Shown piece by piece: positions 1 through 64,000 of a stretch of 64,000 nt of DNA (the first letter of the stretch is position 1; every line of letters starts with the position of its first letter). Source of the DNA: Roseateles sp. DAIF2 (lineage in GTDB: Bacteria; Pseudomonadota; Gammaproteobacteria; Burkholderiales; Burkholderiaceae_C); NCBI RefSeq assembly GCF_015624425.1, contig NZ_CP049919.1, positions 3,224,001 through 3,288,000 on the forward strand. The letters are read 5' to 3'. A program made the translations under genes and the position numbers. The notes under the pieces are model-generated. The model was not told where the DNA came from. It saw only the letters and a list, made by a program, of their open reading frames with translations, and did not search any database.

Positions 1-169
1 CAGCATCAGGAAGGAAACCCTGCACTACCGCTACAACCCCTACAGCCTGGACGACGACCCCTTGAGCACCTATCTGGCCCATGCCGCGGAGATTGACGAG
101 ATCGTGCGCCGCCGCGTCGCCGGCGGTTCACGCGAGCCGGTGATCGTGCGGGATCACGACATGCGGTGA
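1..169 (+). CDS. C-terminal fragment of an unrecognised protein
   Basis: An open frame runs from the window edge (first whole codon at base 2) to a TGA at 167-169 and encodes about 55 residues ending in ...VIVRDHDMR. The visible part is hydrophilic and acidic/basic mixed, with a Tyr-rich stretch (HYRYNPYSLDDD) followed by a predicted amphipathic helix containing EIDEIVRRRV. No membrane segment or recognisable motif is seen. The N-terminus lies outside the window, so no function is proposed. The next gene starts 60 bases downstream on the same strand. Confidence 0.5.
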   Translation, partial: SIRKETLHYRYNPYSLDDDPLSTYLAHAAEIDEIVRRRVAGGSREPVIVRDHDMR

Positions 170-229
170 TGCAGCAGAGGCAACAGGGATCCCGCCTCCC
201 CGGCGGGCAAGCAACACTCAGGATATGCC

Positions 230-700
230 ATGACCTCCCTCTCCTACCCTATCGGCAGCAATGATTGGTTGACCGCACAGCCACACGGGGGCAGCGCGCG
301 AAGCCAGCTGATGCAACGTTATGCGATCAGTTTCAACGGCAGGCATTTCCAGTACCGCAGCTACCGGTACGAGCATCTGTCCGAAGCCGTCGCCTACGCG
401 CGGCTGGAGCAGCATGCTGTGCCGGCGCTGCCGCCCGTGCGCGATCCCGAACCCTTCCTTGAAGTGGTCGAGAGGCCCACGCCGGCCCAACGCAGGGTCA
501 TGGAAAACCTTGGCATCAGCTATCGACTGGGTTACTACCGTTGGGGGCCCTACCGCTATGAACGCCTCGAAGACGCCATCGCTTACGCCTGGCAACACCA
601 GTTCCCGACCGGTCTTCCAGTAGCGCTGGCCGGCGATGGCACACAACCCAGGCTTGAACCGGCCGGCGCTCGTGAGTTGGATCGAAGGAAGGCCGAGTAG
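230..700 (+). CDS. Hypothetical protein with an internal duplication
   Basis: A 156-residue soluble protein with no signal peptide or membrane segment. It contains two related units of about 30 residues: YAISFNGRHFQYRSYRYEHL (about residues 31-50, continuing into SEAVAYARL) and LGISYRLGYYRWGPYRYERL (about residues 93-112, continuing into EDAIAYAWQ). Each pairs a short beta-like stretch carrying a YRYE(H/R)L core with a helix of the form (S/E)(E/D)A(V/I)AYA. This points to a tandem duplication of one small domain. Similar single-domain proteins sit near stress genes in Burkholderiales, but no biochemical role is known to me. The start ATG is preceded by a weak purine stretch (cagga). Confidence 0.6.
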   Translation: MTSLSYPIGSNDWLTAQPHGGSARSQLMQRYAISFNGRHFQYRSYRYEHLSEAVAYARLEQHAVPALPPVRDPEPFLEVVERPTPAQRRVMENLGISYRLGYYRWGPYRYERLEDAIAYAWQHQFPTGLPVALAGDGTQPRLEPAGARELDRRKAE

Positions 701-1059
701 TCATCGCGCGGCACAAGCACTCACGGATCAGGCCATCCGAGCCGCCGAGCCGCCGAGCCGCAACGCAGCCTGGGCGCTTTTCGAATCCTCATGGCCCGGC
801 CAAGAAGGAAGATTGAACACATGCGGCAGTGTCTGCGCGGACCACCAGGACCATCGGCCCACACTGCGATGACGGTCTCCCTCCGCCCCGGCAGGTAGGC
901 GATGTGATCGCCCCAAGAAGGCGATCGTGCGACAACGAACCGACCCGGGCCATCAAGAGGTGCAAGCTCCGCATCAAGTCACGGCCCAAGCATGCGGCCG
1001 AAGCACTGAGGGGCGCCAACCGTCCAAGCTCCGCCGTCCGTCCTCCAAAGGCCCGCATC
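701..1059. other. Intergenic region without a supported gene
   Basis: About 360 bases with no convincing coding signal. Open frames cross it on both strands, including an upstream extension (from 829) of the following small gene, but that extension encodes Arg/Pro-rich low-quality sequence. A short imperfect GCCGCCGA repeat lies near 740-757. No terminator or clear promoter is evident by eye. Confidence 0.4.
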
Positions 1060-1305
1060 ATGAATGCCATCTCTCTGATTGTCGCAACCGTACTCACGAG
1101 CCTGGGGGCACTGTTCGCCTTGGACTGCATCGGCTGGGCCCCGACACTCTGGATCGGTGCCGCCGTTGTCTCCCCGTTCTTCATCATGACGGAGGTCTGT
1201 CAGGACCTGAACGAACGTCGGCCGCCCGGCGCATGGCCGTGGTCCGGGACCTGGCATGCCGGCGACCTGATCGCCAGTCTCCAGCGCGTGCTAGCCAGAC
1301 ATTGA
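1060..1305 (+). CDS. Small membrane protein
   Basis: An 81-residue product starting MNAISLIVATVLTSLGALFALD. The first 20-odd residues and the segment around WIGAAVVSPFFIM form one or two hydrophobic helices, so the protein probably sits in the inner membrane with a short charged tail (CQDLNERRPPG...). The ATG at 1060 was chosen because the hydrophobic segment begins there; the upstream in-frame extension to 829 is Arg-rich and unlikely to be translated. The ribosome-binding site is weak. Family unknown; the protein could equally be a cryptic small ORF. Confidence 0.4.
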   Translation: MNAISLIVATVLTSLGALFALDCIGWAPTLWIGAAVVSPFFIMTEVCQDLNERRPPGAWPWSGTWHAGDLIASLQRVLARH

Positions 1306-1447
1306 GGAGAGCATCCGAGACCTCTACGCTGGAGCCGTTCGTCAAATGCCTGACTGCGTGTCGGTGCTGTAGCGAGCGGACCAGATACCGCTCCTCGCGG
1401 GCTTACCTGCGGTGTCGTTCAGCTCGCACCGCTTCAAAGGAGCTGCC

Positions 1448-1699
1448 ATGCTCATCACTTCATTGCTTCCGCAATCCCGCCTTGGTCAGCTGGACGCTCT
1501 GTCCGGCAGCGTGGCGGCACTGCGTTGCCGCCAGGCCGCGGAGATTCCGACGGGTTATATCGAGGACTATGTGTCGCTGAGCTGGCTCGAATGGCATGGC
1601 GGCCACCTGCGCCTGACCATTGTCGGCACGAACATCCTGCAGCAGTTGGCCCATGAGGCCATCTCCAAGGCCCGGCCTTCGCCCCGCAAGCATCCATGA
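1448..1699 (+). CDS. Hypothetical protein upstream of nhaA
   Basis: An 83-residue soluble protein. The ATG at 1448 is preceded by a good Shine-Dalgarno sequence (AAAGGAG at about 1436-1442), which is why it is preferred over the in-frame start at 1412. The middle contains IPTGYIEDYVSLSWLEWHGGHLRLTI, which looks like a small alpha/beta fold. No catalytic motif is seen. Its stop codon overlaps the nhaA start (ATGA at 1696-1699), so the two genes are probably translationally coupled; a role linked to NhaA is inference from that overlap only. Confidence 0.6.
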   Translation: MLITSLLPQSRLGQLDALSGSVAALRCRQAAEIPTGYIEDYVSLSWLEWHGGHLRLTIVGTNILQQLAHEAISKARPSPRKHP

Positions 1700-3036
1700 T
1701 CGATCGTCCGCTCGGGGCATCCGCCTCCGTCAAGCTTCCTCACGGCTTGATTGATCGGATCACGCCGCCATTCGTCAAGTTCCTGCGCATTGAAGCAGCC
1801 GGCGGGGCCGTCCTGCTGCTGTTCACCATCGCGGCCCTCATCTTGTCGAATTCGCCTTGGTCCGGCTCGTTCCTTGGCCTCTGGGAGACCCAGCTCGAAC
1901 TCCGGCTCGGCAGCCTTGAATTCAGTCGATCGCTAAAGGGATGGATCAATGACGGGCTGATGACCTTGTTCTTCTTTCTGGTCGCGCTGGAGCTCAAACG
2001 AGAGTTGGTCCTTGGCGAGATGCGAAATCCGCGCATGGCCGCACTGTCGGTGGCTGCTGCGGTGGGCGGCATGATCACGCCAGCCGCCGTCTTCATCGCG
2101 CTGCAATGGGGGCTGCCGGGGCACCACGGCTGGGGCATCGTGATGGCCACCGATACGGCGTTCGTCATCGCCTGCCTGGCGCTGCTGGGCTCGCGCATTC
2201 CGCATAGCCTTCGCGTCTTCATGCTGTTCCTTGCCATCGTAGATGACATTGGTGCCATCCTTGTGGTCGCCATCGGATACAGCAGCTTTCTGGACTGGCG
2301 CATGCTCGCCCTGGCGGCGTTGAGCGTCGTGATCCTGCGCGTGCTGGCGCGAATCGGCATCAGACGACTCCCCATCTATTTCCTTGTCGGAGCCCTGACC
2401 TGGTTGGCCATCGATGCCTCCGGGCTGCACGCCACGGTCACCGGGGTGATCCTGGGTCTGATGACGCCGGCCAGGCGCTGGGTAAGCGACGGCAGGCTGT
2501 ACGCCATCCTGGATCAGGTCATTGCGCATCCGACGCAGAGTCAAGGCAGCGGCGATACCCGTGACAGAAAGACGCTGCTGATCGCCGAAATCGCCGCGCG
2601 CGAATCGCTGTCTCCGGTCGAGCGTCTCGAGATGGCTTTGCACCCCTGGGTCAGTTTCTGCATCATGCCCATCTTCGCCCTGGCCAACGCCGGACTCCAG
2701 CTGTCATGGGCAGGCGCCATGCAACCCGTATCCACCGCGATTTTCCTCGGATTCTTCGTGGGCAAGCCGGCGGGCATTCTTCTTTTCAGCTGGCTGGCGC
2801 TCCGTTCAGGCCTGGCGACTCGTCCTCCTGACCTGGGCTGGAATGTCATGGCAGGCGGCAGTTTCCTGGCCGGCATTGGCTTCACGATGGCCCTGTTCAT
2901 CGCCAATCTGGCTCTTGATGGCCCGTTGATCGACAGCGCGAAGATCGGGATCTTCATGGCTTCACTATGCTCGGCCGGCGTTGGTTTGGCGCTCCTCATG
3001 CGGGCATCGAGGCCAACCCCATCCGAACGCTCCTGA
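1696..3036 (+). CDS. nhaA: Na+/H+ antiporter NhaA
   Basis: A 446-residue inner-membrane protein that exchanges cytoplasmic Na+ (or Li+) for external protons and protects against salt and alkaline stress. Family hallmarks are visible: about a dozen hydrophobic helices, the segment ATDTAFVIACLALLGSRIPH, and the paired aspartates of FLAIVDDIGAI, equivalent to the ion-binding Asp163/Asp164 of the E. coli protein. It is longer than E. coli NhaA (388 residues) because of a longer N-terminus and a hydrophilic loop near residues 275-305 (QSQGSGDTRDRK...). The start overlaps the preceding small gene by 4 bases. NhaA is often regulated by NhaR, but no such gene is nearby. Confidence 0.95.
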   Translation: MIDRPLGASASVKLPHGLIDRITPPFVKFLRIEAAGGAVLLLFTIAALILSNSPWSGSFLGLWETQLELRLGSLEFSRSLKGWINDGLMTLFFFLVALELKRELVLGEMRNPRMAALSVAAAVGGMITPAAVFIALQWGLPGHHGWGIVMATDTAFVIACLALLGSRIPHSLRVFMLFLAIVDDIGAILVVAIGYSSFLDWRMLALAALSVVILRVLARIGIRRLPIYFLVGALTWLAIDASGLHATVTGVILGLMTPARRWVSDGRLYAILDQVIAHPTQSQGSGDTRDRKTLLIAEIAARESLSPVERLEMALHPWVSFCIMPIFALANAGLQLSWAGAMQPVSTAIFLGFFVGKPAGILLFSWLALRSGLATRPPDLGWNVMAGGSFLAGIGFTMALFIANLALDGPLIDSAKIGIFMASLCSAGVGLALLMRASRPTPSERS

Positions 3037-3078
3037 GAGGTGCGTCCGCCACCAATCAGAGCACAGGACGCGTGCAGC

Positions 3079-3333
3079 TTACGTCCGGCGGGGCTTGAGC
3101 AGCCCCGTCCATTGACAGGTGTAGCTCACACAGTCGTAGCGGTGGCGCGGCATGAACAGGCTCAGCAGTCGGTCTAGCGCATGGCGCGGTATGCGGCGGA
3201 TCCGTCCCCCGCAGCGCGGGCATGACGGACGATGGTGACGCCGGGGTTCCGGCGCCACCAAGGCATCGGTCGATTGTCCTGGCATGCGGCCGAGCAGCTT
3301 ACGCAGCGAAAACTGTGTTTGAAGAAGGTTCAT
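3079..3333 (-). CDS. Small zinc-ribbon-like protein
   Basis: An 84-residue basic protein. It has a CPRCGG knuckle at about residues 38-43 and a second Cys pair of the form CVSYTC about 25 residues later, which together resemble a four-cysteine zinc ribbon. The intervening helix is Arg-rich (RIRRIPRHALDRLLSLFMPRHRYDC), so nucleic-acid or protein binding is plausible. Related short proteins occur in Burkholderiales as uncharacterised genes. It is convergent with nhaA (42-base gap) and divergent from nothing obvious. Function unknown. Confidence 0.65.
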   Translation of the reverse strand: MNLLQTQFSLRKLLGRMPGQSTDALVAPEPRRHHRPSCPRCGGRIRRIPRHALDRLLSLFMPRHRYDCVSYTCQWTGLLKPRRT

Positions 3334-3400
3334 GGAGTTGTCCCAGGTGTTCTGACATCGCCGACTTTTGCTGGTGCACTGTCGATGCCTGCTGTGCCCG

Positions 3401-3766
3401 TCATGGGCCGTGCCTGATCAGGGACCGCAACACATGTGCGAGCCGGTGGCAGTCGATGCGATCGCGCAGGATGAACTGCTGCACGTGGTGCTCGCCGGTT
3501 TCGTGCGTCGCGCCTGCGATCATCAACAGCGGAATCTGCGGCACTCCGACCCGCAGCGCCTGCAGCGTTGCACGGCCATCGCTGTCAGGCAGGGACAGGT
3601 CGAACAGCACGACATCAATGCCACCGCGACTCAGCCGTTCGAGGCCCGCGGCCAGCGATTCCACGTACTCCACATGCGACGAACCGGCCGCGGTGCTGGC
3701 CAGCGTCTGACGGACGACGACCCTGTCAGCCCGTTCGTCCTCGATCACGAGTGCGTTGATGTCCAT
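3401..3766 (-). CDS. Stand-alone response-regulator receiver, atypical active site
   Basis: A 121-residue protein starting MDINALVIEDERADR. It has the receiver fold signature: an acidic pair (ED) near the N-terminus and the phospho-acceptor Asp in VVLFDLSLPDSDG. The final conserved Lys, normally in a (Y/F)LxK motif, is replaced by Arg (QQFILRDRID), and the usual Thr/Ser in beta-4 is Ala (LLMIAGATHE). Phosphorylation chemistry may therefore be weak or altered. There is no output domain. The start at 3766 fits the receiver family better than the upstream in-frame start at 3790. No kinase gene is adjacent on the same strand. Confidence 0.75.
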   Translation of the reverse strand: MDINALVIEDERADRVVVRQTLASTAAGSSHVEYVESLAAGLERLSRGGIDVVLFDLSLPDSDGRATLQALRVGVPQIPLLMIAGATHETGEHHVQQFILRDRIDCHRLAHVLRSLIRHGP

Positions 3767-3940
3767 GGGGAAATGCTCGGCGCAGTGCATGGCGGCGTCG
3801 GTGCCCTAGCGCGCATAAGGCAGGGTGCTGTGACGCACAGACGCCAGGCATCAGCGGCGCACAGTGAGGACGTACACGGCCCCCAGCGCTATAGGCAGCC
3901 CGGAGGACCGCATCGAAACTTGCATCAAGAGGAGGCACTC

Positions 3941-4177
3941 ATGGACAAGCTCTCGACCTTGCTGGCCTGCGAAGCCGGCTACGTGCTTCGCTTCGACGAT
4001 CTGTTCAATCGCGGGCACTGGTACGAATTCCCCTGCGATGTCGAAGGGCGCGTCGCGGTCGCCGCAATGAGTGCCCGCGCCCGCGACAGCTACGCGCAGG
4101 CGCTTGAAGCAATAGGCCGTGAGTTGTCCCTGCCGAGCATTACTTGCGCCAGCAAAGCAAGGCCGCGCCGATCGTAG
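3941..4177 (+). CDS. Hypothetical small protein
   Basis: A 78-residue soluble protein, MDKLSTLLACEAGYVLRFDD... The ATG at 3941 has a strong ribosome-binding site (AAGAGGAGG at about 3927-3935) 6-10 bases upstream, which decides this start over much longer in-frame extensions. The central part (NRGHWYEFPCDVEGRVAVAAMSARARDSYAQA) suggests a short beta hairpin followed by a helix. No membrane segment or catalytic motif is seen. Similar proteins occur as hypothetical genes in stress-related neighbourhoods of Burkholderiales; no function is known to me. Confidence 0.65.
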   Translation: MDKLSTLLACEAGYVLRFDDLFNRGHWYEFPCDVEGRVAVAAMSARARDSYAQALEAIGRELSLPSITCASKARPRRS

Positions 4178-4272
4178 AAAGCGGCTGGCTCTCGGCGGGG
4201 CAGCGACAACAACATCGCGACAAGCCAGAACGGATTTCGGCCTGCACAGCCGACAAGAAGCCCGACGGCAAC

Positions 4273-6768
4273 CTAAATCACGGTGCTCAGCTGCGTGTCA
4301 CCGGAGGGGCGCGGCGGCAAGTAGATGTGGAAGCAGGTGCCTCCACCGTCGCGGTTCTCGGCATGGATGCGGCCTCCATGGATCTCGATGATCTTGCGGC
4401 AGATCGCCAGGCCCAAACCGGTGCCCCCCGAGCCATCCTTGGTGTTGCTGCTCTGAATAAAGGCCTCAAAGATCTTGTCCAGTTCCGCTGGAGGAATGCC
4501 GGGACCGCGGTCGGCAATGCTGACGTGGATCTCGTTCTGTGGCGTCAGGCGCGCGGCCAGCTCGATCACGCCCCCCTCGGGCGAGAACTTGATGGCGTTT
4601 GCCATCACATTGCGGATCACCTGCTGGAAGCGCAATGGGTCCACCTTGGCCACCAGGGGGCTGACGGGAAGGTGAGACCGCACCGCCAGCGAGCGCCGCG
4701 CCAGCAAGGGGTCGAGTTCACGCGCCACAGACTCGATCAGCTGGCGCAAGTCGCAGCGTTCCAGATCGAAGGTCCCGACCGCGCTCTCTATCTTGGACAC
4801 ATCAAGCAGGTCGTTGACCAGCGCCAGCATGCGCTGCCCCGAGGCATGGATATCGCCGAACATCGCGGCCAGCTTCGGGGTGTCGCGCCCGCGCGCCACG
4901 CCCAGTTCCGAGAAACCCAGAATGGATTGCAGCGGCGTGCGCAGCTCATGGCTGATGTTGGCAATGAACTCCGACTTGGCGCGCGAGGCCTCTTCCGCCG
5001 CATCGCGGCCTTCCCGGGTGGCGCGCTCGGCGGCACGGAATTCGCTGACATCGGTCAAGGTGGACAAGATGCCCATGCCCCCGCCCTGTGGATCCGGCAC
5101 CACGACCTTGGTCACCAGCATGTCCCGCGGCCGCCCATCCCGCCCGAGCAGACGCGCTTCGTAGCTGAGGCGGCCGCCGCGCTGACGCAGCTGCGCATCC
5201 TGCGTCGCATGGATCGCGCGCTCGGCCGTCGGCATAAAAAAGCCGACCTGCTGCCCGAGCACCTTGTTGCGTGAGCGCCCGGTGAATTCCTCCCAGGCAC
5301 GGTTGACGCTCACATAGCGCCCCCCCGGGTCCACCATCGAGATCGGCTGCGGACTGACCTCCAGCAGCAGCTCGGTGAAGCCCAGTTGGCGCTGCAGGCG
5401 CTGCTCGGCCTCGTGCCGTTCGGTGACATCCATGGCGCTGCCGGCAAAGCCCAGCGCATGCCCCAGCCCCTGCAGCGGAACGACTGCCACCTGGAGGCGG
5501 CGCACCAGTCCCTCACCAGTTCGCAGCGAGACCTCGGCGCTGCGCACGCCCGCACGGTCGTCCGCTGCGAACAGCTGTGCGACACGCTCACGGTCCTGAG
5601 GTTCGACCAGATCCTGCAATGCCTGGCCTATCGCTTCTTCGGCCCGCTCCCGGCTGAGCGTGCCCCAGCGTGCGTTGACGAAGGTGAGCCGCCCCTGGGC
5701 GTCGGTCCGAAAGATCAGCTCCTGGACGCTCTTGAGCAACACGCTCATCTCGCGCTCGCGCAGCGCCACCTGCTCATGCGCGCGGTCGAGCTCATGCCGT
5801 GCCCGCTCACGCACACGAAGGCTGCGCAGCAAGGCATGGGCGGCCCCGGCCAGCAAGCTCAGGATGAGCGCGCCGCCAGCTCCCAGCAGCCATAGGCCGT
5901 CTCGCCAATCTTGCAGTGCGGCCTGCTCATCCTGCTCGACAAGCACCACCAGCGGCCGTGTGCGCGAAACCCGGTAGGCTGCGACCTGGGCACCTGGGGC
6001 CAAACCATCCCCGAGGTAGCTGGCATGATCCTGCCTGCGCAGCAGATCGCGAAACACTGGATGTCCGTTCAAGGCGGAGGCCGGCGCCAGCGGCACGCCT
6101 TCCGTGCCGGCGAGCAACTGTCCCGCGTGGCTGGCCAGCGCTGCGCGTTCGCCTTCATCGTTGCCGATGGCCATCTGCTGGTAGTTGGCCAAGGCGTCGG
6201 GGTTGATCAAGGCCAGCAGCAGAAACTCCTGTCCCGCCGGCCCCATGACTCGGCGTACCAGTGGCAGCATGCCGACGGCCGTTCCCAGCGCCGGGTCACC
6301 GAGCGTGCGCAGGCTGCGTCCCGGCAGCCACGGCAGCAGTTGCTCGCTCCCGGCCGGTGGCAGCGCGCCCAGCAGCTTCGGGTCGATACGCAGCCCCTGT
6401 TCGCGCGGATCAGAACTGGCCAGTATCCGTCCCTGCATGTCCAGCACCGCCACCCCGCGCAGGATGGGTTGTGCCAGCAGCGCTTGTGACAGCTGCGGCT
6501 GCAACAGCGCCGCGTCGGTGTGCGGCGGCAGGCTGATACCGTCCGCCAGCGTGCGCAGAACCAGCCCGGCAGAGTCTACGCTCCGTGTTGCATGATCCTC
6601 AAGAACCCTGGCCAGCAGCTCCAGCCGCTCGCGGCTGTTCTGCAGTGCCTCGCGCCGCTCGAACCACGCCAATGTCAGCAGCGAGGTGATGCACGCCAGC
6701 ACCAAGGCCGCGGAAGCCAGGCGCACGCTGCGCGCCAGGCGGCTGCTTTGCCGGACGCTCAGGGGCAT
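4273..6768 (-). CDS. Membrane PAS-PAS sensor histidine kinase
   Basis: An 831-residue kinase. A transmembrane helix lies at about residues 18-38, followed by a large periplasmic sensor of the Cache/PDC type (40-290), a second helix near 290-312, two PAS domains (about 340-455 and 460-585), a HisKA domain with the phospho-acceptor His607 in NISHELRTPLQS, and a C-terminal HATPase with N-box (NAIKFSPEGG) and G-boxes ([15 protein letters not shown]). It should autophosphorylate His607 and hand phosphate to a receiver; the nearest candidate is the CheY-like protein at the head of the same operon (8391-8768). It starts 13 bases after the periplasmic binding protein gene, so the binding protein may present a ligand to it. 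Confidence 0.9.
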   Translation of the reverse strand: MPLSVRQSSRLARSVRLASAALVLACITSLLTLAWFERREALQNSRERLELLARVLEDHATRSVDSAGLVLRTLADGISLPPHTDAALLQPQLSQALLAQPILRGVAVLDMQGRILASSDPREQGLRIDPKLLGALPPAGSEQLLPWLPGRSLRTLGDPALGTAVGMLPLVRRVMGPAGQEFLLLALINPDALANYQQMAIGNDEGERAALASHAGQLLAGTEGVPLAPASALNGHPVFRDLLRRQDHASYLGDGLAPGAQVAAYRVSRTRPLVVLVEQDEQAALQDWRDGLWLLGAGGALILSLLAGAAHALLRSLRVRERARHELDRAHEQVALREREMSVLLKSVQELIFRTDAQGRLTFVNARWGTLSRERAEEAIGQALQDLVEPQDRERVAQLFAADDRAGVRSAEVSLRTGEGLVRRLQVAVVPLQGLGHALGFAGSAMDVTERHEAEQRLQRQLGFTELLLEVSPQPISMVDPGGRYVSVNRAWEEFTGRSRNKVLGQQVGFFMPTAERAIHATQDAQLRQRGGRLSYEARLLGRDGRPRDMLVTKVVVPDPQGGGMGILSTLTDVSEFRAAERATREGRDAAEEASRAKSEFIANISHELRTPLQSILGFSELGVARGRDTPKLAAMFGDIHASGQRMLALVNDLLDVSKIESAVGTFDLERCDLRQLIESVARELDPLLARRSLAVRSHLPVSPLVAKVDPLRFQQVIRNVMANAIKFSPEGGVIELAARLTPQNEIHVSIADRGPGIPPAELDKIFEAFIQSSNTKDGSGGTGLGLAICRKIIEIHGGRIHAENRDGGGTCFHIYLPPRPSGDTQLSTVI

Positions 6769-6781
6769 GCCGACCCCGCCC

Positions 6782-7603
6782 TCAGTTCACAACGATGGGG
6801 GACAGGCCATACCGAGCAGCCGCGGCCTTCAGCCGTCCGTCGCGTTTGATCGCCGCGACAAACTCGTCCAGGCGCGCCAGCCAATCTGGATCGTTCAGCC
6901 GAGTGGCATAGGCGTAGGGAAGCACATGGAAAGGCTGCGCGGGGGATACCAGCCGAGCCCAATCGGCGTTGTCGAGCAGGCGCCGGCTGTAGGGATAGTC
7001 GGTCATGAAGACATCGACACGGCCGGCCTCCAGCTCACGCTCGCGCGTGTCTGGTGGCCTCACCACGACCATCTGCGCCTGCTTGAGCGCCTGGCCCATC
7101 ACCGGCTCCATGAAAGTGCCGGCCTGTACCGCCACCATGACACCGGGCTTGTCGATGTCGGCCCATTCCCGCACCATCCGGTTCGAGCGCGTGGTCACGC
7201 CATAGATATCGCTCTGGAGATAGGGCTTCGTGAAAGCCAACCGGGCTTGGCGTTGCGGCAAGACGCCAACCGCGAACATCGCGACATCGCAGCGCTGCGA
7301 CGTGACATCCTCGACCAGCTGGGTGAAAGAGGACTCGACATAGCTGAGCTTGAGTTTGAGTTCGCGTGCCAGCTCGGCCGACAACTCGATGTCGATGCCG
7401 CTCAGTTGCTGTGTGCGCGGGTTGCGATAGGTGATGCCATAGTAGTCCGGCCAGATGCAGACTTTCAGTTCGCCGCTGGCGCGCAGGCGCTTCAGCGTCT
7501 CGCCGCCGCGGGCGGCCATCGCGGCCTGCACGCCCCCCAGGCAAAGCAGCGAGGCGCCGAGCAGGCCGGCCCATGTCCGATAGGGTATCTTGCTCATATC
7601 CAT
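6782..7603 (-). CDS. Periplasmic solute-binding protein, amino-acid type (family 3), orphan
   Basis: A 273-residue protein with an N-terminal signal sequence (hydrophobic AGLLGASLLCLGGVQAAMA, cleavage likely near residue 30). The mature part has the family 3 binding-protein pattern: LRASGELKVCIWPDYYGITYRN, SGIDIELSAELA, and RQARLAFTKPYL. Such proteins bind amino acids or related ligands in the periplasm. No ABC permease or ATPase gene lies nearby; instead it sits between an HD-GYP gene and a membrane sensor kinase with gaps of 18 and 13 bases. A sensory rather than a transport role is therefore inferred. Confidence 0.85.
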   Translation of the reverse strand: MDMSKIPYRTWAGLLGASLLCLGGVQAAMAARGGETLKRLRASGELKVCIWPDYYGITYRNPRTQQLSGIDIELSAELARELKLKLSYVESSFTQLVEDVTSQRCDVAMFAVGVLPQRQARLAFTKPYLQSDIYGVTTRSNRMVREWADIDKPGVMVAVQAGTFMEPVMGQALKQAQMVVVRPPDTRERELEAGRVDVFMTDYPYSRRLLDNADWARLVSPAQPFHVLPYAYATRLNDPDWLARLDEFVAAIKRDGRLKAAAARYGLSPIVVN

Positions 7604-7621
7604 CTCCTTATCCTCGGGCTT

Positions 7622-8386
7622 TCAGTCGTTCTGGACCAGCGCTTCGAAGCTTGGCGGCTGTCGATTGATGCGGTCGCGCAACTCCAGCAGCGCCGGCGCG
7701 TTGGCCAGGAAGACGTCGACGATGGCGGGATCGAAGGCCTTGCCGCGCTGTTCTGCGAGCATGCCCAAGGCCACGTCGTTGGCGAAAGCCTTGCGATAGC
7801 AGCGGTCCATCGTCAGGGCGTCGAAGTAGTCCACCACCGCGACGATCCGGGCCGATAGCGGGATCGCCTCGCCGACCAGGCCGCTGGGATAACCGCCGCC
7901 ATCCCAGCGCTCGTGGTGGCCCAGCGCCACCTCGGCCGCCATCTGGAACAGCGGAATCCGCGAACGGCCCAGGATCTCGGCCCCCATGCGCGGATGCTGG
8001 TTCATGGCCGCGCGCTCGTCCGGGTTGAAGGATCCGGGTTTCTTGAGCACCGCGTCGGGCACGCCGATCTTGCCGATATCGTGCATCGGCGCCGCGCGGC
8101 TCAGCATGCTGGCATAGGCGGCGGGCTGCCCGAGCATCAGCGCGAGCGCCTCGGCCAGGTAGCCGATGCGGATGATGTGCACGCCGGTGTCGTCATCCTT
8201 GAAATCGGCCGCCAGCGACAGGCGCAGCAAGGCCTCATGGTGGGCGCGCGACACCTCGCGCAAGGCTTCGTTGCGCTCGTGGTACATGCGACCCAGGTCC
8301 ATCACGATGCGCTCCATCTGAGCGGTGGCGGCAGCGTCGAACATGCGATCCGTGCTCGGAGCTTGGGGGGCGAGCATCATCGTCAT
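7622..8386 (-). CDS. HD-GYP domain c-di-GMP phosphodiesterase
   Basis: A 254-residue cytoplasmic protein. After a short helical N-terminus it is an almost bare HD-GYP domain, with the metal-binding HD at residues 102-103 (HDIGKIGVP), the downstream HHERWDGGGYPSGL motif containing GYP, and conserved DYFDALTMDR. HD-GYP enzymes hydrolyse c-di-GMP to pGpG or GMP. It has no receiver of its own but starts 4 bases after a CheY-like gene, so that receiver may act on it in trans. It is the second gene of the leftward RR, HD-GYP, binding protein, kinase operon. Confidence 0.92.
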   Translation of the reverse strand: MTMMLAPQAPSTDRMFDAAATAQMERIVMDLGRMYHERNEALREVSRAHHEALLRLSLAADFKDDDTGVHIIRIGYLAEALALMLGQPAAYASMLSRAAPMHDIGKIGVPDAVLKKPGSFNPDERAAMNQHPRMGAEILGRSRIPLFQMAAEVALGHHERWDGGGYPSGLVGEAIPLSARIVAVVDYFDALTMDRCYRKAFANDVALGMLAEQRGKAFDPAIVDVFLANAPALLELRDRINRQPPSFEALVQND

Positions 8387-8390
8387 CTCC

Positions 8391-8768
8391 TCAGGCGACT
8401 TGCGGCAGCTGGGCCAGGTGCTCGATCAGCTGCAGGGGGCTGAACGGCTTCACCAGATAGGCATCGGCGCCGGCCTGCAGCCCAGCCTCGCGATCACGCG
8501 CCTGGCCGCGCGCGCTCAGCAGGATCACCTGCACGCCCGCCAGCGAGGGATCCGCCTTCATTCGGCGGCACGCCTCCAGCCCGTCAATCCCACCCGGCAT
8601 CATCACGTCCAGCAGGACCACGTCCGGCCGCACGGTAGCCGTGAAGCGCAAGGCGGCGTCGCCGTCGGCGACCTCGTCGATCTTGTAGTCCTCGAACTCG
8701 AGGGTCATGCGGATCAGACGACGGATGTCCGCATGGTCGTCCACGATCAGGATTGTCTTGTTTGTCAT
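8391..8768 (-). CDS. CheY-like single-domain response regulator
   Basis: A 125-residue receiver with all expected residues: DD acid pair (LIVDDHADI), phospho-acceptor Asp in VVLLDVMMPGGIDG, Ser in VILLSARG and Lys in YLVKPF. There is no output domain. It is the first gene of a four-gene leftward operon ending in the PAS histidine kinase at 4273-6768, which is its most likely partner. It diverges from the HTH-receiver gene at 8881 across a 112-base AT-rich control region. Confidence 0.9.
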   Translation of the reverse strand: MTNKTILIVDDHADIRRLIRMTLEFEDYKIDEVADGDAALRFTATVRPDVVLLDVMMPGGIDGLEACRRMKADPSLAGVQVILLSARGQARDREAGLQAGADAYLVKPFSPLQLIEHLAQLPQVA

Positions 8769-8880
8769 TGGGTGGCTCCGGCAATGCGACCTGCTTGCTT
8801 GGTTGAATTATTATTTGCATCACTTTTATCAATCAAGACATCATCCGACCGTTAGCAAGAAAAATCGGCAAAATTGCGCA
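8769..8880. promoter_or_regulatory. AT-rich divergent control region with a repeated motif
   Basis: This 112-base gap separates the leftward receiver/HD-GYP/kinase operon from the rightward HTH-receiver gene, so it must hold both promoters. It is conspicuously AT-rich in a GC-rich setting. It contains ATTTGCATCACTTTTAT (8813-8829), which closely matches ATTTGTATCACTTAATA found at 10336-10352 upstream of the CheW/receptor genes. The shared core ATTTGyATCACTT suggests a common regulator, possibly the HTH-receiver protein encoded next door. No Shine-Dalgarno sequence is obvious before 8881. Confidence 0.5.
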
Positions 8881-9525
8881 ATGCCAAAGACCCCCGCCCG
8901 CCCGCCCGCCAATCCGACCGACTACAGCACCCTGGAGGTCGCCCGGCTGCTCGGCATGGCGGTGCGCTCAGTGCAGTTGATGGTCGATCGTGGCGAGCTG
9001 GAAGCCTGGAAGACGCCTGGAGGCCATCGCCGCATCGCCAGTGCCTCGGTCGACGCCTTGCTCGCGCGCCGTGGCGGCCCGGCCGTACCGGCAAGCGCCG
9101 CCGCCACTCGGCCCGCCGCGAGCCCTGTGCGGCAACGCCCCCGTCTGCTGCTGATTGAGGATTCGATCCACTATCAGAACCTGATCTCCATGCTGCTGGC
9201 CCAGCAGTTCCCGGAGCTGGAGTTGCACATGGCGTCGGACGGCATCGTGGGCCTGGCCTTGTACGGCCAATTGCAACCCGAGCTGCTGCTGGTCGACATC
9301 CTGCTTCCGGGCATCGACGGCGCGACCCTGATCACCAGTCTGCGATCCCATCCGCAGTTCGCCGGCAGCCGGCTGATCGTGGTGACCTCTCTGGATGAGA
9401 GCCAGCGCCAGCCCTATGCCTTCGCGCTGCAGGGGCTGCCGGTGGTGCACAAACCCCGTCTGGTCATGGAACTGCCGGCCCTCCTCCGCCAGCAGCTCGA
9501 TCAGATTCGCAAGGCCGGCCTATGA
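8881..9525 (+). CDS. Excisionase/MerR-type HTH fused to a receiver domain
   Basis: A 214-residue regulator. Residues about 15-65 form a winged-helix DNA-binding domain of the excisionase/MerR type (YSTLEVARLLGMAVRSVQLM, then ELEAWKTPGGHRRI). A Pro/Ala linker leads to a receiver (about 85-205) with an acidic pair (LLIEDS), phospho-acceptor Asp in LLLVDILLPGIDG, Thr in VVTSL and Lys in VVHKP. The HTH-first order is the reverse of the usual receiver-then-output layout. It overlaps the next gene by 4 bases (ATGA), so the two are co-translated. The DNA targets are unknown; the AT-rich motifs at 8813 and 10336 are candidates. Confidence 0.85.
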   Translation: MPKTPARPPANPTDYSTLEVARLLGMAVRSVQLMVDRGELEAWKTPGGHRRIASASVDALLARRGGPAVPASAAATRPAASPVRQRPRLLLIEDSIHYQNLISMLLAQQFPELELHMASDGIVGLALYGQLQPELLLVDILLPGIDGATLITSLRSHPQFAGSRLIVVTSLDESQRQPYAFALQGLPVVHKPRLVMELPALLRQQLDQIRKAGL

Positions 9526-10259
9526 GCGAGCGGCCCCGGGTGTTGCTGATCGAGGATGATGCCTCGCTGCAACGCTTCGTACAGCTAGCCCTGGAGGACC
9601 TCGACCTGGAGCTGCTGACCGCCGGCTCGGTGGACGAGGGTCTGGCCGAGCTGGCGCGAGCACCGGTGGCCCTGATCATGACCGATCTGATGCTGCCGGG
9701 CCGCTCCGGTTTCGAGCTGGTCGACAGCTTGGCGGCCCAGCCCGCGCTACGTGCCGGCGCCCGCCTCGCGGTGTTCAGCGCCGGACTCAATCCCGAGACC
9801 CGTCAGCGGCTGGCGCCCCCCAAGGTCTGGCGCCTGCTTTCCAAGCCCTGCAGCCTGGCCGAGCTTGAGGCCTGCGTGCGCGATGCCCTGAGTGAGGCGG
9901 GGCGGGAAACCGCAAGCTCCCTGGCCCATCCCCCGGCGGCCGGCGGCATGGACGGCGATCAGGAGGCCGCCATCGCCCAGCATTTCGGTGGCGATGCCCC
10001 CCTGTACCACGCGTTCCGGGCCAGCTGCCTGCGGCAGTTCCGGGCCGACATGGCCGAGGGTGAGCGGGCTTGCAGTAGCGCCGACGCGGCGGCCCTCCGC
10101 CGACTGGCACATGGTCTGAAGTCGGTGCTGTTGACCCTGGGCCACGCCGAGGCCTCGGCCCTGGCCCAGGATCTGGAAGGAGCAAGCGAGCGGGCCGACT
10201 GGGGCCTTGCCGAACGCCTGTGGCGGCAATTGAAGGGGGCCATCGCCACGTTGCGCTGA
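9522..10259 (+). CDS. Receiver-Hpt two-domain phosphorelay protein
   Basis: A 245-residue cytoplasmic protein. The N-terminal receiver (about 5-125) has the acid pair in LLIEDDASL, phospho-acceptor Asp in LIMTDLMLPGRSG and Lys in LLSKPCS. The C-terminal part (about 150-240) is a histidine phosphotransfer domain with the signature LRRLAHGLKSVLLTLGH, where the His of AHGLKS is the phosphorylated residue. It could receive phosphate from a kinase and pass it to the neighbouring HTH-receiver protein, with which its gene overlaps by 4 bases. The hybrid kinase at 15744-20393 is one possible source. Confidence 0.88.
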   Translation: MSERPRVLLIEDDASLQRFVQLALEDLDLELLTAGSVDEGLAELARAPVALIMTDLMLPGRSGFELVDSLAAQPALRAGARLAVFSAGLNPETRQRLAPPKVWRLLSKPCSLAELEACVRDALSEAGRETASSLAHPPAAGGMDGDQEAAIAQHFGGDAPLYHAFRASCLRQFRADMAEGERACSSADAAALRRLAHGLKSVLLTLGHAEASALAQDLEGASERADWGLAERLWRQLKGAIATLR

Positions 10260-10299
10260 GCCACCCAAGGCCGCCCCGCATGCATATTGCGTCGGCAAA

Positions 10300-10315
10300 T
10301 GTGATAGTTTTCACA
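10300..10315. promoter_or_regulatory. CRP-like palindrome TGTGA-N6-TCACA
   Basis: The 16 bases TGTGATAGTTTTCACA match the CRP/Vfr family consensus TGTGA-N6-TCACA exactly. The site lies in an AT-rich island about 83 bases upstream of the CheW-like gene at 10398. Whether a CRP/Vfr-type protein or another member of that family binds here cannot be seen from the window. Confidence 0.55.
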
Positions 10316-10322
10316 TGAAATT

Positions 10323-10345
10323 TGATACAAATATCATTTGTATCA
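10323..10345. promoter_or_regulatory. Perfect 10-bp inverted repeat, likely operator
   Basis: TGATACAAAT (10323-10332) and its exact complement ATTTGTATCA (10336-10345) are separated by ATC. The right arm continues as CACTTAATA and resembles the sequence at 8813-8829 in the divergent control region of the same island. It lies 8 bases downstream of a CRP-like palindrome and about 53 bases before the CheW-like start codon, where an operator would be expected. A perfect 10-bp dyad in an AT-rich patch of a GC-rich genome is unlikely by chance. Confidence 0.6.
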
Positions 10346-10397
10346 CTTAATATTTGGACATCCCTAGCCGACGCCCGGCCGCTCCGGGTTCAACGAG

Positions 10398-10847
10398 ATG
10401 TCCACCGCCGTTCAGCCTCTCGCCGAGTCCTGCAGCCAGCGTCCCGCATGGCTGCGGCTTGGACCCGCGCAGCCCTCCCCCGTGCACGCGCCCAAGGGGG
10501 ACGCTTTCCTGGAATTGCTGTGTTTCCGGGCCGCAGGCCAGGAGTATGGCCTGCCGCTGCCCAGCATCCAGGAGATTCGCCATCACCAGGGCTCGAAAGC
10601 TACTGACGCTCAACGGCGTGCCGTGCTCGTACTGGCCGAAGACGGGCAGCGTCTTGGCCTAGTGGTGGACGAGGTGCTGGACGTTCAGTTGGTCGCCCCA
10701 GATCAGCTGCGCCAACTGCCTTCGTTGCACGGAGATCTCAAGCGTCAACACCTGCGCGCACTGGTCCGTATCGGAAAGCGCCATGTGCTGCAGCTCGACC
10801 CGGCCCCCTGGTTCGACACACAGGCCTATGTCCGCCCTCGTTTTTGA
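10398..10847 (+). CDS. CheW-like protein with a shortened core
   Basis: A 149-residue protein. Residues about 38-60 (FLELLCFRAAGQEYGLPLPS, then IQEIRHH) match the first strands of CheW, and residues about 72-130 (AVLVLAEDGQRLGLVVDEVLDV onward) match the second subdomain. The stretch that normally lies between them, with the conserved GVxNLRGxVxPVxDL segment of roughly 35 residues, is missing and the two parts are joined in frame by GSKATDAQRR. CheW couples chemoreceptors to CheA, and the missing strands help form the interaction surface, so normal coupling is doubtful. It is followed after 22 bases by the truncated receptor. Confidence 0.75.
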   Translation: MSTAVQPLAESCSQRPAWLRLGPAQPSPVHAPKGDAFLELLCFRAAGQEYGLPLPSIQEIRHHQGSKATDAQRRAVLVLAEDGQRLGLVVDEVLDVQLVAPDQLRQLPSLHGDLKRQHLRALVRIGKRHVLQLDPAPWFDTQAYVRPRF

Positions 10848-10869
10848 CTCTTCCATGCATGGAGTCCCT

Positions 10870-11679
10870 ATGAGTCCCACCATGAAGATGAACTTGCGTG
10901 CCCGCCTCCTGCCGGGGTTCGGCGCCATGCTGCTGTTGACTCTTCTGCTCGCGGGTTGGTCGGTGTGGCAGTTGCGCGCCCTGCGGTTGAACGCCGATGA
11001 GATCAGCGACAACTGGCTTCCCAGCGTGGAGCACCGTCGCGCGATGAACGCGGCACTGGGCTATCTGCGCTTGTCCTTGGCTCAAGAAACCCAGCAACGT
11101 GCAAAGTTCAATGCCGAACTGGGCAAGAGCCGCGAGGAGTTCGAACAAGCCTTGATGGCCTACCTGCCGCTGGCCAGCAGCCCGCAGGAGCAGCAGTTGG
11201 CCGATGCCCTGAGGGAGGCGATGGCCGCGTACTTCCAGCTCGGCGAACGTCTGCAGCAGCAGGTCAACGCAGGCCAGAGCAGCGCGGCTCAGGAACTCGC
11301 CACGACCCAGATGCTGGAACAGGGGCTGAAGACCCGTACCTTGATCCAGCAGATCAACCGGCTCAATCATGGCGGAGCCGCCGCCGAGCAGGCGGCCGCC
11401 CACACGACCTACCAGCGGGCGCTCTGGAGCCTCTCCGGTGCCGCCGCGGCCGAAAGCCTGCGCCAGCAGGCAGACACCCTGGTCCGCGCGGTCGCGGTGT
11501 TCCGCACCGGCGTGCCGGCGGCCGCCACACCCACAACACCCGCCAAGACGAGCGGCTGGGATGGCGCCGAACGCCGTGGCCCGGCACGTGCCACCAACGT
11601 CAGCCGGCCCGCATTCGGCCGCCCCGCCGCTCGGGTGCGAGCTCGAACGGGCACCGACGGTGCATGGACCGACTTCTGA
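10870..11679 (+). CDS. Internally deleted methyl-accepting chemotaxis protein
   Basis: A 269-residue protein. It has the N-terminus of a chemoreceptor: transmembrane helix at about 13-33 and a four-helix-bundle-like periplasmic region to about residue 186 (ends HTTYQRALW). It then jumps in frame to the very end of a receptor, AAAAESLRQQADTLVRAVAVF, followed by the typical Pro/Thr linker, DGAERRGPARATNVSRP and a final AWTDF resembling the CheR-tethering pentapeptide (xWxxF). The second membrane helix, HAMP domain and whole signalling hairpin, roughly 300 residues, are absent. Without the second helix the tail would stay outside the cytoplasm. The ATG at 10870 is preferred over the upstream start at 10783 because it begins the membrane helix region. 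Confidence 0.75.
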   Translation: MSPTMKMNLRARLLPGFGAMLLLTLLLAGWSVWQLRALRLNADEISDNWLPSVEHRRAMNAALGYLRLSLAQETQQRAKFNAELGKSREEFEQALMAYLPLASSPQEQQLADALREAMAAYFQLGERLQQQVNAGQSSAAQELATTQMLEQGLKTRTLIQQINRLNHGGAAAEQAAAHTTYQRALWSLSGAAAAESLRQQADTLVRAVAVFRTGVPAAATPTTPAKTSGWDGAERRGPARATNVSRPAFGRPAARVRARTGTDGAWTDF

Positions 11680-11687
11680 CATGAGGC

Positions 11688-11708
11688 GGGGGCCGATCGC
11701 CGGCCCCC
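11688..11708. other. GC-rich hairpin between receptor and second CheW gene
   Basis: GGGGGCCG (11688-11695) pairs perfectly with CGGCCCCC (11701-11708) around the loop ATCGC. It lies in the 41-base gap between the receptor stop and the next CheW-like start. There is no following T-run, so it is not a canonical intrinsic terminator; it could be an RNA-processing or attenuating structure. Confidence 0.45.
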
Positions 11709-11720
11709 GGGTAGCAAGCG

Positions 11721-12212
11721 ATGAGCATCGAAATGAAACACTCCAGCGCCCCCAACCCCGCGCAAGTCCCGGCAGATGCCGAGCCGCTCCAGTACCTCGG
11801 TTTCCGGCTGGCCGACCGAGACTATGCCCTGCTCCTGAGCCATGTGCTCGCCATCCACCCCCATGCACAGACCCAGCGATTGGCGGCGGCCCCACCCTGG
11901 GTACAGGGCATGTACGACCAGCAGCAGCAGCGCTATGTGCCGGTGCTGGACCTGCGCGCGCTGCAGGACCTGGACAGCCTGCCCCCGCCCGTCGACCCGC
12001 GCCAGGCCGTGTTGATCCTGGCGGAGCTTGCGCTGCAGCGCGTCGCGTTGCTGGCGGACGCGGTTGTCGACCTGCTCGAACCGGCGCCGCAGGAGTACGG
12101 CCCCGCGGGCATGCGTCTGTGCCGCATGCAGGGGTTGCGCGGCCCGCGTCGGGTTCAGCTTCTGGATCTGCGCCAGCTGATCGCACTGCTGCCGCCCTGC
12201 CCGCTGCATTGA
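11721..12212 (+). CDS. CheW-like coupling protein
   Basis: A 163-residue protein with a full-length but divergent CheW domain: YLGFRLADRDYALLLSHVLAI at about residues 25-45, then PPWVQGMYDQQQQRYVPVLDLRAL, which retains the GV...VPVLDL strand pair, and VLILAELALQRVALLADAVVDL. Unlike the CheW-like protein at 10398 it has the central strands. The usual NLRG is replaced by YDQQQQ. No CheA is encoded in the window, so it must couple to a kinase elsewhere, or belong to a non-chemotaxis complex of this signalling island. Confidence 0.75.
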   Translation: MSIEMKHSSAPNPAQVPADAEPLQYLGFRLADRDYALLLSHVLAIHPHAQTQRLAAAPPWVQGMYDQQQQRYVPVLDLRALQDLDSLPPPVDPRQAVLILAELALQRVALLADAVVDLLEPAPQEYGPAGMRLCRMQGLRGPRRVQLLDLRQLIALLPPCPLH

Positions 12213-12517
12213 GGCATCACCATGATCTCCTCCACCATGATCCCGGCGTCCCGGCCATCCGCTCCGTTGCGCCCGACCGAGTTGCCCCGCCCATTCCTTG
12301 ACTCAGATCAACAGATCGCAACAAAACCCGCCGACACTGCTGGCGGGGAGAAAAACGCCGATGGCCTGGGTGCTGCTGAGCCTTGGATCAAGAGCCAGCA
12401 GGGTCCGGCCATCGCGATGTGGTCCATACCCGCCCGCGGCCCGCGATGATGCGATCCTTCCGCATCAACGGCTCGGCGGTCTGGCCCATCGGTCCGGCGA
12501 CGGAAGAGGTTTTTTTC
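12213..12517. promoter_or_regulatory. Upstream region of the diguanylate cyclase with an FNR/Anr-like box
   Basis: This 305-base region has no convincing gene. TTGACTCAGATCAA at 12298-12311 fits the TTGAY-N4-ATCAA pattern of FNR/Anr/Dnr-type regulators with one change from the strict dyad. A GC hairpin (CCCGCC...GGCGGG) follows near 12326-12347. The start of the diguanylate cyclase at 12518 has a purine-rich ribosome-binding site (GGAAGAGG, about 12502-12509). Confidence 0.5.
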
Positions 12518-14380
12518 ATGCAGTCGTCTCCCCGGATCGCGGGCTGGATCGTTGCCGGCAATCTGCTGGTCGCATGCGTGCTGATACTGGCCACCCTCAT
12601 CAACCTGCAAGTCAGTCGCGACAGCGAACTCGCCCGCGCACGCGAGGCCGCGCAGAACCTGGTGCAGGCGCTCAGCAGCGAGCTGGCGGCCGAATTGCGG
12701 CTGGTCGACAACGCACTGGCAACGATCGCTCTGCGACAGGCGCTCAGCGAGGGCGGCGCGCCCCAGGCCCTGCAGCCGACCTTGCTGGAACAGCGCCGCC
12801 TGCTGCCCTTCGTGCTCGCCATCCGCACCGCCGATGCGAGCGGCCGGGTCAGCGTCGAACCCACCGCCACCGAGGATGCGACCTCCCTATCTGTCGCCGA
12901 CCGCGACTACTTCCGCGCGGCCCGGGCGAGCGATGCGCTGGTTCTCTCCGAGCCCTTGCGAAGCCGGGTGACGGGAGACTGGTGCATCGTCGCCGCGCGA
13001 AGGCTGCAGACCGAGAGTGGGCAGTTTCGCGGTGTCGTCTATGCGGTCCTGTCGGCGCAGCATTTCCAGGGCCTGTTTCGCCGGTTGAGCCTCGGTAAGG
13101 ATGGTGCGATCGCGCTGCGCAGCGACTCGCTGAGGCTGGTGGCTCGGCATTCCGGCGCCGAGCCCGACAGCGCGGCGGGGCTGGGGAGCGACCAGACCTC
13201 ACCGCAGTTGCGCAACGAGCTCGCTCGGGATCGGGAATCCGGCTGGTACATCACGCCAACGGCGCTGGATGGCATCGAGCGCATCTCCGCCTATCGGCGT
13301 CTACCCGGCTATCCCCTTACCGTCCTGGCCGGTTTTGGCACCCAGCATTACCTGGAGCCCTGGCGATCGGCCGCGCTACGGCATTGGGCCTTCACCGCCG
13401 CCACCCTCTTGTTGGTCGCCTGCGGGTCCTGCCTGCTGTACGCCTTGCACCGCCGCGAGCACCGGACCAGGGTGCAGATCGCACGCCTGGCCAAGGAGCA
13501 AAGCCTGCTGCTGGAAAACGACCTGATCGGGATGCTGCGGGTCCGGCAACGCAGGATCCTGTGGGCCAATCGAGCGGCCTGCCATATGTTGGGGTATCCG
13601 GCACAGCAGCTGATCGGGGCCTCGACGCGTGTGCTGTATGCCGAGGACTCCTGCTTCGAGATGGTCGGTGAACAGGGATACGCGGCGCTGCGCTCCGTCG
13701 GCCGCTTCCGCACCCAGGTGCGGATCCGCACGTCGGACGGCCGGACCCCCTGGGTAGATCTGAGCGGCGCCATGCTGTCGGAATCCGAGTCGATCTGGAT
13801 GCTGGTAGACATCGACAATCTCAAGCACAGCGAGGAAGACGCGCAGCACTTGGCCTTGCACGATCCGCTGACCGGGCTGGCCAACCGTCGCCTGCTTCAG
13901 GTGCAACTGCACCAAGCCTTGATGCAGGCCAAGCGCAGTGGCCAGGATGTGGCGGTCGCCTATCTTGATCTGGACGGTTTCAAGCCGGTCAACGATCGGT
14001 TCGGGCACGAGGCCGGCGATGCCGTGCTGCGCACGGTCGCCTCGCGTCTGGCGAACGAGGTGCGGGCCAATGACACCCTCGCCCGCATCGGCGGGGACGA
14101 GTTCGTGCTGGTACTGGTCGACATCGAGGGCGAGCGCGACGCGCTGGTCGTTCTTCAGCGCTGCCTCGAGGCCGTCCATCGTCCGATTCCTCTGGGCGGG
14201 ACGGGCGAACCCGTCGCCGTCGGCTGCAGCATCGGCCTGGCCCTGAGAAGTCGGCATGGCGGCACGGAACAGGCGCTGCAGCAGGCGGCCGACGACGCCA
14301 TGTATGCGGCAAAGCGCGCCGGCCGAGGTCGGGTCGCCTGCGCGCCCACGGTGGCATTGGCGGCACTGTTCGAGGGATGA
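12518..14380 (+). CDS. Membrane diguanylate cyclase with Cache-type sensor and PAS domain
   Basis: A 620-residue protein that should make c-di-GMP from GTP. A membrane helix lies at about 8-28, a PDC/Cache-like periplasmic sensor follows (to about 285), then a second helix (HWAFTAATLLLVACGSCLLY), a PAS-like domain and a C-terminal GGDEF domain. The catalytic GGDEF is intact at residues 525-529, and the inhibitory I-site RxxD (R516-D519) sits exactly five residues upstream, so product feedback inhibition is expected. The ATG at 12518 was chosen for its ribosome-binding site and because the membrane helix begins there; the frame is open upstream to 12383. An FNR/Anr-like box lies about 207 bases upstream. 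Confidence 0.9.
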   Translation: MQSSPRIAGWIVAGNLLVACVLILATLINLQVSRDSELARAREAAQNLVQALSSELAAELRLVDNALATIALRQALSEGGAPQALQPTLLEQRRLLPFVLAIRTADASGRVSVEPTATEDATSLSVADRDYFRAARASDALVLSEPLRSRVTGDWCIVAARRLQTESGQFRGVVYAVLSAQHFQGLFRRLSLGKDGAIALRSDSLRLVARHSGAEPDSAAGLGSDQTSPQLRNELARDRESGWYITPTALDGIERISAYRRLPGYPLTVLAGFGTQHYLEPWRSAALRHWAFTAATLLLVACGSCLLYALHRREHRTRVQIARLAKEQSLLLENDLIGMLRVRQRRILWANRAACHMLGYPAQQLIGASTRVLYAEDSCFEMVGEQGYAALRSVGRFRTQVRIRTSDGRTPWVDLSGAMLSESESIWMLVDIDNLKHSEEDAQHLALHDPLTGLANRRLLQVQLHQALMQAKRSGQDVAVAYLDLDGFKPVNDRFGHEAGDAVLRTVASRLANEVRANDTLARIGGDEFVLVLVDIEGERDALVVLQRCLEAVHRPIPLGGTGEPVAVGCSIGLALRSRHGGTEQALQQAADDAMYAAKRAGRGRVACAPTVALAALFEG

Positions 14381-14540
14381 CGGCACATCGCCGGGCTGCT
14401 GCTTGAACAGGCTGTCGGCAGTTTGCCTACGGCGGAATCAGGGATCGCCCGACCCGATCCTGCAGGATCAGGGGCGTGCGCCGACGCCCGACCGGAAGGA
14501 GACTTTTCACCGCAGGCCGCAGCGGCGGCCGATCGCGAAA

Positions 14541-14554
14541 TTGATATTCATCAA
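14541..14554. promoter_or_regulatory. FNR/Anr-like box, perfect dyad
   Basis: TTGATATTCATCAA matches the TTGAT-N4-ATCAA consensus of FNR/Anr regulators exactly. It lies about 71 bases upstream of the receiver-HD-GYP start at 14625, a plausible activator position, in an otherwise gene-free 244-base gap (14381-14624). Confidence 0.65.
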
Positions 14555-14624
14555 GCGGAACCGGGATTGCCGGTGTTTCCATTGGAGGGCCCGGTTATCA
14601 GGCCGCAGGCATAGGGAGTAGAAC

Positions 14625-15743
14625 ATGGATGACACGCGCCCCCTGATCCTGATCGTCGACGACAACCCCCAGAACCTGGCGGTGCTCGGCGCGCTGCTGC
14701 AGCCGCAGTACCGGGTTCGCGCCGCCAACTCCGGTCCGCGTGCGTTGCAGCTGCTGTCACGGGCACCGCAGCCCCATCTGGTGCTGCTGGACGTGATGAT
14801 GCCCGGCATGGATGGCTACGAGGTGCTGGCCCGCATGCGCGAGCTGCCTGACTGCCGCAGCATCCCGGTCATCTTCGTCACCGCCATGGAGGCGTCCGAG
14901 GACGAGGAGCATGGACTGGTCAGCGGCGCGGTCGACTATGTGACCAAGCCCTTGCGGCCCGCGGTGCTGAGAGCCCGCGTCGCGGCCCATGTGGCCTTGC
15001 GCTGCGCGCAATTGCAGCTTGATGATCGCAACGCCGATCTGGAGCGTGAGGTCAGCCGCCGCCTGGCCGAGATTCAGTGCATGCGGGACATCGGGATTCA
15101 TGCCTTGGCCCGTCTTGCCGAGACGCGCGACAACGAGACAGGCAACCATATTCTGCGCACCCGGGAGTATGTGCGGCTGCTGGGCCAGCGCCTGCTGGCG
15201 CGTTTCGGTGAGCGAAGTCTGGGGCTTGATGCGCACGACATCGACATGATTGCGCGCTCGGCACCGCTGCACGACATCGGCAAGGTCGGCATACCTGACA
15301 GCATTCTGCTCAAGCCCGGCAAGCTAGACCCCGAAGAGCGGGCCATCATGCAGACGCATGCGGCGCTGGGAGCTGCCGCCATTGCACAGGCCGAGCGAGA
15401 CGCCGGTGGCCAGGCCATGAAGCACCTGGACTATGCCAAGCAGATCGCCCGCAGCCACCATGAACGCTGGGATGGCGCAGGCTACCCCGATGGACTCAGC
15501 GGCGAGGCCATTCCCCTACCCGCACGGCTGATGGCCTTGGCCGACGTGTTTGACGCCCTGGTCAGCCCACGTGTCTACAAACGGCCCTGGAGCCTCGAGG
15601 CCGCGCGCTCCTACATCTTGGAGCAGAGCGGCAAGCACTTCGACCCCGCCGTGGTGGGGGTTTTCGACGCCGCCTTCGACGAATTCTGCGGCATTGCGCA
15701 TCGCCTGGCCGACGAAGCCGAGCCGGTCCTGCATCCTTGCTGA
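14625..15743 (+). CDS. RpfG-type receiver-HD-GYP phosphodiesterase
   Basis: A 372-residue cytoplasmic response regulator. The receiver (about 5-125) has the acid pair in LIVDDNPQN, phospho-acceptor Asp in LVLLDVMMPGMDG and Lys in YVTKPL. After a helical linker the HD-GYP domain has HD at 216-217 (LHDIGKVGIPD) and HHERWDGAGYPDGL. Such proteins hydrolyse c-di-GMP when phosphorylated. Its stop codon touches the start of the 1549-residue hybrid kinase (15744), making that kinase the likely partner. A start-proximal ribosome-binding site (gggag, about 14613) precedes the ATG. A perfect FNR/Anr-like box lies upstream. Confidence 0.94.
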   Translation: MDDTRPLILIVDDNPQNLAVLGALLQPQYRVRAANSGPRALQLLSRAPQPHLVLLDVMMPGMDGYEVLARMRELPDCRSIPVIFVTAMEASEDEEHGLVSGAVDYVTKPLRPAVLRARVAAHVALRCAQLQLDDRNADLEREVSRRLAEIQCMRDIGIHALARLAETRDNETGNHILRTREYVRLLGQRLLARFGERSLGLDAHDIDMIARSAPLHDIGKVGIPDSILLKPGKLDPEERAIMQTHAALGAAAIAQAERDAGGQAMKHLDYAKQIARSHHERWDGAGYPDGLSGEAIPLPARLMALADVFDALVSPRVYKRPWSLEAARSYILEQSGKHFDPAVVGVFDAAFDEFCGIAHRLADEAEPVLHPC

Positions 15744-18700
15744 ATGCCTGGCGCCCTTCGAGCCCTGCCGGGGCGTCACCGCCTGCTAGCCGTGGTTCTC
15801 GGCTACGCGATGCTGTCCTCCTTGTGGATTCTCGGATCAGACTGGCTGCTAGAGCTGCTGGTGTGGGACCGATGGCTGCTTGCCCGCGTCGGACTATTCA
15901 AGGGTTTCGCCTTTGTCACGGTCAGCGCCTTGCTGCTGTACCTGGCACTCAGGCGCTCCACCACCGCCACGCACAGACGCCCGGGGTGGCAGGCCATGCG
16001 CCCCGGCGATCCGCTGGCCTTTGGGTTCGCAGCAGTCACCGCATTCGCGGTTCTGGCGCTTGGCGCGACCAGCATGCGCCATGGTCTGGACCAGCAGCGC
16101 CGGCTCGCGGCCACGCGGCTGGAATCCATCGCCGAGACGCGCGCCGCGCAGTTGCGGGACTGGCTGGCGACACAGCGCCAGATGGGGCAGTATCTAGCGG
16201 GGCATCGGCATCTGGTCGAGGACTTCGAGCGTTGGCGTCGCCAAGACGGCGTCCCGCCGCAAGGGCCGCTGTTGGCCGAGCTGCAGCGTGCCGCCGCAAC
16301 CCAGGGCGCGCAGCAGGTTCTGCTGACCGACGAACATCTGCACATCGTGGCACTCGGGAGCGGCCCGATTGTCGGCCCGCCGCCCGAACTGCTCACCGCC
16401 GTGAACCAGGCCTTGCGGTCCGGTGAGGTGACACGCACCGAGATATACCGCGTTGATGGTGCGGTCAAGCGGGAGTGGCTGGACCTTGTGGTCCCGCTAC
16501 GCTCCAACGTGCAGCGGCAAGCGCTGGGCGCGGTGGTGCTGCGCTTTGCTCCTCGGGTAATGGCCCATGGGAGGCAAGCGTCGGAACCTCGCAATGATGG
16601 CGAGGTCAGAACAACGCTGTGGCGCAGAAACAAGGACCGGCTGCTGGCGCTCGGCGACTTGCAGGGACGCCCCGAATCCGAAGCACCTTCTAGCCTGCCG
16701 GCCGACGATCCTTCGCAACTGATTGCCCGTGTGCTGCGCGGCGAGCTTCCCATGGGGCGAGCCGTCGAGGCGCTCGATGGCCAGGACCGGATGGTGTTGG
16801 GCGTGGCCCACCCGGTCGAGGGCAGCGACTGGATGCTGGTCACCGAACAGGCGTTGGCGGAGGTCGATGCTCCCGCGTGGCGCGAGGCGTTGTGGATCGG
16901 CGCCGTCACGCTGCTGGGTCTGTTCATGATTGCCGCCGGCTACTTTCTGCGGGAGCAACGCGCGGTGTTGCGCGACTCGCAGGCCGCTCAGGCAGCGCAG
17001 GCGATGCAGCTGCAGGCCCTGCACCTGTTGCAGGCGGTGGCCGACTCATCGACCGATGCGATCTTCGCCAAGGACCGAGCCGGTCGCTACCTGCTGTTCA
17101 ATCGCGCGGCCGAGCACTTCACCGGCAAGTCGGCCACCGAGGTCCTTGGGCAGGACGACCGGGTGTTGTTCTCGCACGAGGATGCGCGCCGCGTGATGGA
17201 GAACGATGCGGACATGATGGCCCAGGGAACTCTGATCACCTTCGAGGAGGCGGTCGTCACCACGCTCGGGCCGCGTGTTTTCGAGGCGACGAAAGGACCG
17301 CTGCTGGACGGCCAGGGAGAACTGGTCGGCCTGTTCGGCATCTCGCGCGACGTCACCGAGCAACGCCGCGCCCAGGCCGCCATCGCCGAAAGCGAACAGC
17401 GACATCGAACGCTGCTTCATGCTCTGGCCAACGGTGTTTTCGTCGCTCAGGACGAGTGCTTCGTGTTCGCCAACCCGGCCTTGCCCGCGATGCTGGGCTA
17501 TACGCCTGAAGCGTTCACCGGCCAGCCCGTTGCCGGCATCGTGGCGCCGGCATGGATTTCCCTGTGGACGGAGCAGGTCGACCGGTGCGTCGGTGACGAT
17601 CCTGAAGCGCCGCCGCAGTGCCAGCTATGCTGGCTGAAGAAGGACGGCAGCGAGCTCTGGGTCGAGCTGCGCGTCAGCCGGCTGCTGTACGAGGGCCGGC
17701 CCGCCGTGCTGGGTGTTGTCAGCGACATCAGCGAGCGACAACGCATCGACCGGGCGCTGCAAGACTCGGCCGAGTTGGTTCAGGCGGTGGAGGACTCCGT
17801 GCTGGACCACATGGCAGTGCTCGACCGCCACGGCCGGGTAGTCGCCGTCAACGCCGCGTGGCGGCGCTTTGCCGCCGCCAACGGCGCAGACAGGATGCCA
17901 GCCCTGCGCCTGGCTGTCGGCACCGACTATCTGGGGACCTGCGATCGGAGCCAGGGGCCGGGATCCGGCGATGCGCACAACGCTGCCTGTGGCATACGTG
18001 CCGTGTTGGCCGGGGAGCGCGACTGCTACCAGCTTGAGTACGCCTGCGATACGCCGGACGAGCCGCGCTGGTTTCAGATGAGCGTCACCCCCTTGCGCAG
18101 CGCGCAGGGGGGTGCCGTCATGGTCCATGCCGACATCACCGAGCGCAAGCAACAGGGGATGGAGCTGAACCGATACCGTCATCACCTGGAAGATCTGATC
18201 GGTCAGCGCACGCTGGCATTGGCCCAGGCGGATGCGTTCACCCGCCTGATCGCCGACAGCATTCCCGGCATGGTGGCCTACTGGGACAGCGCGCTGCGCT
18301 GCCGCTTCGCCAACCAGGCGTACGCGGCATGGTTCGGTCGCCGGCCGGAAGCGCTGGTCGGTGTATCGCGCAACGAACTGCTGGGTCGGGAGCTCGGCGC
18401 CGGACCGCAGGCGCAGGCGGCACTGCGCGGCGAGGCCCAGCACTTTGAGCGTCAGCTGCAGGGCCCCAAGGGTGAAGAGTGCCATCTTTGGGCACATTAC
18501 ATCCCCGACTTGCGCCACGGCGAGGTGCAAGGTTTCTTCGTCCTGGTGACCGACATCGGCGAGCTCAAGCAGACACAGAGGCGGCTGCAAGCGCTCAACA
18601 ACGAGTTGATGGACGCCCGTGACAAGGCTCAGGCGGCCAGCCAGGCCAAGAGCGTGTTCCTCGCCAACATGAGCCACGAGATCCGCACGCCGATGAACGC

Positions 18701-20393
18701 CATCATCGGGCTGACACATCTGCTGCGCCGCGACAGCGTCGACCCAACAGCGCTGGAACGTCTTGGCAAGCTCGGCGGGGCGGCTCAGCATCTGCTGCAG
18801 GTGATCAACGACATCCTCGATCTCTCCAAGATCGAGTCCGGCAAGCTGGTGCTCGAGGAAGAGTCGTTCGAGCTGACGCCGTTGATGACACGCTGTTGCG
18901 ACCTGGTCGGCCAGCGCGCTCGCGAGAAAGGACTCGACGTGCAGCTGAACACGGACGGCCTGCCCGCCATGGTGCGTGGCGATCCGACCCGCTTGTCCCA
19001 GGCCCTGCTCAACCTGCTGAGCAACGCCGTCAAGTTCACCGAGCGAGGCAGCGTCAGCCTGCGCGGCGATTCGCTGGGCGATGCCGATGGCCGGATCCGG
19101 CTGCGCTTCGAAGTCAGCGACACCGGTATCGGCATCGAGCCGGAATACCTATCTCGTCTATTCCAAACCTTCGAGCAGGGCGACAGTTCGACCACCCGAC
19201 GCTACGGCGGTACCGGCCTGGGGCTGGCGATCACGCGCCATCTGGCCGAGATGATGGGCGGCCACGTCGGTGTTGACAGCGTGCCCGGCAAGGGGAGTCG
19301 CTTCTGGTTCAACGTCGAACTGCCGGCATCGGAAGGACTGACCGACCCGGCGGGAACTCCGGCGACATTGGACAACCTCATGTCCGACGACGATGGATCG
19401 ACGGCAGGCTTGCTCCGGCAACTGGTCACTGCACACGCCGGTTCGCGCATCCTGCTTGTCGAGGACAACTCGATCAACCGAGAGGTCGCATGCGAACTGC
19501 TTCATGATGTGGCCATGCAGGTGGACATGGCCGGGGACGGGCGTCAGGCGCTGGACATGCTGCGCGAACGGCAGCGCTATGACCTGGTCCTGATGGATAT
19601 GCAGATGCCGGTGATGGATGGGCTGCAAGCCACCCGCGAGATCCGCGCGATGCCCGGCGGCACTGACCTTCCGATCATCGCGATGACGGCCAACGCCTTC
19701 GCCGAAGACCGCGCCCATTGCCTGGCCGCCGGCATGAACGATCACATAGGCAAGCCGGTCGCGCCCGATCGGCTCTATGCCATGCTGCTGAAGTGGCTGT
19801 CGCCGGGTGGGGCTGTGCCAACGGGCGGCGCGTCACCGCAAGCCACAACAGCCGCAGAATCGCCGGCTTTGCCGCAGGTTCCAGGGCTGGACATGGCCGC
19901 GGGGCTGGCGAATGTTGGTGGTCGGCCGCGCTTGCTGGAAAAGGCGCTGCGCCAGTGCGCCCGCCAGTACGAAGGATTCGCACTCTCTGGCGAGCCGATG
20001 CGGCTACGGTTTCAGGCCCATGCCATCGCAGGCATGGCGGCCACGATAGGCGCGAACTCGCTGCATCGGCACGCGCAGGATCTGGAGCATGCCGCGGGTG
20101 ACCCGACCGCAGCGCTGGATCCGATGCGGCAGCAAATGGCGTCGGAGCTGGCGGCCTTGGTCGGTGCCCTGCGCGTCGCCTACCCCGAGCCTACCGCGGC
20201 ACTGCTCGCAGAGCACCTTGACCGCCTTGACATCGCGCTGGAGGGGGGCGAGATGAGCGCCGTCGCGCTGCACCGCGAAGTGCAGACCGCGCTGCGCGAG
20301 CAGTACGGCAAACTGGCGACAGAACTGGCCGCCCGTATCGAGGGTTTCGACTTCGAAGCGGCATTGGCACTATTGCGTGAACTGCGTAGCTGA
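15744..20393 (+). CDS. Large hybrid sensor kinase: four PAS, HisKA, HATPase, receiver, Hpt
   Basis: A 1549-residue inner-membrane kinase. Hydrophobic helices lie at about 15-35, 50-70 and 88-107, with a Cache-like sensor up to a helix at about 380-400. Four PAS domains follow (about 430-545, 555-670, 680-810, 835-945). HisKA carries His978 in [15 protein letters not shown]; HATPase motifs are [15 protein letters not shown] and GTGLGLAI. A receiver (about 1235-1355) has Asp in [13 protein letters not shown] and Lys in IGKPV. The C-terminal Hpt domain has [16 protein letters not shown] with His1426. This allows a full His-Asp-His phosphorelay, ending in a separate receiver such as the preceding RpfG-type protein, whose stop abuts this start. 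Confidence 0.92.
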
Positions 20394-20444
20394 TGCCAAC
20401 CCGGGCCTTATCATGCTCGCCATGCGCAGCAAGGCATACCCGCG

Positions 20445-20780
20445 ATGAGTGAAACGCTCCCAGATCGTCTCCTTGAAATCCTCGACGAACGAGTCTTCGG
20501 CTTCGCCCAGGCGGCTCAGCGGCATTTCGGATCCAACGATCTGATCGTCGTTCTCGACCTGAGAGACGAAACGCCCTCGCTGGAAGCGGTTCCGCGCCAG
20601 AGCCTGGCGGATGCCAACGAGCTGCCGCTGGACATGCGGCTGAAGTTCTCGAGACCCGCTTCGGCGCTCAGCGAAACGCTCGGCGCCCCCGACCAGTCCT
20701 TCTGGTTCCTGGTGATCTTCGAAGACGAGGACTCGGAGTACTGCGCGGTCAATGCGTCGATGCTGAAAGAGGGCAGCTGA
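20445..20780 (+). CDS. Hypothetical acidic protein
   Basis: A 111-residue acidic soluble protein (MSETLPDRLLEILDERVFGF...). The C-terminal half has alternating hydrophobic segments (FWFLVIFEDEDSEYCAVNA) typical of a small alpha/beta fold. No signal peptide, membrane segment or catalytic motif is seen. It follows the hybrid kinase by 51 bases on the same strand and may be cotranscribed with it. Family not recognised. Confidence 0.6.
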   Translation: MSETLPDRLLEILDERVFGFAQAAQRHFGSNDLIVVLDLRDETPSLEAVPRQSLADANELPLDMRLKFSRPASALSETLGAPDQSFWFLVIFEDEDSEYCAVNASMLKEGS

Positions 20781-20819
20781 CAGCCCCATCCGACAACAGA
20801 CGGCAGCAGCCCCCTCCTC

Positions 20820-22040
20820 TCAGTCGGCGAACGGCCGGTCGATCGCGATCGATGGCGGCGTGAACCACCGCGCGCCGGACTCCGTCACGTAAAAGTGATC
20901 CTCCAGCCGCACGCCGAACCGTCCCGGCACGACGATCATCGGCTCGTTGCTGCAGCAATGGCCCGGCGCCAGGGGCTGCCGGTTGCCGCGCACCAGATAG
21001 GGCGCCTCGTGGATGGACAGGCCGCAGCCATGGCCGGTGCGGTGCGGCAGGCCCGGCAGGCGGTAGTCGGGGCCGAGGCCGGCGGCTTCCAGCACCCGGC
21101 GCGCGGCGGCGTCCACCGCCTCGCAGGGCTCGCCGGGGCGCACCGCTTCGAAGGCGGCTTGCTGCGCGGCGCGCTCCAGCGCCCAGATGCGGCGCTGGTC
21201 CTCGTCCGCCTCGCCGAAGATCCAGGTGCGCGTCACGTCGGAGTTGTAGCCTTCGATGCTGCAGCCGGTGTCGATCAGCACCAGCTCGCCGCGGCGCAGA
21301 TGCTGCACGCCCGGGATGCCATGCGGATAGGCCGTGGCGTGACCGAACTGCACGATGCAGAAGGTGGAGCCGCCGTCCGCGCCCAGCGCGCGGTGCGCCT
21401 GGTCGATGAAGCGCAGCAGCTCATCGCTGCCCAGGCCTTCGCGCGCGATGCCGGCAGCCAGGCGCTGCACCTGCAGCGTGATGTCGCAGGCATGCTGGAT
21501 CAGCGCCAGCTCGGCCGCGGTCTTGCACATGCGGCAGCCGTCGATGATGGGCTGGGCGTCGACGAGGAAGCCCGCATCCAGATAGCGGCTCAGCCCGGTG
21601 CCGATGCGGAAGGCGGCCTCCGGATCCAGCGCCAGCCGGCGCGCGCCGCGCTCGGCCATCGCACCTGCCACCAGCGAATGCGGGTCTTCATGCTCCTCCC
21701 ACAGGCGCTTGCCCGCCGGGATGCGCAGCACCGCGTCCAGCGAGCCCTCCTCGAAGGCCGGCGCGATCAGCAGCGGCTCACCCTGGGCGGTCAACAGCAG
21801 CGCGACCAGGCGCTCGCTCGCGCCCCAGCCGATGCCCGTGAAATAGCGCAGCGACTGCCCCGCGGTGACCAGCAGGGCGTCGACGCCGGCCGCTTGCATC
21901 AGCGCCCGCGCCTTGGCGAGGCGCGCGGCATAGTCGGCGGCGCCGATGGCGGGTGGGCGCCTGGCCTGAAGACTTGGTCCGAGGGTGGCGAACTGCGCCT
22001 GGGCTTGCGTCAGCGTGAGGTGGCCGATCTGCTCGTTCAT
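20820..22040 (-). CDS. M24 family Xaa-Pro dipeptidase/aminopeptidase
   Basis: A 406-residue metallopeptidase of the pita-bread fold. The N-terminal creatinase/prolidase-type domain is followed by a catalytic domain with the usual dinuclear metal ligands visible in LIDTGCSIEGYNSDVTRTW (two Asp), GHGCGLSIHE (His, Glu) and NEPMIV plus the final VRLEDHF. M24 enzymes split Xaa-Pro or related bonds. Its position 16 bases after the D-amino-acid dehydrogenase gene, in a hydroxyproline cluster, suggests it frees proline or hydroxyproline from short peptides. ATG 22040 (MNEQIGHL) is preferred over the upstream in-frame start at 22121, which would overlap the preceding gene. Confidence 0.88.
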   Translation of the reverse strand: MNEQIGHLTLTQAQAQFATLGPSLQARRPPAIGAADYAARLAKARALMQAAGVDALLVTAGQSLRYFTGIGWGASERLVALLLTAQGEPLLIAPAFEEGSLDAVLRIPAGKRLWEEHEDPHSLVAGAMAERGARRLALDPEAAFRIGTGLSRYLDAGFLVDAQPIIDGCRMCKTAAELALIQHACDITLQVQRLAAGIAREGLGSDELLRFIDQAHRALGADGGSTFCIVQFGHATAYPHGIPGVQHLRRGELVLIDTGCSIEGYNSDVTRTWIFGEADEDQRRIWALERAAQQAAFEAVRPGEPCEAVDAAARRVLEAAGLGPDYRLPGLPHRTGHGCGLSIHEAPYLVRGNRQPLAPGHCCSNEPMIVVPGRFGVRLEDHFYVTESGARWFTPPSIAIDRPFAD

Positions 22041-22056
22041 GGTTAAGGATTCCTTG

Positions 22057-23298
22057 TCAGGCGAAACGGTCGAGGTTGAAGGGGGTGAGCGGCACCGCCC
22101 CTGCCCGGCCGGCGCAGGCATCGGCGATCAGCTCGCCGCTGATGGCGGCCAGGGTCAGGCCCAGATGCTGGTGGCCGAAGGCATAGGCCAGGTTGTCGAA
22201 GCGCGCGCTGCGGCCCAGCGCGGGCAGGTAGTCGGGCAGCGTCGGCCGCGCGCCGAACCAGCGCTCGGGTTCCCCCTGCACCGGCAGGCCCAGCTGTGCC
22301 ACATGCGCGCGCAGCCGCGCCCATTTGCGCGCATCGGGCGGCGCGTCGAGGGCGGCGTACTCGACGAAGCTCGCCGCGCGCAGGCCCCCGTCGAAGCGGG
22401 TGACGATCATTGAGCGGTCCTCGAACACCACCGGCGGCAGCGCCGGCCAGCCATGTGTGGCCCATTGCAGGTGGTAGCCGCGCTCGGCGATCAGCGGCGC
22501 CTGCAGGCCGAGGTCGGCCATCAGGCCGCGCGAACGCACGCCGGCGCAGACGAGGATCAGGTCGGCACTCAGGCGCTCGCCAGCCTCCAGGCAGGCGTGG
22601 ACCCGGCGGCCCTCGCGCCGCAAGGCCCGCACGCGGGCGATGCGGAAGTCGCCGCCGGCCCGCGCGTAGGCATCGCCCAGCCGCTGCGCGAGCCGGGGCA
22701 GGTCGGCGATCTGCGCCGTGCCGTCGAAGGCGATGCCGCCCGCCAGGGGCACCGCGAGCCGGGCCTGCAGCGCAGCGCGCTGCCCGTCGCTCCATTCGAT
22801 CAGGCGGGCGCTGCCGATGTCCGCGCGCCGCCAGGTCGCGCGTCCACGCCGCGCGTTGCCCTCGCCTTCCCAGCAGACCCAATGGCCCTGCTCCCGCAGC
22901 AGCTCGGGCGCATCGAGGCTGTCCGCCAGGCGCCGCCAGGCGGGCAGCGCCTCGGCCAGCAGGCCGCGCAAGGCCACGCGACCGGCCTCGAAACGCGACG
23001 GTGCACAGGCGCGCAGGTAGCGCAGCACCCAGGGCAGCTGGCGCAGCGGCTGGCGCAGATCGAGCGCGCCGCCCAGGCCATGCCAGCGGCGCGGCGCGGC
23101 GCGCAGCATGGCCATCGAGGCCAGCGGCTCGACCTGTTCGGTCGCGATATGGCCGGCATTGCCCCAGGACGGGGCCAGGTCATGCCCGCCGGCGTCGAGC
23201 AGGGTCGTGCGCCAGCCGCTGCGCCGCAGGGCCAGCGAGCAGGCGCGGCCGATGACACCGCCGCCGATGACCAGGGCCGTTGCTGTAGATGAGGACAC
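22057..23298 (-). CDS. FAD-dependent D-amino-acid dehydrogenase, probably D-hydroxyproline dehydrogenase
   Basis: A 413-residue flavoprotein of the DadA/DAO family. The N-terminal dinucleotide-binding motif is ALVIGGGVIGRACSLAL, followed by the WGNAGHI segment typical of these dehydrogenases; the C-terminal part (YAFGHQHLGLTLAAISGEL) matches the flavin-binding end (GHxHxGLT). It oxidises a D-amino acid to the imino acid and passes electrons to the respiratory chain. With a 4-hydroxyproline 2-epimerase nearby, cis-4-hydroxy-D-proline is the likely substrate, giving pyrroline-4-hydroxy-2-carboxylate. Substrate assignment is from context. Confidence 0.85.
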   Translation of the reverse strand: MSSSTATALVIGGGVIGRACSLALRRSGWRTTLLDAGGHDLAPSWGNAGHIATEQVEPLASMAMLRAAPRRWHGLGGALDLRQPLRQLPWVLRYLRACAPSRFEAGRVALRGLLAEALPAWRRLADSLDAPELLREQGHWVCWEGEGNARRGRATWRRADIGSARLIEWSDGQRAALQARLAVPLAGGIAFDGTAQIADLPRLAQRLGDAYARAGGDFRIARVRALRREGRRVHACLEAGERLSADLILVCAGVRSRGLMADLGLQAPLIAERGYHLQWATHGWPALPPVVFEDRSMIVTRFDGGLRAASFVEYAALDAPPDARKWARLRAHVAQLGLPVQGEPERWFGARPTLPDYLPALGRSARFDNLAYAFGHQHLGLTLAAISGELIADACAGRAGAVPLTPFNLDRFA

Positions 23299-23398
23299 GA
23301 GGGAGACAAGGGGATAGCGGAACTGCGCGAATGCTAGATGCTGGGCCGCCTCATGGCTATGCTACTTTCCGCATCTGGAATGCGCGTCGGATTGACGC

Positions 23399-24130
23399 TC
23401 AGGCCCGCACCTCCAGCACGATGCGCCGGTAGTCCCGCGGGGTCGCACCGACCGAGGCCTTGAACTGGCGGCTGAAGGCGCTCTGGTCGCTGAAGCCGCA
23501 GGCCAGGCCGATCGAGGCGATGCTGTCGCCGCCGCGCAGCAGGCCCATCGCGGCTTCGATGCGCAAGCGCGTCAGCCATTGCTGCGGCGTCAGATGGAAG
23601 ACGCGGTGGAACTGCCGTTCCAGCTGCGACAGCGACAGCCCCGCCAGGCCGGCCAGCGCCTGCATGCGCACGCTCTCGCCGAAATGGGTCTCCATATGGT
23701 CGAGCACACGGCGCAGCCGCGCGAAGCCGGGATGGCGGCCGTCCGGCTGCTGCAGATCGTGGGAGACGCCCATCAGGCCGAGGATCGCGCCGCCCGGCCG
23801 GTCCTGCAGCGGCTTCTTGTGGGTCAGGCACCAGCCGGACGCGCGGTTCGGAAACAGATGGACCTCCAGCTGATTGGCGATGGACTGGCCGCCCAGCACG
23901 CGCCGGTCCTGCGAGGCATAGGCCTCGCCCAGGCGCTGCGGGAAGAGCTCCAGCGGCGTGCGCCCCAGCACGTCCTCGCGCCGCGACAGCCCCAGCCGCC
24001 GCACCAGGGTCATGTTGGCATGGGTGTAGCGGCCGTTCAGGTCCTTGATGAAGAACACGGTGGCCGGCAGCGTATCCATCAGACACTGCAGCTGCTCGGC
24101 ATCGACCTGGGTGGGCAGGGGCTGGCTCAT
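23399..24130 (-). CDS. AraC-family regulator with N-terminal PAS domain
   Basis: A 243-residue transcription factor. Residues about 10-125 form a PAS domain ([29 protein letters not shown]). Residues about 145-240 form the AraC double helix-turn-helix ([20 protein letters not shown], then [20 protein letters not shown]). It diverges from the hydroxyproline epimerase gene across 106 bases and is followed by the dehydrogenase and M24 peptidase genes on its own strand. It is therefore the likely local activator of hydroxyproline use. Confidence 0.9.
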
Positions 24131-24236
24131 GGGCTCAACTATAGGAACTCCCGACCGGTTTTATTGTGCCGATTTCCGCATGTGCATGGCCGGATCGTGG
24201 CTAGATGGCGCCGGGCTTTCGCGCCATGCTGCCGGC
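24131..24236. promoter_or_regulatory. Divergent promoter region, hydroxyproline cluster
   Basis: The 106-base gap between the AraC-type regulator (leftward) and the epimerase (rightward) must hold both promoters and probably the regulator's binding site. A locally AT-rich stretch (GGTTTTATTGTGCCGATTT, about 24158-24176) is the best promoter candidate. No clear inverted repeat was found by eye. Confidence 0.35.
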
Positions 24237-25181
24237 ATGCAACACATCGACTACATCGACTCCCATACCGGCGGTGAACCGACGCGCGTGGTCCTGTCCC
24301 CCCTGCCCGGCCTGGATCGCGGCAGCCTGGCCGAGCGCCGCGCCGCGCTGGTGCGCGAGCATGACCGCTGGCGCAGCGCCATCGCCTGCGAGCCGCGCGG
24401 CTCGGACACCATGGTCGGCGCGCTGCTGCTGCCGCCCGAGAACCCAGGTTCCGTGGCCTCGGTCATCTACTTCAACAATGTCGGCGTGCTCGGCATGTGC
24501 GGCCACGGCACCATCGGACTGGTGCGCACGCTCGCCCATCTGGGCCGTATCCAGCCGGGGCGGCATGCCATCGGCACGCCGGTCGGCACCGTCGCCGCCG
24601 AGCTGCACGCCGACGGCCGCATCAGCATCGCCAATGTCGAGAGCTATCGGCATGCGGCAGGCATCGAGGTCGAGGTACCCGGCCACGGCACCGTGCGCGG
24701 CGACGTGGCCTGGGGCGGCAACTGGTTCTTCATCAGCAAGGACTGCCCGCTGCCGCTGGAACATGCCCATTGGCGCGAGCTGACCCGCTACACCGCCGCG
24801 TTGCGCGAGGCGCTGACGGCCGCCGGCATCAGCGGCGCGGACGGCGCCGAGATCGACCATATCGAGCTGAACGCCGCCCCCATCGATCCGGCCCACGACG
24901 CGCGCAACTTCGTGCTCTGCCCCGGCCTGGCCTATGACCGCTCGCCTTGCGGCACCGGTTTTTCCGCCAAGCTAGCCTGCCTGGCGGCCGACGGCAAGCT
25001 GGCGCCCGGCGCGGTCTTCCGCATGGAGAGCATCATCGGCAGCCTGTTCGAGGGCCGCTACACGCCGACTGAGCAGGGCCGCATCGTGCCGCGCATCACC
25101 GGGCGCGCCCATCTCTCGGGAGAAGGCCGCCTGCTGATCGAGGCCGACGATCCCTTCGCCTGGGGTGTCGTCGCGCGCTGA
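24237..25181 (+). CDS. lhpA: 4-hydroxyproline 2-epimerase
   Basis: A 314-residue cytoplasmic enzyme of the proline racemase fold. It interconverts trans-4-hydroxy-L-proline and cis-4-hydroxy-D-proline with two catalytic cysteines: Cys88 in MCGHGTIG and Cys238 in [10 protein letters not shown]. The spacing matches hydroxyproline epimerases rather than the longer proline racemases. The N-terminal [13 protein letters not shown] motif is also typical. ATG 24237 starts the conserved domain; longer upstream starts would run through the divergent promoter. Its product feeds the dehydrogenase at 22057-23298. The later pathway genes (deaminase, semialdehyde dehydrogenase) are not in the window. Confidence 0.93.
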
Positions 25182-25213
25182 GCCTTGCCGCTCGGCGCGC
25201 GACCTCGGCCGCA

Positions 25214-27334
25214 TCAGTTCGCCAGCCCGCCCATCAGCCGCTGCTGCAGGAAGCCATAGCTGAGCGACCACAGCCGCGCCTGCTGCGCCGGTGTCGCAGC
25301 GCCGGCATGGCCGCCCTCGATGTTCTCCCAGTACAGCACCTCGTGGCCCTGCTCCTGCAGCCGCGCCACCATCTTGCGGGCATGGCCGGGATGCACCCGG
25401 TCGTCACGCGTCGAGCTGGTGTAGAGCACCGGCGGGTAGCGCCTGCCGGGCGTGGCGTTGTGGTACGGCGAGTACTTGCCGATGTAGTCCCATTGCTCGG
25501 GGATGTCGGGGTTGCCGTATTCCTCGATCCAGGACGCGCCGGCCAGCATCTCGTGATAGCGCCGCATATCGGTCAGCGGCACCTGGCTGACGACGGCGCC
25601 GAACAGCTCGGGCCGCTGCACCATCGCTACCGAGGTCAGCAGCCCGCCCAGGCTGCCGCCCATGATGCCCAGCTTCTCGGGCCGCGTGATGCCGCGGCGC
25701 TGCAGATCCTCGGCCACCGCGATGAAGTCGCTGAAGCTGCGCTGACGGTGCTCGCGCTGCGCCGCCTGGTGCCAGCGCGGGCCGAACTCGCCGCCGCCGC
25801 GCAGATTGGCCAGCACATAGACGCCGCCGCGCGCCAGCCAGGCGCGTCCCAGGATGCCGCTGTAGCCGGGCTTCATCGAGATCTCGAAGCCGCCGTAGCC
25901 ATAGAGCAGCGTGGGCCGCCCCTGCTTGGGCGCGGGGCCGCGCGGCGCGACGATGAAGTAGGGAATGGGCGTGCCGTCGGTGGCGCGCGCCTGCAACTGG
26001 CGCACCTCCAGGCCGCCGGCGTCGAAGAAGGCGGGCAGCTGCTGCAGCGTCTGCCGCGTCGTGCGGCCGACCTCGGCGGCCTGCAGGCGCGCGGGCTCCA
26101 GGAAGCCGCTGCGCGTCAGCAGGTAGCGATTGGAACTCTGGCCGGCCAGCGCGGCGATCCAGAGGCTTTCCAGCGGGCCGGTGGGCACGGCGCGGCGCTG
26201 CCATTGCCGGCCTGCGGGGCGCCATTCGCTCAGGCTCTGGCGCACGTCCCGCATGCCGACGACGAGCAGCGCGTCCCGCAGAACTGTCAGGCTCTGCAGC
26301 GCCCCGTCGCGGGCCGGGTCGTGCAGCAAGCTGAAGCGCGGGCTGCCGTCCAGCCAGGCTTGCAGCGGCGTCGCGATCAGGGCCCCGGCCGGATAGCGGC
26401 GGCCGCCCTGCTCCCAGTCGGAGCGCAGCTCGATCAGCGCCATCGAGCCGAACAGCCGGGCCTGGGCATCGTCGGGCTTGGGCAGCTCGACCAACTGAGC
26501 GTCCCGCAGCAGGTACTGCTTGCCGGCGAAGAAGCTGCTGCGGCGCTCCAGCATGAACTGCTGCCGGCCCTGCAGGCGCTCGCCCCAGGCCCACAGGCCC
26601 ACCTCGTCCCGGGCGCCTTCCAGCAGCAGCTTGGCCTCGCTCAGCGGGCTGCCGCGCCGCCACAGCTTCAGCTGGCGCGGGTAGCCGGAAGCGGTCAGGC
26701 TGCCAGCGCCGAAATCGGTGTAGACGCCCAGCGTGTCGGCGTCGATCCAGCCCGCGCCGCCCTTGGCCTCGGGCAGCGCGAAGCCGCCCTCGGCGGCCGG
26801 CACGAAGCGGCGCTCGACCGTGTCGTACTCGCGCAGCACATGGGCATCACCGCCGCCGCGGCTGAGGCTGACCAGGCAGCGCCTGGCTGCGGGCGCGAGG
26901 CAGTTGGCGCCGGCCCAGACCCAGCGCTCGCCCTCGGTCTTGGCGAGCTGGTCGAGGTCCAGCACGGTCTCCCATTGCGGCCGGCCCTGCAGATAGGCCT
27001 CGGGCGCGCTGCGGCGCCAGAGGCCGCGCGGATGCTCGGCATCGCGCCAGAAGTTGTAGACCTGCGCCCCCAGTTGCTCGGCCGGCGCCAGCCTGGCCGG
27101 CGAGGCCATCACCTCGGCCAGCTCGGCCTCTAGCCGGGAGAAGCCCGGCGCCTGCAGCAGCGGCGCCAGGCCTGGCTGCTGGCCGCGCACCCAGCCGAGG
27201 GCGCGCTCGCCGTCCACCTCCTCCAGCCAGCGGTAGGGATCGGGCAGGTCGGCAGGCGGTGCGGCGCAGACCGGGGGCGCGGCGGCGAAGGTCGCCAGCA
27301 GCGCAAGAAGGAATCGTGCTTGCTTGATCATCAT
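25214..27334 (-). CDS. Prolyl oligopeptidase family serine peptidase (S9), exported
   Basis: A 706-residue protein with an N-terminal signal peptide (RFLLALLATFAAAPPVCAA). The beta-propeller region is followed by an alpha/beta hydrolase catalytic domain: TLLYGYGGFEISMKPGYSG, the nucleophile Ser in GIMGGSLGGLL, Asp in TRDDRVHPGHA and His in EGGHAG. S9A peptidases cut short peptides after proline. The start ATG (27334-27332) overlaps the stop of the TonB receptor gene by one base, so they form an operon. Located in the periplasm, it would process peptides brought in by the receptor and supply the proline/hydroxyproline pathway. Confidence 0.92.
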   Translation of the reverse strand: MMIKQARFLLALLATFAAAPPVCAAPPADLPDPYRWLEEVDGERALGWVRGQQPGLAPLLQAPGFSRLEAELAEVMASPARLAPAEQLGAQVYNFWRDAEHPRGLWRRSAPEAYLQGRPQWETVLDLDQLAKTEGERWVWAGANCLAPAARRCLVSLSRGGGDAHVLREYDTVERRFVPAAEGGFALPEAKGGAGWIDADTLGVYTDFGAGSLTASGYPRQLKLWRRGSPLSEAKLLLEGARDEVGLWAWGERLQGRQQFMLERRSSFFAGKQYLLRDAQLVELPKPDDAQARLFGSMALIELRSDWEQGGRRYPAGALIATPLQAWLDGSPRFSLLHDPARDGALQSLTVLRDALLVVGMRDVRQSLSEWRPAGRQWQRRAVPTGPLESLWIAALAGQSSNRYLLTRSGFLEPARLQAAEVGRTTRQTLQQLPAFFDAGGLEVRQLQARATDGTPIPYFIVAPRGPAPKQGRPTLLYGYGGFEISMKPGYSGILGRAWLARGGVYVLANLRGGGEFGPRWHQAAQREHRQRSFSDFIAVAEDLQRRGITRPEKLGIMGGSLGGLLTSVAMVQRPELFGAVVSQVPLTDMRRYHEMLAGASWIEEYGNPDIPEQWDYIGKYSPYHNATPGRRYPPVLYTSSTRDDRVHPGHARKMVARLQEQGHEVLYWENIEGGHAGAATPAQQARLWSLSYGFLQQRLMGGLAN

Positions 27335-30117
27335 CAGAACTTCACCTCGGCGCTGAGCTTCAGCACGCGGTCGTTCAGGCCGGGCAGCGTGCTGGTGGCG
27401 CGGCGGTAGACGGCCGGCTGCTCGTTGAAGGCATTGGACAGATTGGCCGACAGCGTCCAGCGCTTGATGCCGGTGTACTGCAGCCACAGATCGGTGCTGG
27501 TCCAGGACGCGATGCGGCAATGGCTGTCCGGCTCCTTGCGCTCGGCGCAGCCCGAGGCCTGGTACCAGTCGTCATCGTTCTCGTCCCAGGCCAGCTTGGT
27601 GGAGCCGCTGAAATAGGTGCGGGTCCCCAGCTTCCAGTCGCCACGGGCCCAGTTGGCCTTCAGCACCAGGCGCTCGCGCGGCACGCCGTTGTAGCCGACG
27701 CGGTTGATGCGGTAGGCGTTTGCATTCAGGTCCCAGTACAGCAGCTTGGACTGGATATTGGCCTCCAGCCCCGCGTCCAGCTTGCCCCAGTCGCCCAGGT
27801 TCCACTTGCTGCGCAGATCGATGTCGAAGCCGCTGACCTTGGTCTTGTAAAGGTTGCGGTACTGCAGGCGCATCGTGCGGATCGGGCCGGCGGCGAAGCC
27901 GATGTCCTTGCCCGTCAGCTCCTTGGCGCGCTGCGACCAGAGCTTGTCCTGCGCCGAGACGGGGTCGCGCGGCACCAGGTCCGGGCTCTGGTCCTCGGCC
28001 TCCAGGATCTGCGCGATGTCGGGCACACCGATCTCGTTGCGGCGCTTGATCGAGTAGTAGTCGATCGAGGCGCTGACATTGGACGCCAGCTGCAGCACCA
28101 CGCCCATGGTGGCGTTGCTGGAGCGCTCGGGCTTGAGCTCGTGGTTGGGCGTAACGGCCGAGGGGAAGCCGGCCGCGCAGCCCGCGTTGAAGGCCAGCGA
28201 GGCCTCGATCTGGTCGGCCGCGTTGCCGGTCTTCAGCGCGTCGCGCAGCGCGCGGGCTGTGGCGCAGCGCTTGGGATCGACGATGCTGCTGTTGAACCAG
28301 GACGCGCCGCCGTTGCCCGTCTCGGGCAGGCTGGGCGCGCGGAAGCCCTGCGTCACCGTGCCGCGCAGCATCAGCGCCTGGAAGGGGCGGAACACCAGCG
28401 AGGCCTTGGGCGTGACGGCGCCGAAGCCGTCGAACACCTTGTCGCCCCGCAGCGCCAGCGTGGCCTCCAGCTGCTTGGTGATGGGCGCGGCCAGCTCGGT
28501 GAACACCGCGGCCATATCGCGCTTGCCCTCGATGGCGACGCCCGAGAAGCCGACGATGCGCGCCTGCAGGATGTTGTCCATGCTGCGATGGGAGAACTCC
28601 TCGTGGCGCAGCTCGGCGCCCACGGCCAGCATCAGCGGGCCGCCGGGCAGCGTGGCGATCTCGCGCGAGCCCTTGAAGTCGGCGAACTGCTGGCGGTAGC
28701 GGCCGGTCGATCCCATCTCCGGGAACATCTTGTCCAGCACCGACTGCGGGTTGCTCTGGCCGAACTTGTACTCGCCGCTGAGCACGGCCTCGGTATAGCC
28801 GAAGCGGTCCAGGTAGAGGCGCTGGCGCTGCGTGGCGCGCGAGCCCATGGTGCCGATCGCCGTGTTGATGTCCCAGCCGCCAAGCATGCCTTCGATGCCC
28901 AGCACGAAGCGGTGATCGGTCGATGCGCCGACGTTCTTGAACATCTCCGGGTTGTCGATGAAGCGGTAGGCCAGGGTGACCGGGAAGCTGTACGGGTTGT
29001 TCGGATGACCCACCGGCAGCGCCGGGTAGCTCCAGGACTGCAGCTCGCCCTTCAGCGAGTCGTACCAGGTCTGGGTGAAACCCGCAGCCTGGCTGCGCGG
29101 TGCCGCGGTGTGGTACTTGGCCTTGATGTCGGCGAACTGCAGCTCGGTGAAGGCCGTCAGATCGCTGCCCAGCTTGAGGCGGCCGCCCAGCATGCCGGTG
29201 ACGCGCTCGGTGGCGGGGCGGGCGTCGCTGTCTTTCCAGTAGTCGTAGAGGCAGACGCCGCCGACCAGGTTCTCCGCCGCGCAGCCCGGGGCCGCCGTCG
29301 TGAAGGTCTTGCCGGTGGCCGGGTCGATACCGCTGTAGTTGCCGGGGAAGGAGCCGGAAGATTTCTGCAGGCGGCCGGGGTTCTCGTCGGTGTACCAACC
29401 GGGCAGCAGGGGGCGCACCTCGCTGTCCTTGTAGCTGCCGCGCTTGTAGAGCTCGAGATGGCCGTAGACGTTGTAGCCCTCGCTGTCCAGATTGCCATGG
29501 CCGACGGTCACGGAGCCGGACTTGTCCTTGGCCAGGAAGCTGCGGCGCAGCGACTGCTGGGCGCTGACGTTCAGCGCGACGCCAGTGAAGTCCTTGCTCG
29601 TGATGATGTTGATGACGCCGCCGATGGCGTCGGAGCCGTAGATGGCCGAGGCGCCGTCCTTCAGGATCTCGACCCGCTCGATCAGGTTGGCCGGGATCGC
29701 GTCGATATTGGTGAAGTTCAGCTGCAGGCCGTCGGCGAAGCCGTAGCTGGAGAGCCGGCGGCCGTTGAGCAGGGTCAAGGTGCCGCCCAGGCCCAGATTG
29801 CGCAGCGAGATGCCCGAGGCGCCGCTGGCCCAGGAGTTTGCGCCGCCCAGGTCGCTGAGCGCGCCGCGGTCGTTGCCGGTGAGATTGCCCAGCACCTCGC
29901 CGACGGTCAGCGCGCCCGAGGCCTTGATCTCGTCGCGCGAGATCAGCTGCAGCGGCTGCGAGGTCTCGCTCAGGGTGCGCTTGATGTTGGAGCCGGTGAC
30001 GACGACGCGCTCCAGCGTCTTGTCGGCGTCCTTGGAGGCCTCCTGGGCCTGGGTGTTCAGACTGGCCAGCAGCAGCGCGGCAGCGATGGCGGTCGGGGTG
30101 CGAAAGGGCTTGCTCAC
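27334..30117 (-). CDS. TonB-dependent outer-membrane receptor
   Basis: A 927-residue outer-membrane transporter. The start is taken as GTG at 30117 (SKPFRTPTAIAAALLLASL) because a GAGGAG ribosome-binding site lies 5-10 bases upstream and a signal peptide begins there; the open frame continues to 30246. The plug domain begins with LERVVVTGSNIKRT and includes LNGRRLSSYGFADG and GSDAIGGVINIIT. The C-terminal beta strand ends in VLKLSAEVKF with the terminal Phe. Its partner is the periplasmic prolyl oligopeptidase gene that overlaps its stop, which suggests a peptide substrate. Confidence 0.9.
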   Translation of the reverse strand: MSKPFRTPTAIAAALLLASLNTQAQEASKDADKTLERVVVTGSNIKRTLSETSQPLQLISRDEIKASGALTVGEVLGNLTGNDRGALSDLGGANSWASGASGISLRNLGLGGTLTLLNGRRLSSYGFADGLQLNFTNIDAIPANLIERVEILKDGASAIYGSDAIGGVINIITSKDFTGVALNVSAQQSLRRSFLAKDKSGSVTVGHGNLDSEGYNVYGHLELYKRGSYKDSEVRPLLPGWYTDENPGRLQKSSGSFPGNYSGIDPATGKTFTTAAPGCAAENLVGGVCLYDYWKDSDARPATERVTGMLGGRLKLGSDLTAFTELQFADIKAKYHTAAPRSQAAGFTQTWYDSLKGELQSWSYPALPVGHPNNPYSFPVTLAYRFIDNPEMFKNVGASTDHRFVLGIEGMLGGWDINTAIGTMGSRATQRQRLYLDRFGYTEAVLSGEYKFGQSNPQSVLDKMFPEMGSTGRYRQQFADFKGSREIATLPGGPLMLAVGAELRHEEFSHRSMDNILQARIVGFSGVAIEGKRDMAAVFTELAAPITKQLEATLALRGDKVFDGFGAVTPKASLVFRPFQALMLRGTVTQGFRAPSLPETGNGGASWFNSSIVDPKRCATARALRDALKTGNAADQIEASLAFNAGCAAGFPSAVTPNHELKPERSSNATMGVVLQLASNVSASIDYYSIKRRNEIGVPDIAQILEAEDQSPDLVPRDPVSAQDKLWSQRAKELTGKDIGFAAGPIRTMRLQYRNLYKTKVSGFDIDLRSKWNLGDWGKLDAGLEANIQSKLLYWDLNANAYRINRVGYNGVPRERLVLKANWARGDWKLGTRTYFSGSTKLAWDENDDDWYQASGCAERKEPDSHCRIASWTSTDLWLQYTGIKRWTLSANLSNAFNEQPAVYRRATSTLPGLNDRVLKLSAEVKF

Positions 30118-30356
30118 GGGTCTCCTCGTGCTTGTGAAAGCTTGTAGAAATGTGAGGCGCGAGCTTAGAAATCGCCGGCCGGGCCGTATTGATGCGGGGC
30201 GCCGCGCGGCACGCCGATCTCTGCACAATTGGCGCGCTGCCGCCACAGGCGCGGGCCGGCTTCAGGGTTGTCCCGCAGATCGCGAAGCGCCCAGGGATCC
30301 AAGGGCCTTGGCCGAGGCCGGCGGCGCGGAATGCCGCAGTCGGGCATGCTCCGGCC

Positions 30357-30740
30357 ATGACATCCGAAGAGAAAGAAAAACCCCCGGCGGCGCCGAACCC
30401 CTTGCGCGCCAATCTCGAACGCCTGCTGGCCAGCGGCCGCGACGGCGCCCTGCTGCGCTTCGGCCTGGGCCAGGCCCTGCTGCACGAGGAGCAGCCGGCG
30501 GCCGCCGCGGAGCATCTGCGCGAGGCCACGCGCCAGGATCCGGCCTATTCGGCGGCCTGGAAGCTGCTCGGCAAGGCGCTCGAGCGCCTGGATCGCGGCG
30601 ACGAGGCCGAGGCGGCCTGGCGGCAAGGGCTCGCCGCGGCCGAACAGCGCGGCGACCTGCAGTCGACCAAGGAGATCAACGTGTTCCTGAAGCGCCGCGC
30701 GCGCGCCAAGCTGGCCGCCGACCCGGCCTCGAAAGCCTGA
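30357..30740 (+). CDS. Tetratricopeptide-repeat protein
   Basis: A 127-residue soluble protein with two to three TPR-like helix pairs: LLRFGLGQALLHEEQPAAAAEHLREA, YSAAWKLLGKALERLDRGDEAEAAWRQGL, then a shorter C-terminal pair. TPR folds mediate protein contacts; no partner is evident. The ATG at 30357 begins the conserved part (MTSEEKEKPPAAP). It converges with the aminotransferase gene with a 6-base gap. In related genomes such short TPR proteins are usually uncharacterised. Confidence 0.8.
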   Translation: MTSEEKEKPPAAPNPLRANLERLLASGRDGALLRFGLGQALLHEEQPAAAAEHLREATRQDPAYSAAWKLLGKALERLDRGDEAEAAWRQGLAAAEQRGDLQSTKEINVFLKRRARAKLAADPASKA

Positions 30741-30746
30741 CCCCGG

Positions 30747-31934
30747 TCAAGCTCGGTGCAGGATGTCGCGCAGCACGCGGCCCAGCATCGCCAGCGCCTC
30801 GTCGATCTCCGCCTCGCTGATCGTCAGGGCCGGCATGAAGCGCAGCAGGTTCGGGCGCGGTGCGTTCAGCAGCAACCCGACCGGCTCAAGCGCGCGCGCC
30901 GCGGTGACGACCTGCTCGGCCTGGTCGGTGGCCAGCACCAGCGCGCGCAGCAGTCCGGCGCCGCGCTCGCCCGGGAGATGGTGCTCGCGCGCGAGGCGCT
31001 GCAGTCCGCTCGCCAGATACTGCCCGCGCCGGCGGACGCCCTCCAGGAAGTCCTCGCGGCAGACCTCGTTCACCACCGCCAGCCCCACCGCGGCCATCAG
31101 CGGGTTGCCGCAGTAGGTGCCGCCCTGGTCGCCGGGCTCGAAGCAGTTGAAGCGCTCCTTGCACAGCAGCGCGGACAGCGGCACGCCGCCGCCGATGCCC
31201 TTGGCCAGGGTCATCAGGTCCGGCTCCACATCGAACAGCTGGTAGGCGAAGGCCCGGCCGCAGCGGCCGATGCCCGTCTGCACCTCGTCCGCGATCAAGA
31301 GCAGTTGGCGCTCGGTGCACAGGGCGCGCAGTTCCCGCACGAAGCCGGGATCGGCCAGGTTCACGCCGGCCTCGCCCTGCACGAGCTCGATCATCACGGC
31401 CACGCTGTCGGGCGTGACCGCGCGTTCCACCGACGCGATGTCGTTCATCCGGGCCTTGGCGAAGCCCGCCGGCATCGGCGCATAGAGGCTGTCCCATCCC
31501 GGCTTGCCGGAGGCGCTCATCATGGCCAGGGTGCGGCCATGGAAGCCGTTCTCGAAGCCGATGATCTGGTGTGCTCCGCCGCGCATCTTGCGGCCCCAGC
31601 GGCGCGCCAGCTTCACCGCCCCCTCGTTGGCCTCGGCGCCCGAGCTGGCGAGGAAGACGCGGTCGAAGCAGCTCAGCTCGACCAGGCGCTCGGCCAGGTC
31701 CAGCATCGGCCGGTTGTAGAAGGCCGGGCTCGGGTTCAGCAGGCGGCCGGCCTGCGTCGCCAGCGCCTGCGCGATCACCGCGGGGCTGTGCCCCAGGCTG
31801 TTGACGGCCCAGCCCTGCACCAGGTCGAGGTAGCGCTTGCCGCCTTCGTCGACCAGCCAGGATCCCTGCCCCTGCGCGAACACGAGCTCGGGCCGGCTGG
31901 TGATGGTGATGAGGGCCTTGCCTTGTTCGCTCAT
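30747..31934 (-). CDS. Class III PLP-dependent aminotransferase, acetylornithine type
   Basis: A 395-residue aminotransferase. The PLP lysine is Lys245 (MTLAKGIGGG) and the pyridine-N-binding Asp is Asp216 (IADEVQTGIGR); SSGAEANEGAVKLARRWG and FHGRTLAMMSASG are also diagnostic. The sequence is closest in style to acetylornithine/succinylornithine aminotransferases (ArgD/AstC). Other omega-amino substrates remain possible. ATG 31934 (MSEQGKAL) begins the conserved domain. It diverges from a GlxA-type regulator across about 130 bases, so control by that regulator is likely. Confidence 0.85.
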   Translation of the reverse strand: MSEQGKALITITSRPELVFAQGQGSWLVDEGGKRYLDLVQGWAVNSLGHSPAVIAQALATQAGRLLNPSPAFYNRPMLDLAERLVELSCFDRVFLASSGAEANEGAVKLARRWGRKMRGGAHQIIGFENGFHGRTLAMMSASGKPGWDSLYAPMPAGFAKARMNDIASVERAVTPDSVAVMIELVQGEAGVNLADPGFVRELRALCTERQLLLIADEVQTGIGRCGRAFAYQLFDVEPDLMTLAKGIGGGVPLSALLCKERFNCFEPGDQGGTYCGNPLMAAVGLAVVNEVCREDFLEGVRRRGQYLASGLQRLAREHHLPGERGAGLLRALVLATDQAEQVVTAARALEPVGLLLNAPRPNLLRFMPALTISEAEIDEALAMLGRVLRDILHRA

Positions 31935-32065
31935 GGTTGCGGGCGACCTGCGGGTCGCATTGGGGTTGCGGATGCCTCGCAGTGTGCGCAAGCCGGGCGC
32001 CGGCAGCCATGACGCTGTTCCCACCTTTTCTGCCATGATGCGCCACCCATCCGTCAGAATCCGCC

Positions 32066-33052
32066 ATGGCCCATCGCATCGTCTTCATCCTCTTCCCCGG
32101 CTTCCAGCAACTGGACCTGGCCGGGCCGATGGCGGTGTTCGAGCTCGCGCGGCTGCAGCGGCCGGACAGCTATAGCTGGCGCCTGGCGGCCAGCACCGCC
32201 GGCACGGTGCGCAGCTCGGCCGGTGTCGACTGGCCCGTGCAGGCGCTGCCGCGGACGGGCGGCGATGCCGACCTGGTGATGGCGATCGGCGGCGATGGCA
32301 TCGATGCGGCCTGCCGCGATGTGCGGCTGATCCGCTGGCTGCGGCGTGCCAGCCAGGGCGGCGCGCGCATCGCCAGCATCTGCAGCGGCAGCCTGCTGCT
32401 GGCCGCCGCGGGCCTGCTGGACCATCGGACGGCGACCACGCATTGGTCACGCAGCCGGCAGTTCGCCAACGAGTTCCCGGCGGTGCGGCTGCAGCCCGAG
32501 CGCATCTTCGTCAAGGAGCCCGCCGTGCGCGGCCGGTCGCGGCGCCTGCCCGAGCTCTGGACCAGCGCCGGCATGACGGCCGGCATCGATCTCTGCCTGG
32601 CCCTGGTCGCGCATGACTGCGGCGAGGAGGTGGCGCGCGAGGCGGCGCGCCAGCTGGTGGTCGAGCGGCGGCGCCCGGGCGGGCAATCGCAGTTCTCGCC
32701 GCTGCTGGAGCTGCAGCGGCCCGAGGGGCGCTTTGGCGAGCTGCTGGAGCATGTGCGGCTCAACCTGCGGCTCGACCATCGGGTGGACGAGCTGGCGGCG
32801 CGCGCCTGCATGAGCCCGCGCCATTTCGCGCGCTGCTTTCTCGCCGAGACCGGGGCCACGCCGGCCCATGTCGTCGAGCGCCTGCGCGTCGAGGCCGCGC
32901 GTGCCGCCCTGGAGGGCGGCCAGCCCTCGGTGCAGCGCATCGCCGAGGACTGCGGCTTCGGCAGCCCGGAGCGCATGCGAAGGGCCTTCCAGCGCCTGCT
33001 CGGCCGCCCGCCCAGCGCGTTCCGGCGGGCCGAGGCCTCTGGCGGAAGCTAG
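32066..33052 (+). CDS. GlxA-type AraC regulator with DJ-1/PfpI domain
   Basis: A 328-residue transcription factor. The N-terminal DJ-1/PfpI-like domain (about 1-190) has IVFILFPGFQQLDLAGPMAV and the nucleophile-elbow region ASICSGSLLLAAAGLL. The C-terminal AraC DNA-binding domain (about 225-320) has LAARACMSPRHFARCF and IAEDCGFGSPERMRRAFQRL. A short basic insertion (AVRGRSRRLPEL) sits before the usual WTSAGMTAGIDL motif. Relatives regulate amino-acid or betaine use. It is divergent from the aminotransferase and its stop overlaps the convergent response-regulator gene by 4 bases. Confidence 0.9.
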   Translation: MAHRIVFILFPGFQQLDLAGPMAVFELARLQRPDSYSWRLAASTAGTVRSSAGVDWPVQALPRTGGDADLVMAIGGDGIDAACRDVRLIRWLRRASQGGARIASICSGSLLLAAAGLLDHRTATTHWSRSRQFANEFPAVRLQPERIFVKEPAVRGRSRRLPELWTSAGMTAGIDLCLALVAHDCGEEVAREAARQLVVERRRPGGQSQFSPLLELQRPEGRFGELLEHVRLNLRLDHRVDELAARACMSPRHFARCFLAETGATPAHVVERLRVEAARAALEGGQPSVQRIAEDCGFGSPERMRRAFQRLLGRPPSAFRRAEASGGS

Positions 33053-33675
33053 CGCCCCGCCCCGGCCGTCGCCATCCGCATCGCCAGCTCCGCCACCGAG
33101 CCGGCTTCCATCTTGCTCATCACCGCGGCGCGGTAGGCCTCGACGGTCTTGACCGACAGCGCCATCCTCTCGGCGATCAGCTTGTTGGAGGCGCCGGCCA
33201 GCACGCTGTCGAGCACCTCGCGCTCGCGGCGGCCCAGCCGGGCGCAGCGCTCCAGGTGGCGCCGTTCGCACTCACGCCGGGCCAGCGTCTCGATCGAGCG
33301 CCGGATCGCGGCGCTCACCGCATCGAGCAGGGCCTGCTCCTGGAACGGCTTCTCGATGAAGTCATGGGCGCCGCTCTTCAGCGCCTGCACGGCCATCGGC
33401 ACCTCGCCATGCCCGGTGATGATCAGGATCGGCAGCGGAAAGCGGCGCTCCCGCAGCAGGCGCTGCAGCTCCAGCCCGCTCAGCCCGGGCATGCGCACAT
33501 CCAGCAGCAAGGCCCCGGGGCGCAGCGGTGCCGGCGGCGGGAAGGCGTCCAGGAAGGCGGCGGCATCGGGGAAGGATTGCGATTCCAGGCCGATCGAGGC
33601 CAGCAGGAAGGCGATCGAGCCGCGCAGCGCGGCATCGTCGTCGACGATGAGGACCAGGGGTATGTCGTCGTTCAT
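33049..33675 (-). CDS. FixJ/TtrR-type response regulator
   Basis: A 208-residue regulator. The receiver has the acid pair in LIVDDDAAL, Asp in ALLLDVRMPGLSG, Thr in ILIITGHGEV and Lys in FIEKPF. The C-terminal LuxR-type HTH reads LGRREREVLDSVLAGASNKLIAERMALSVKTVEAYRAAV. This is the FixJ family. The gene overlaps the upstream kinase gene by 4 bases (33672-33675), identifying the cognate pair. The pair is next to the pentaheme cytochrome gene, so that gene is the probable target. Confidence 0.92.
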   Translation of the reverse strand: MNDDIPLVLIVDDDAALRGSIAFLLASIGLESQSFPDAAAFLDAFPPPAPLRPGALLLDVRMPGLSGLELQRLLRERRFPLPILIITGHGEVPMAVQALKSGAHDFIEKPFQEQALLDAVSAAIRRSIETLARRECERRHLERCARLGRREREVLDSVLAGASNKLIAERMALSVKTVEAYRAAVMSKMEAGSVAELAMRMATAGAGR

Positions 33676-35498
33676 GAGCTCGTGCCCGGCCGGGTCTCCT
33701 CGGCCAGGGGAAGGGTGAAGCGGAAGGTGGCGCCCGGTGGCTCAGCTCCGTCGGCCCACAAGCGCCCGCCATGGCGCTCGACGATGGTCCGGCAGATCGA
33801 CAGGCCCAGACCCAGGCCCTGTGGCTTGGTGGTGAAGAAGGCATCGAACAGCCGGCCCTCGACCTCGGCCGACAGCCCTGGGCCCTGGTCGTGCACCGCC
33901 ACCTCGGCCGCGCCCTCCAGCCGGCGGGTCGTGATCTCGATGCGGCGCCGCGCCGCCGGCGTGGCGCCCTGCGTCATCGCGTCGGTGGCGTTCTGCAGCA
34001 GCTGGATCAGCAGCTGCTCGATGTCCATCGCATCGGCCAGCACCGGCGGCAGCCCGGTCTGCAGGGCAAGATCTAGCCGCACTCCGCACAGCCGGGCCAG
34101 CGGCTCGAACTGCCGCGCGGCCGCCGCGACCAGCGCATTGAGGTCCTGCGGTGCCGGCTGCATGCCGCGCCGCCGCACATAGCCGCGGATGCGGCGGATG
34201 ATGGCCGCGGCGCGCTCGGCCTGCTCGGCAATGCCCTGTGCACCGCTACGGATGAAGTCGGGCCCGGCCCGCCCCTGGTCCAGCGCGCGCTGGATGCCGC
34301 CGGCATAGTTGGCGATCGCGGCGAGCGGCTGGTTGAACTCATGCGCGATGTTGGACGCCATCTCGCCCAGCATGCCCAGGCGCGCGAACTGGTCGCGCTC
34401 CTCGCGATGCCGCCGCGCCTCCCGTTCGGCCGCCTCGCGGGCCCGCAGCGCCAGGGTCAGTTCTTGCGTGCGCCGCCGCACCAGGCGCTCGACCCGCGCC
34501 GCATGCACCAGCCACCACAAGAGCCCCAGCGCCAGGATCGCCAGCAGGCCCCAGTAGTCGCGCGCGAGATCGCGCAGGGTGGTGCGGTTCAGATACTCGT
34601 AGGGACCGATGCGCAGCTCGCGGAACAGCGCCTGGACTTCGGCATCGTCCTGCGCCGCGGTCCAGCCCTGCCCCTGGGCCGGCCCCATCGCGAGCAGCTG
34701 CGCGGTCACGCGTTTGGCCAGCTCGGGCGCGGTATGCGGCAGCCGGGCGAAGGGCCAGTCGGGATAGGCGCGCGACGACCGGCGGCAGGACGGGTCGGAC
34801 GAGGTCGCTTTCCGCTCACCGACGACGATGAACTCTCCGGGCAAGACCTGGCCCTGGGCGACCAGTTCCTCCAGCAGGCAGCTGCGCAGCACGCCCGCAT
34901 CGGCTTTGCCGTCGCGCAGCGCGTCCACGATGCGCGTCATCGGATAGCCGGTCTCGAGCAGTGCCGGCAGTTGCTTCGGGCCGAGGCCGGCCTGTTGCAG
35001 CTCGCGCCAGATCACGCGCCAGCCGCCGAAGGCCTCGGCCGACACGACGGCCAGCCGGCGCCCCTGCAGCTGATCCAGCCGGACCGGATGGCCCGGGCGC
35101 GCCGGCGCGATCACGGTGGAGGCCACCGTGGCCGCGCAGCCCCGGCCCTCCAGGGTGGCCAGGCGGGTGAGGCCGAACTCCGCGGCCAGCTGGAGATGGT
35201 CGCCGGGGTTGGTGATCACGAAGTCCAGCCTGCGCCCGGCCACCGCCGCGGCCAGCGCCGCCGGGTCCAGCGGGACCGGCACGAAGCGCCGCTGCGGCAG
35301 CGCGCGGTTCAGATGCGCGAGCGTGGGCGAGAACTCGTCGAGGGCGCGCTCCGCGCCGCGGTAGGCCAGCACGCCGATGCGCACCTCGGGCCGCTCTGCA
35401 GCAGCATCGGACCGGGCGCTGCTCGCGCCGAGCGCCAGGGCCATGCCCAGCGCCCACATCCACCATCCTGCTCGCCGCTTGTTCTTCTTCTGTTCCAT
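33672..35498 (-). CDS. TtrS-like histidine kinase with PhnD-type periplasmic sensor
   Basis: A 607-residue membrane kinase. After a signal/anchor segment (WWMWALGMALALGASSARS), residues about 35-275 form a PhnD-like binding-protein domain (VRIGVLAYRGAERALDEFSP, FVITNPGDHLQLA, VLRSCLLEELVAQG). A membrane helix (WGLLAILALGLLWWLVHAA) and coiled coil lead to a FixL/NtrB-type HisKA domain, His386 in ASNIAHEFNQPLAAIANYA, and a HATPase (LLQNATDAM, DQGPGLS, GLGLGLSICRTI). This architecture is that of TtrS tetrathionate sensors and their relatives. Ligand here is unproven, but the TsdA-like cytochrome next door makes thiosulfate or tetrathionate a good guess. The start is ATG 35498 rather than the GTG at 35528. 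Confidence 0.88.
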   Translation of the reverse strand: MEQKKNKRRAGWWMWALGMALALGASSARSDAAAERPEVRIGVLAYRGAERALDEFSPTLAHLNRALPQRRFVPVPLDPAALAAAVAGRRLDFVITNPGDHLQLAAEFGLTRLATLEGRGCAATVASTVIAPARPGHPVRLDQLQGRRLAVVSAEAFGGWRVIWRELQQAGLGPKQLPALLETGYPMTRIVDALRDGKADAGVLRSCLLEELVAQGQVLPGEFIVVGERKATSSDPSCRRSSRAYPDWPFARLPHTAPELAKRVTAQLLAMGPAQGQGWTAAQDDAEVQALFRELRIGPYEYLNRTTLRDLARDYWGLLAILALGLLWWLVHAARVERLVRRRTQELTLALRAREAAEREARRHREERDQFARLGMLGEMASNIAHEFNQPLAAIANYAGGIQRALDQGRAGPDFIRSGAQGIAEQAERAAAIIRRIRGYVRRRGMQPAPQDLNALVAAAARQFEPLARLCGVRLDLALQTGLPPVLADAMDIEQLLIQLLQNATDAMTQGATPAARRRIEITTRRLEGAAEVAVHDQGPGLSAEVEGRLFDAFFTTKPQGLGLGLSICRTIVERHGGRLWADGAEPPGATFRFTLPLAEETRPGTSS

Positions 35499-35567
35499 CA
35501 CCAGGCCGCAAGCATAGGGCCGCCGCACCGCCCGTGCGGGCGAACCGCGGCCCTGGCTTGCGCTGGA

Positions 35568-37652
35568 TCAATAGCGGGCGTCCTTGGGCTTGGGGTCCTT
35601 GGGCCAATCCTTGACCTTGTCGGGGAAGTCCGGGCGCGGCATATGGCTGAAGTACTCGGCCACGTCGAGTGCGTCCTGGTCCGACAGGCCGCCCTGGCCC
35701 AGCGGGAACTTCTCGTGCATGCCGATCGGCATATTGCGCTTGACGAAGGCCGCCGCGGTGAAGGTGCGCGCCATGCCTGCGCCGATGTTGAAGGAATCCT
35801 CGCCCCACAGCGGCGGGTAGACCATGCGCCCGGCGGCGTCGCGCAGGCCCTCCCCGTCCTGGCCATGACAGGCGGCGCATTGGGCGGCATAGACCTTGCG
35901 GCCGTTGTCGGCATTCGGGACCAGGGCCGGGTTCAGCTTGCCGACGCCGCGGCCCGGCACCTTGTCGGCGGGTTTCGTCTCGCCCTTCATCCAGTCGAAG
36001 TAGGCGACCATGGCCTTCATGTCTTCCGAGTCGACCGGCAGCGGCTTGCCATTCATCGAGCGACGGAAGCAGCCGTTGATGCGGTCCTCCAGCGTGATCT
36101 GCCGGCCGGCGCGCGGCGCGTAGGACGGGAAGAAGGCGGCGATGCCGACATAGGGCGAGCCATCGGCGACCGTCCCGGCATTCAGGTGGCAGGAGGCGCA
36201 GTTGAGCTGGTTGCCGACATGGCGCGGCAGCAGCTCGCGCGTGTCCGCGTTCAGCTGCATGCCCCGCACCAGCTGCTCGGCATGGGGTTCGGCCAGCATG
36301 CGCGCCAGGCGCGGCGTCTCGAAGGGGCTGCGGTCGACCCGCGGGTCCAGGCTCCTGCGCGCGGCGGCCACCTCGGACTCGAGCACCGGCCCCGCGCCCT
36401 CGCCCCAGGACTCGCGCACGAAGCTGAGGATCTGCGCCAGCTCCGCGTCGTTCAGCCGGGCGAAGGCGGGCATGGTGTAGGTGCGCGGATGGGCGCCGGT
36501 CGCGGCGGTCTTCCAGCCGGTCAGCGTGATGTGGATCAGGGTGGCGGGATCCTTGGCCGTGACCGTCGAGTTGCCGGCCAGCGCCGGAAAGATGCTCTTG
36601 ACGCCGGCGCCGTTGGCGCGATGGCAGTCGGTGCAGAACTGCGCGTAGCCCAGGCCGCCAGCCGTGGTGTAGAGCCCGGCCGGCGGCGCGCCGGCATCAG
36701 CTATCGGCGGCGCGACCTTCGGCCGGTCGGACGGCAGGGACTTCAGGTAGCTGGCGATAGCGCCCAGGTCGGCGTCGGTGAAATGCTGCGTCGAATGCAG
36801 GATCACCTCGGTCATGCTGCCGGAGGCGGTCGAATGGCGGTTCTGCCCGGTCCTCAGCAGCTCCACGATGTCCGGTTCGGTCCACAGGTCGCGCAGCTCG
36901 ATCGCGTTCCACTGCTCGACCCGCGCGCCGGCCAGGAAGCGCTTGCCGGCCGGGCCCGCCTCGCTCATCGCCAGTTCCTGGAAGCCCATGCCGCGCGGCG
37001 TGTGGCAGGCGCCGCAATGCCCCAGGCCCTGCACCAGATAGGCGCCGCGGTTCCAGGCGGCATCGCGCCGCGGGTCCGGCTTGAAGGCGCGCTTCTCCGC
37101 GAACAGCGCATCCCAGTAGGCCAGGCCGAGGCGCAGGTTGAAGGGGAACTGCATCGCCGCGGGCTTGTTGGGCTGCGCCACCGGCGCCACGCCCTGCTGC
37201 AGATAGGCCCACAGGGCGCGCATGTCGGCGTCCGTCATCTTGGCGTAGGAGGGATAGGGCATCGCGGGATAGAGCCGATGCCCGTCCGCGGCCACGCCCC
37301 GGCGCATCGCGCGGTCGAACTCGCCATAGGACCAGCCGCCCAGGCCGGTCTTGGCGTCCGGCGTGATATTGGTCGACCACAGGGTGCCGAAGGGCGTCTC
37401 CAGCGGCCGCCCGCCGGCGAACTCCGCGCCGCCGGGCGCGGTATGGCAGGCGATGCAGTCGCCCAGCTGGGCCACATAGCGCCCCTGCTCCAGCAGCGCT
37501 GCATCGGCCCGGCCCTCGTTCAGCTCGGCCACCGCCACCGGCGGCGGCAGGGCCAGCCAGAACGCCAGGACGCCGGCCAGCGCCAGCAGAGCCAGAAGAA
37601 GCAGGTACCGCCTCCCGCGGCGGCTTGTTGATGATGAGGTGTTGTTTGGCAT
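35568..37652 (-). CDS. Pentaheme cytochrome c: AdhB-like triheme unit fused to TsdA-like thiosulfate dehydrogenase
   Basis: A 694-residue membrane-anchored cytochrome (helix at about 16-36). Five CxxCH heme sites are present: 66-70, 213-217, 340-344, 485-489 and 592-596. Residues 45-415 resemble the triheme cytochrome subunit of membrane alcohol/gluconate dehydrogenases. Residues about 430-694 resemble diheme thiosulfate dehydrogenase TsdA: NQLNCASCHLNAG, then DRINGCFRRSMNG, whose Cys528 corresponds to the unusual axial Cys ligand of TsdA, and a typical C-terminus (MPIGMHEKFPLGQGGLSDQD). TsdA couples two thiosulfates to tetrathionate. The fused triheme part could carry the electrons to the membrane. 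The gene lies 69 bases upstream of the TtrS/TtrR-like genes on the same strand. Confidence 0.85.
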   Translation of the reverse strand: MPNNTSSSTSRRGRRYLLLLALLALAGVLAFWLALPPPVAVAELNEGRADAALLEQGRYVAQLGDCIACHTAPGGAEFAGGRPLETPFGTLWSTNITPDAKTGLGGWSYGEFDRAMRRGVAADGHRLYPAMPYPSYAKMTDADMRALWAYLQQGVAPVAQPNKPAAMQFPFNLRLGLAYWDALFAEKRAFKPDPRRDAAWNRGAYLVQGLGHCGACHTPRGMGFQELAMSEAGPAGKRFLAGARVEQWNAIELRDLWTEPDIVELLRTGQNRHSTASGSMTEVILHSTQHFTDADLGAIASYLKSLPSDRPKVAPPIADAGAPPAGLYTTAGGLGYAQFCTDCHRANGAGVKSIFPALAGNSTVTAKDPATLIHITLTGWKTAATGAHPRTYTMPAFARLNDAELAQILSFVRESWGEGAGPVLESEVAAARRSLDPRVDRSPFETPRLARMLAEPHAEQLVRGMQLNADTRELLPRHVGNQLNCASCHLNAGTVADGSPYVGIAAFFPSYAPRAGRQITLEDRINGCFRRSMNGKPLPVDSEDMKAMVAYFDWMKGETKPADKVPGRGVGKLNPALVPNADNGRKVYAAQCAACHGQDGEGLRDAAGRMVYPPLWGEDSFNIGAGMARTFTAAAFVKRNMPIGMHEKFPLGQGGLSDQDALDVAEYFSHMPRPDFPDKVKDWPKDPKPKDARY

Positions 37653-37881
37653 GGAGTCCGCGACCGTCCAGTAATCAGGGTTTCACTGGAGGGTAGGACC
37701 CCAACTGCGGCGCCGACAGCCGGGAGCTTGCGGCATGCCGTACCGGGTTCTCCCTGGCGCAGACCACCTGGCGCACGAAATGGCCGGCGGCTTGATCTGG
37801 CGCAACGGGCAAGACCTGGCCCCGCAAGGTGTTTGCGTCTGTAGCGGCGCCAGGATTCATGCTGCATCCTTACGAGCACAC

Positions 37882-37986
37882 CTGTACCTGACGCGCTTCC
37901 AGATCCGCCCCGAGGAGGCCGCCCTGCGGCAGCGCTTTGGCGCGGCCTTCGAGGCCTACGCGGCCCGTGTCGGGCGCTGGCTGTGA
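37882..37986 (+). pseudogene. 3' remnant of an isoprenylcysteine methyltransferase-family gene
   Basis: The last 34 codons before the TGA at 37986 read LYLTRFQIRPEEAALRQRFG and then AAFEAYAARVGRWL. This is the typical C-terminus of small membrane ICMT/PEMT-family methyltransferases (RFQIxPEERALxxxFGxxYxxYxxxVRRWL). The membrane part that should precede it is missing; the upstream in-frame sequence from 37735 is not related. The rest of the 37653-38009 gap shows no other gene. Confidence 0.6.
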
Positions 37987-38009
37987 GCAATGGGGATCTC
38001 TGTACCGCT

Positions 38010-38801
38010 TTACCCCACCGGCGGTTTGATCGCGCGGGTCGCGATCGATGTCGGGCTATGCCGGTTCAGCGGGGTCGCCTCATCGGACCACCAATCCTCG
38101 AACATGTCGACGAGCATCAGTCCCGCACGCATCTGCCCGCCGAGGAGGCTGTCCAGGGTATGGCCGAACTCGAGCGCTTCGCCCCGCTGAAGCCTGGCCT
38201 GGACTGCCGGATCGTCCGGGTAGTCAAGATCGGAGAATGGCAGCCTGTATCGAACCTGCAGACCCTGCGCGCCATCACTCAGGTCATGATCGAAAAGATA
38301 GAAGCTTGGATTGAGAAAGCCCGCCAGCAGCGTCCCACCTGGCTTCAGTACCCTGAAGCACTCCGACCAGACGGGACGAACGTCGGGCACGAAGCAGTTC
38401 GAGCAGGGATGGAAGATCAGATCGAAGGCCTCATCACCGAATCTCGATAGATCGGCCATGTCCCCTTGCTCGCAACGCAGGTCCAGGCCGTGGCGCGTGG
38501 CCACCTCCAGATCCTTGGCCAGCTGTGCGTCGGAGGCGTCCAGGCTGACCACCCTGGCGCCGGCCGCCGCCAGGATCGGCGCCTGTTGGCCGCCGCCGGA
38601 AGCCAGGCACAAGACCTGTTTGCCCGCTATATCGCCGAACCAGGCGCGAGGCACAGGGGTTTGCGGCGTCAAAAGAATCTCCCATTGGCCGCCGCGCGCC
38701 TTGTCGACCGCGACGGAGTCCACGGGCCGAGACCATTCGGAATCCAGCTTCGACTCTCGATCCCAGGCTGCGCGGTTGTGTTCGAAGACGGTGGTGTTCA
38801 T
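38010..38801 (-). CDS. SAM-dependent class I methyltransferase
   Basis: A 263-residue cytoplasmic protein. The SAM-binding motif I is VLCLASGGGQQAPILAAAGA, followed by the acidic residue of VVSLDAS; motif II-like DLIFHPCSNCFV and the LKPGGTLLAGF segment are also present. The substrate cannot be told. ATG 38801 (MNTTVFEHN) is preferred; a GGAGG lies 14 bases upstream, and a GTG at 38822 is an alternative. The base composition appears less GC-rich than its neighbours, and a methyltransferase remnant lies next to it. Confidence 0.82.
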   Translation of the reverse strand: MNTTVFEHNRAAWDRESKLDSEWSRPVDSVAVDKARGGQWEILLTPQTPVPRAWFGDIAGKQVLCLASGGGQQAPILAAAGARVVSLDASDAQLAKDLEVATRHGLDLRCEQGDMADLSRFGDEAFDLIFHPCSNCFVPDVRPVWSECFRVLKPGGTLLAGFLNPSFYLFDHDLSDGAQGLQVRYRLPFSDLDYPDDPAVQARLQRGEALEFGHTLDSLLGGQMRAGLMLVDMFEDWWSDEATPLNRHSPTSIATRAIKPPVG

Positions 38802-38918
38802 ATCGCGCAGCATAGCCTCCACGAGCGTTCGTCCAGGACGCGTGCGAGTCCTCCTGCCACGGCCGCTCGCGACGATGATGAAATAGGCAGCCCTGCCGCC
38901 CCACCAGATCAGAAGTCC

Positions 38919-39752
38919 ATGCCAACCCCGTCAGACACAGCCACATCTCCCCGTCCCGCAGAGCGCGAGCAATGGGTCGAGCTCCCGCAGCAGGGCCGGA
39001 TCTACACCCGCCGCTGGACGCCCGAGTCGGCCGATGCCGCCGCGGCGCCTATCCTGCTGCTGCATGACTCGCTGGGCAGCGTGGCGCTGTGGCGGGACTT
39101 TCCCGCTGCGCTGAGCGCGGCCACCGGCCGCAGCGTCATCGCCTATGACCGCCTGGGCTTCGGGCAGTCCGACGCCCGTCACGATGCGCCCTCGCTGCGC
39201 TTCGTCGCCGAGGAGGCCGAGATCCAGGTCCCCGCCCTGCTGGAGCGGCTCGGCATCGAGCGCTTCGTCGCGATGGGGCACAGCGTCGGCGGCGGCATGG
39301 CCATTCTCTGCGCCGCGCATCTGCGGGCACGCTGCGAGGCCCTGGTCACGATCGCCGCCCAGGTCTTCGCCGAGCAGCTGACCCTGCAGGGCATCCGGGT
39401 CGCGAAGGAGCAGTTCAAGGATGCCGCGCAGTTCGCCCGGCTGGCGCGCTATCACGGCGAGAAGGCGCGCTGGGTGCTGCAGGCCTGGACCGAGACCTGG
39501 CTGGCCCCGGGTTTTGCAAACTGGTCCCTGCAGCCGGACCTGGCCGGCGTCGGCTGCCCGGTGCTGGCCATCCATGGCGAGCAGGACGAATATGGCTCGC
39601 CCCGGCATGCGCGGCTGATCGGCGCGCTGAGCACCGGCCCGGCCCGGGTGGAGGTGCTGGCGGGCGCGGCGCACATGCCGCACCGCGAGCAGCCCGAGCG
39701 GGTGCTGGCGCTGATCGCCGAGTTCCTGGGCGAGCCGGCCGCGCGCGCTTGA
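38919..39752 (+). CDS. Alpha/beta hydrolase
   Basis: A 277-residue cytoplasmic hydrolase. The fold markers are ILLLHDSLGSVALW (oxyanion region), the nucleophile elbow GHSVGGG, the acid in AIHGEQDEYG, and the His of GAAHMPHREQP. These fit an esterase/lipase-type enzyme acting on a small ester, lactone or C-C bond. ATG 38919 follows the end of the divergent methyltransferase gene by about 117 bases. It converges with the dioxygenase gene (9-base gap). Substrate unknown. Confidence 0.85.
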   Translation: MPTPSDTATSPRPAEREQWVELPQQGRIYTRRWTPESADAAAAPILLLHDSLGSVALWRDFPAALSAATGRSVIAYDRLGFGQSDARHDAPSLRFVAEEAEIQVPALLERLGIERFVAMGHSVGGGMAILCAAHLRARCEALVTIAAQVFAEQLTLQGIRVAKEQFKDAAQFARLARYHGEKARWVLQAWTETWLAPGFANWSLQPDLAGVGCPVLAIHGEQDEYGSPRHARLIGALSTGPARVEVLAGAAHMPHREQPERVLALIAEFLGEPAARA

Positions 39753-39761
39753 ACGTCGCCC

Positions 39762-40589
39762 CTAGCGGGGCCACAGCAGGGGGAACAGCGGGTGTTCCAT
39801 CGGCGCGCCCTTCGGCAGCTCGTCGACCAGGCCGGGGAATTCCGGCGAGGTCGTCCAGGGCCGGGGCGCATGCCGCATGTCGTCGCCCAGCATGCGCACC
39901 GAGAAGGCGCGCCGCCGCCGCCCGGGTTCCAGCCCCGCCGAGGCGTGCAGGGTCAGCATATTGAAGGCCAGCGCATCGCCCGGCTCCATGGCCCAGCCGC
40001 GGATGTCATGCGCCGCGCGATCGGCCTCGATATCCGGCAGGTCGGCCAGGCTGCCCTCGGGGAACCATTTCGCCTCGTGGCTCATGAAGGTCCGCGGCAT
40101 CAGCCAAGGCCCCCGGTGCGAGCCCGCCACGAACTCCAGGGTGGCCGCGCGCGACACCGGGTCCACCGGGATCCAGAAGCTGACGTTCTGGCTGCCCTCG
40201 ACGTTGTAATAGGGCTGGTCCTGGTGCCAGGGCGTGCGCTGCCGCGTGCCGCCCTCCTTGGTCAGCATATGGTCGTGGTACAGCCGGATCGCGGTGCTGC
40301 CGGTCAGCGCCGCGGCCCAGGCCGCCAGGGCCGAGCCGGTGATGATCTCCCGGTAGGCCGCGTTCTCCTGCCAGTTGCAGAAGTCCTCGATGAAGAAGCC
40401 GGGATCGTCGGGGCGGCTGGCGACCTTGGCGCGCGGGCTCGGTGCCGCCAGGTTCGCGTCGATGCCCTCGCGCAGCCGCTCGACCTCGGCCGGCCGCAGC
40501 ACGCCGCGCAGGCAGACCACGCCGTCGCGCTGGTAGGCCTCCCGCAGCTCGGCGGCGGATGAAGAGGGATCGGTGGCAATCGGGTGCAT
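39762..40589 (-). CDS. Phytanoyl-CoA dioxygenase-family Fe(II)/2-oxoglutarate oxygenase
   Basis: A 275-residue cytoplasmic oxygenase. The iron triad is His122 and Asp124 (WHQDQPYYN) and His215 (MLTLHASAGL); the following RRRRAFSVRM supplies the 2-oxoglutarate-binding Arg. PhyH-family enzymes hydroxylate a wide range of small molecules. ATG 40589 was selected since the conserved domain begins there and the longer in-frame extension would run into the divergent regulator. The neighbouring cupin-AraC regulator at 40684 is divergent with a 94-base gap and probably controls it. Confidence 0.88.
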   Translation of the reverse strand: MHPIATDPSSSAAELREAYQRDGVVCLRGVLRPAEVERLREGIDANLAAPSPRAKVASRPDDPGFFIEDFCNWQENAAYREIITGSALAAWAAALTGSTAIRLYHDHMLTKEGGTRQRTPWHQDQPYYNVEGSQNVSFWIPVDPVSRAATLEFVAGSHRGPWLMPRTFMSHEAKWFPEGSLADLPDIEADRAAHDIRGWAMEPGDALAFNMLTLHASAGLEPGRRRRAFSVRMLGDDMRHAPRPWTTSPEFPGLVDELPKGAPMEHPLFPLLWPR

Positions 40590-40683
40590 GGCTCGGAGCT
40601 CCTGGAGTGACGAGACCAGTCTAGAGTGGCTGCCTGTAGTCAAATACGCCGAATCGGACAACCCATCGGCCCAGCCGGACAAG

Positions 40684-41472
40684 ATGAAGCCAGCCCCCTC
40701 CTCCGCACGGTCGCAGCGCGAGCTGGATGAGCCGCCTCCGCTGCGCTTCAAGCTCGTGCACCTGCGGGCCGGCAGCGCCGATCCGCCGGACCGGCATGAG
40801 GAGGGTCAGTTCGTGCACGCGATCGCCGGCGTGCTCGAGGTCGGCATGGACCAGCGCTTCTTCCTGGCCCCGCCGCAGTACGGCGTGTGGATCCCGCCCG
40901 GCATGGAGCATGTGTCCAGCAACCGCCACGAGGCCAGCTATGTCACGCTGTATGTGGCCAGATCCCTGTGCGAGGCCCTGCCGCGGCGCGCCTGCACGAT
41001 GGCGGTCAACCCGCTGATCCTGGCCCTGCTCGACACCCTGCGCCGGCAGGCCATCGAGTTGCCGCGCAACCCGCAGGAGCAGCGTCTGTTCCAGGTGCTG
41101 CTGGACCAGCTGTCTGCCACGCCCAGCCACGACAGCTATCTGCCGATGTCGCAGGATCCGTTGCTGAGCCAGGTGCTGAACGCGCTGCAGGCCCGCCCCT
41201 GGGATGCCCGCTCGCTGGCCGACTGGGCCGCGCTGGTGCACACGACCGAGCGCACCCTGGCGCGCCGCTGCCAGCGCGACCTCGACATGTCCTTCAATGA
41301 ATGGCGGCAGCGCCTGAAGGTGGTGCGCGGCATCGCGCTGCTGGAGCGCGGCCGCGCGGTCAAGGAGGTCGCGCTGGAGCTGGGCTACAGCGCCCCCTCG
41401 GCCTTCATCGCGATGTTCCAGCGCCAGATCGGGATGACGCCGCAGGCCTATCTGCGGAAGAAGTGCCAGTAG
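40684..41472 (+). CDS. AraC-family regulator with N-terminal cupin
   Basis: A 262-residue transcription factor. The N-terminal cupin-like ligand domain (about 20-100) contains HEEGQFVHAIAGVLEV and GVWIPPGMEHVS. The AraC DNA-binding domain (about 165-260) contains LADWAALVHTTERTLARRCQ and VALELGYSAPSAFIAMFQRQ. ATG 40684 precedes the conserved part; the frame is open from 40573. It is divergent from the PhyH-type oxygenase gene, which is its obvious candidate target. Confidence 0.9.
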   Translation: MKPAPSSARSQRELDEPPPLRFKLVHLRAGSADPPDRHEEGQFVHAIAGVLEVGMDQRFFLAPPQYGVWIPPGMEHVSSNRHEASYVTLYVARSLCEALPRRACTMAVNPLILALLDTLRRQAIELPRNPQEQRLFQVLLDQLSATPSHDSYLPMSQDPLLSQVLNALQARPWDARSLADWAALVHTTERTLARRCQRDLDMSFNEWRQRLKVVRGIALLERGRAVKEVALELGYSAPSAFIAMFQRQIGMTPQAYLRKKCQ

Positions 41473-41575
41473 GCCGGTGATCAGCCGCGGCAAGTTCCGT
41501 GCCTCGATCCCGAGGCCCCTTGCCGTCGAGCGACCAGCGGCTAGCAGGAGGTGCGCGTGATGCCGGTGCTGCTTC

Positions 41576-42013
41576 TCAACGGACCACGAGCACGGGCTGA
41601 CGTGCCAAGGACAAGACCTTCAAGGTCTGACTGCCGAGCAAGGCCGATTCGACCGCGCCGCGGCCATGAGTCGCCATCACGATCAGGTCGCACGCGAGCC
41701 GGTCCGCCGTGGCGATGATCTCCTCGTAGGGCCGGTCACCGATCGCGACCCGCGCTTCGATTCGCCGCGCCGACTCGCCGAAGCGCTCGATGACCTGCTG
41801 GATACGCCGCTGAGCGGCCTGGCTCAGACGCTCCCGCAGGTCATGGAGGTCGCGACCAGCCTGGAAGCTTGCGGCCGCGAAATCGGCCATCCCGTAGTCA
41901 CGGGCGACATGAAGAGCGGTCACACGGGCGTCGGCGGCGAGCCGAAGCGCCATCGTGATGGCGCGGTCCCCAAGCGCCGTGCAGTCCGTGGCGACGAGGA
42001 TATGCTTGAACAT
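41576..42013 (-). CDS. Universal stress protein (UspA family)
   Basis: A 145-residue protein. It opens with HILVATDCTALGDRAITMAL and ends with the nucleotide-binding pattern DLIVMATHGRGAVESALLGSQTLKVL, containing the G-2x-G-9x-G(S/T)-type motif, then VLVVR. USPs of this type bind ATP and support survival under starvation or low oxygen. It lies 59 bases downstream of adhP on the same strand and is probably cotranscribed, under the FNR/Anr-like box at 43189. Confidence 0.93.
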   Translation of the reverse strand: MFKHILVATDCTALGDRAITMALRLAADARVTALHVARDYGMADFAAASFQAGRDLHDLRERLSQAAQRRIQQVIERFGESARRIEARVAIGDRPYEEIIATADRLACDLIVMATHGRGAVESALLGSQTLKVLSLARQPVLVVR

Positions 42014-42072
42014 CGCTACTCCTTTGAGTCCAGCGCAAGGCCCCTGGGCCGAGACATTGGCCTATCGCTCGT

Positions 42073-43107
42073 TCATGGCGCGTCGTCCGCGATTCGCATC
42101 ACCATGCGCCCCTCGACATCGCCGCGGCGCAGACGCTCGAAGATGCCGTTGACATCGTCGAGCTTCGCTTCGTGGACGGTGGTGCGGACCTTGCCCTCGC
42201 CGGCGAAGGCGAGCGCCTCCTGCAGGTCCTTGCGAGTGCCGACGATGGAGCCGCGTACGGTCTTGGCATTCAGCACGACATCGAAGATCGGCAGCTCGAA
42301 GTCGCCCGGCGGCAGCCCGACCATCGACATGGTGCCGCGTTTGTGCAGCATGCCGATGCCCTGGGCGAAGGCCTCGCGGGAGGCCGCCGTTACGAGCACG
42401 CCGTGGGCACCTCGCAGAGATCTCTGCAGTTCCACGGCCGGATCCGCGCGACGCGCATTGACGGTCAGCTCTGCACCGAGCGCGCGCGCCAGCGCGAGCT
42501 TGGCCTCGTCGACATCGACCGCGACAACGTGGAATCCCATCGCCCGCGCGTACTGCACGGCCAGGTGTCCAAGTCCTCCGATACCGGAGATCGCGACCCA
42601 GTCGCCAGGCTTGCAGTCAAGCACCTTCAAACCCTTGTAGACCGTCACGCCGGCACATAGAACCGGCGCGATCTCCATGAAATCGACATTGCCGGGCAGG
42701 TGACCGACATAGCCCGGATCCGCCAGCACATACTCGGCGTAGCCGCCGTTGACCGTGTAGCCGGTCATCTGCTGGCCGTCGCATAGCGTTTCCCACCCGG
42801 TCAGACAATGCTCGCAGCAGCCGCAGGCGCTATGGAGCCAGGGCACGCCGACGCGGTCGCCCTCCTTCACCGTCTTCACGCCGGCGCCGACCGCAGCGAC
42901 ATAGCCGACCCCCTCGTGCCCTGGGATAAACGGCAGCGCCGGCTTTACCGGCCAGTCACCATCGGCCGCATGCAGATCGGTGTGGCAAACGCCCGAGGCG
43001 AGCACCTTGACCAGGATTTGCCCCGGCGACACCTCGGGTATCGGCACCTCCTCGAGCCGCAGCGGCTGCCCGAATGCGTGAACGACGGCGGCTTTCATGG
43101 TGGCCAT
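42073..43107 (-). CDS. adhP: Zinc-dependent alcohol dehydrogenase AdhP
   Basis: A 344-residue cytoplasmic enzyme that interconverts primary alcohols and aldehydes with NAD. Catalytic zinc ligands are visible in GVCHTDLHAADGDWP (Cys) and GHEGVG (His-Glu), structural zinc cysteines in HSACGCCEHCLTGWETLC, and the NAD-binding GIGGLGHLAVQYARAMG. ATG 43107 (MATMKAAVV) has GGGAGA about 7 bases upstream; ATG 43113 is too close to it and 43098 is a further option. Upstream lies an FNR/Anr-like box, which fits a role in fermentative or low-oxygen metabolism together with the USP downstream. Confidence 0.95.
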   Translation of the reverse strand: MATMKAAVVHAFGQPLRLEEVPIPEVSPGQILVKVLASGVCHTDLHAADGDWPVKPALPFIPGHEGVGYVAAVGAGVKTVKEGDRVGVPWLHSACGCCEHCLTGWETLCDGQQMTGYTVNGGYAEYVLADPGYVGHLPGNVDFMEIAPVLCAGVTVYKGLKVLDCKPGDWVAISGIGGLGHLAVQYARAMGFHVVAVDVDEAKLALARALGAELTVNARRADPAVELQRSLRGAHGVLVTAASREAFAQGIGMLHKRGTMSMVGLPPGDFELPIFDVVLNAKTVRGSIVGTRKDLQEALAFAGEGKVRTTVHEAKLDDVNGIFERLRRGDVEGRMVMRIADDAP

Positions 43108-43188
43108 ACTCATTTCTCCCGCGAGACGTTGGTCAGGCCGGCGAGTGCCGGGCGGTAACCAGTGTCGGCAGAGCCCTCCGGGTGAGGG

Positions 43189-43202
43189 TTGATCCACGTC
43201 AA
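43189..43202. promoter_or_regulatory. FNR/Anr-like box upstream of adhP
   Basis: TTGATCCACGTCAA (on the other strand TTGAC-N4-ATCAA) matches the FNR/Anr/Dnr half-site pattern with one deviation from the strict dyad. It ends about 82 bases upstream of the adhP start at 43107, a position fitting an oxygen-responsive activator. Confidence 0.6.
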
Positions 43203-43296
43203 TCGCGCGCGCCACTGAGCGCGGGGCCTTGCGGCCGGCGCGGGTGGTTGCGCCTGCGATGGGGGGCGCCGCCGATAACGTTGGCCCTGCAACACC

Positions 43297-43310
43297 TTGA
43301 CGGGGATCAA
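43297..43310. promoter_or_regulatory. FNR/Anr-like box upstream of the DUF2892 gene
   Basis: TTGACGGGGATCAA has the same TTGAC-N4-ATCAA form as the box on the adhP side. It ends 53 bases before the start codon at 43363. With the box at 43189 it suggests that both divergent units answer to one regulator. Confidence 0.6.
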
Positions 43311-43362
43311 CGGCGGCAGCGGCGGCCGATCCGATCATGCACCCAACACTGAGGAGCATGCC

Positions 43363-43569
43363 ATGCTGCAAAACGTCGGATCGGTCGACCGCCTGGTGCG
43401 GGTACTCGTTGGCCTGGCCCTGGTCGGCGGTGCTGCCTTCGGCGTTATCGGCGGCTGGGGCTGGCTGGGCCTGCTGCCACTGCTCACCGGCTTCGTCGGT
43501 GTCTGCCCGGCCTATCTGCCCTTCGGACTGAGCTCCTGCGCAGCAAAGCCGCATCGGCGGGAGCGCTGA
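43363..43569 (+). CDS. DUF2892 (YgaP-type) small membrane protein
   Basis: A 68-residue inner-membrane protein: MLQNVGSVDRLVRVLVGLALVGGA... with two hydrophobic helices and a GVCPAYLPFGLSSC segment typical of the DUF2892 family (also found as the membrane part of YgaP rhodanese). The cysteines in VCPAY and SSC suggest a redox or sulfur-handling role, unproven. ATG 43363 has GAGGAG just upstream. It is divergent from adhP and carries its own FNR/Anr-like box. Confidence 0.85.
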   Translation: MLQNVGSVDRLVRVLVGLALVGGAAFGVIGGWGWLGLLPLLTGFVGVCPAYLPFGLSSCAAKPHRRER

Positions 43570-43672
43570 GAAGGTATCCCGTTCGATAGGTAGGCGGAAT
43601 GCCCCGCCTTGCGGCCGAGGGTGGAACGCGCCGGCCCCATGTCGCTCATGAGCGGCCGGCCGGCTCCCGGAG

Positions 43673-44725
43673 TCAACGCAGGCGCCGACGACGGCGTACC
43701 GCGACGAAGCTCACGACGCCCAGGCCGGCCAGCAACATCGCGTAGCTGCCGGGCTCCGGCACCGCGGAGATGCTGCCGATGAAGGCCGCGTCGTTGACCT
43801 GTACCGCGCCGCTCCAGCTCTTGGCGATCACCTGGCCGTCGATATGGCCCGAGCCGGTCTTGAAGTCGGCGTTCGGCGCCAGGAAGGAGGCGACCATGCC
43901 GCCGCTGTAGTTCACCGTGGTGGCGTCCACCAGGTTGAACAGCACGCGGCCGGCGTTGAAGTTGCTGCTGCCATGGCCGCCAAAGGTGACGCTGCTGCCA
44001 TGCACATTGATGATGACCGTCGTGTCCTGCCCCAGGTTCAGCAGCGACAGGTTGTTGTTGACATCGGCGGCGCTGATGTCGAACACGGCCAGCTTGGAGC
44101 CCCGGGCGTTCAGCTCGAAGGTGCTCCACTGCTTGCCCGCGGTGCCGCTGTTGCCCAGCGCGTCGAGCTGCAGCGACAGGCCCGAGAGCCGCGTCTGCTC
44201 GGCCGCGAAATCGAAGCCCAGATCCAGCTGGCTGCCCTTGGCGGCCTTCTGCGGCGCCGGGTTCTGCCATTGGGCCACATTGGTGGCCTGGCCCCAGTAG
44301 GTCAGGCTGTCGACGCTGAGCCACTGCTTGTTGGCATTCAGATTGCCGCCGACCTTGACGTCGCCCTTGAAGCTGGCGCCGCCGCTGCTGTTCAGATTGC
44401 CGCCGACCGCCGTGTTGCCCCAGTAGCTGCCGCTGCCGGCCTTCAGATGGCCGCCCACGGTCAGGCCCTGGCCGCCGTACAGCGCCGAGCCGCCGTTCTT
44501 GGTGTTGATCGAGTAGCTGCCGACGTCCATATTGCCGCCGACCGCCACCCGGCCCTCGACATCGCTGGACGGCGCATAGAAATTCTTGAACACCACCAGG
44601 TTCATGCCGCTGGACAGGCCCAGCGCGTTCTGCGTCTCGGTCTTTACCGCCCAGGCCTGGGTGGCAAAGCCCAGCAGCAGCGCGGCGAACAGGGGAGAAA
44701 CCGTCTTCAGGGGCCTGGAGCTCAT
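43673..44725 (-). CDS. PEP-CTERM choice-of-anchor A family secreted protein
   Basis: A 350-residue exported protein. A signal peptide (PLFAALLLGFATQAWA) precedes a choice-of-anchor A domain beginning LGLSSGMNLVVFKNF with GRVAVGGNMDVGSYSI and repeated GGNLN/GGHLKA segments that suggest a beta-solenoid. The C-terminus has the PEP-CTERM sorting signal: VPEPGSYAMLLAGLGVVSFV followed by RRRRR. Such proteins are sorted by an exosortase/EpsH system, usually linked to exopolysaccharide production. No exosortase gene is in the window. Start ATG 44725 matches the signal peptide. Confidence 0.9.
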   Translation of the reverse strand: MSSRPLKTVSPLFAALLLGFATQAWAVKTETQNALGLSSGMNLVVFKNFYAPSSDVEGRVAVGGNMDVGSYSINTKNGGSALYGGQGLTVGGHLKAGSGSYWGNTAVGGNLNSSGGASFKGDVKVGGNLNANKQWLSVDSLTYWGQATNVAQWQNPAPQKAAKGSQLDLGFDFAAEQTRLSGLSLQLDALGNSGTAGKQWSTFELNARGSKLAVFDISAADVNNNLSLLNLGQDTTVIINVHGSSVTFGGHGSSNFNAGRVLFNLVDATTVNYSGGMVASFLAPNADFKTGSGHIDGQVIAKSWSGAVQVNDAAFIGSISAVPEPGSYAMLLAGLGVVSFVAVRRRRRLR

Positions 44726-44920
44726 CGAATGGGGGTCAAGTCTTGTCGGAAGCTCGCATTCTTGGCGGGCGGCCTCTGCGCGTAAACCCCGAGGCGGGGT
44801 GCTGGGCGGCGGGTTCGTGCGCAAAGTCACGCCCGGGGCGCGCCCGGCAAGGCCCGCAGGCCGAAGGACCGTTCATGTACTTTTCAGATGCCGCTGCGGC
44901 TGCCGGCCCATAATGGCCCG

Positions 44921-45787
44921 ATGAGCCTGTCATCGACGCCCCCCGGGGACGCCAGCGCGACAACACCCTCATGGATCGCCCGCCTGCGCCGCTCCCAGCG
45001 CCTGCTGCGCATCGGCAACCGCGTCTCGGCCTGGTGGGAGGATGCGCGGCTGACCTGGCAGTTCGTCGGCGAGGTGCTGCAGGCCTTGGGTCGCCTGCTG
45101 TCCGGCCGGGCCCTGATGCGGCGTTCGGACCTGGTCTGGCAGTTCGACCAGGCCGGGCCGCGCAGCGTGCTGATCGTCTCGGTGGTCAGCGGTCTGGTCG
45201 GCGTGATCCTGGCCTATATGGGCGCGGTGCAGCTGGAGCGCTTCGGCGCGCAGACCTTCATCGCCGACCTGGTCGCGATCAGCGTGGTGCGCGAGGTCGC
45301 GGCGCTGATGGCCGGCATCATCCTGGCCGGACGCATCGGCGCAGCCTATGCGGCCCAGCTGGGCAGCATGCAAGCCAACGAGGAGATCGATGCGCTGCGC
45401 GCGATGGGCGTGGATCCGGTCGAGCACCTGGTGCTGCCGCGCCTGCTGGCCCTGCTGCTGGCCGCGCCCTTCCTGACCCTGTATGCGGCCCTGGTCGCGC
45501 TGCTGGCCGGCGCGCTGGTGGCGGTCAGCATCTTCGGCGTCACGCCGGCCGAGTTCATGCACCGCAGCTACGAGGCGCTGAGCCTGAACCATGCGCTGAT
45601 CGGCCTGGCCAAGGGCACGGTCTACTGTCTGCTGGTCGCGCTGGCCGGCTGCCGCCAGGGCCTGCATGCCGGACGCAGCGCCCAGGCGGTCGGCCAGGCG
45701 GTCACGACCGCGGTGGTGCAGGCCATCGTCTGGATCGTCGTCACCGCCTCGGCGATGACGGTGGCCTTCCAGAGGCTGGGGTGGTGA
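44921..45787 (+). CDS. MlaE-type ABC permease of an MCE lipid transporter
   Basis: A 288-residue inner-membrane permease. The MlaE family pattern is clear: VLIVSVVSGLVGVILAYMGAVQLERFGA, then the conserved GRIGAAYAAQLGSMQANEEIDALRAMGVDP and the PRLLALLLAAPFLTLYA helix. It forms the membrane channel of an MCE phospholipid transporter. The ATG at 44921 begins just after an upstream gap following the PEP-CTERM gene. Its stop overlaps the ATPase start by one base (TGATG), the first of three overlapping junctions in this operon. Confidence 0.93.
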   Translation: MSLSSTPPGDASATTPSWIARLRRSQRLLRIGNRVSAWWEDARLTWQFVGEVLQALGRLLSGRALMRRSDLVWQFDQAGPRSVLIVSVVSGLVGVILAYMGAVQLERFGAQTFIADLVAISVVREVAALMAGIILAGRIGAAYAAQLGSMQANEEIDALRAMGVDPVEHLVLPRLLALLLAAPFLTLYAALVALLAGALVAVSIFGVTPAEFMHRSYEALSLNHALIGLAKGTVYCLLVALAGCRQGLHAGRSAQAVGQAVTTAVVQAIVWIVVTASAMTVAFQRLGW

Positions 45788-46536
45788 TGGAGGCCCCGGT
45801 GCAGGTAGAAGGCCTGACGATGGCCTATGGTCGCAAGCTGATCCAGCGCGACCTCAGCTTCGAGATCCGCCGCGGCGAGGTGCTGGCCATCATGGGCGGC
45901 AGCGGTTGCGGCAAGAGCACCCTGTTGCGGCATCTGATCGGCCTGCAGGTGCCGGCGGCGGGTTCGGTACGCTATGGCGGCGAGGACATCCACAGCGAGG
46001 ACGCGGCCGTGCAGGCGCGGCTGCGCCGGCGCTTCGGCGTGATGTTCCAGGCCGGCGCCTTGTGGAGTTCGATGAGCGTGGGAGAGAACGTGATGCTGCC
46101 GATGGAGTTGTTCGGGGACCACCGCGATGCCGCGGAGCGCGCGCGGCTGGCCCGCGGCAAGCTGGAGCTGGTGGGGCTGGGCGAGCATTTCGATGCCGAG
46201 CCCGCGGCGCTCAGCGGCGGCATGAAGAAGCGCGCGGCGATCGCGCGCGCACTGGCGCTGGACCCGGAGCTGATCTACCTGGACGAGCCCTCGGCCGGCC
46301 TGGACCCGCTGACCTCGGCGCGGCTGGATGACCTGATCAAGCATCTGCGCGACGACCTGGGCCGCACCGTGGTGATGGTCTCGCATGAGCTGGCCAGCAT
46401 CTTCGCGGTGGCCGACCGCGCCCTCTTCCTTGACGCGCAGAGCAAGACCATGATCGCGCTGGACTCCCCGCAGCGTCTGCTGGAACAGGGGCCGGAGCCG
46501 GTGCGCGAGTTCCTGCGCCGCGGAGAAAAGGCATGA
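45787..46536 (+). CDS. MlaF-type ABC ATPase
   Basis: A 249-residue ATP-binding subunit. Walker A is MGGSGCGKSTLL, the signature LSGGMKKRAAIARAL (MlaF-style LSGGM), Walker B LIYLDEPSAGLDP and the switch His VMVSHE. The ATP hydrolysis drives lipid movement through the permease encoded just upstream. The start overlaps the permease stop by one base, and its stop overlaps the MCE gene by 4 bases. Confidence 0.95.
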   Translation: MEAPVQVEGLTMAYGRKLIQRDLSFEIRRGEVLAIMGGSGCGKSTLLRHLIGLQVPAAGSVRYGGEDIHSEDAAVQARLRRRFGVMFQAGALWSSMSVGENVMLPMELFGDHRDAAERARLARGKLELVGLGEHFDAEPAALSGGMKKRAAIARALALDPELIYLDEPSAGLDPLTSARLDDLIKHLRDDLGRTVVMVSHELASIFAVADRALFLDAQSKTMIALDSPQRLLEQGPEPVREFLRRGEKA

Positions 46537-47585
46537 GCCGGCGCGGCAACGCCACCCTGATCGGCGCCTTCGTCGTGCTGGGCCTGATCCTGGCCACCGC
46601 GGCGGTGATCGTGATCGGCGGCGGGGAGATCTTCGCGCGCCGCGAGCGCGTCGTGATGCATTTCAGCGGCTCGATCTACGGGCTGCAGGTCGGCGCGCCG
46701 GTGGTGTTCCGCGGCGTGCGCCTGGGCAATGTCAGCTCGATCTCGGTGGCCTACGACAAGCAGCGCGACGAGTTCTCGATCCCGGTGCTGGCCGACATCG
46801 AGACCGAGGCGATCCGCGGCCTGGCCAATGGCAAGACCGGCGTGCCGATCCTGCCGGGCCTGGTGGAGCGCGGGCTGCGCGCCCAGCTGTCGATGCAGAG
46901 CCTGCTGACCGGCCAGCTCTATGTGGACCTGGACCTGCGCCCCGACAAGCAGCCGCGGCTGCGCAATGCCGCCGAGGGGCCGCTGGAGATCCCGACCGTG
47001 GACACGCCGATCCAGGAGATCAAGAACCAGATCGACGGGCTGGACATCCGCCGCCTGGTCGACGATGTCTCGACGATCGCGGCCACCGCGCGCGGCATCG
47101 TCACCGACCAGCAGGTGCGCCAGTCGCTCAGCGACGTGGCCGCCAGCGTCAGCAATCTGCGCCGCTTCAGCGAGCAGTTGGACCGCCGCTTTGGCCCGCT
47201 GGCCGATTCGGCGACCCGCACCTCGGACAAGCTGGGGCAGGCGGCCGACAGCATCAACGACACGGCCCAGCGCTTCTCCGGCACCGCGCAGCGCGCCAAC
47301 GCCCTGCTGGCGCCGGACTCGCCGCTGGTGCGCGGCCTGCAGCAGACCTCGGAGCAGCTGTCGCAGCTGGCCCTGTCGCTGCGCCAGCAGACCGATGCCG
47401 AATCGCCGCTGGTGCTGCAGCTGGACAACACCTTGCGCGATGTCTCGCGCGCCGCTCGCGCCCTGCGCGAGCTGGCCGAGCTGCTGGACCGCCGGCCCGA
47501 TGCGCTGCTGCGCGGCCGCCAGGCGCCGCCCGCCGACGCGACTGTCGCGCCACCGACCAATCCCGCCAAGGAGAAGGCGCCATGA
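46533..47585 (+). CDS. MCE (MlaD-domain) protein
   Basis: A 350-residue membrane-anchored protein. A single N-terminal helix (LIGAFVVLGLILATAAVIVIG) precedes one MCE domain (about 38-115: VMHFSGSIYGLQVGAPVVFRGVRLG...). The long C-terminus (about 150-330) is helical with regular hydrophobic spacing and could form a tube or coiled coil across the periplasm. It is a single-MCE protein, unlike PqiB or YebT which have several. It overlaps neighbours on both sides by 4 bases. Confidence 0.92.
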   Translation: MSRRGNATLIGAFVVLGLILATAAVIVIGGGEIFARRERVVMHFSGSIYGLQVGAPVVFRGVRLGNVSSISVAYDKQRDEFSIPVLADIETEAIRGLANGKTGVPILPGLVERGLRAQLSMQSLLTGQLYVDLDLRPDKQPRLRNAAEGPLEIPTVDTPIQEIKNQIDGLDIRRLVDDVSTIAATARGIVTDQQVRQSLSDVAASVSNLRRFSEQLDRRFGPLADSATRTSDKLGQAADSINDTAQRFSGTAQRANALLAPDSPLVRGLQQTSEQLSQLALSLRQQTDAESPLVLQLDNTLRDVSRAARALRELAELLDRRPDALLRGRQAPPADATVAPPTNPAKEKAP

Positions 47586-48175
47586 AACTTGCCGCCGCAA
47601 CGCTGGCAGCCCTGTCGCTGTTGGCGGGCTGCGCCAGCGGCCCCGACATCCCGCCGCGCTACTACCAGCTGCGCGTCGAACCGCCCGAGCCGGTGGTCAT
47701 GGTGGCGCCGGCCACCGACGGCCTGTGGCAGCTGGTGCTGCCGGTGCGCATGCCGGAGTACCTGGAGCGCAGCGTCATCTGGCTGCCCACCGGCAGCAGC
47801 GGCCTGCAGCAGATCGAGGGTCACCGCTGGGCCGAGCCGCTGAGCGAATCGGTGCCGCGCCTGCTCGGCAACGACCTGGGCCTGCTGCGCGGCCCCGGCC
47901 GCGTCTGGAGCGGCGCGCTGCCGCCGGGCATGCAGGCGGCGCGCCAGCTGCGCCTGGAGGTGTTGAGCCTGGAGGCCACGGCCGACCGCCGCAGCGTGCG
48001 ATTGAACGCGCGCTGGACCCTCAGCGATCCGCAGGGCCAGGCGCCGCTGCGGCCGGGCCTGGCGCAGATCGAGGTGCCGGCCGAGGGCCCAGCGCCGGAC
48101 CAGCTGGCCGCCGCGCATCGCCTGGCCCTGTGGCGGCTGGCGCAGCGCTTGGCGAGCAGCGGCGCGACGCCCTGA
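47582..48175 (+). CDS. PqiC-like ABC-transport auxiliary lipoprotein
   Basis: A 197-residue lipoprotein. Its signal peptide ends in the lipobox LLAGC (Cys at about residue 17). The mature part (PPRYYQLRVEPPEP..., WAEPLSESVPRLLGNDLGLL) matches the PqiC/DUF330 family, outer-membrane lipoproteins that work with MCE proteins. It completes the operon permease-ATPase-MCE-lipoprotein. MlaB and MlaC homologues are not present here. Confidence 0.9.
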   Translation: MKLAAATLAALSLLAGCASGPDIPPRYYQLRVEPPEPVVMVAPATDGLWQLVLPVRMPEYLERSVIWLPTGSSGLQQIEGHRWAEPLSESVPRLLGNDLGLLRGPGRVWSGALPPGMQAARQLRLEVLSLEATADRRSVRLNARWTLSDPQGQAPLRPGLAQIEVPAEGPAPDQLAAAHRLALWRLAQRLASSGATP

Positions 48176-48190
48176 GCCTCATCAGCAGTT

Positions 48191-48234
48191 CAGAAATTCT
48201 TTTCTAGACAATATTTTCTAGAAAAGTTATTCTG
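48191..48234. promoter_or_regulatory. Nested dyad operator upstream of the BlaI-type repressor
   Basis: Two copies of TTTTCTAGA (48200-48208 and 48214-48222) contain TCTAGA palindromes placed symmetrically around 48212/48213. The same centre relates an outer pair, CAGAA (48191-48195) and TTCTG (48230-48234). TTTTCTAGAAAA at 48214-48225 is itself a perfect 12-bp palindrome. The block ends 5 bases before the repressor start codon at 48240, with no visible ribosome-binding site, so the mRNA may be leaderless and the operator autoregulatory. Confidence 0.7.
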
Positions 48235-48239
48235 AATGC

Positions 48240-48650
48240 ATGAGCACTGCCGCATCACCCAAGCCGACCGCCGCCGAACTCGACCTGCTGCGCATCCTCT
48301 GGCGCCATGGCCCCTGCTCCGCACGCCAGGCGCATGAGGCACTGAGGCTGGACCGCCCCGAGATCAGCGAGGCCAATGTACTGCGCCAGCTGCAGCTGAT
48401 GCATGGCAAGGGCCTGCTGACGCGCGACGAGGGCCAACGACCCCATGTCTACGCGGCCGCGCAGGCGCAGGACAAGCTGCAGAGCCAGCTGCTGAAGGAC
48501 ATGGCCTTCAAGCTGTTCGGCGGTTCCGGCAAGGCCCTGATCATGGCCGCGCTGCGCACCCAGGTCAGCGCCCAGGAGCGCGACGAGATCGCGCAGCTGC
48601 TGCAACAAGGCGAACATGGCGACAAGCCAGGCAAGGGGCGCCGTTCGTGA
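48240..48650 (+). CDS. BlaI/MecI-family repressor
   Basis: A 136-residue winged-helix repressor. The DNA-binding domain opens with PTAAELDLLRILWRHGPCSARQAHEAL and continues SEANVLRQLQLMHGKGLLTRDE, as in BlaI/MecI proteins. The C-terminal helices provide dimerisation and, in the family, the site cut when the BlaR protease is activated. It sits immediately behind a nested operator and overlaps the protease gene by 4 bases. It probably represses itself, the protease gene and the beta-lactamase gene. Confidence 0.9.
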   Translation: MSTAASPKPTAAELDLLRILWRHGPCSARQAHEALRLDRPEISEANVLRQLQLMHGKGLLTRDEGQRPHVYAAAQAQDKLQSQLLKDMAFKLFGGSGKALIMAALRTQVSAQERDEIAQLLQQGEHGDKPGKGRRS

Positions 48651-50482
48651 GCGGTACCCAGGCCTCCTGGCCCTTCTGGGCCCAGCTGCTCAGCGAGACC
48701 CTGCTGCAGCTGCTGTGGCAGCTGGGCCTGCTCGGCGCCCTGGTGGCCCTGCTGCTGTGGACGCTGCCGCAGCGCATCGGCGCACAGGGCCGCTATGCGC
48801 TGTGCGCCGCGGCGCTGTTGCTGAGCCTGCTGCTGGCCGGCCTGCAGCTGGGTTCGCGCTGGTCCGCCGCCGAGGCGCGCGCGCTGCCGGCCGCAGCGGC
48901 GGCGCTGCCCGACCCGGGGCATCGGCTGATCCCCGTTCAGCCCCGGGGCGGCGGCCTCGCGCCGGTCCATGAACACGACATCTGGCCCGCGCTGACGCCC
49001 TGGCGCCAGGGCCTGGCGCTGGCCTGGCTGGGCGGCATCGCGCTGATGGCCTTGCGCCTGCTGGGCGGCCTGGGCGCCATCGCCAATTGGCGCCGCGCGA
49101 GCCAGCCTGCTCCCGCGGCCTGGCAGCGCGAGCTGGACCGCTGGGCGCTCGAGATGGGCCTGCGCCTGCGCGTCGGCCTGCGCCTGCTGCCCGCCGGGCT
49201 GGATGCCGGCCGCGGCCCCTTCACCGTCGGCTGGTGGCGGCCGGTGGTGCTGGTGCCGGCCGCCCTGCTGAGCGGCCTGCCCGCGCCGCTGCTGGAGGCC
49301 CTGCTGGTGCATGAGCTGGCCCATGTGCGGCGCTGGGACTATCTGGCCAATCTGCTGCAGCGTCTGGTCGAGGTGCTGCTGTTCTTCCACCCGGTGGTCT
49401 GGTGGCTGTCGCACCGGATGCGGATCGAGCGCGAACTGGTCGCCGACGCGATCGCGGCGCGTCAGCTCGGCTCGGCCGAGCGCCTGGCCCGGGCCCTGCA
49501 GGCGCTGGCCGAGCTCCCCCAGCCGGCGCGCCCGCCGAGCCTGGCCGCCGCGGCCCAGGGCGGCGAGCTGGTGCAGCGCGTGCGCGCCCTGATGCGCCCC
49601 GCCCCGGGCCGGCCGCAGACCTGGGTCTCGCTGGCCTGCGTCCTGCTGCTGTCGAGCGCCGCCCTGCTGCTCTGGCTGCTGCCGCCGACGGGCCTGCGCC
49701 AGGCCCATGCCGCCGCCGAGCCGGCAAGACCCGGCCCCCGGCTGCCCGCCGATCTGGCGCTGGCCTCACGCCAGGTGCTGGTGATGGATGCCGACAGCGG
49801 CGTGGTGCTGCTGGCGCGCGATGCGCAGCAGCCGGTGCCGGTGGCCTCGATCAGCAAGCTGCTGACCGCCCTGGTGGTGCTGGAGGCCGCGCAGGATCTC
49901 GACGAGGACCTGCTGGTCACGCGCGAGGAGGTGCGCGGCAGTTCCTACAGCAGCGCGGCGCTGCGGGCCGGCCAGCGCCTGAGCCGCGCGAGCGCGCTGA
50001 CCCTGATGCTGCAGGCCTCCGACAACCGGGCCGCCCTGCTGCTGGCGCGCCTGTACCCCGGCGGGCCGCAGGCCTTCGAGCGGGCCGCGCAGGAGAAGGC
50101 GCAGCGCCTGGGCCTGCGCAGCGCGTCCCTGCGCCACCCCAGCGGCGCGCCGGACAGCAACCGCGCCAGCGCCGTCGATGTGGCGCGGCTGCTGGAGGCG
50201 GCCCAGGCCGAGCCGCTGATCCGGCAGGCGGCCGGCAGCGCGCGCGCCCAGGTCCTGATCGATGGCCAGCCGCGCGAGACCCGCCACAGCAACCCGCTGG
50301 TCGGCGCGCCGGGCTGGCCCATCCTGCTGTCCAAGACCGGCGCGTCGGACAGCGCCGGCCGCTGCGTCGCGCTGCAACTGCGCGAGGGCGGGCGCCGCCT
50401 GAGCATCGTGCTGCTGGGCGCGCCGGACGCGGCCCAGCGCGAGGCCGACCTCAGCCGCATCCGCGACGCCCTGCAGGGCTGA
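48647..50482 (+). CDS. BlaR-like M56 metallopeptidase fused to a PBP7-type S11 serine peptidase domain
   Basis: A 611-residue membrane protein. Helices lie at about 20-40, 50-68, 122-145 and 327-346. The M56 protease core has the zinc motif HELAH at 222-226 and the downstream ERELVADA (about 261-268). After the last helix, the extracytoplasmic domain (about 370-611) has penicillin-recognising motifs of D-Ala-D-Ala peptidases of family S11: SISK (401-404), SDN (458-460) and KTG (563-565). In classical BlaR1 the sensor is a class D beta-lactamase-like domain; here it looks like PBP7/PbpG. Acylation by a beta-lactam should activate the M56 domain to cleave the repressor. An enzymatic role of the S11 domain is also possible. 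Confidence 0.85.
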   Translation: MSGTQASWPFWAQLLSETLLQLLWQLGLLGALVALLLWTLPQRIGAQGRYALCAAALLLSLLLAGLQLGSRWSAAEARALPAAAAALPDPGHRLIPVQPRGGGLAPVHEHDIWPALTPWRQGLALAWLGGIALMALRLLGGLGAIANWRRASQPAPAAWQRELDRWALEMGLRLRVGLRLLPAGLDAGRGPFTVGWWRPVVLVPAALLSGLPAPLLEALLVHELAHVRRWDYLANLLQRLVEVLLFFHPVVWWLSHRMRIERELVADAIAARQLGSAERLARALQALAELPQPARPPSLAAAAQGGELVQRVRALMRPAPGRPQTWVSLACVLLLSSAALLLWLLPPTGLRQAHAAAEPARPGPRLPADLALASRQVLVMDADSGVVLLARDAQQPVPVASISKLLTALVVLEAAQDLDEDLLVTREEVRGSSYSSAALRAGQRLSRASALTLMLQASDNRAALLLARLYPGGPQAFERAAQEKAQRLGLRSASLRHPSGAPDSNRASAVDVARLLEAAQAEPLIRQAAGSARAQVLIDGQPRETRHSNPLVGAPGWPILLSKTGASDSAGRCVALQLREGGRRLSIVLLGAPDAAQREADLSRIRDALQG

Positions 50483-50589
50483 TCACCCCACTCACGGCAT
50501 TCCCCCACACGCTGTTCATCCATCATCAGCCTCCTTGGAGGCCTGGTGCGTCGCGGCGTGTTCTCCACCACCACACTCAACGGACCATC

Positions 50590-51528
50590 ATGACGATCCA
50601 CTCCTTCCCCTCCCCGTCCCGCCGCCGGCTGCTGCAACAGGCCGGCGCCGCGGCCCTGCTGCTGGGCGGCCTGCCGCGTCCGGGCCTGGCCGCGACATCC
50701 GGGGCGACCGAGCATGCCCCCTTCGCCGACCTGGAGCGCCGCGCCGGTGGCCGGCTGGGCCTGGCCGTGATCGACAGCGCCGACGGCGCGACGATCGGCC
50801 ATCGCAGCGGCGAGCGCTTCGCGCTGTGCTCCACCTTCAAGCTGCCGCTGGCCGCAATGATGCTGCAGGAGGCCGAGCGCGGCCGCCTGAAGCTCGACGA
50901 GCGCCTGCCCTATGGGCCGGCGGACATGGTCCCCCATGCCCCAATTACTGGCCAACACCTGGCAGAGGGATCGATGCGTATCGTCGACCTGGCCGAGGCC
51001 ACGCAGACCACCAGCGACAACGTGGCGGCGAATCTGCTGCTGCGCCGCGTCGGCGGCCCGGCCGCGGTGACGGCCTGGCTGCGTGAGCTGGGCGATCAGG
51101 AGACCCGCCTGGACCGCTACGAGCCGGACATGAATGTCGTCGACGTGGTCGGCGCCGGCGAGCAGCGCGACACCAGCACGCCGCTGGCAATGGCCCGCAG
51201 CACCGGCCGCCTGCTGCACGGCGATGGGCTGAGCCCGGCCGCGCGCGAACGCCTGATCGGCTGGACGGTGGCCACCACCACCGGTCTGAAGCGCCTGCGC
51301 GCCGGCCTGCCCGCGGCCTGGAAGGCGGGCGACAAGACCGGCACCTTCACGGGTGACGGCCTGGCCGCCAAGTACAACGATGTCGCGATCGCCTGGCCGC
51401 CCGGCCGCCCGCCGCTGCTGATCGCCGCCTACTACGAGGGCCCGCGGCCGCAATGGCGCGAGCAGGACGAGGCGGTGCTGGCCCAGGCCGCGCGGCTGGC
51501 CGTCGCCTGGTGGCAGGCGCGCCAATGA
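50590..51528 (+). CDS. Class A beta-lactamase
   Basis: A 312-residue exported enzyme that hydrolyses beta-lactams by an acyl-serine mechanism. A twin-arginine-like signal (SRRRLLQQAGAAALLLGG) precedes the mature protein. Active-site motifs are STFK (81-84, Ser81 nucleophile), SDN (142-144), the omega-loop EPDMN (Glu178...Asn182, the E166xxxN equivalent) and KTG (249-251). ATG 50590 starts at the signal peptide; the 107-base gap to the sensor gene holds no copy of the operator, so it is probably expressed from the repressor promoter. The substrate range cannot be read from sequence. Confidence 0.93.
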   Translation: MTIHSFPSPSRRRLLQQAGAAALLLGGLPRPGLAATSGATEHAPFADLERRAGGRLGLAVIDSADGATIGHRSGERFALCSTFKLPLAAMMLQEAERGRLKLDERLPYGPADMVPHAPITGQHLAEGSMRIVDLAEATQTTSDNVAANLLLRRVGGPAAVTAWLRELGDQETRLDRYEPDMNVVDVVGAGEQRDTSTPLAMARSTGRLLHGDGLSPAARERLIGWTVATTTGLKRLRAGLPAAWKAGDKTGTFTGDGLAAKYNDVAIAWPPGRPPLLIAAYYEGPRPQWREQDEAVLAQAARLAVAWWQARQ

Positions 51529-51572
51529 CCGCCGGCGGGCCGAGCTCATCGAAGCCGCCTAAACTTGCGCCC

Positions 51573-51815
51573 ATGCAACCCAAGATCCTTATCTATTCCA
51601 AGTCCGCCTGCCCGCAATGCGACACGGCCAAGATGCTGCTCAAGGCCCGCTCGCTGGCCTACGAGGAGATCAAGATCGACGACGAAGCCGAGCGCAAGGC
51701 CTTCTACGAGAAATGCGGCCCGGCGGTGCGCCAGATGCCGCAGATCTTCATCAACGACCAGCGCGTCGGCGGCGTGGCCGGGCTGCAGGCGGCCTTCGCG
51801 CAGCTGGGTCTTTAG
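51573..51815 (+). CDS. Glutaredoxin
   Basis: An 80-residue thioredoxin-fold protein with the dithiol active site CPQC (residues 13-16: KSACPQCDTAK), the cis-Pro segment RQMPQIFINDQRVGG and the GG turn that binds glutathione. It reduces disulfides or glutathione mixed disulfides in the cytoplasm. ATG 51573 starts the domain. Its stop overlaps the stop of the convergent gene by 4 bases. Confidence 0.92.
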   Translation: MQPKILIYSKSACPQCDTAKMLLKARSLAYEEIKIDDEAERKAFYEKCGPAVRQMPQIFINDQRVGGVAGLQAAFAQLGL

Positions 51816-52102
51816 TAAGCACGGTCGACCGGGCCCGCATGGTGGGCCGCGATCACCTCGCGCAGGCTGGGTTCCGGAAAGCCGAGCGTGCGGGCCACCG
51901 GCAGCGGGGTGTGGTTCAGGAAGCGCGACCAGTCCTCCTGGCTGTCCCAGACCTCGACGACGCGCCAACCGCCCGGGCTCGGGCCGCAGGCATGAAAGCG
52001 CAGGCCCGCGGCCGGCTCGAAGCGCGCCAGCGCGATGCCCAGCGCCTCGTACTGGCGCTCGCTGAGCGCGGGGAACTCCAGCGTCGTGATCACGGCCGTC
52101 AT
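51812..52102 (-). CDS. Antibiotic-biosynthesis-monooxygenase-like (ABM) small protein
   Basis: A 96-residue protein, MTAVITTLEFPALSERQYEAL..., with the beta-alpha-beta pattern of dimeric alpha/beta-barrel proteins: strand ITTLEF, helix SERQYEALGIALARF, then GLRFHACGPSPGGWRVVEVWDSQEDWSRFLNH. The W-(K/R)VVEVWDS...F sequence is typical of this fold. No catalytic residues can be named. ATG 52102 marks the start; an open frame continues upstream but lacks sense. It diverges from the VOC gene across 87 bases. Confidence 0.75.
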   Translation of the reverse strand: MTAVITTLEFPALSERQYEALGIALARFEPAAGLRFHACGPSPGGWRVVEVWDSQEDWSRFLNHTPLPVARTLGFPEPSLREVIAAHHAGPVDRAY

Positions 52103-52189
52103 GCCCGGGTCCTGCCTTTCACAAAGGCCACCAGGGTGCCGCGCGCGCCAGAAGTCCGCATGAACGAGCCGCATGGGAGATAGCTCCGG

Positions 52190-52651
52190 ATGGATTTGAA
52201 GTTCAGCCATGTCGATGTGCTGGTCGAAGACCTGGCGCAGGCCTGCGACTACTACGCCCGGATCTTCCGGGCCCGGATCTCGCGCACCCAGGTCTGGGAG
52301 CGCAACGGTCTGCATGTGCTCTATGCGGTCGTGATGTTCGGCGCCGAGCGTTTCATGCTGGTACAGCCGATCGCCGGCAATCTGCGCGCGCTGCTCGACG
52401 CGCATGGCGAGGGCATGATCTACCGCCACTGCTACACGACGCCCGATATCGAGGCCGCCTACGACGAGCTGCTGGCCGCCGGCGTGCAGCCCGAGGACGA
52501 AAACGGCCGGCCGCTGGCGCGCGAGCAGCTGCAGTCGCCCAGCGGGGCACGCATCCTCTGGCTGCCCAAGCGCTTCGGGCATTTCTCGATCGAGCTGCTC
52601 GAGGAACGCGAGCTGGCGGCCTTCCTCGAACAGATCTTCGACAACGCCTAG
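52190..52651 (+). CDS. VOC-superfamily (glyoxalase-like) protein
   Basis: A 153-residue protein of the vicinal-oxygen-chelate fold. It has two beta-alpha-beta-beta-beta units: FSHVDVLVEDLAQACDYYARIF and the second starting MIYRHCYTTPDIEAAYDELLAAGV. Potential metal ligands are His8, His80 and Glu near IELLEE. The pattern is closest to methylmalonyl-CoA epimerase-like or dioxygenase-like VOC proteins; the reaction is unknown. It is divergent from the ABM-like gene, which suggests a shared small-molecule task. Confidence 0.8.
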   Translation: MDLKFSHVDVLVEDLAQACDYYARIFRARISRTQVWERNGLHVLYAVVMFGAERFMLVQPIAGNLRALLDAHGEGMIYRHCYTTPDIEAAYDELLAAGVQPEDENGRPLAREQLQSPSGARILWLPKRFGHFSIELLEERELAAFLEQIFDNA

Positions 52652-52960
52652 CTCAGCCAGGGACTGGTCGGCAATCCCTCTGTGGCGCGTGGCGTTGCTT
52701 TGGGGCAAACCCTAGGGTAGATGGTGCGCCCAACGCACCGCTTGCTTGACGGCATCTCGGCCACCGCCAGAACCCCATGTGCTCCCATGACAGGGTCAGG
52801 TTTTGCGAATGCCCAGCGTTCTGCCCGGCATCAACCTTCCCATGTATCAGCCCCGGCATGCGGCATTTGTGCACACCTTTGGGGGTTCATGCGGAATTCA
52901 TGCTCCCTTAAGATTCGCGCCTGCTTCGGACAAGAGACAACGGACATCGGGGAGATGAAG
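52652..52960. other. Intergenic region before the secreted protein gene
   Basis: About 309 bases without a convincing gene. The sequence becomes less GC-rich around 52850-52930 (CATTTGTGCACACCTTTG, then GAATTCATGCTCCCTTAAG), where the promoter of the following gene probably lies. GGGGAG at about 52949-52954 is placed correctly for the ATG at 52961. Confidence 0.4.
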
Positions 52961-53338
52961 ATGAAGTCCAAATGGCTGATCGCTGCGGCTTTGCTGGCTG
53001 CATCCACGGGGGTGCTGGCCCAAGTGCTGTTCAGCTACAACCCCGGTCCCTCGCGCGGCACCAAATGGATGGCCAAGGCCTCCGACGGCCAGAACGAGAC
53101 CGCCGCGCCCGTCATCACCACCGCGCCGCGGCCGGTCTGGGCCCGCATCTGCTACACCATCGGCCCCTCCGACAGCTCGGTGACCCTCTACGCCCAGACG
53201 CGCAACGAAGAGGCCCAGACCTCCGAGATCAGCTGGGGCGGCTGCGCCGACGTGTTCGGCACCAGCATCTGGATCGGCAACCCGCACGGACAGGTCGTCG
53301 GCGGCTATTACGGCGTCGCACCGGCCACACCTCAGTAA
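52961..53338 (+). CDS. Small secreted protein
   Basis: A 125-residue exported protein. The signal peptide KWLIAAALLAASTGVLAQ is followed by a Thr/Ser/Pro-rich mature region with two cysteines (RICYTIG and GGCADVF) that may form a disulfide. ATG 52961 is preferred over 52955 because the latter has no spacing from the GGGGAG ribosome-binding site. The mature region shows alternating short hydrophobic strands, suggesting a beta-sandwich. It is followed after 126 bases by the CsgG-like lipoprotein gene. Family not recognised. Confidence 0.7.
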   Translation: MKSKWLIAAALLAASTGVLAQVLFSYNPGPSRGTKWMAKASDGQNETAAPVITTAPRPVWARICYTIGPSDSSVTLYAQTRNEEAQTSEISWGGCADVFGTSIWIGNPHGQVVGGYYGVAPATPQ

Positions 53339-53464
53339 TTCAAACCAAGAGTCCTCACATGTTCCCGATCCGGTCCGGCGTCGCATGCCCGGGCCGTGTT
53401 CCCGTTAGCTGTACTCATCCCCTTTTTTCTCTCTCTCGACGACAACCCCTGGAGGAATGAAACC

Positions 53465-54448
53465 ATGCCCGCTGCTTCTGCATCATCCCCTGCCCGCATG
53501 GCAATGAAGTCGGTCCTGCTGCTCTCGCCGCTGCTGCTGGCCGGCTGCCTGGCCACCGCGCCGACGATGGGCGAAAACAAGGGCACCGTGTCCGGTGCCG
53601 CGGGCGGCGCCCAGGCCGAGAACCAGAACAGCAAGCTGGAGCAATGCGAGGAAAGCCTGGGCACGCTGGCCCTGCATGAGGACCAGGCGGCGCCCTGGTG
53701 GGCGCAGCTGCGCGAGCGCCAGCTCGGTTCCACCATCCCGGTGCTGCGCCTGATGATCCAGCAGAGCAACTGCTTCGTCATCGTCGAGCGCGGCAAGGCC
53801 TTCGCCAATATGGAGCGCGAGCGCGCGCTGATGCAGTCGGGCGAGGTGCGCGGTGGCAGCAACTTCGGCCAGGGCCAGATGGTTGCGGCCGACTACACGA
53901 TGAGCCCCGAGATCCAGTTCTCCGCCAAGACCGGCGGCGGCGGTGGCGGCTTTGGCACCGGCGCGATCGGCATCCTGACGGCCGTCGCCGCCAGCGTGAA
54001 CCAGAACGAGGCGGCCACCACCCTGATCCTGGTCGACAACCGCTCGGGCGTGCAGATCTCCGCCGCCGAGGGCACGGCCAAGAACTTCGACTTCGGCATC
54101 CTGGGTGCCAGCTTCGGCGGCAGCGGCGCGATCGGCGGCGGTGCCTATGCCAAGACCCCGCAGGGCAAGGTCATCGTCGCGGCCTTTGCCGACTCCTACA
54201 ACCAGATGGTCAAGGCGCTGCGCAACTACAAGGCGCAGACCGTCAAGGGCGGCCTGGGCACCGGCGGCCGCCTCGGCGTGCAGGGCGGCTCCACCGCAGC
54301 CTCGAAGGAAGTCGACCAGCAGGCCGCACCGAAGCCCGCAGCCGCCAAGCCGGCCCCGGCACCGCGTCCGGCCGCCAAGCCTGCGGCGAAGCCGGCTGCC
54401 AAGCCTGCGGCGGCGGCTCCGGCTGGTGCGACCTCGGGCGCCAAGTAA
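53465..54448 (+). CDS. CsgG/curli-assembly-like lipoprotein with a Pro/Ala/Lys tail
   Basis: A 327-residue outer-membrane lipoprotein. The signal peptide ends in lipobox LLAGC (SVLLLSPLLLAGC). The body has CsgG-family features: IPVLRLMIQQSNCFVIVERGK, then NMERERALMQSGEV, MVAADYTMSPEIQFS and a Gly-rich segment (GGGGGGFGTGAIG) in the region where CsgG forms its membrane hairpins. The C-terminal 40 residues are a low-complexity AKPAPAPRPAAKPAAK-type repeat that may contact peptidoglycan or polysaccharide. ATG 53465 has GGAGGA about 9 bases upstream. No curli subunit (CsgA/B) or CsgE/F gene is seen nearby. Confidence 0.82.
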   Translation: MPAASASSPARMAMKSVLLLSPLLLAGCLATAPTMGENKGTVSGAAGGAQAENQNSKLEQCEESLGTLALHEDQAAPWWAQLRERQLGSTIPVLRLMIQQSNCFVIVERGKAFANMERERALMQSGEVRGGSNFGQGQMVAADYTMSPEIQFSAKTGGGGGGFGTGAIGILTAVAASVNQNEAATTLILVDNRSGVQISAAEGTAKNFDFGILGASFGGSGAIGGGAYAKTPQGKVIVAAFADSYNQMVKALRNYKAQTVKGGLGTGGRLGVQGGSTAASKEVDQQAAPKPAAAKPAPAPRPAAKPAAKPAAKPAAAAPAGATSGAK

Positions 54449-54521
54449 TAGGTAAGTAAGGGCCGTGGCCGGCGTTGGCCGGTCGCATGGCTACTGCGCC
54501 CGGGAGACCGGGCTCGACCAA

Positions 54522-54550
54522 CAAACCGGCTTAGGCCGGTTTGTTTTTTT
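54522..54550 (+). terminator. Intrinsic transcription terminator
   Basis: CAAACCGGC (54522-54530) pairs perfectly with GCCGGTTTG (54535-54543) around the loop TTAG, followed by seven T residues (54544-54550). It lies 74 bases after the CsgG-like stop codon and is the clearest intrinsic terminator in the window. The stretch from here to 54772 shows nothing further. Confidence 0.9.
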
Positions 54551-54772
54551 GTCCCTAGGCATGTTTTCACTGCGATGAGTCGGCGACCGCGGCTCAGCTC
54601 GGCACGGGCTTCTGCTCTAGGCTGAACTGAGTCACTCGATGCTCACACCCTGAGCGGCGGCGGCCTTCATCACCGGTCATTCGATGTTCCAGGAAAGGTA
54701 CGACCGCACGACAACCGACAGGGAACATTGGCCAGCCTCGATACTTGGCGCTTTGCTCCCCGTTTCGGCATT

Positions 54773-55285
54773 GTGTTTGTCCTTCGATGCACCCAGAAGC
54801 TCCTCGACAGGCTCAACGCCAAGCCTGATCCGGAACCGTCGTCCCCGGACACAGTCCTTGGCGACTGGTACGCCAATCTGATTCGCGTTGGCCGAATTCA
54901 GGTTGTGCTCGCGGTCAGCGAGCGAAGCTTGCTTCCTTTAGTGGTGCCGGCGCGGGATGGCCGAGCCCTCGTTCAGCGGCTCAGCGAGACCGTCGAACCC
55001 ATGCTGACCGCCATCGGTATCCCCGGTAACGATGCGACAGCCGAGCGCAATGCTATGCAACATTGGGCCGTGGGAAAAACAGCAAACCGCCGCGTCCTGG
55101 GATCGCTCAACGACTTGGCATTTCAGCTCCAAGTCGGGCTGCTCCACTTCCCGGATCGAACGTTGCTGGAGCAATCGCTCTGGTTGTCTAAGACGCCGCT
55201 GAAGGTCATCGACGGTGCCCCCGACCAGGCCACGTTGGCCGCCTTCGTTGCTCATCGGGCGCTGCAGGCGTTCACCGGCCGATGA
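54773..55285 (+). CDS. DUF6933-type protein
   Basis: A protein of about 170 residues. The conserved beginning (VFVLRCTQKLLDRL), LGDWYANLIRVGRIQVVLAVSERSLLPLVVPA, and NRRVLGSLNDLAFQ match the DUF6933 family of plasmid, phage and chromosomal hypothetical proteins. The true start is uncertain: GTG at 54773 matches family length, while the frame is open back to a TTG at 54728. Base composition is visibly lower in GC than most of the window, and it sits alone after a terminator, which suggests acquisition by transfer. Function unknown. Confidence 0.7.
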   Translation: MFVLRCTQKLLDRLNAKPDPEPSSPDTVLGDWYANLIRVGRIQVVLAVSERSLLPLVVPARDGRALVQRLSETVEPMLTAIGIPGNDATAERNAMQHWAVGKTANRRVLGSLNDLAFQLQVGLLHFPDRTLLEQSLWLSKTPLKVIDGAPDQATLAAFVAHRALQAFTGR

Positions 55286-55854
55286 CCGCTTCACGCTGAA
55301 GCGAGCGGCAGCCCGCGACCCATCGGCGACATTCGCCTCGCGCAATTGGGCGCCGAAAATCTGACATTCGAACGGCCGACAGCCGCCTACAAGCTTCGAG
55401 CCGTTGCTGTCCAAGAGTCGCCGAGTTCGCCGTTCAGAAACGAGGTGAACCGCCCCGGCAATCGCGGAGGCTCGATGGTTTAAGCCAAGCTCAGCTTTGC
55501 CTCGCAGTGCGGCCAGTCATCCCTGCGCCGGTCGCTTGATCGAATGTCGGCTTGCCGATGGCAAGCGTGAGCAGGCCTGCCGGCCACGACCGGCTCCTGA
55601 CGCTGCCAAGCAGTCTGTTGAAGAACGTCGCGAGGGCGCCCAACTGCGAAACGTACAGATGGGCGACAGCCACAGCAAATCTTCACCCCCTAAGCCATCT
55701 CCCCAAGCGATACGACAACACCCTCGTCCTCCGCAACCCGGAGGATGGGACCGCCGCGGACACATGCGCCAATGGCGTCCGACCGGCGGGCCGCGCGTGA
55801 CCCGTCGGCCCCTTCTTCTTCGCCGTACCTCACGCGCCATCAGGGAGATTTCGC
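55286..55854. other. Intergenic region, no supported gene
   Basis: About 570 bases. Several open frames cross it on both strands but none has a ribosome-binding site together with plausible protein sequence. Composition shifts from the lower-GC DUF6933 gene to the GC-rich protease gene. The final 15 bases carry CAGGGAGA, the ribosome-binding site for the gene at 55855. It may hold decayed sequence; no inverted repeat or terminator was found by eye. Confidence 0.4.
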
Positions 55855-56817
55855 ATGAACAAACCGCTTGAAGCCCGCCTCCTGGCCCCCGACCATGAGG
55901 GCGATCTCGGGCCCTCGTCCCAGGAGGGCGCGCAGACCGAGTACGAGAGCCTGCCGGGGCTGAACTTCAATGTCGCCGATCCGCATGCCGAGGCCCGCAG
56001 CGGCGACGGGCGCGGCGAGGCCGCCGGCACCGAACACGAAGGCGCCGTCGGCGGCAGCGAGTCCGCTGCGCTCGGCAGCCGCGCGCTGCTGGACCCGCTG
56101 GGCGGCAGCTATGAGCTGCGCGAATCGGGCCAGCTGCAGCCCGAGGTCATCATCGGCACCGACGACCGGGTGCGCGTCGGTGCCACCGGCAGCTACCCCT
56201 GGCGCGCGATCTGCGCGCTGCGCATCACCGCCGCGAACGGCCGGCAGTACATCGGCACCGGCTGGTTCATCAGCCCGCGCACCGTGATCACCGCCGGCCA
56301 TTGCGTCTTCATGCACAACGAGGGCGGCTGGGCGCGCTCGATCGAGGTCATCCCCGGCCTGAACGACGCGAGCCGCCCCTTCGGCAGCGCCTCCAGCGGC
56401 AATCTGCGCAGCGTCACCGGCTGGACCCAGTCGCGCAACCGCGAGTTCGACTATGGCGCCATCATCCTGCCCGCCAATGCGCGACTGGGCGAACGCACCG
56501 GCTGGTTCGGCCTGGCGGTGCGCGACGACGCCTTCCTGCGCGCCGCCAACCTGAACCTCTCCGGCTACCCCGGCGACAAGGGCGGCAGCCAGCAATGGTT
56601 CATGGCCCAGCGCACCAAGAGCCTGTCGGCGCGCGTCATCACCTACGACATCGACACGATGGGTGGCCAGAGCGGCTCGCCGGTCTGGGTGCTGCAGAAC
56701 GGCCAGCGCTACGGCGTCGGCGTGCACACCAACGGCCATGGCTCGGGCAACTCCGCCACCCGCATCGAGACCAATGTGTACAACCGCATGGTCGCGTGGA
56801 AGAACGAGGGGCAGTGA
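55855..56817 (+). CDS. Trypsin-like serine protease (S1 family, glutamyl-endopeptidase-like)
   Basis: A 320-residue protein. The catalytic triad is visible as His in VITAGHCVF, Asp in FDYGAIILP and Ser in MGGQSGSPVWVL. The residues around the Ser and the WRAICALRI start resemble bacterial glutamyl endopeptidases (S1B). About 110 residues of acidic, Gly/Glu-rich sequence precede the protease domain and could be a pro-region. No classical signal peptide is visible, so export route is unclear. The gene is followed after 36 bases by a small beta-domain gene. Confidence 0.87.
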   Translation: MNKPLEARLLAPDHEGDLGPSSQEGAQTEYESLPGLNFNVADPHAEARSGDGRGEAAGTEHEGAVGGSESAALGSRALLDPLGGSYELRESGQLQPEVIIGTDDRVRVGATGSYPWRAICALRITAANGRQYIGTGWFISPRTVITAGHCVFMHNEGGWARSIEVIPGLNDASRPFGSASSGNLRSVTGWTQSRNREFDYGAIILPANARLGERTGWFGLAVRDDAFLRAANLNLSGYPGDKGGSQQWFMAQRTKSLSARVITYDIDTMGGQSGSPVWVLQNGQRYGVGVHTNGHGSGNSATRIETNVYNRMVAWKNEGQ

Positions 56818-56853
56818 GACTCTCTAGCTAACAAACGAGCAAGGACCGGGGCG

Positions 56854-57099
56854 ATGGAGCTGCAGCTGCTGCGCGCCGACGGCTCACCCGCCGCCGACGC
56901 GCTGGTGAGCCTGAGCGATGCCCCGGTGCCGATGCCGGACCTGGCCGCGGTCGCCGATGCCGCCGGCCGGGTCTCGCTGGAGCTGCCGCCGCTGCCGGGC
57001 CGCTTCGTCTTCAACGTCTGGCTGGATGGCCGCAGCCATGAGCTGCCCTGCCATCTGGCCACGCCCGTCGACCGCCTGGTGCTGCGCCTACCGGGCTGA
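56854..57099 (+). CDS. Small carboxypeptidase-regulatory-like beta-domain protein
   Basis: An 81-residue protein, MELQLLRADGSPAADALVSL..., with the pattern of a single Ig-like/carboxypeptidase-regulatory beta sandwich: LVSLSDAPVP, DAAGRVSLELPPLPGRFVFNVWLDGRSHEL. Such domains are usually parts of larger secreted proteins; here it stands alone without a signal peptide. It follows the serine protease closely and may be its partner or inhibitor, by context only. Its 3' end overlaps the convergent M14-type gene by 12 bases. Confidence 0.6.
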   Translation: MELQLLRADGSPAADALVSLSDAPVPMPDLAAVADAAGRVSLELPPLPGRFVFNVWLDGRSHELPCHLATPVDRLVLRLPG

Positions 57100-58833
57100 C
57101 GACAAGCCCGTGCCGAGCAGGCCGTCCCAGTACAGCGCGCAGCCGCGCAGCACCAGCTCCGTCTGGATGCGCTGCGCGAAGCGCATCGCCGGCCCGTAGA
57201 TGGTCTCGTCGGGGATCTCGCTGATCAGGGTGAAGGGCACCGTCGAGCGGCTGTCCTCGTTGACCAGGCAGGGAATGCCGTTCAGCAGTGGGTAGGTCCA
57301 TTCACCGCCATGGGCGCGCCACAGGCGCTGCTGGCGCTCGTTGAACTCGCGCAGCTCGGCATCCTCGGCCAGTTGTGCCGTCAGCGCGCGCAGAAAGGGC
57401 AGGCCGTCGCGGCCCGGGTGCTGGCGCAGGATCAGGAAGAAGCCCTTGGGCAGAGCCCAGTCCTCGGCGCGCGGCGGCAGGTAGCCCGAGAAGGGCCGCG
57501 TCCATTCATGCGCCGGATAGCCATGCAGGCTGAAATGCAGGCCGGCGCCGGTCAGCGCGATCGCGCGCAGCCGCGCCGCCTTCTCGCCCAGCCGCGTCGC
57601 ATCGTCCAGGTTGTCGCGCGCCTCCAGATCGTCGCCCAGCGCGGTGAAGCGCGCCGCATGGGCCATATGGCGCGGATGGTCGCGGCTGAGCCGGTGGTGC
57701 AGCGCCGCGCCGTCCGGGTTCTCCAGCGCCACCAGCGCGTAATGGGCCTCCGGCTCGCCGCGCTGCAGAGCCTCGGCCGCGCGCAGCGCGCCGATCACGC
57801 CCGAGCTCTCGTTGCCATGCTGGCCGGCGCTGATCACCACGCCGGGCTTCGCGCCGCGCCGGTGCAGCAGCGTCACCGGCCGGCCCTGGTGCGAGCGGAA
57901 CTCGTGGCGCTCGCCCGGCAGCGCGGCCAGCAGGGTCTGCACCTGCTCCGGATGCAGCGGCGCCTCCAGCTCGGCCAGGCTGCGCGGCAGCGGGGTCGGC
58001 GGCAGCGGCGCGGGCGGATCGTCGGCGCCGGCCAGGCGCAGGCGCAGCCGGCTGGCACCGCTGCTGGGGCGCAGCAGCGGCACGATCTGGCCCGGCCGCA
58101 GGCGGCGGTCGCCCGGGGACCGGCCGGCGCGGCGCTGGAAGAACTCCAGCAGCGAGAAGTACAGGTCCTCATGCAGGGCCTCGCGGGTGCTGATCAACTC
58201 CTGACCCCAGTCCAGCGGCCGTTCGATGCCGCCGGTCTCGATCTCGATCAGCAGGCGTTCGAAGTAGGGTTCCTCGGCCGGCCAGTCGCGTGCGGCCACC
58301 GCGGCCAGCACCGCGTCAAACAGCGCGCGGTAGTCGCTGTGCAGCGCGCCCTCCTCCAGCCGGCCGCCGCCCGCCGGCCACCAGCGCAACCAGGCGGTCG
58401 GCGCGCCCTGCGCGTCGATCGGCAGGAACAGCTCGAGCGGCGCGCCCTCGTCCCGCGTGATCCGCACCCGCCCCGGCGCCAGTGCCGCATCCGTCACGAA
58501 GTCCAGGCGCTCCGCGCGCGACAGCAGCCCGGCCAGCGGATAGGCCTCGGCGCGCAGACGCTGCAGCTGAGCCGGCGGCGTGGCGATCTCCACCCGCCGC
58601 GCCGCCAGCCCCAGCTCCTCCAGGAAATGATGCAGCAGCGGCTTGTAGGCGCTGCGCAGCTCGGCATTGATGCCCAGCCGCGCCAGCCGCTGCTCGGCCG
58701 CGCGCCGCGCCCCCTGGTCCTCGAACAGCCAGGCCTCCAGCCGGCGCGGCTTCTCGCGCGCGGCGCGCTCCAGCAGCTGCTCCAGGGTGCGCGGCAGCTC
58801 CAGTTCGAGCAGGGTGGCGGGCGCGAAGCTCAT
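57088..58833 (-). CDS. M14-type metallocarboxypeptidase-like protein
   Basis: A 581-residue cytoplasmic protein. The C-terminal half has zinc-ligand motifs of M14 peptidases: His339 and Glu342 in SAGQHGNESSGVIGALRAA and a later His in LHFSLHGYPAHEW (about residue 434). The N-terminal about 300 residues (LELPRTLEQLLERAAREKPR, ELISTREALHEDLYFSLLEFF) form an unrecognised extra domain. It ends the five-gene biosynthetic-type operon, with a 4-base overlap to the preceding ATP-grasp gene. It could trim or hydrolyse the peptide made by the ligases, for maturation or self-protection; this is inference. Confidence 0.8.
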   Translation of the reverse strand: MSFAPATLLELELPRTLEQLLERAAREKPRRLEAWLFEDQGARRAAEQRLARLGINAELRSAYKPLLHHFLEELGLAARRVEIATPPAQLQRLRAEAYPLAGLLSRAERLDFVTDAALAPGRVRITRDEGAPLELFLPIDAQGAPTAWLRWWPAGGGRLEEGALHSDYRALFDAVLAAVAARDWPAEEPYFERLLIEIETGGIERPLDWGQELISTREALHEDLYFSLLEFFQRRAGRSPGDRRLRPGQIVPLLRPSSGASRLRLRLAGADDPPAPLPPTPLPRSLAELEAPLHPEQVQTLLAALPGERHEFRSHQGRPVTLLHRRGAKPGVVISAGQHGNESSGVIGALRAAEALQRGEPEAHYALVALENPDGAALHHRLSRDHPRHMAHAARFTALGDDLEARDNLDDATRLGEKAARLRAIALTGAGLHFSLHGYPAHEWTRPFSGYLPPRAEDWALPKGFFLILRQHPGRDGLPFLRALTAQLAEDAELREFNERQQRLWRAHGGEWTYPLLNGIPCLVNEDSRSTVPFTLISEIPDETIYGPAMRFAQRIQTELVLRGCALYWDGLLGTGLSSAR

Positions 58834-60101
58834 GCCGGCTCCAGCGCCCGGGTGTCGGCGAAGAACTGCTGCTCCAACGCGCGGATGCGCTGCGTGTCCT
58901 GCTCCAAGGTCTCCAGCCGCGGATGGAACAGGCCCACCATGCCCAGCGCGGTCTTCAGGTCGGTGGTCGGCTGCAGCAGGTCGCCCGGCTTGACCCATTG
59001 CTTGGTGCTGACGAAGGACGGCAGCGCGGCGATCTCGGACCAGATGAAGTCGCGTGCCAGCCGGCCGCCGCGTGGCGCCACCAGCAGCAAATGGCCGCAA
59101 TGGCCGCGGAACTCCGGCGCCTCCTGCAGCCGGCGCTCGAAGCCGGCCGGGTTCAGGAAGGTCTCGACCGTCGCGCTGACATGGTTCTCGCCGCTGACCG
59201 CGGTGGTCAGGCGCGGATCCAGGCTGCCATGCATGCGCGCGTTCAGCTCGATCAGGCTCGGGCCCTCCGGCGTGTCCATGATCTCCAGATGGCTGGCGCC
59301 ATAGCGCAGCTCCAGCGCGTCCAGTACCGCGAAGGCGTAGTCGATCAGCGCGCGGTAGCGCGACTCGCGGTGGTCCACCACCAGCATATGCTCGAGCCGC
59401 GGCGCGGCGCGGCGGTCGCGCTCGACCTGCCACAGGCTGACCAGCCGGTGCCGGCCCTCGAAGCTGACCGAGTCGACGATGTATTCCTGGCCCTGGCTGC
59501 AGCGCTGCACCAGCACGCCCTCGTTGCGGTCCTCGTAGAAAGACAGGCCATCCAGCACCGCCGCGGCGGCCTCGCGCACCTCCTCCTCGCTGCGGCAGAT
59601 GCGCACGCCGCGCACGCCGGCGCTGCGCGTCGGCTTCAGCACCACCGGCAGGCGCGGCCGCGCCCAGTCCAGCGCCTCCTCCACCGTGCGGGCCAGCAGC
59701 TGCTCCGGCGCGCGCAGCCCGGCGCGGCGCACCGCCTCGGTCATCAACTCCTTGTCGCGCCGCGCGGCCGAGCTGGCCAGCGGGTTGCGCCAGGGCAGGT
59801 CCAGCGCCTCGCCCAGGCGATCCACCAGCTCCAGCGCGCTGTCGAAGCCATGCAGGATCAGGCCAATGCCCAACGGCCGCAGCGCCGCCAGGGTGGCATC
59901 GAAGTCGCCCTCATGCACCAGGCATTGCTGGTAGTCGGCGCGCTGCAGCTGCTCGACATGCTGGCGCGGCAGATTCGGGCTGCTCAGCAGATGGACGCAG
60001 CGCAGGCCGTAGCTGCGCAGGGCCGGCGCCAGGTAGGCGGCGGTCGAGAAGCCGTCGACGATCAGGACGGTCTCCAGGGGTTTGTATCCAACAGCGGTCA
60101 T
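58830..60101 (-). CDS. ATP-grasp ligase (first of two)
   Basis: A 423-residue cytoplasmic enzyme. The ATP-grasp fold is visible: pre-ATP-grasp domain (ETVLIVDGFSTAAYLAPALR), nucleotide-binding Lys in LPVVLKPTRSAGVRGVRIC, then YIVDSVSF and the metal-binding acids and Asn in HLEIMDTPEGPSLIELNARMHG. ATP-grasp enzymes join a carboxylate to an amine through an acyl phosphate. LIELNARMHG resembles the D-Ala-D-Ala ligase/BacD dipeptide ligase group. It overlaps both neighbours by 4 bases. Substrates unknown. Confidence 0.88.
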   Translation of the reverse strand: MTAVGYKPLETVLIVDGFSTAAYLAPALRSYGLRCVHLLSSPNLPRQHVEQLQRADYQQCLVHEGDFDATLAALRPLGIGLILHGFDSALELVDRLGEALDLPWRNPLASSAARRDKELMTEAVRRAGLRAPEQLLARTVEEALDWARPRLPVVLKPTRSAGVRGVRICRSEEEVREAAAAVLDGLSFYEDRNEGVLVQRCSQGQEYIVDSVSFEGRHRLVSLWQVERDRRAAPRLEHMLVVDHRESRYRALIDYAFAVLDALELRYGASHLEIMDTPEGPSLIELNARMHGSLDPRLTTAVSGENHVSATVETFLNPAGFERRLQEAPEFRGHCGHLLLVAPRGGRLARDFIWSEIAALPSFVSTKQWVKPGDLLQPTTDLKTALGMVGLFHPRLETLEQDTQRIRALEQQFFADTRALEPA

Positions 60102-61246
60102 GCGGGTTCCAGCGTGAGATAGAGATAAGCGCGGCGTTCGCGCGAGGCGATGCGCTGCGGCCCCAGGCGCAGGCGCAGCCCGGGCAGCTGCAGCTGCTGC
60201 GGCGCGGCGCAGTCCCAGCCCTCGGGGTCGCCTTCCAGCAGGAAGTCCACCCGCGCATAGGCGCGCGGCGCGCGGCGCGCCGGCGCTGCGGGCAAGACCT
60301 GGCCCTGCAGCTTGGCCAGCAGCGCCTCGACCAGGTCGAAGCCATAGGCATCGCGCACCAGCTCGCAGATGAAGCTGCCGGCGATGCGCGGATTGATGTC
60401 GATGATGTGGGGCCGCTCGCCCACCAGGATCACGTCCAGGTGCAGCGGCCCCCAGCCCAGGCCGGCGGCCGCCGCGGCTCGCTCCGCCGCTTCGGCCAGC
60501 GCGTCCAGCAGGGCCGGCGCCAGGTCCAGCTCGGCGCTGTAGCCGCGCTCGACGAAGTCCTCGCCATGGCGCTTGAGCTTGCGCAGCGCGCCGACATAGC
60601 GGCCGTCGAACAGCTCGACGCAGTATTCCGGCCCGGTCAGGAACTCCTCGACCAGGGCAGTGCCGGACAGCGACCAGCGCCGCTCGCCGACGAAGTCCGC
60701 CGCCAACAGCGCCAGCTGCGCCAGCGCCTCCTCGGCATCGGCGCAGCGCCGCACGCCCAGGCTGGAGATGCCCTCGGCCGGCTTCACCACCACCGGATAG
60801 CGCAGCCCCGCCAGCGCCGCGCGGCGCGCGGCCGCATCGGCCCCGGCCGGGATCTCGACGGCCGCGCCGACCGGCAGGCCGGCCTCGCGCAGCCGGCGCT
60901 TCTGCGCCGCCTTGTCGGCCACCGCCTCGATCGCCGCCGGGTCCGGGCCGGGCAGGCCCAGGGTCGCGGCCGCGGCGGCGGACTGGCGCGCGTACTTGTC
61001 GTTCGCGTTCGCCAGCAGCAGCGGCGCGCCGGCGGCGTGATGGCGCAGTTGCGCCAGCAGCGCCTCATGCGTCGGCGCGATGTCCAGCACCTCGACCGCG
61101 GGATCGAAGGCGCCGCGCAGCCCGTCCTGCGGCCGGCCCAGCAGCAGCACCCGCCAGCCGCGCGCCAGCGCGCTGCGCGCCAGGGTCTGGCTGGTGCCGG
61201 TCGGGATCGCGCCGATCAGCGCCAGGCAATGGGGGCCCGCGCTCAT
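60098..61246 (-). CDS. ATP-grasp ligase (second of two)
   Basis: A 382-residue ATP-grasp protein. Motifs: LRYPVVVKPAEGISSLGVRRC (glycine-rich loop with Lys), LVEEFLTGPEYCVELFDG and PHIIDINPRIAGSFICELV (metal-binding Asp and Asn). It differs in sequence from the upstream partner, so the two probably add different building blocks in order. ATG 61246 is within the 4-base overlap with the exporter gene. The product is likely a short peptide or amide. Confidence 0.87.
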   Translation of the reverse strand: MSAGPHCLALIGAIPTGTSQTLARSALARGWRVLLLGRPQDGLRGAFDPAVEVLDIAPTHEALLAQLRHHAAGAPLLLANANDKYARQSAAAAATLGLPGPDPAAIEAVADKAAQKRRLREAGLPVGAAVEIPAGADAAARRAALAGLRYPVVVKPAEGISSLGVRRCADAEEALAQLALLAADFVGERRWSLSGTALVEEFLTGPEYCVELFDGRYVGALRKLKRHGEDFVERGYSAELDLAPALLDALAEAAERAAAAAGLGWGPLHLDVILVGERPHIIDINPRIAGSFICELVRDAYGFDLVEALLAKLQGQVLPAAPARRAPRAYARVDFLLEGDPEGWDCAAPQQLQLPGLRLRLGPQRIASRERRAYLYLTLEPA

Positions 61247-62637
61247 CTGGCGCCTCCCAGCCCGCGGCTCAGCACCAGGCAGGCCAGCAGCAGCAGAGTG
61301 GCATAAGCGAAGGCCGTCCCCGCGCCCCGCCCCGCCCCGGCCATCAAGGCGCCCAGGGTCGCGACGCCCAGCGCCGCGCCGAGCTGGCGCGCGGTGTTGA
61401 ACACCGCCGACACCGCGCCATAGCGCCCGGCATCGGCCTGGCCCAGCAGATGCGAGGTCAGGGCCGGGATCGTCAGCCCGCCGCCGAAGGGCATCAGCAG
61501 CAGGGCCGGCAGCAGCCACAGATAGGGCGGCTGCGGCAGCCACAGCAGCAGCGCCGCGGCATAGAGATAGCCGGCCGCCGTCAGCGCCAGGCCCAGGCGC
61601 ACCGGCCACAGCGCGCCGCGCCGCGCCGCCAGCCGGCCGCTGGCCACATTGCCCAGCATCACGACCACGAAGGGCAAGAGCGCCAGCCCGGCCTGTAGCG
61701 CGCTGTAGCCGCGCTCGCGCTGGAAGTAATGGCTCAGCACGAAGATCAGGCCGTAGAAGGCCAGATTGGTCAGCAGGCCCAGCGCCAGGCTGAGCGAGAT
61801 CGCCGGCCGCGCCAGCAGCGGCAGCGGCAGCACCGGGGCCGCCGCGCGGCGCTGCGAGCGCCAGAAGCCGATGCCGGCGATCAGGGCCAGCGCCAGGCCG
61901 ACCAGCACCAGCGGATCGCCCAGGCCGCGCGCGCCGGCCTCCAGCAGCGAAGCGGTCAGGGCCGCGAACAGCAGCAGCGCCCAGGCGTTGCCGGCCAGGT
62001 CCAGCGGACGCTCGCTCTGGCGCGGCGTCTCGGCCACATGGCGGCGGCTCAGGAACAGGCCCAGCGCGCAGATCGGCAGATTGATCCAGAAGATCGAGGG
62101 CCAGTCCCAGCGCAGCAGCAGCGCGCCGCCCAGGGCCGGGCCGGCCGCGCTGACCAGGCCGCCGACGGAGCTCCACAGCCCGATCGCGCGCGCGCGCAGC
62201 GCCGCGTCGCCGGCGCTGGCATGGCTGATCAGGGCCAGCGAGCCCGGTAGCAGCAAGGCGGCGGCCAGGCCCTGCAGCGCCCGCCCGGCCACCAGCGCGC
62301 CGATGCCCGGCGCCAGCGCGCAGGCCGCCGAGGCCAGTGCGAACAGCGCCAGCCCGGCCTCGAAGACGCGCCGGCTGCCATAGCGGTCGCCCAGGGCGCC
62401 GCCGCTGAGCATCAGGCTGGCCAGCGCCAGGGTGTAGGCGTCGACCACCCATTGCTGCAGATGTACCTGCCCCGCCCCGCCGCCCAGCGCGGCGCCGATG
62501 CTGGGCAGCGCGACATTGACGATGGTGACGTCCAGCAGCACGACCACGAAGCCGCAGCTGGAGGCCAGCAGGGTCAGCCACAGCCCGGCCGGCAGGCCTT
62601 CGCGCTCGGCCGTCCAGGTTCCGGAGGACACGCTCAT
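61243..62637 (-). CDS. MFS exporter, DHA2 (14-helix) type
   Basis: A 464-residue inner-membrane protein with about 14 hydrophobic helices. DHA2 markers: DVTIVNVALPSI in helix 1, motif A (SGGALGDRYGSRRVFEAG) and the antiporter motif C (SAAGPALGGALL). Such drug:H+ antiporters export small molecules. Lying between the oxygenase and ligase genes with 4-base overlaps, it probably exports the pathway product and may give self-resistance. Confidence 0.92.
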   Translation of the reverse strand: MSVSSGTWTAEREGLPAGLWLTLLASSCGFVVVLLDVTIVNVALPSIGAALGGGAGQVHLQQWVVDAYTLALASLMLSGGALGDRYGSRRVFEAGLALFALASAACALAPGIGALVAGRALQGLAAALLLPGSLALISHASAGDAALRARAIGLWSSVGGLVSAAGPALGGALLLRWDWPSIFWINLPICALGLFLSRRHVAETPRQSERPLDLAGNAWALLLFAALTASLLEAGARGLGDPLVLVGLALALIAGIGFWRSQRRAAAPVLPLPLLARPAISLSLALGLLTNLAFYGLIFVLSHYFQRERGYSALQAGLALLPFVVVMLGNVASGRLAARRGALWPVRLGLALTAAGYLYAAALLLWLPQPPYLWLLPALLLMPFGGGLTIPALTSHLLGQADAGRYGAVSAVFNTARQLGAALGVATLGALMAGAGRGAGTAFAYATLLLLACLVLSRGLGGAR

Positions 62638-63740
62638 GCGGCGCGCTCCTCGATCAGGCTGGCGCGGTTCGCGGCCGGCCGCGGCGCCAGCGCCTCGGGC
62701 AGCAGGCGCGGGTCGAACACCCGCTCGCTGCGCCGGCCGAAGGCGCGGAAGTTCCACAGGCTGGTGCTGACGAAGATGCGCTGCAGCCAGCGGTGCGCGC
62801 GCCCCTGCGCGTCGAAGCTGGGCGCAAAGCGGTCGCGCGAATGCAGCGCGAAGCGGTTGTTGATGAAGACCAGGCGGCCGGGCTGGATCGCGATGCCCTC
62901 CGACACCGCGCGCACCTCGCGGTACAGATTGTCCAGCGCCTGGCGCGCGCGGGCGTTCACCGGCAGCACCATGTCCGGGTAGAAGGCCACCGTGACCCGC
63001 GGCAGCTCCAGCGGGCCGGAGACGATCGGGCACAGCTCGGTGTTGTCGCGCGGCGTCGGCGTCGCGCCGCGCCAGCGGTAGGGCACGCGGATGATGTAGT
63101 GGCGGCCGTAGAGCTGCTCCAGGTCCTCATCGCTCAGCCGCGCCAGCGCCAGCCGCGCGTCGGACACCCGGGTCAGCGGGCCGGCCCCGTCCGGCGCGCC
63201 GCGCAGGCCCAGCAGCAGCAGCGCCAGCGGCGAGGTGTCGCCCTCCTGCATGAAGGCCTGGGCGGCGTTCTCGATATGGAAGTCCAGCTCCACCTCGGAA
63301 CCCAGGCCGGTGTACTCCTGCGCGTTCTCCTTGTGCGGCACCAGGTTGTTGACCAGCTCGCGACCCTCGTGCGAGATCGAATAGGGCTCGGCGATGGTCG
63401 CGCCCAGCGCGACCAGCAGGTTCTCGCTCAGCACCCCGTCCTTGAACTGGCGGCCGGTCTCGCTGAACTGCGGGCTGCCATGGATGCCGGTGTCGATCGG
63501 CAGGCCGTCCAGCACCAGATAGGGATGGGCGGCGCCGTTGGAGGATTTGATCACCTCCAGCAGGCGCACCAGCCGCTCCGGGAAGCGCGCGTAGACCGCG
63601 CGGCGCAGCGCCCCGATATAGGCCGCGCCGCCGGCCGGGTCGTACTCGATGCCGCGCAGCGCGAGGCGGATCTCGTCCGCCTCGGCCGGACTGAGCTCGA
63701 AGCGAAGATGGTTCTGTGAGTTCTGAGAGTTTTGAGACAA
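62634..63740 (-). CDS. Clavaminate-synthase-like Fe(II)/2-oxoglutarate oxygenase
   Basis: A 368-residue cytoplasmic oxygenase of the group that includes the free-amino-acid hydroxylases VioC and AsnO. Iron ligands are His155 and Glu157 (LDFHIENAAQAF) and His300 (FINNRFALHSRDRF), with the 2-oxoglutarate-binding Arg in AHRWLQRIFVS. The HxE variant is typical of this subgroup. The start is TTG 63740, with AGGAGG about 4 bases upstream; the open frame extends to a TTG at 63779. The first codons encode three SQN repeats. As first gene of the operon it probably hydroxylates an amino acid that the ligases then join. Confidence 0.87.
   Translation of the reverse strand: MSQNSQNSQNHLRFELSPAEADEIRLALRGIEYDPAGGAAYIGALRRAVYARFPERLVRLLEVIKSSNGAAHPYLVLDGLPIDTGIHGSPQFSETGRQFKDGVLSENLLVALGATIAEPYSISHEGRELVNNLVPHKENAQEYTGLGSEVELDFHIENAAQAFMQEGDTSPLALLLLGLRGAPDGAGPLTRVSDARLALARLSDEDLEQLYGRHYIIRVPYRWRGATPTPRDNTELCPIVSGPLELPRVTVAFYPDMVLPVNARARQALDNLYREVRAVSEGIAIQPGRLVFINNRFALHSRDRFAPSFDAQGRAHRWLQRIFVSTSLWNFRAFGRRSERVFDPRLLPEALAPRPAANRASLIEERAA
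63711..63737 (-). repeat. Triple 9-base repeat encoding (Ser-Gln-Asn)3
   Basis: Directly after the TTG start of the oxygenase gene three imperfect 9-base units encode SQNSQNSQN. Synonymous changes between the units (Gln CAA or CAG, Ser TCT or TCA) show that it is not a very recent expansion. Unit gain or loss would keep the frame. Confidence 0.65.
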
Positions 63741-63883
63741 GGGACCTCCTGTGCGTGATGACACGCCATGTGATGACAAGCGATGGGCGCCAGCCTAGGT
63801 TTGTTCCAATATCTCAAAAACAAAACTAAAGAGAAAATGTTATCTGTTGAACTGATATAGAGCGGTCTCGGCCGCGGGCTGTC
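63741..63883. promoter_or_regulatory. Divergent promoter region between the peptide operon and lysR
   Basis: This 143-base AT-rich gap separates the oxygenase-led operon from a LysR regulator. It includes an A/T-rich stretch near 63800-63860 and two TGATGACA copies (about 63756-63776) 8-12 bases apart. A LysR protein typically binds between divergent genes like these and activates the operon when its effector is present. Confidence 0.5.
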
Positions 63884-64000
63884 ATGGATCTTGCTTTGCT
63901 GCACACCTTCCGCACCGTGGTCGAGGCCGGCGGCGCGCTCAAGGCCTCCCAGAGCCTGGGCTGCGCCCAGTCCAACGTCACCGCGCGGCTGAAGACCCTG
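63884..64000 (+). CDS. LysR-family regulator, N-terminal fragment
   Basis: The 39 codons visible begin MDLALLHTFRTVVEAGGALK, then ASQSLGCAQSNVTARLKTL, the classic LysR helix-turn-helix. The rest lies outside the window. It is divergent from the five-gene oxygenase/ligase/exporter operon and is its likely regulator. Confidence 0.88.
   Translation, partial: MDLALLHTFRTVVEAGGALKASQSLGCAQSNVTARLKTL

Follow-up and report, generated by a model that had tools for sequence, protein, structure and literature searches.

A recurrent oxygenase, exporter and ATP-grasp ligase gene set in Roseateles sp. DAIF2 as a candidate peptide biosynthesis pathway

A compact operon in Roseateles sp. DAIF2 brings together a clavaminate-synthase-like Fe(II)/2-oxoglutarate (2OG) oxygenase (OX), a predicted DHA2-type MFS exporter, two different predicted ATP-grasp ligases (LigA and LigB) and an M14-fold protein. 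The oxygenase, exporter and LigB occur together in 23 of the 25 loci whose OX is at least 60% identical (among the best 80 of 114 relatives). As an explanation of the whole, a non-ribosomal, NRPS-free peptide pathway of hydroxylation, ATP-grasp ligation and export is, on balance, the favored reading. If true, the operon belongs to a compact peptide natural-product family in several genera that is expected to escape mining for NRPS or RiPP genes. The conserved OX, set against the more variable ligase-exporter pairs, would then be a natural experiment in re-dressing peptide warheads, and the OX substrate would be discoverable by one simple assay.

The window (the whole 64,000-nucleotide stretch that was analyzed) spans positions 3224001-3288000 of a 6.01-Mb single-contig genome. 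Open reading frame (ORF) calls and translations agree with the original prediction of five leftward genes (57088-63740, minus strand, in the order described), with a 4-base ATGA overlap at all four junctions (62634-62637, 61243-61246, 60098-60101 and 58830-58833). The five frames are real genes rather than chance ORFs, since homologues exist. The predicted gene types were borne out by Pfam domain calls (TauD/PF02668, MFS_1, ATP-grasp_4 in both ligase genes, and AstE_AspA_cat) and by fold matches for OX and the M14 protein. The predicted divergent LysR gene is present as well and encodes 289 aa in the genome. The GC content is 73.4% in the operon versus 69.1% in the window, and a pattern search of 56700-57150 turned up nothing resembling a terminator or promoter.

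Table 1. Positions of the operon genes and adjoining features in the window
Feature	Position	Strand	Details
OX, Fe(II)/2-oxoglutarate oxygenase, clavaminate-synthase-like	62634..63740	-	TTG start, 368 codons; H155, E157 and H300 as iron ligands (alignment)
DHA2-type MFS exporter (predicted)	61243..62637	-	464 aa; MFS_1
ATP-grasp ligase LigA (predicted)	60098..61246	-	382 aa, start ATG 61246
ATP-grasp ligase LigB (predicted)	58830..60101	-	423 aa, PRK07206 subfamily, DdaF-like
M14-fold metallo-carboxypeptidase-like protein	57088..58833	-	581 aa; fold matches ~residues 213-577
Divergent LysR gene, start only	63884..64000	+	runs past window end (L002 1885-2754)
Palindrome-like ATCAGTTCAACAGAT, candidate LysR site	63842..63856	-	divergent promoter; aligns with Variovorax ATCTGATTATCAGAT
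AGGAGG, candidate ribosome-binding site	63745..63750	-	4 bases upstream of OX start TTG 63740

The OX scan covered one genome per species; it yielded 114 relatives, and the 80 best loci were retained. The 60% threshold defining close loci refers to the best OX segment. Trinickia (L029) and a fragment (L075) are the two close loci outside the core count, and the core-bearing loci belong to Variovorax, Burkholderia, Paraburkholderia, Robbsia, Erwinia and Pantoea. LigA is also present in 22 of the 25 (missing in L017), and two distinct ATP-grasp ligases, a tailoring enzyme and an exporter thus share one cluster in the window and in 22 of the 25 close loci among the best 80 of 114 relatives. Within the fetched flanks of the other 55 of the best 80 loci, no LigA or LigB was found apart from one 24% match (L069). 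In an OX tree of 41 rows (the window plus 40 of the 80 kept loci), all 18 rows with ligases belong to a single starred set of 19, where Trinickia is the sole ligase-less row. What recurs in relatives is the core. The predicted set of five genes does not form the unit, given that M14 lies in the cluster at only five of the 25 close loci (a sixth has a fragment; best 80 of 114 relatives) and that the window copy is of other origin. Within the host family, OX was found in one of 399 sampled genomes, the window's own, and was absent from the two other genomes of the host genus; this rarity points to horizontal acquisition. Scanning plasmids with LigB and searching proteins with LigA gave distribution data only.

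The OX fold is that of the AsnO/VioC/KDO/CAS group of 2OG oxygenases, with AsnO and KDO1 nearest and 22-27% identity to AsnO, KDO1 and VioC. Alignment to AsnO places in OX the His-x-Glu...His triad and the C-terminal 2OG/carboxylate arginines, and H155, E157, H300, R317 and R321, which we take to be the iron, 2OG and carboxylate ligands, are invariant across 19 aligned rows. These shared features uphold part of the predicted likeness to VioC and AsnO. OX differs from these enzymes in an invariant R-W-R at 222-224 and in the position aligned with AsnO D241, which is A252 in OX (Val in two of the 19 rows), so that the label "VioC/AsnO-type" needs caution. In AsnO, changing Asp241 to Asn turns the enzyme to Asp (passages of PMC9968057). 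An AsnO-like L-Asn 3-hydroxylase was rejected on the replacement of this Asn-specificity residue in the alignment, a VioC arginine hydroxylase on its TIGR03946 score (64.7 versus a cut-off of 418.6) and a GntD enduracididine hydroxylase on NF041363 (83.1 versus 345).

Distant OX genes, which lack these ligases, mostly keep a transporter: one lies within 5 kb in 43 of 54 distant loci (a lower bound) and 11 of the 54 show none by ORF calls (both among the best 80 of 114 relatives). Any of five transporter gene groups lies within 5 kb of OX in 64 of 77 loci, including 21 of 23 close ones, counts that cover those of the 80 kept loci where OX itself was called and that are lower bounds because the ORF caller misses genes (e.g., the MFS gene of L010, found by tblastn). 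The transporters beside distant OX genes are SBF-like, AEC-type or MFS, and the one SBF-type protein tested (L016) scores just under its Pfam cut-off (21.8 versus 24.3). This distribution and the same active-site residues throughout the 19 rows suggest that a free small molecule is the probable substrate of OX, which is quite likely an amino-acid hydroxylase.

An acidic substrate (Asp or Glu) appears more likely than Arg or Asn, and that the substrate is acidic falls slightly short of an even call. One argument, from an acidic pocket, is based on a sequence alignment. A further hint comes from four loci (three Legionella, one alphaproteobacterium) in which OX has a neighbor of the Asp/Glu racemase family; both such genes tested exceed the Pfam gathering score, the alphaproteobacterial one passes TIGR00035, and the best model for the Legionella gene, cysteate racemase, stays below cut-off (76 versus 190). 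The window's own cluster showed no racemase. On the far side of LysR are genes for a RidA-like protein, a hydroxyaspartate ammonia-lyase-like enzyme, HyuA, HyuB and an oligopeptide ABC importer. Among the families listed, the ammonia-lyase-like gene, which follows RidA, best matches threo-3-hydroxy-L-aspartate ammonia-lyase (NF005454; 272.6, below the cut-off of 452), with a threonine ammonia-lyase model as runner-up (254.9). The racemase and ammonia-lyase-like neighbors hint at an acidic substrate, none decisively, and HyuA, whose best model is caprolactamase alpha (437, below 1000), hints at a lactam substrate as an alternative. No match to the dehydratase and RidA genes was found beside the Variovorax clusters. 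The Legionella OX loci also carry an ATP-grasp ligase and an MFS gene, and seem to be a second instance of the same design.

LigB passes the model of the PRK07206 ATP-grasp subfamily (NF005543, named "hypothetical protein"; 308.2 versus 302) and resembles the dapdiamide A synthase DdaF over nearly its whole length (NF041595, 214.6 bits), a score that rejects LigB as DdaF itself (cut-off 840). Neither ligase passes the model of the alanine-anticapsin ligase BacD (NF053745), with LigA at 20.7 and LigB at 12.9 against a cut-off of 850. Pairwise distances over 20 loci correlate most closely for LigB and the exporter (r = 0.991), followed by OX-exporter (0.918), OX-LigB (0.912), LigA-exporter (0.879), LigA-LigB (0.870) and OX-LigA (0.818), although these loci are not independent (nine are Burkholderia and five Variovorax). 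Across seven hand-chosen lineage representatives, the LigB-exporter correlation is 0.961, and the others are 0.547 (OX-exporter), 0.478 (OX-LigB), 0.558 (LigA-exporter), 0.489 (LigA-LigB) and 0.397 (OX-LigA). Robbsia has LigB and exporter proteins nearest to those of Variovorax (74-76% and 73-74%, versus 53-55% and 51-53% to Burkholderia/Paraburkholderia), whereas its OX is 70-73% identical to those of Burkholderia, Paraburkholderia, Erwinia and Pantoea and only 62-63% to Variovorax. Together, the matching distances and the Robbsia pattern indicate that LigB and the exporter travel as a pair, separately from OX.

The M14 protein, by its distribution and phylogeny, is no fixed cluster member. 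Its AlphaFold model shows an M14 carboxypeptidase fold in the C-terminal half, though the Pfam Peptidase_M14 score is below cut-off (15.9 versus 21.6 bits); AstE_AspA_cat passes (30.6 versus 25), and H339, E342 and H437 are invariant in 30 sequences. The N-terminal part has no match in the whole-chain fold search because the catalytic domain fills the fold list. Among 20 whole genomes, five have a copy at E 1e-60 or better, and all five copies lie inside the cluster by coordinates. In the M14 tree, the window copy belongs to an 11-row set (100/100) in which the members with names come from Roseateles and Paucibacter; the copies of Variovorax and Burkholderia lie outside it. AU tests reject its grouping with 10 Variovorax rows (p 2.95e-5) and with six Burkholderia rows added (p 3.7e-4), values that are weakened because rows and groups were chosen after seeing the tree. 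The label "cluster" requires six changes on this tree, and 39 of 500 shuffles were equally good. The tree suggests that M14 entered such clusters at least twice, in the window lineage and in a Variovorax/Burkholderia lineage; two is a minimum because the tree also groups Variovorax rows (P0028, P0030, P0032, P0042 and P0046) whose genomic surroundings lie outside the comparison. Separate recruitments into the same type of operon argue for a functional link, and also for a hydrolase older than the pathway. That M14 hydrolyzes the cluster product is a tentative possibility, somewhat doubtful.

The divergent LysR is 70-71% identical to that of Variovorax, and the spacer between OX and LysR can be aligned across the window and five Variovorax loci. 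A palindromic ATCTGATTATCAGAT in the Variovorax spacers (one base different in one locus) matches ATCAGTTCAACAGAT of the window, which is the single match there to a pattern written after the alignment was seen. In the favored pathway, OX would hydroxylate a free small amino acid of the kind considered above, LigA and LigB would join the product to one or two common amino acids in a presumed order, and LigB probably makes the product that is exported. The DHA2 protein is quite likely to export the peptide product, presumably under the control of LysR. The product is likely a peptide and, by analogy with phosphonoalamide or mangotoxin biosynthesis, most likely a hydroxylated di- or tripeptide. 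M14 would hydrolyze peptide amides, most simply disarming or recycling product that re-enters through oligopeptide importers.

The importer beyond LysR is itself the basis of another explanation, namely a metallophore-like cycle in which a hydroxylated acidic peptide binds metal, leaves the cell through the MFS protein and is retrieved by a Dpp-type ABC importer. Staphylopine is likewise exported and then taken back up by an ABC importer, in a type of system that features the opine-forming enzymes CntL/CntM. DppA1 of the window genome is 81-84% identical to a cluster-adjacent gene in all five Variovorax loci (one cut by a contig end), exceeding the window-Variovorax identity of OX (75-79%) and of the ligases (47-58%); in the four loci whose contig continues, DppB, DppC and DppD come next. 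DppA to DppD lie about 5-11 kb from LigB in Paraburkholderia, a distant Dpp set (27-55%) lies about 6 kb from OX in Erwinia (L028), and in OV700 HyuA and HyuB are located about 10 kb farther along. DppA1 scores best with NikA (183 versus 393) and lower with CntA (116 versus 800), both below cut-off. Against such a cycle, a search for DppA1 relatives at E 1e-80 was negative in 13 of 20 genomes, including 10 that carry the ligase cluster, and no TonB receptor was noticed among the ORFs listed for the window genome. Furthermore, HyuAB-DppA sets at 60-68% occur in two other family genomes in a stretch without OX or ligases, which may mean that the importer is a catabolic locus in its own right. 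Other DppA1 relatives in 398 family genomes do not exceed 63%, and the best ones in Robbsia sit on a contig other than the cluster's. The metallophore-like cycle is quite improbable, and the importer is counted as a neighbor rather than a proven part of the pathway.

A catabolic or detoxifying operon, in which oxygenase, M14, dehydratase and importer degrade an environmental peptide while the ligases serve another role, would fit the HyuAB and dehydratase genes across LysR and the surroundings of M14 relatives outside clusters (eight of 13 other family matches were taken in). In L108-L110, M14 has HyuA as a direct or close neighbor, and in L006, L007, L104 and L108 it has Dpp-type genes there; L103 showed neither kind adjoining M14, and L105-L107 were inspected by eye. 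However, two ATP-dependent ligases and an exporter-type MFS protein share the operon with OX, and it is the ligase/exporter/OX core that is conserved and not M14, which makes degradation very unlikely. It is also improbable that OX acts after ligation, on a di- or tripeptide, as MboA does on Leu-Ala-Arg. Mangotoxin, whose oxidation requires the tripeptide, is a precedent (passages of PMC13185094), but the active-site residues are the same in OX homologues from taxa that have none of these ligases at their OX loci.

A broader, somewhat unlikely extension of the favored peptide pathway is that a hydroxylated acidic amino acid, produced by a single oxygenase family and handed to a transporter, is an unrecognized secreted metabolite of many bacteria (those named are Serratia, Photorhabdus, Pseudomonas, Bartonella, Bacillus and Massilia kin). 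Ligases would have been added in one clade and separately in Legionella, dressing the metabolite as a small peptide that enters competitors via oligopeptide importers; ligase-exporter pairs would have been swapped between OX backbones, and M14 recruited repeatedly for self-protection.

In line with the original statement that the gene set is not a recognized cluster, no described cluster matching the OX/exporter/ligase set was found in the literature of an open-licence library. LigB resembles DdaF near full length and far under the cut-off, a comparison made with the DdaF model only. Of the Pantoea antibiotic clusters (12 in passages of PMC11350110), pantocin B, PNP-1 and PNP-3 were weighed by size, GC or gene content in their descriptions, as was the Pantoea HiVir cluster. 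As the Pantoea version, pantocin B misfits in size (17.3 kb, 35% GC) and PNP-1 in gene content (passages of PMC4010436). HiVir likewise combines two ATP-grasp genes with an MFS gene, yet it also includes a PEP mutase (passages of PMC8417944), which is not annotated in the Pantoea relative L004. PNP-3 (eight genes, 8.5 kb, 49.1% GC; passages of Pantoea cluster papers including PMC4010436, PMC7744662 and PMC9570785) may be the Pantoea version, given as about 8.9 kb and 50.9% GC in L004, which bears on that relative and not on the window. In the E-64 pathway, an ATP-grasp ligase also takes the product of a 2OG oxygenase, but the pathway is fungal, with an epoxysuccinate warhead and an amide bond synthetase for the second step (PMC12568646).

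By analogy, the operon is most likely a variant of two-ligase ATP-grasp peptide pathways that matches no described pathway found. In phosphonoalamide biosynthesis, two distinct ATP-grasp ligases (PnaC, which makes a dipeptide, and PnaB, which adds an unusual residue) share a cluster with transporters, although the phosphonoalanine warhead comes from PEP mutase and an aminotransferase; the passages of PMC11867202 on this cluster name two oxidoreductases and a hydrolase nearby, and no 2OG oxygenase or M14 protein. We read the unusual amino acid as an Asp analogue. The mangotoxin cluster mboABCDEF also pairs an oxidase with two ATP-grasp ligases, MboC and MboD, that make the tripeptide Leu-Ala-Arg for the oxidase, but this oxidase is a diiron HDO rather than a 2OG enzyme, acts on the tripeptide and is accompanied by a deiminase (PMC13185094). 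Compared with both systems, the window pathway would be distinguished by a 2OG oxygenase that presumably uses a free amino acid, and by its recruited M14 protein.

Relatives of the operon's clavaminate-synthase-like Fe(II)/2-oxoglutarate oxygenase (OX) occur in differing gene sets in other genomes. The Pantoea version of the cluster contains a third ATP-grasp ligase. It also encodes two enzymes whose family scores exceed the cut-off: a PLP enzyme resembling BioF/Kbl (PRK07505) and an FMN monooxygenase of the NtaA/DmoA type (TIGR03860). At three Legionella loci, OX is accompanied by genes for a flavin-reductase-like protein, a member of the Asp/Glu racemase family, an ATP-grasp ligase, an MFS transporter and a 453-aa protein with no Pfam match (family scans on L042 only); in L069, OX is broken into pieces. 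Eleven Bartonella loci (L068, L071-L073, L076-L082) have an OX alignment split in two pieces while neighbours are retained, most loci having an MFS gene and many a D-2-hydroxyacid dehydrogenase gene, as if the oxygenase gene were decaying. Amongst Variovorax, Pseudomonas and Massilia kin, a small protein with conserved cysteines (mostly 124-159 aa) recurs near OX, and a Pfam and NCBIfam scan of one member returned no match.

Locations of features in the window and at loci of OX relatives
Feature	Location	Strand	Basis
Candidate trypsin-like protease reading frame	window 55855-56817	+	judged by eye
Small protein, conserved cysteines	L009 15090-15470; L033 13219-13623; L058 7285-7671		
Pantoea cluster version	L004 4590-14601		annotation, family scans
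Legionella OX gene set	L042 9998-16157; also L047, L069		family scans (L042 only)

Within the window, the M14-fold carboxypeptidase-like protein (gene 57088-58833) has an N-terminal part, its first 215 codons, that is modelled with confidence; a Pfam scan of this part gave no domain, and fold matches to the model hardly reach it. The candidate protease frame, which by eye looks trypsin-like, is convergent to the operon end. Protein searches placed an M14 relative (P0007, 63%) and the nearest relative of the ATP-grasp ligase LigA (P0251, 59%) each on a JGI contig of 28,987 bases, and, given this shared length, the two probably belong to one single contig carrying a window-like cluster.
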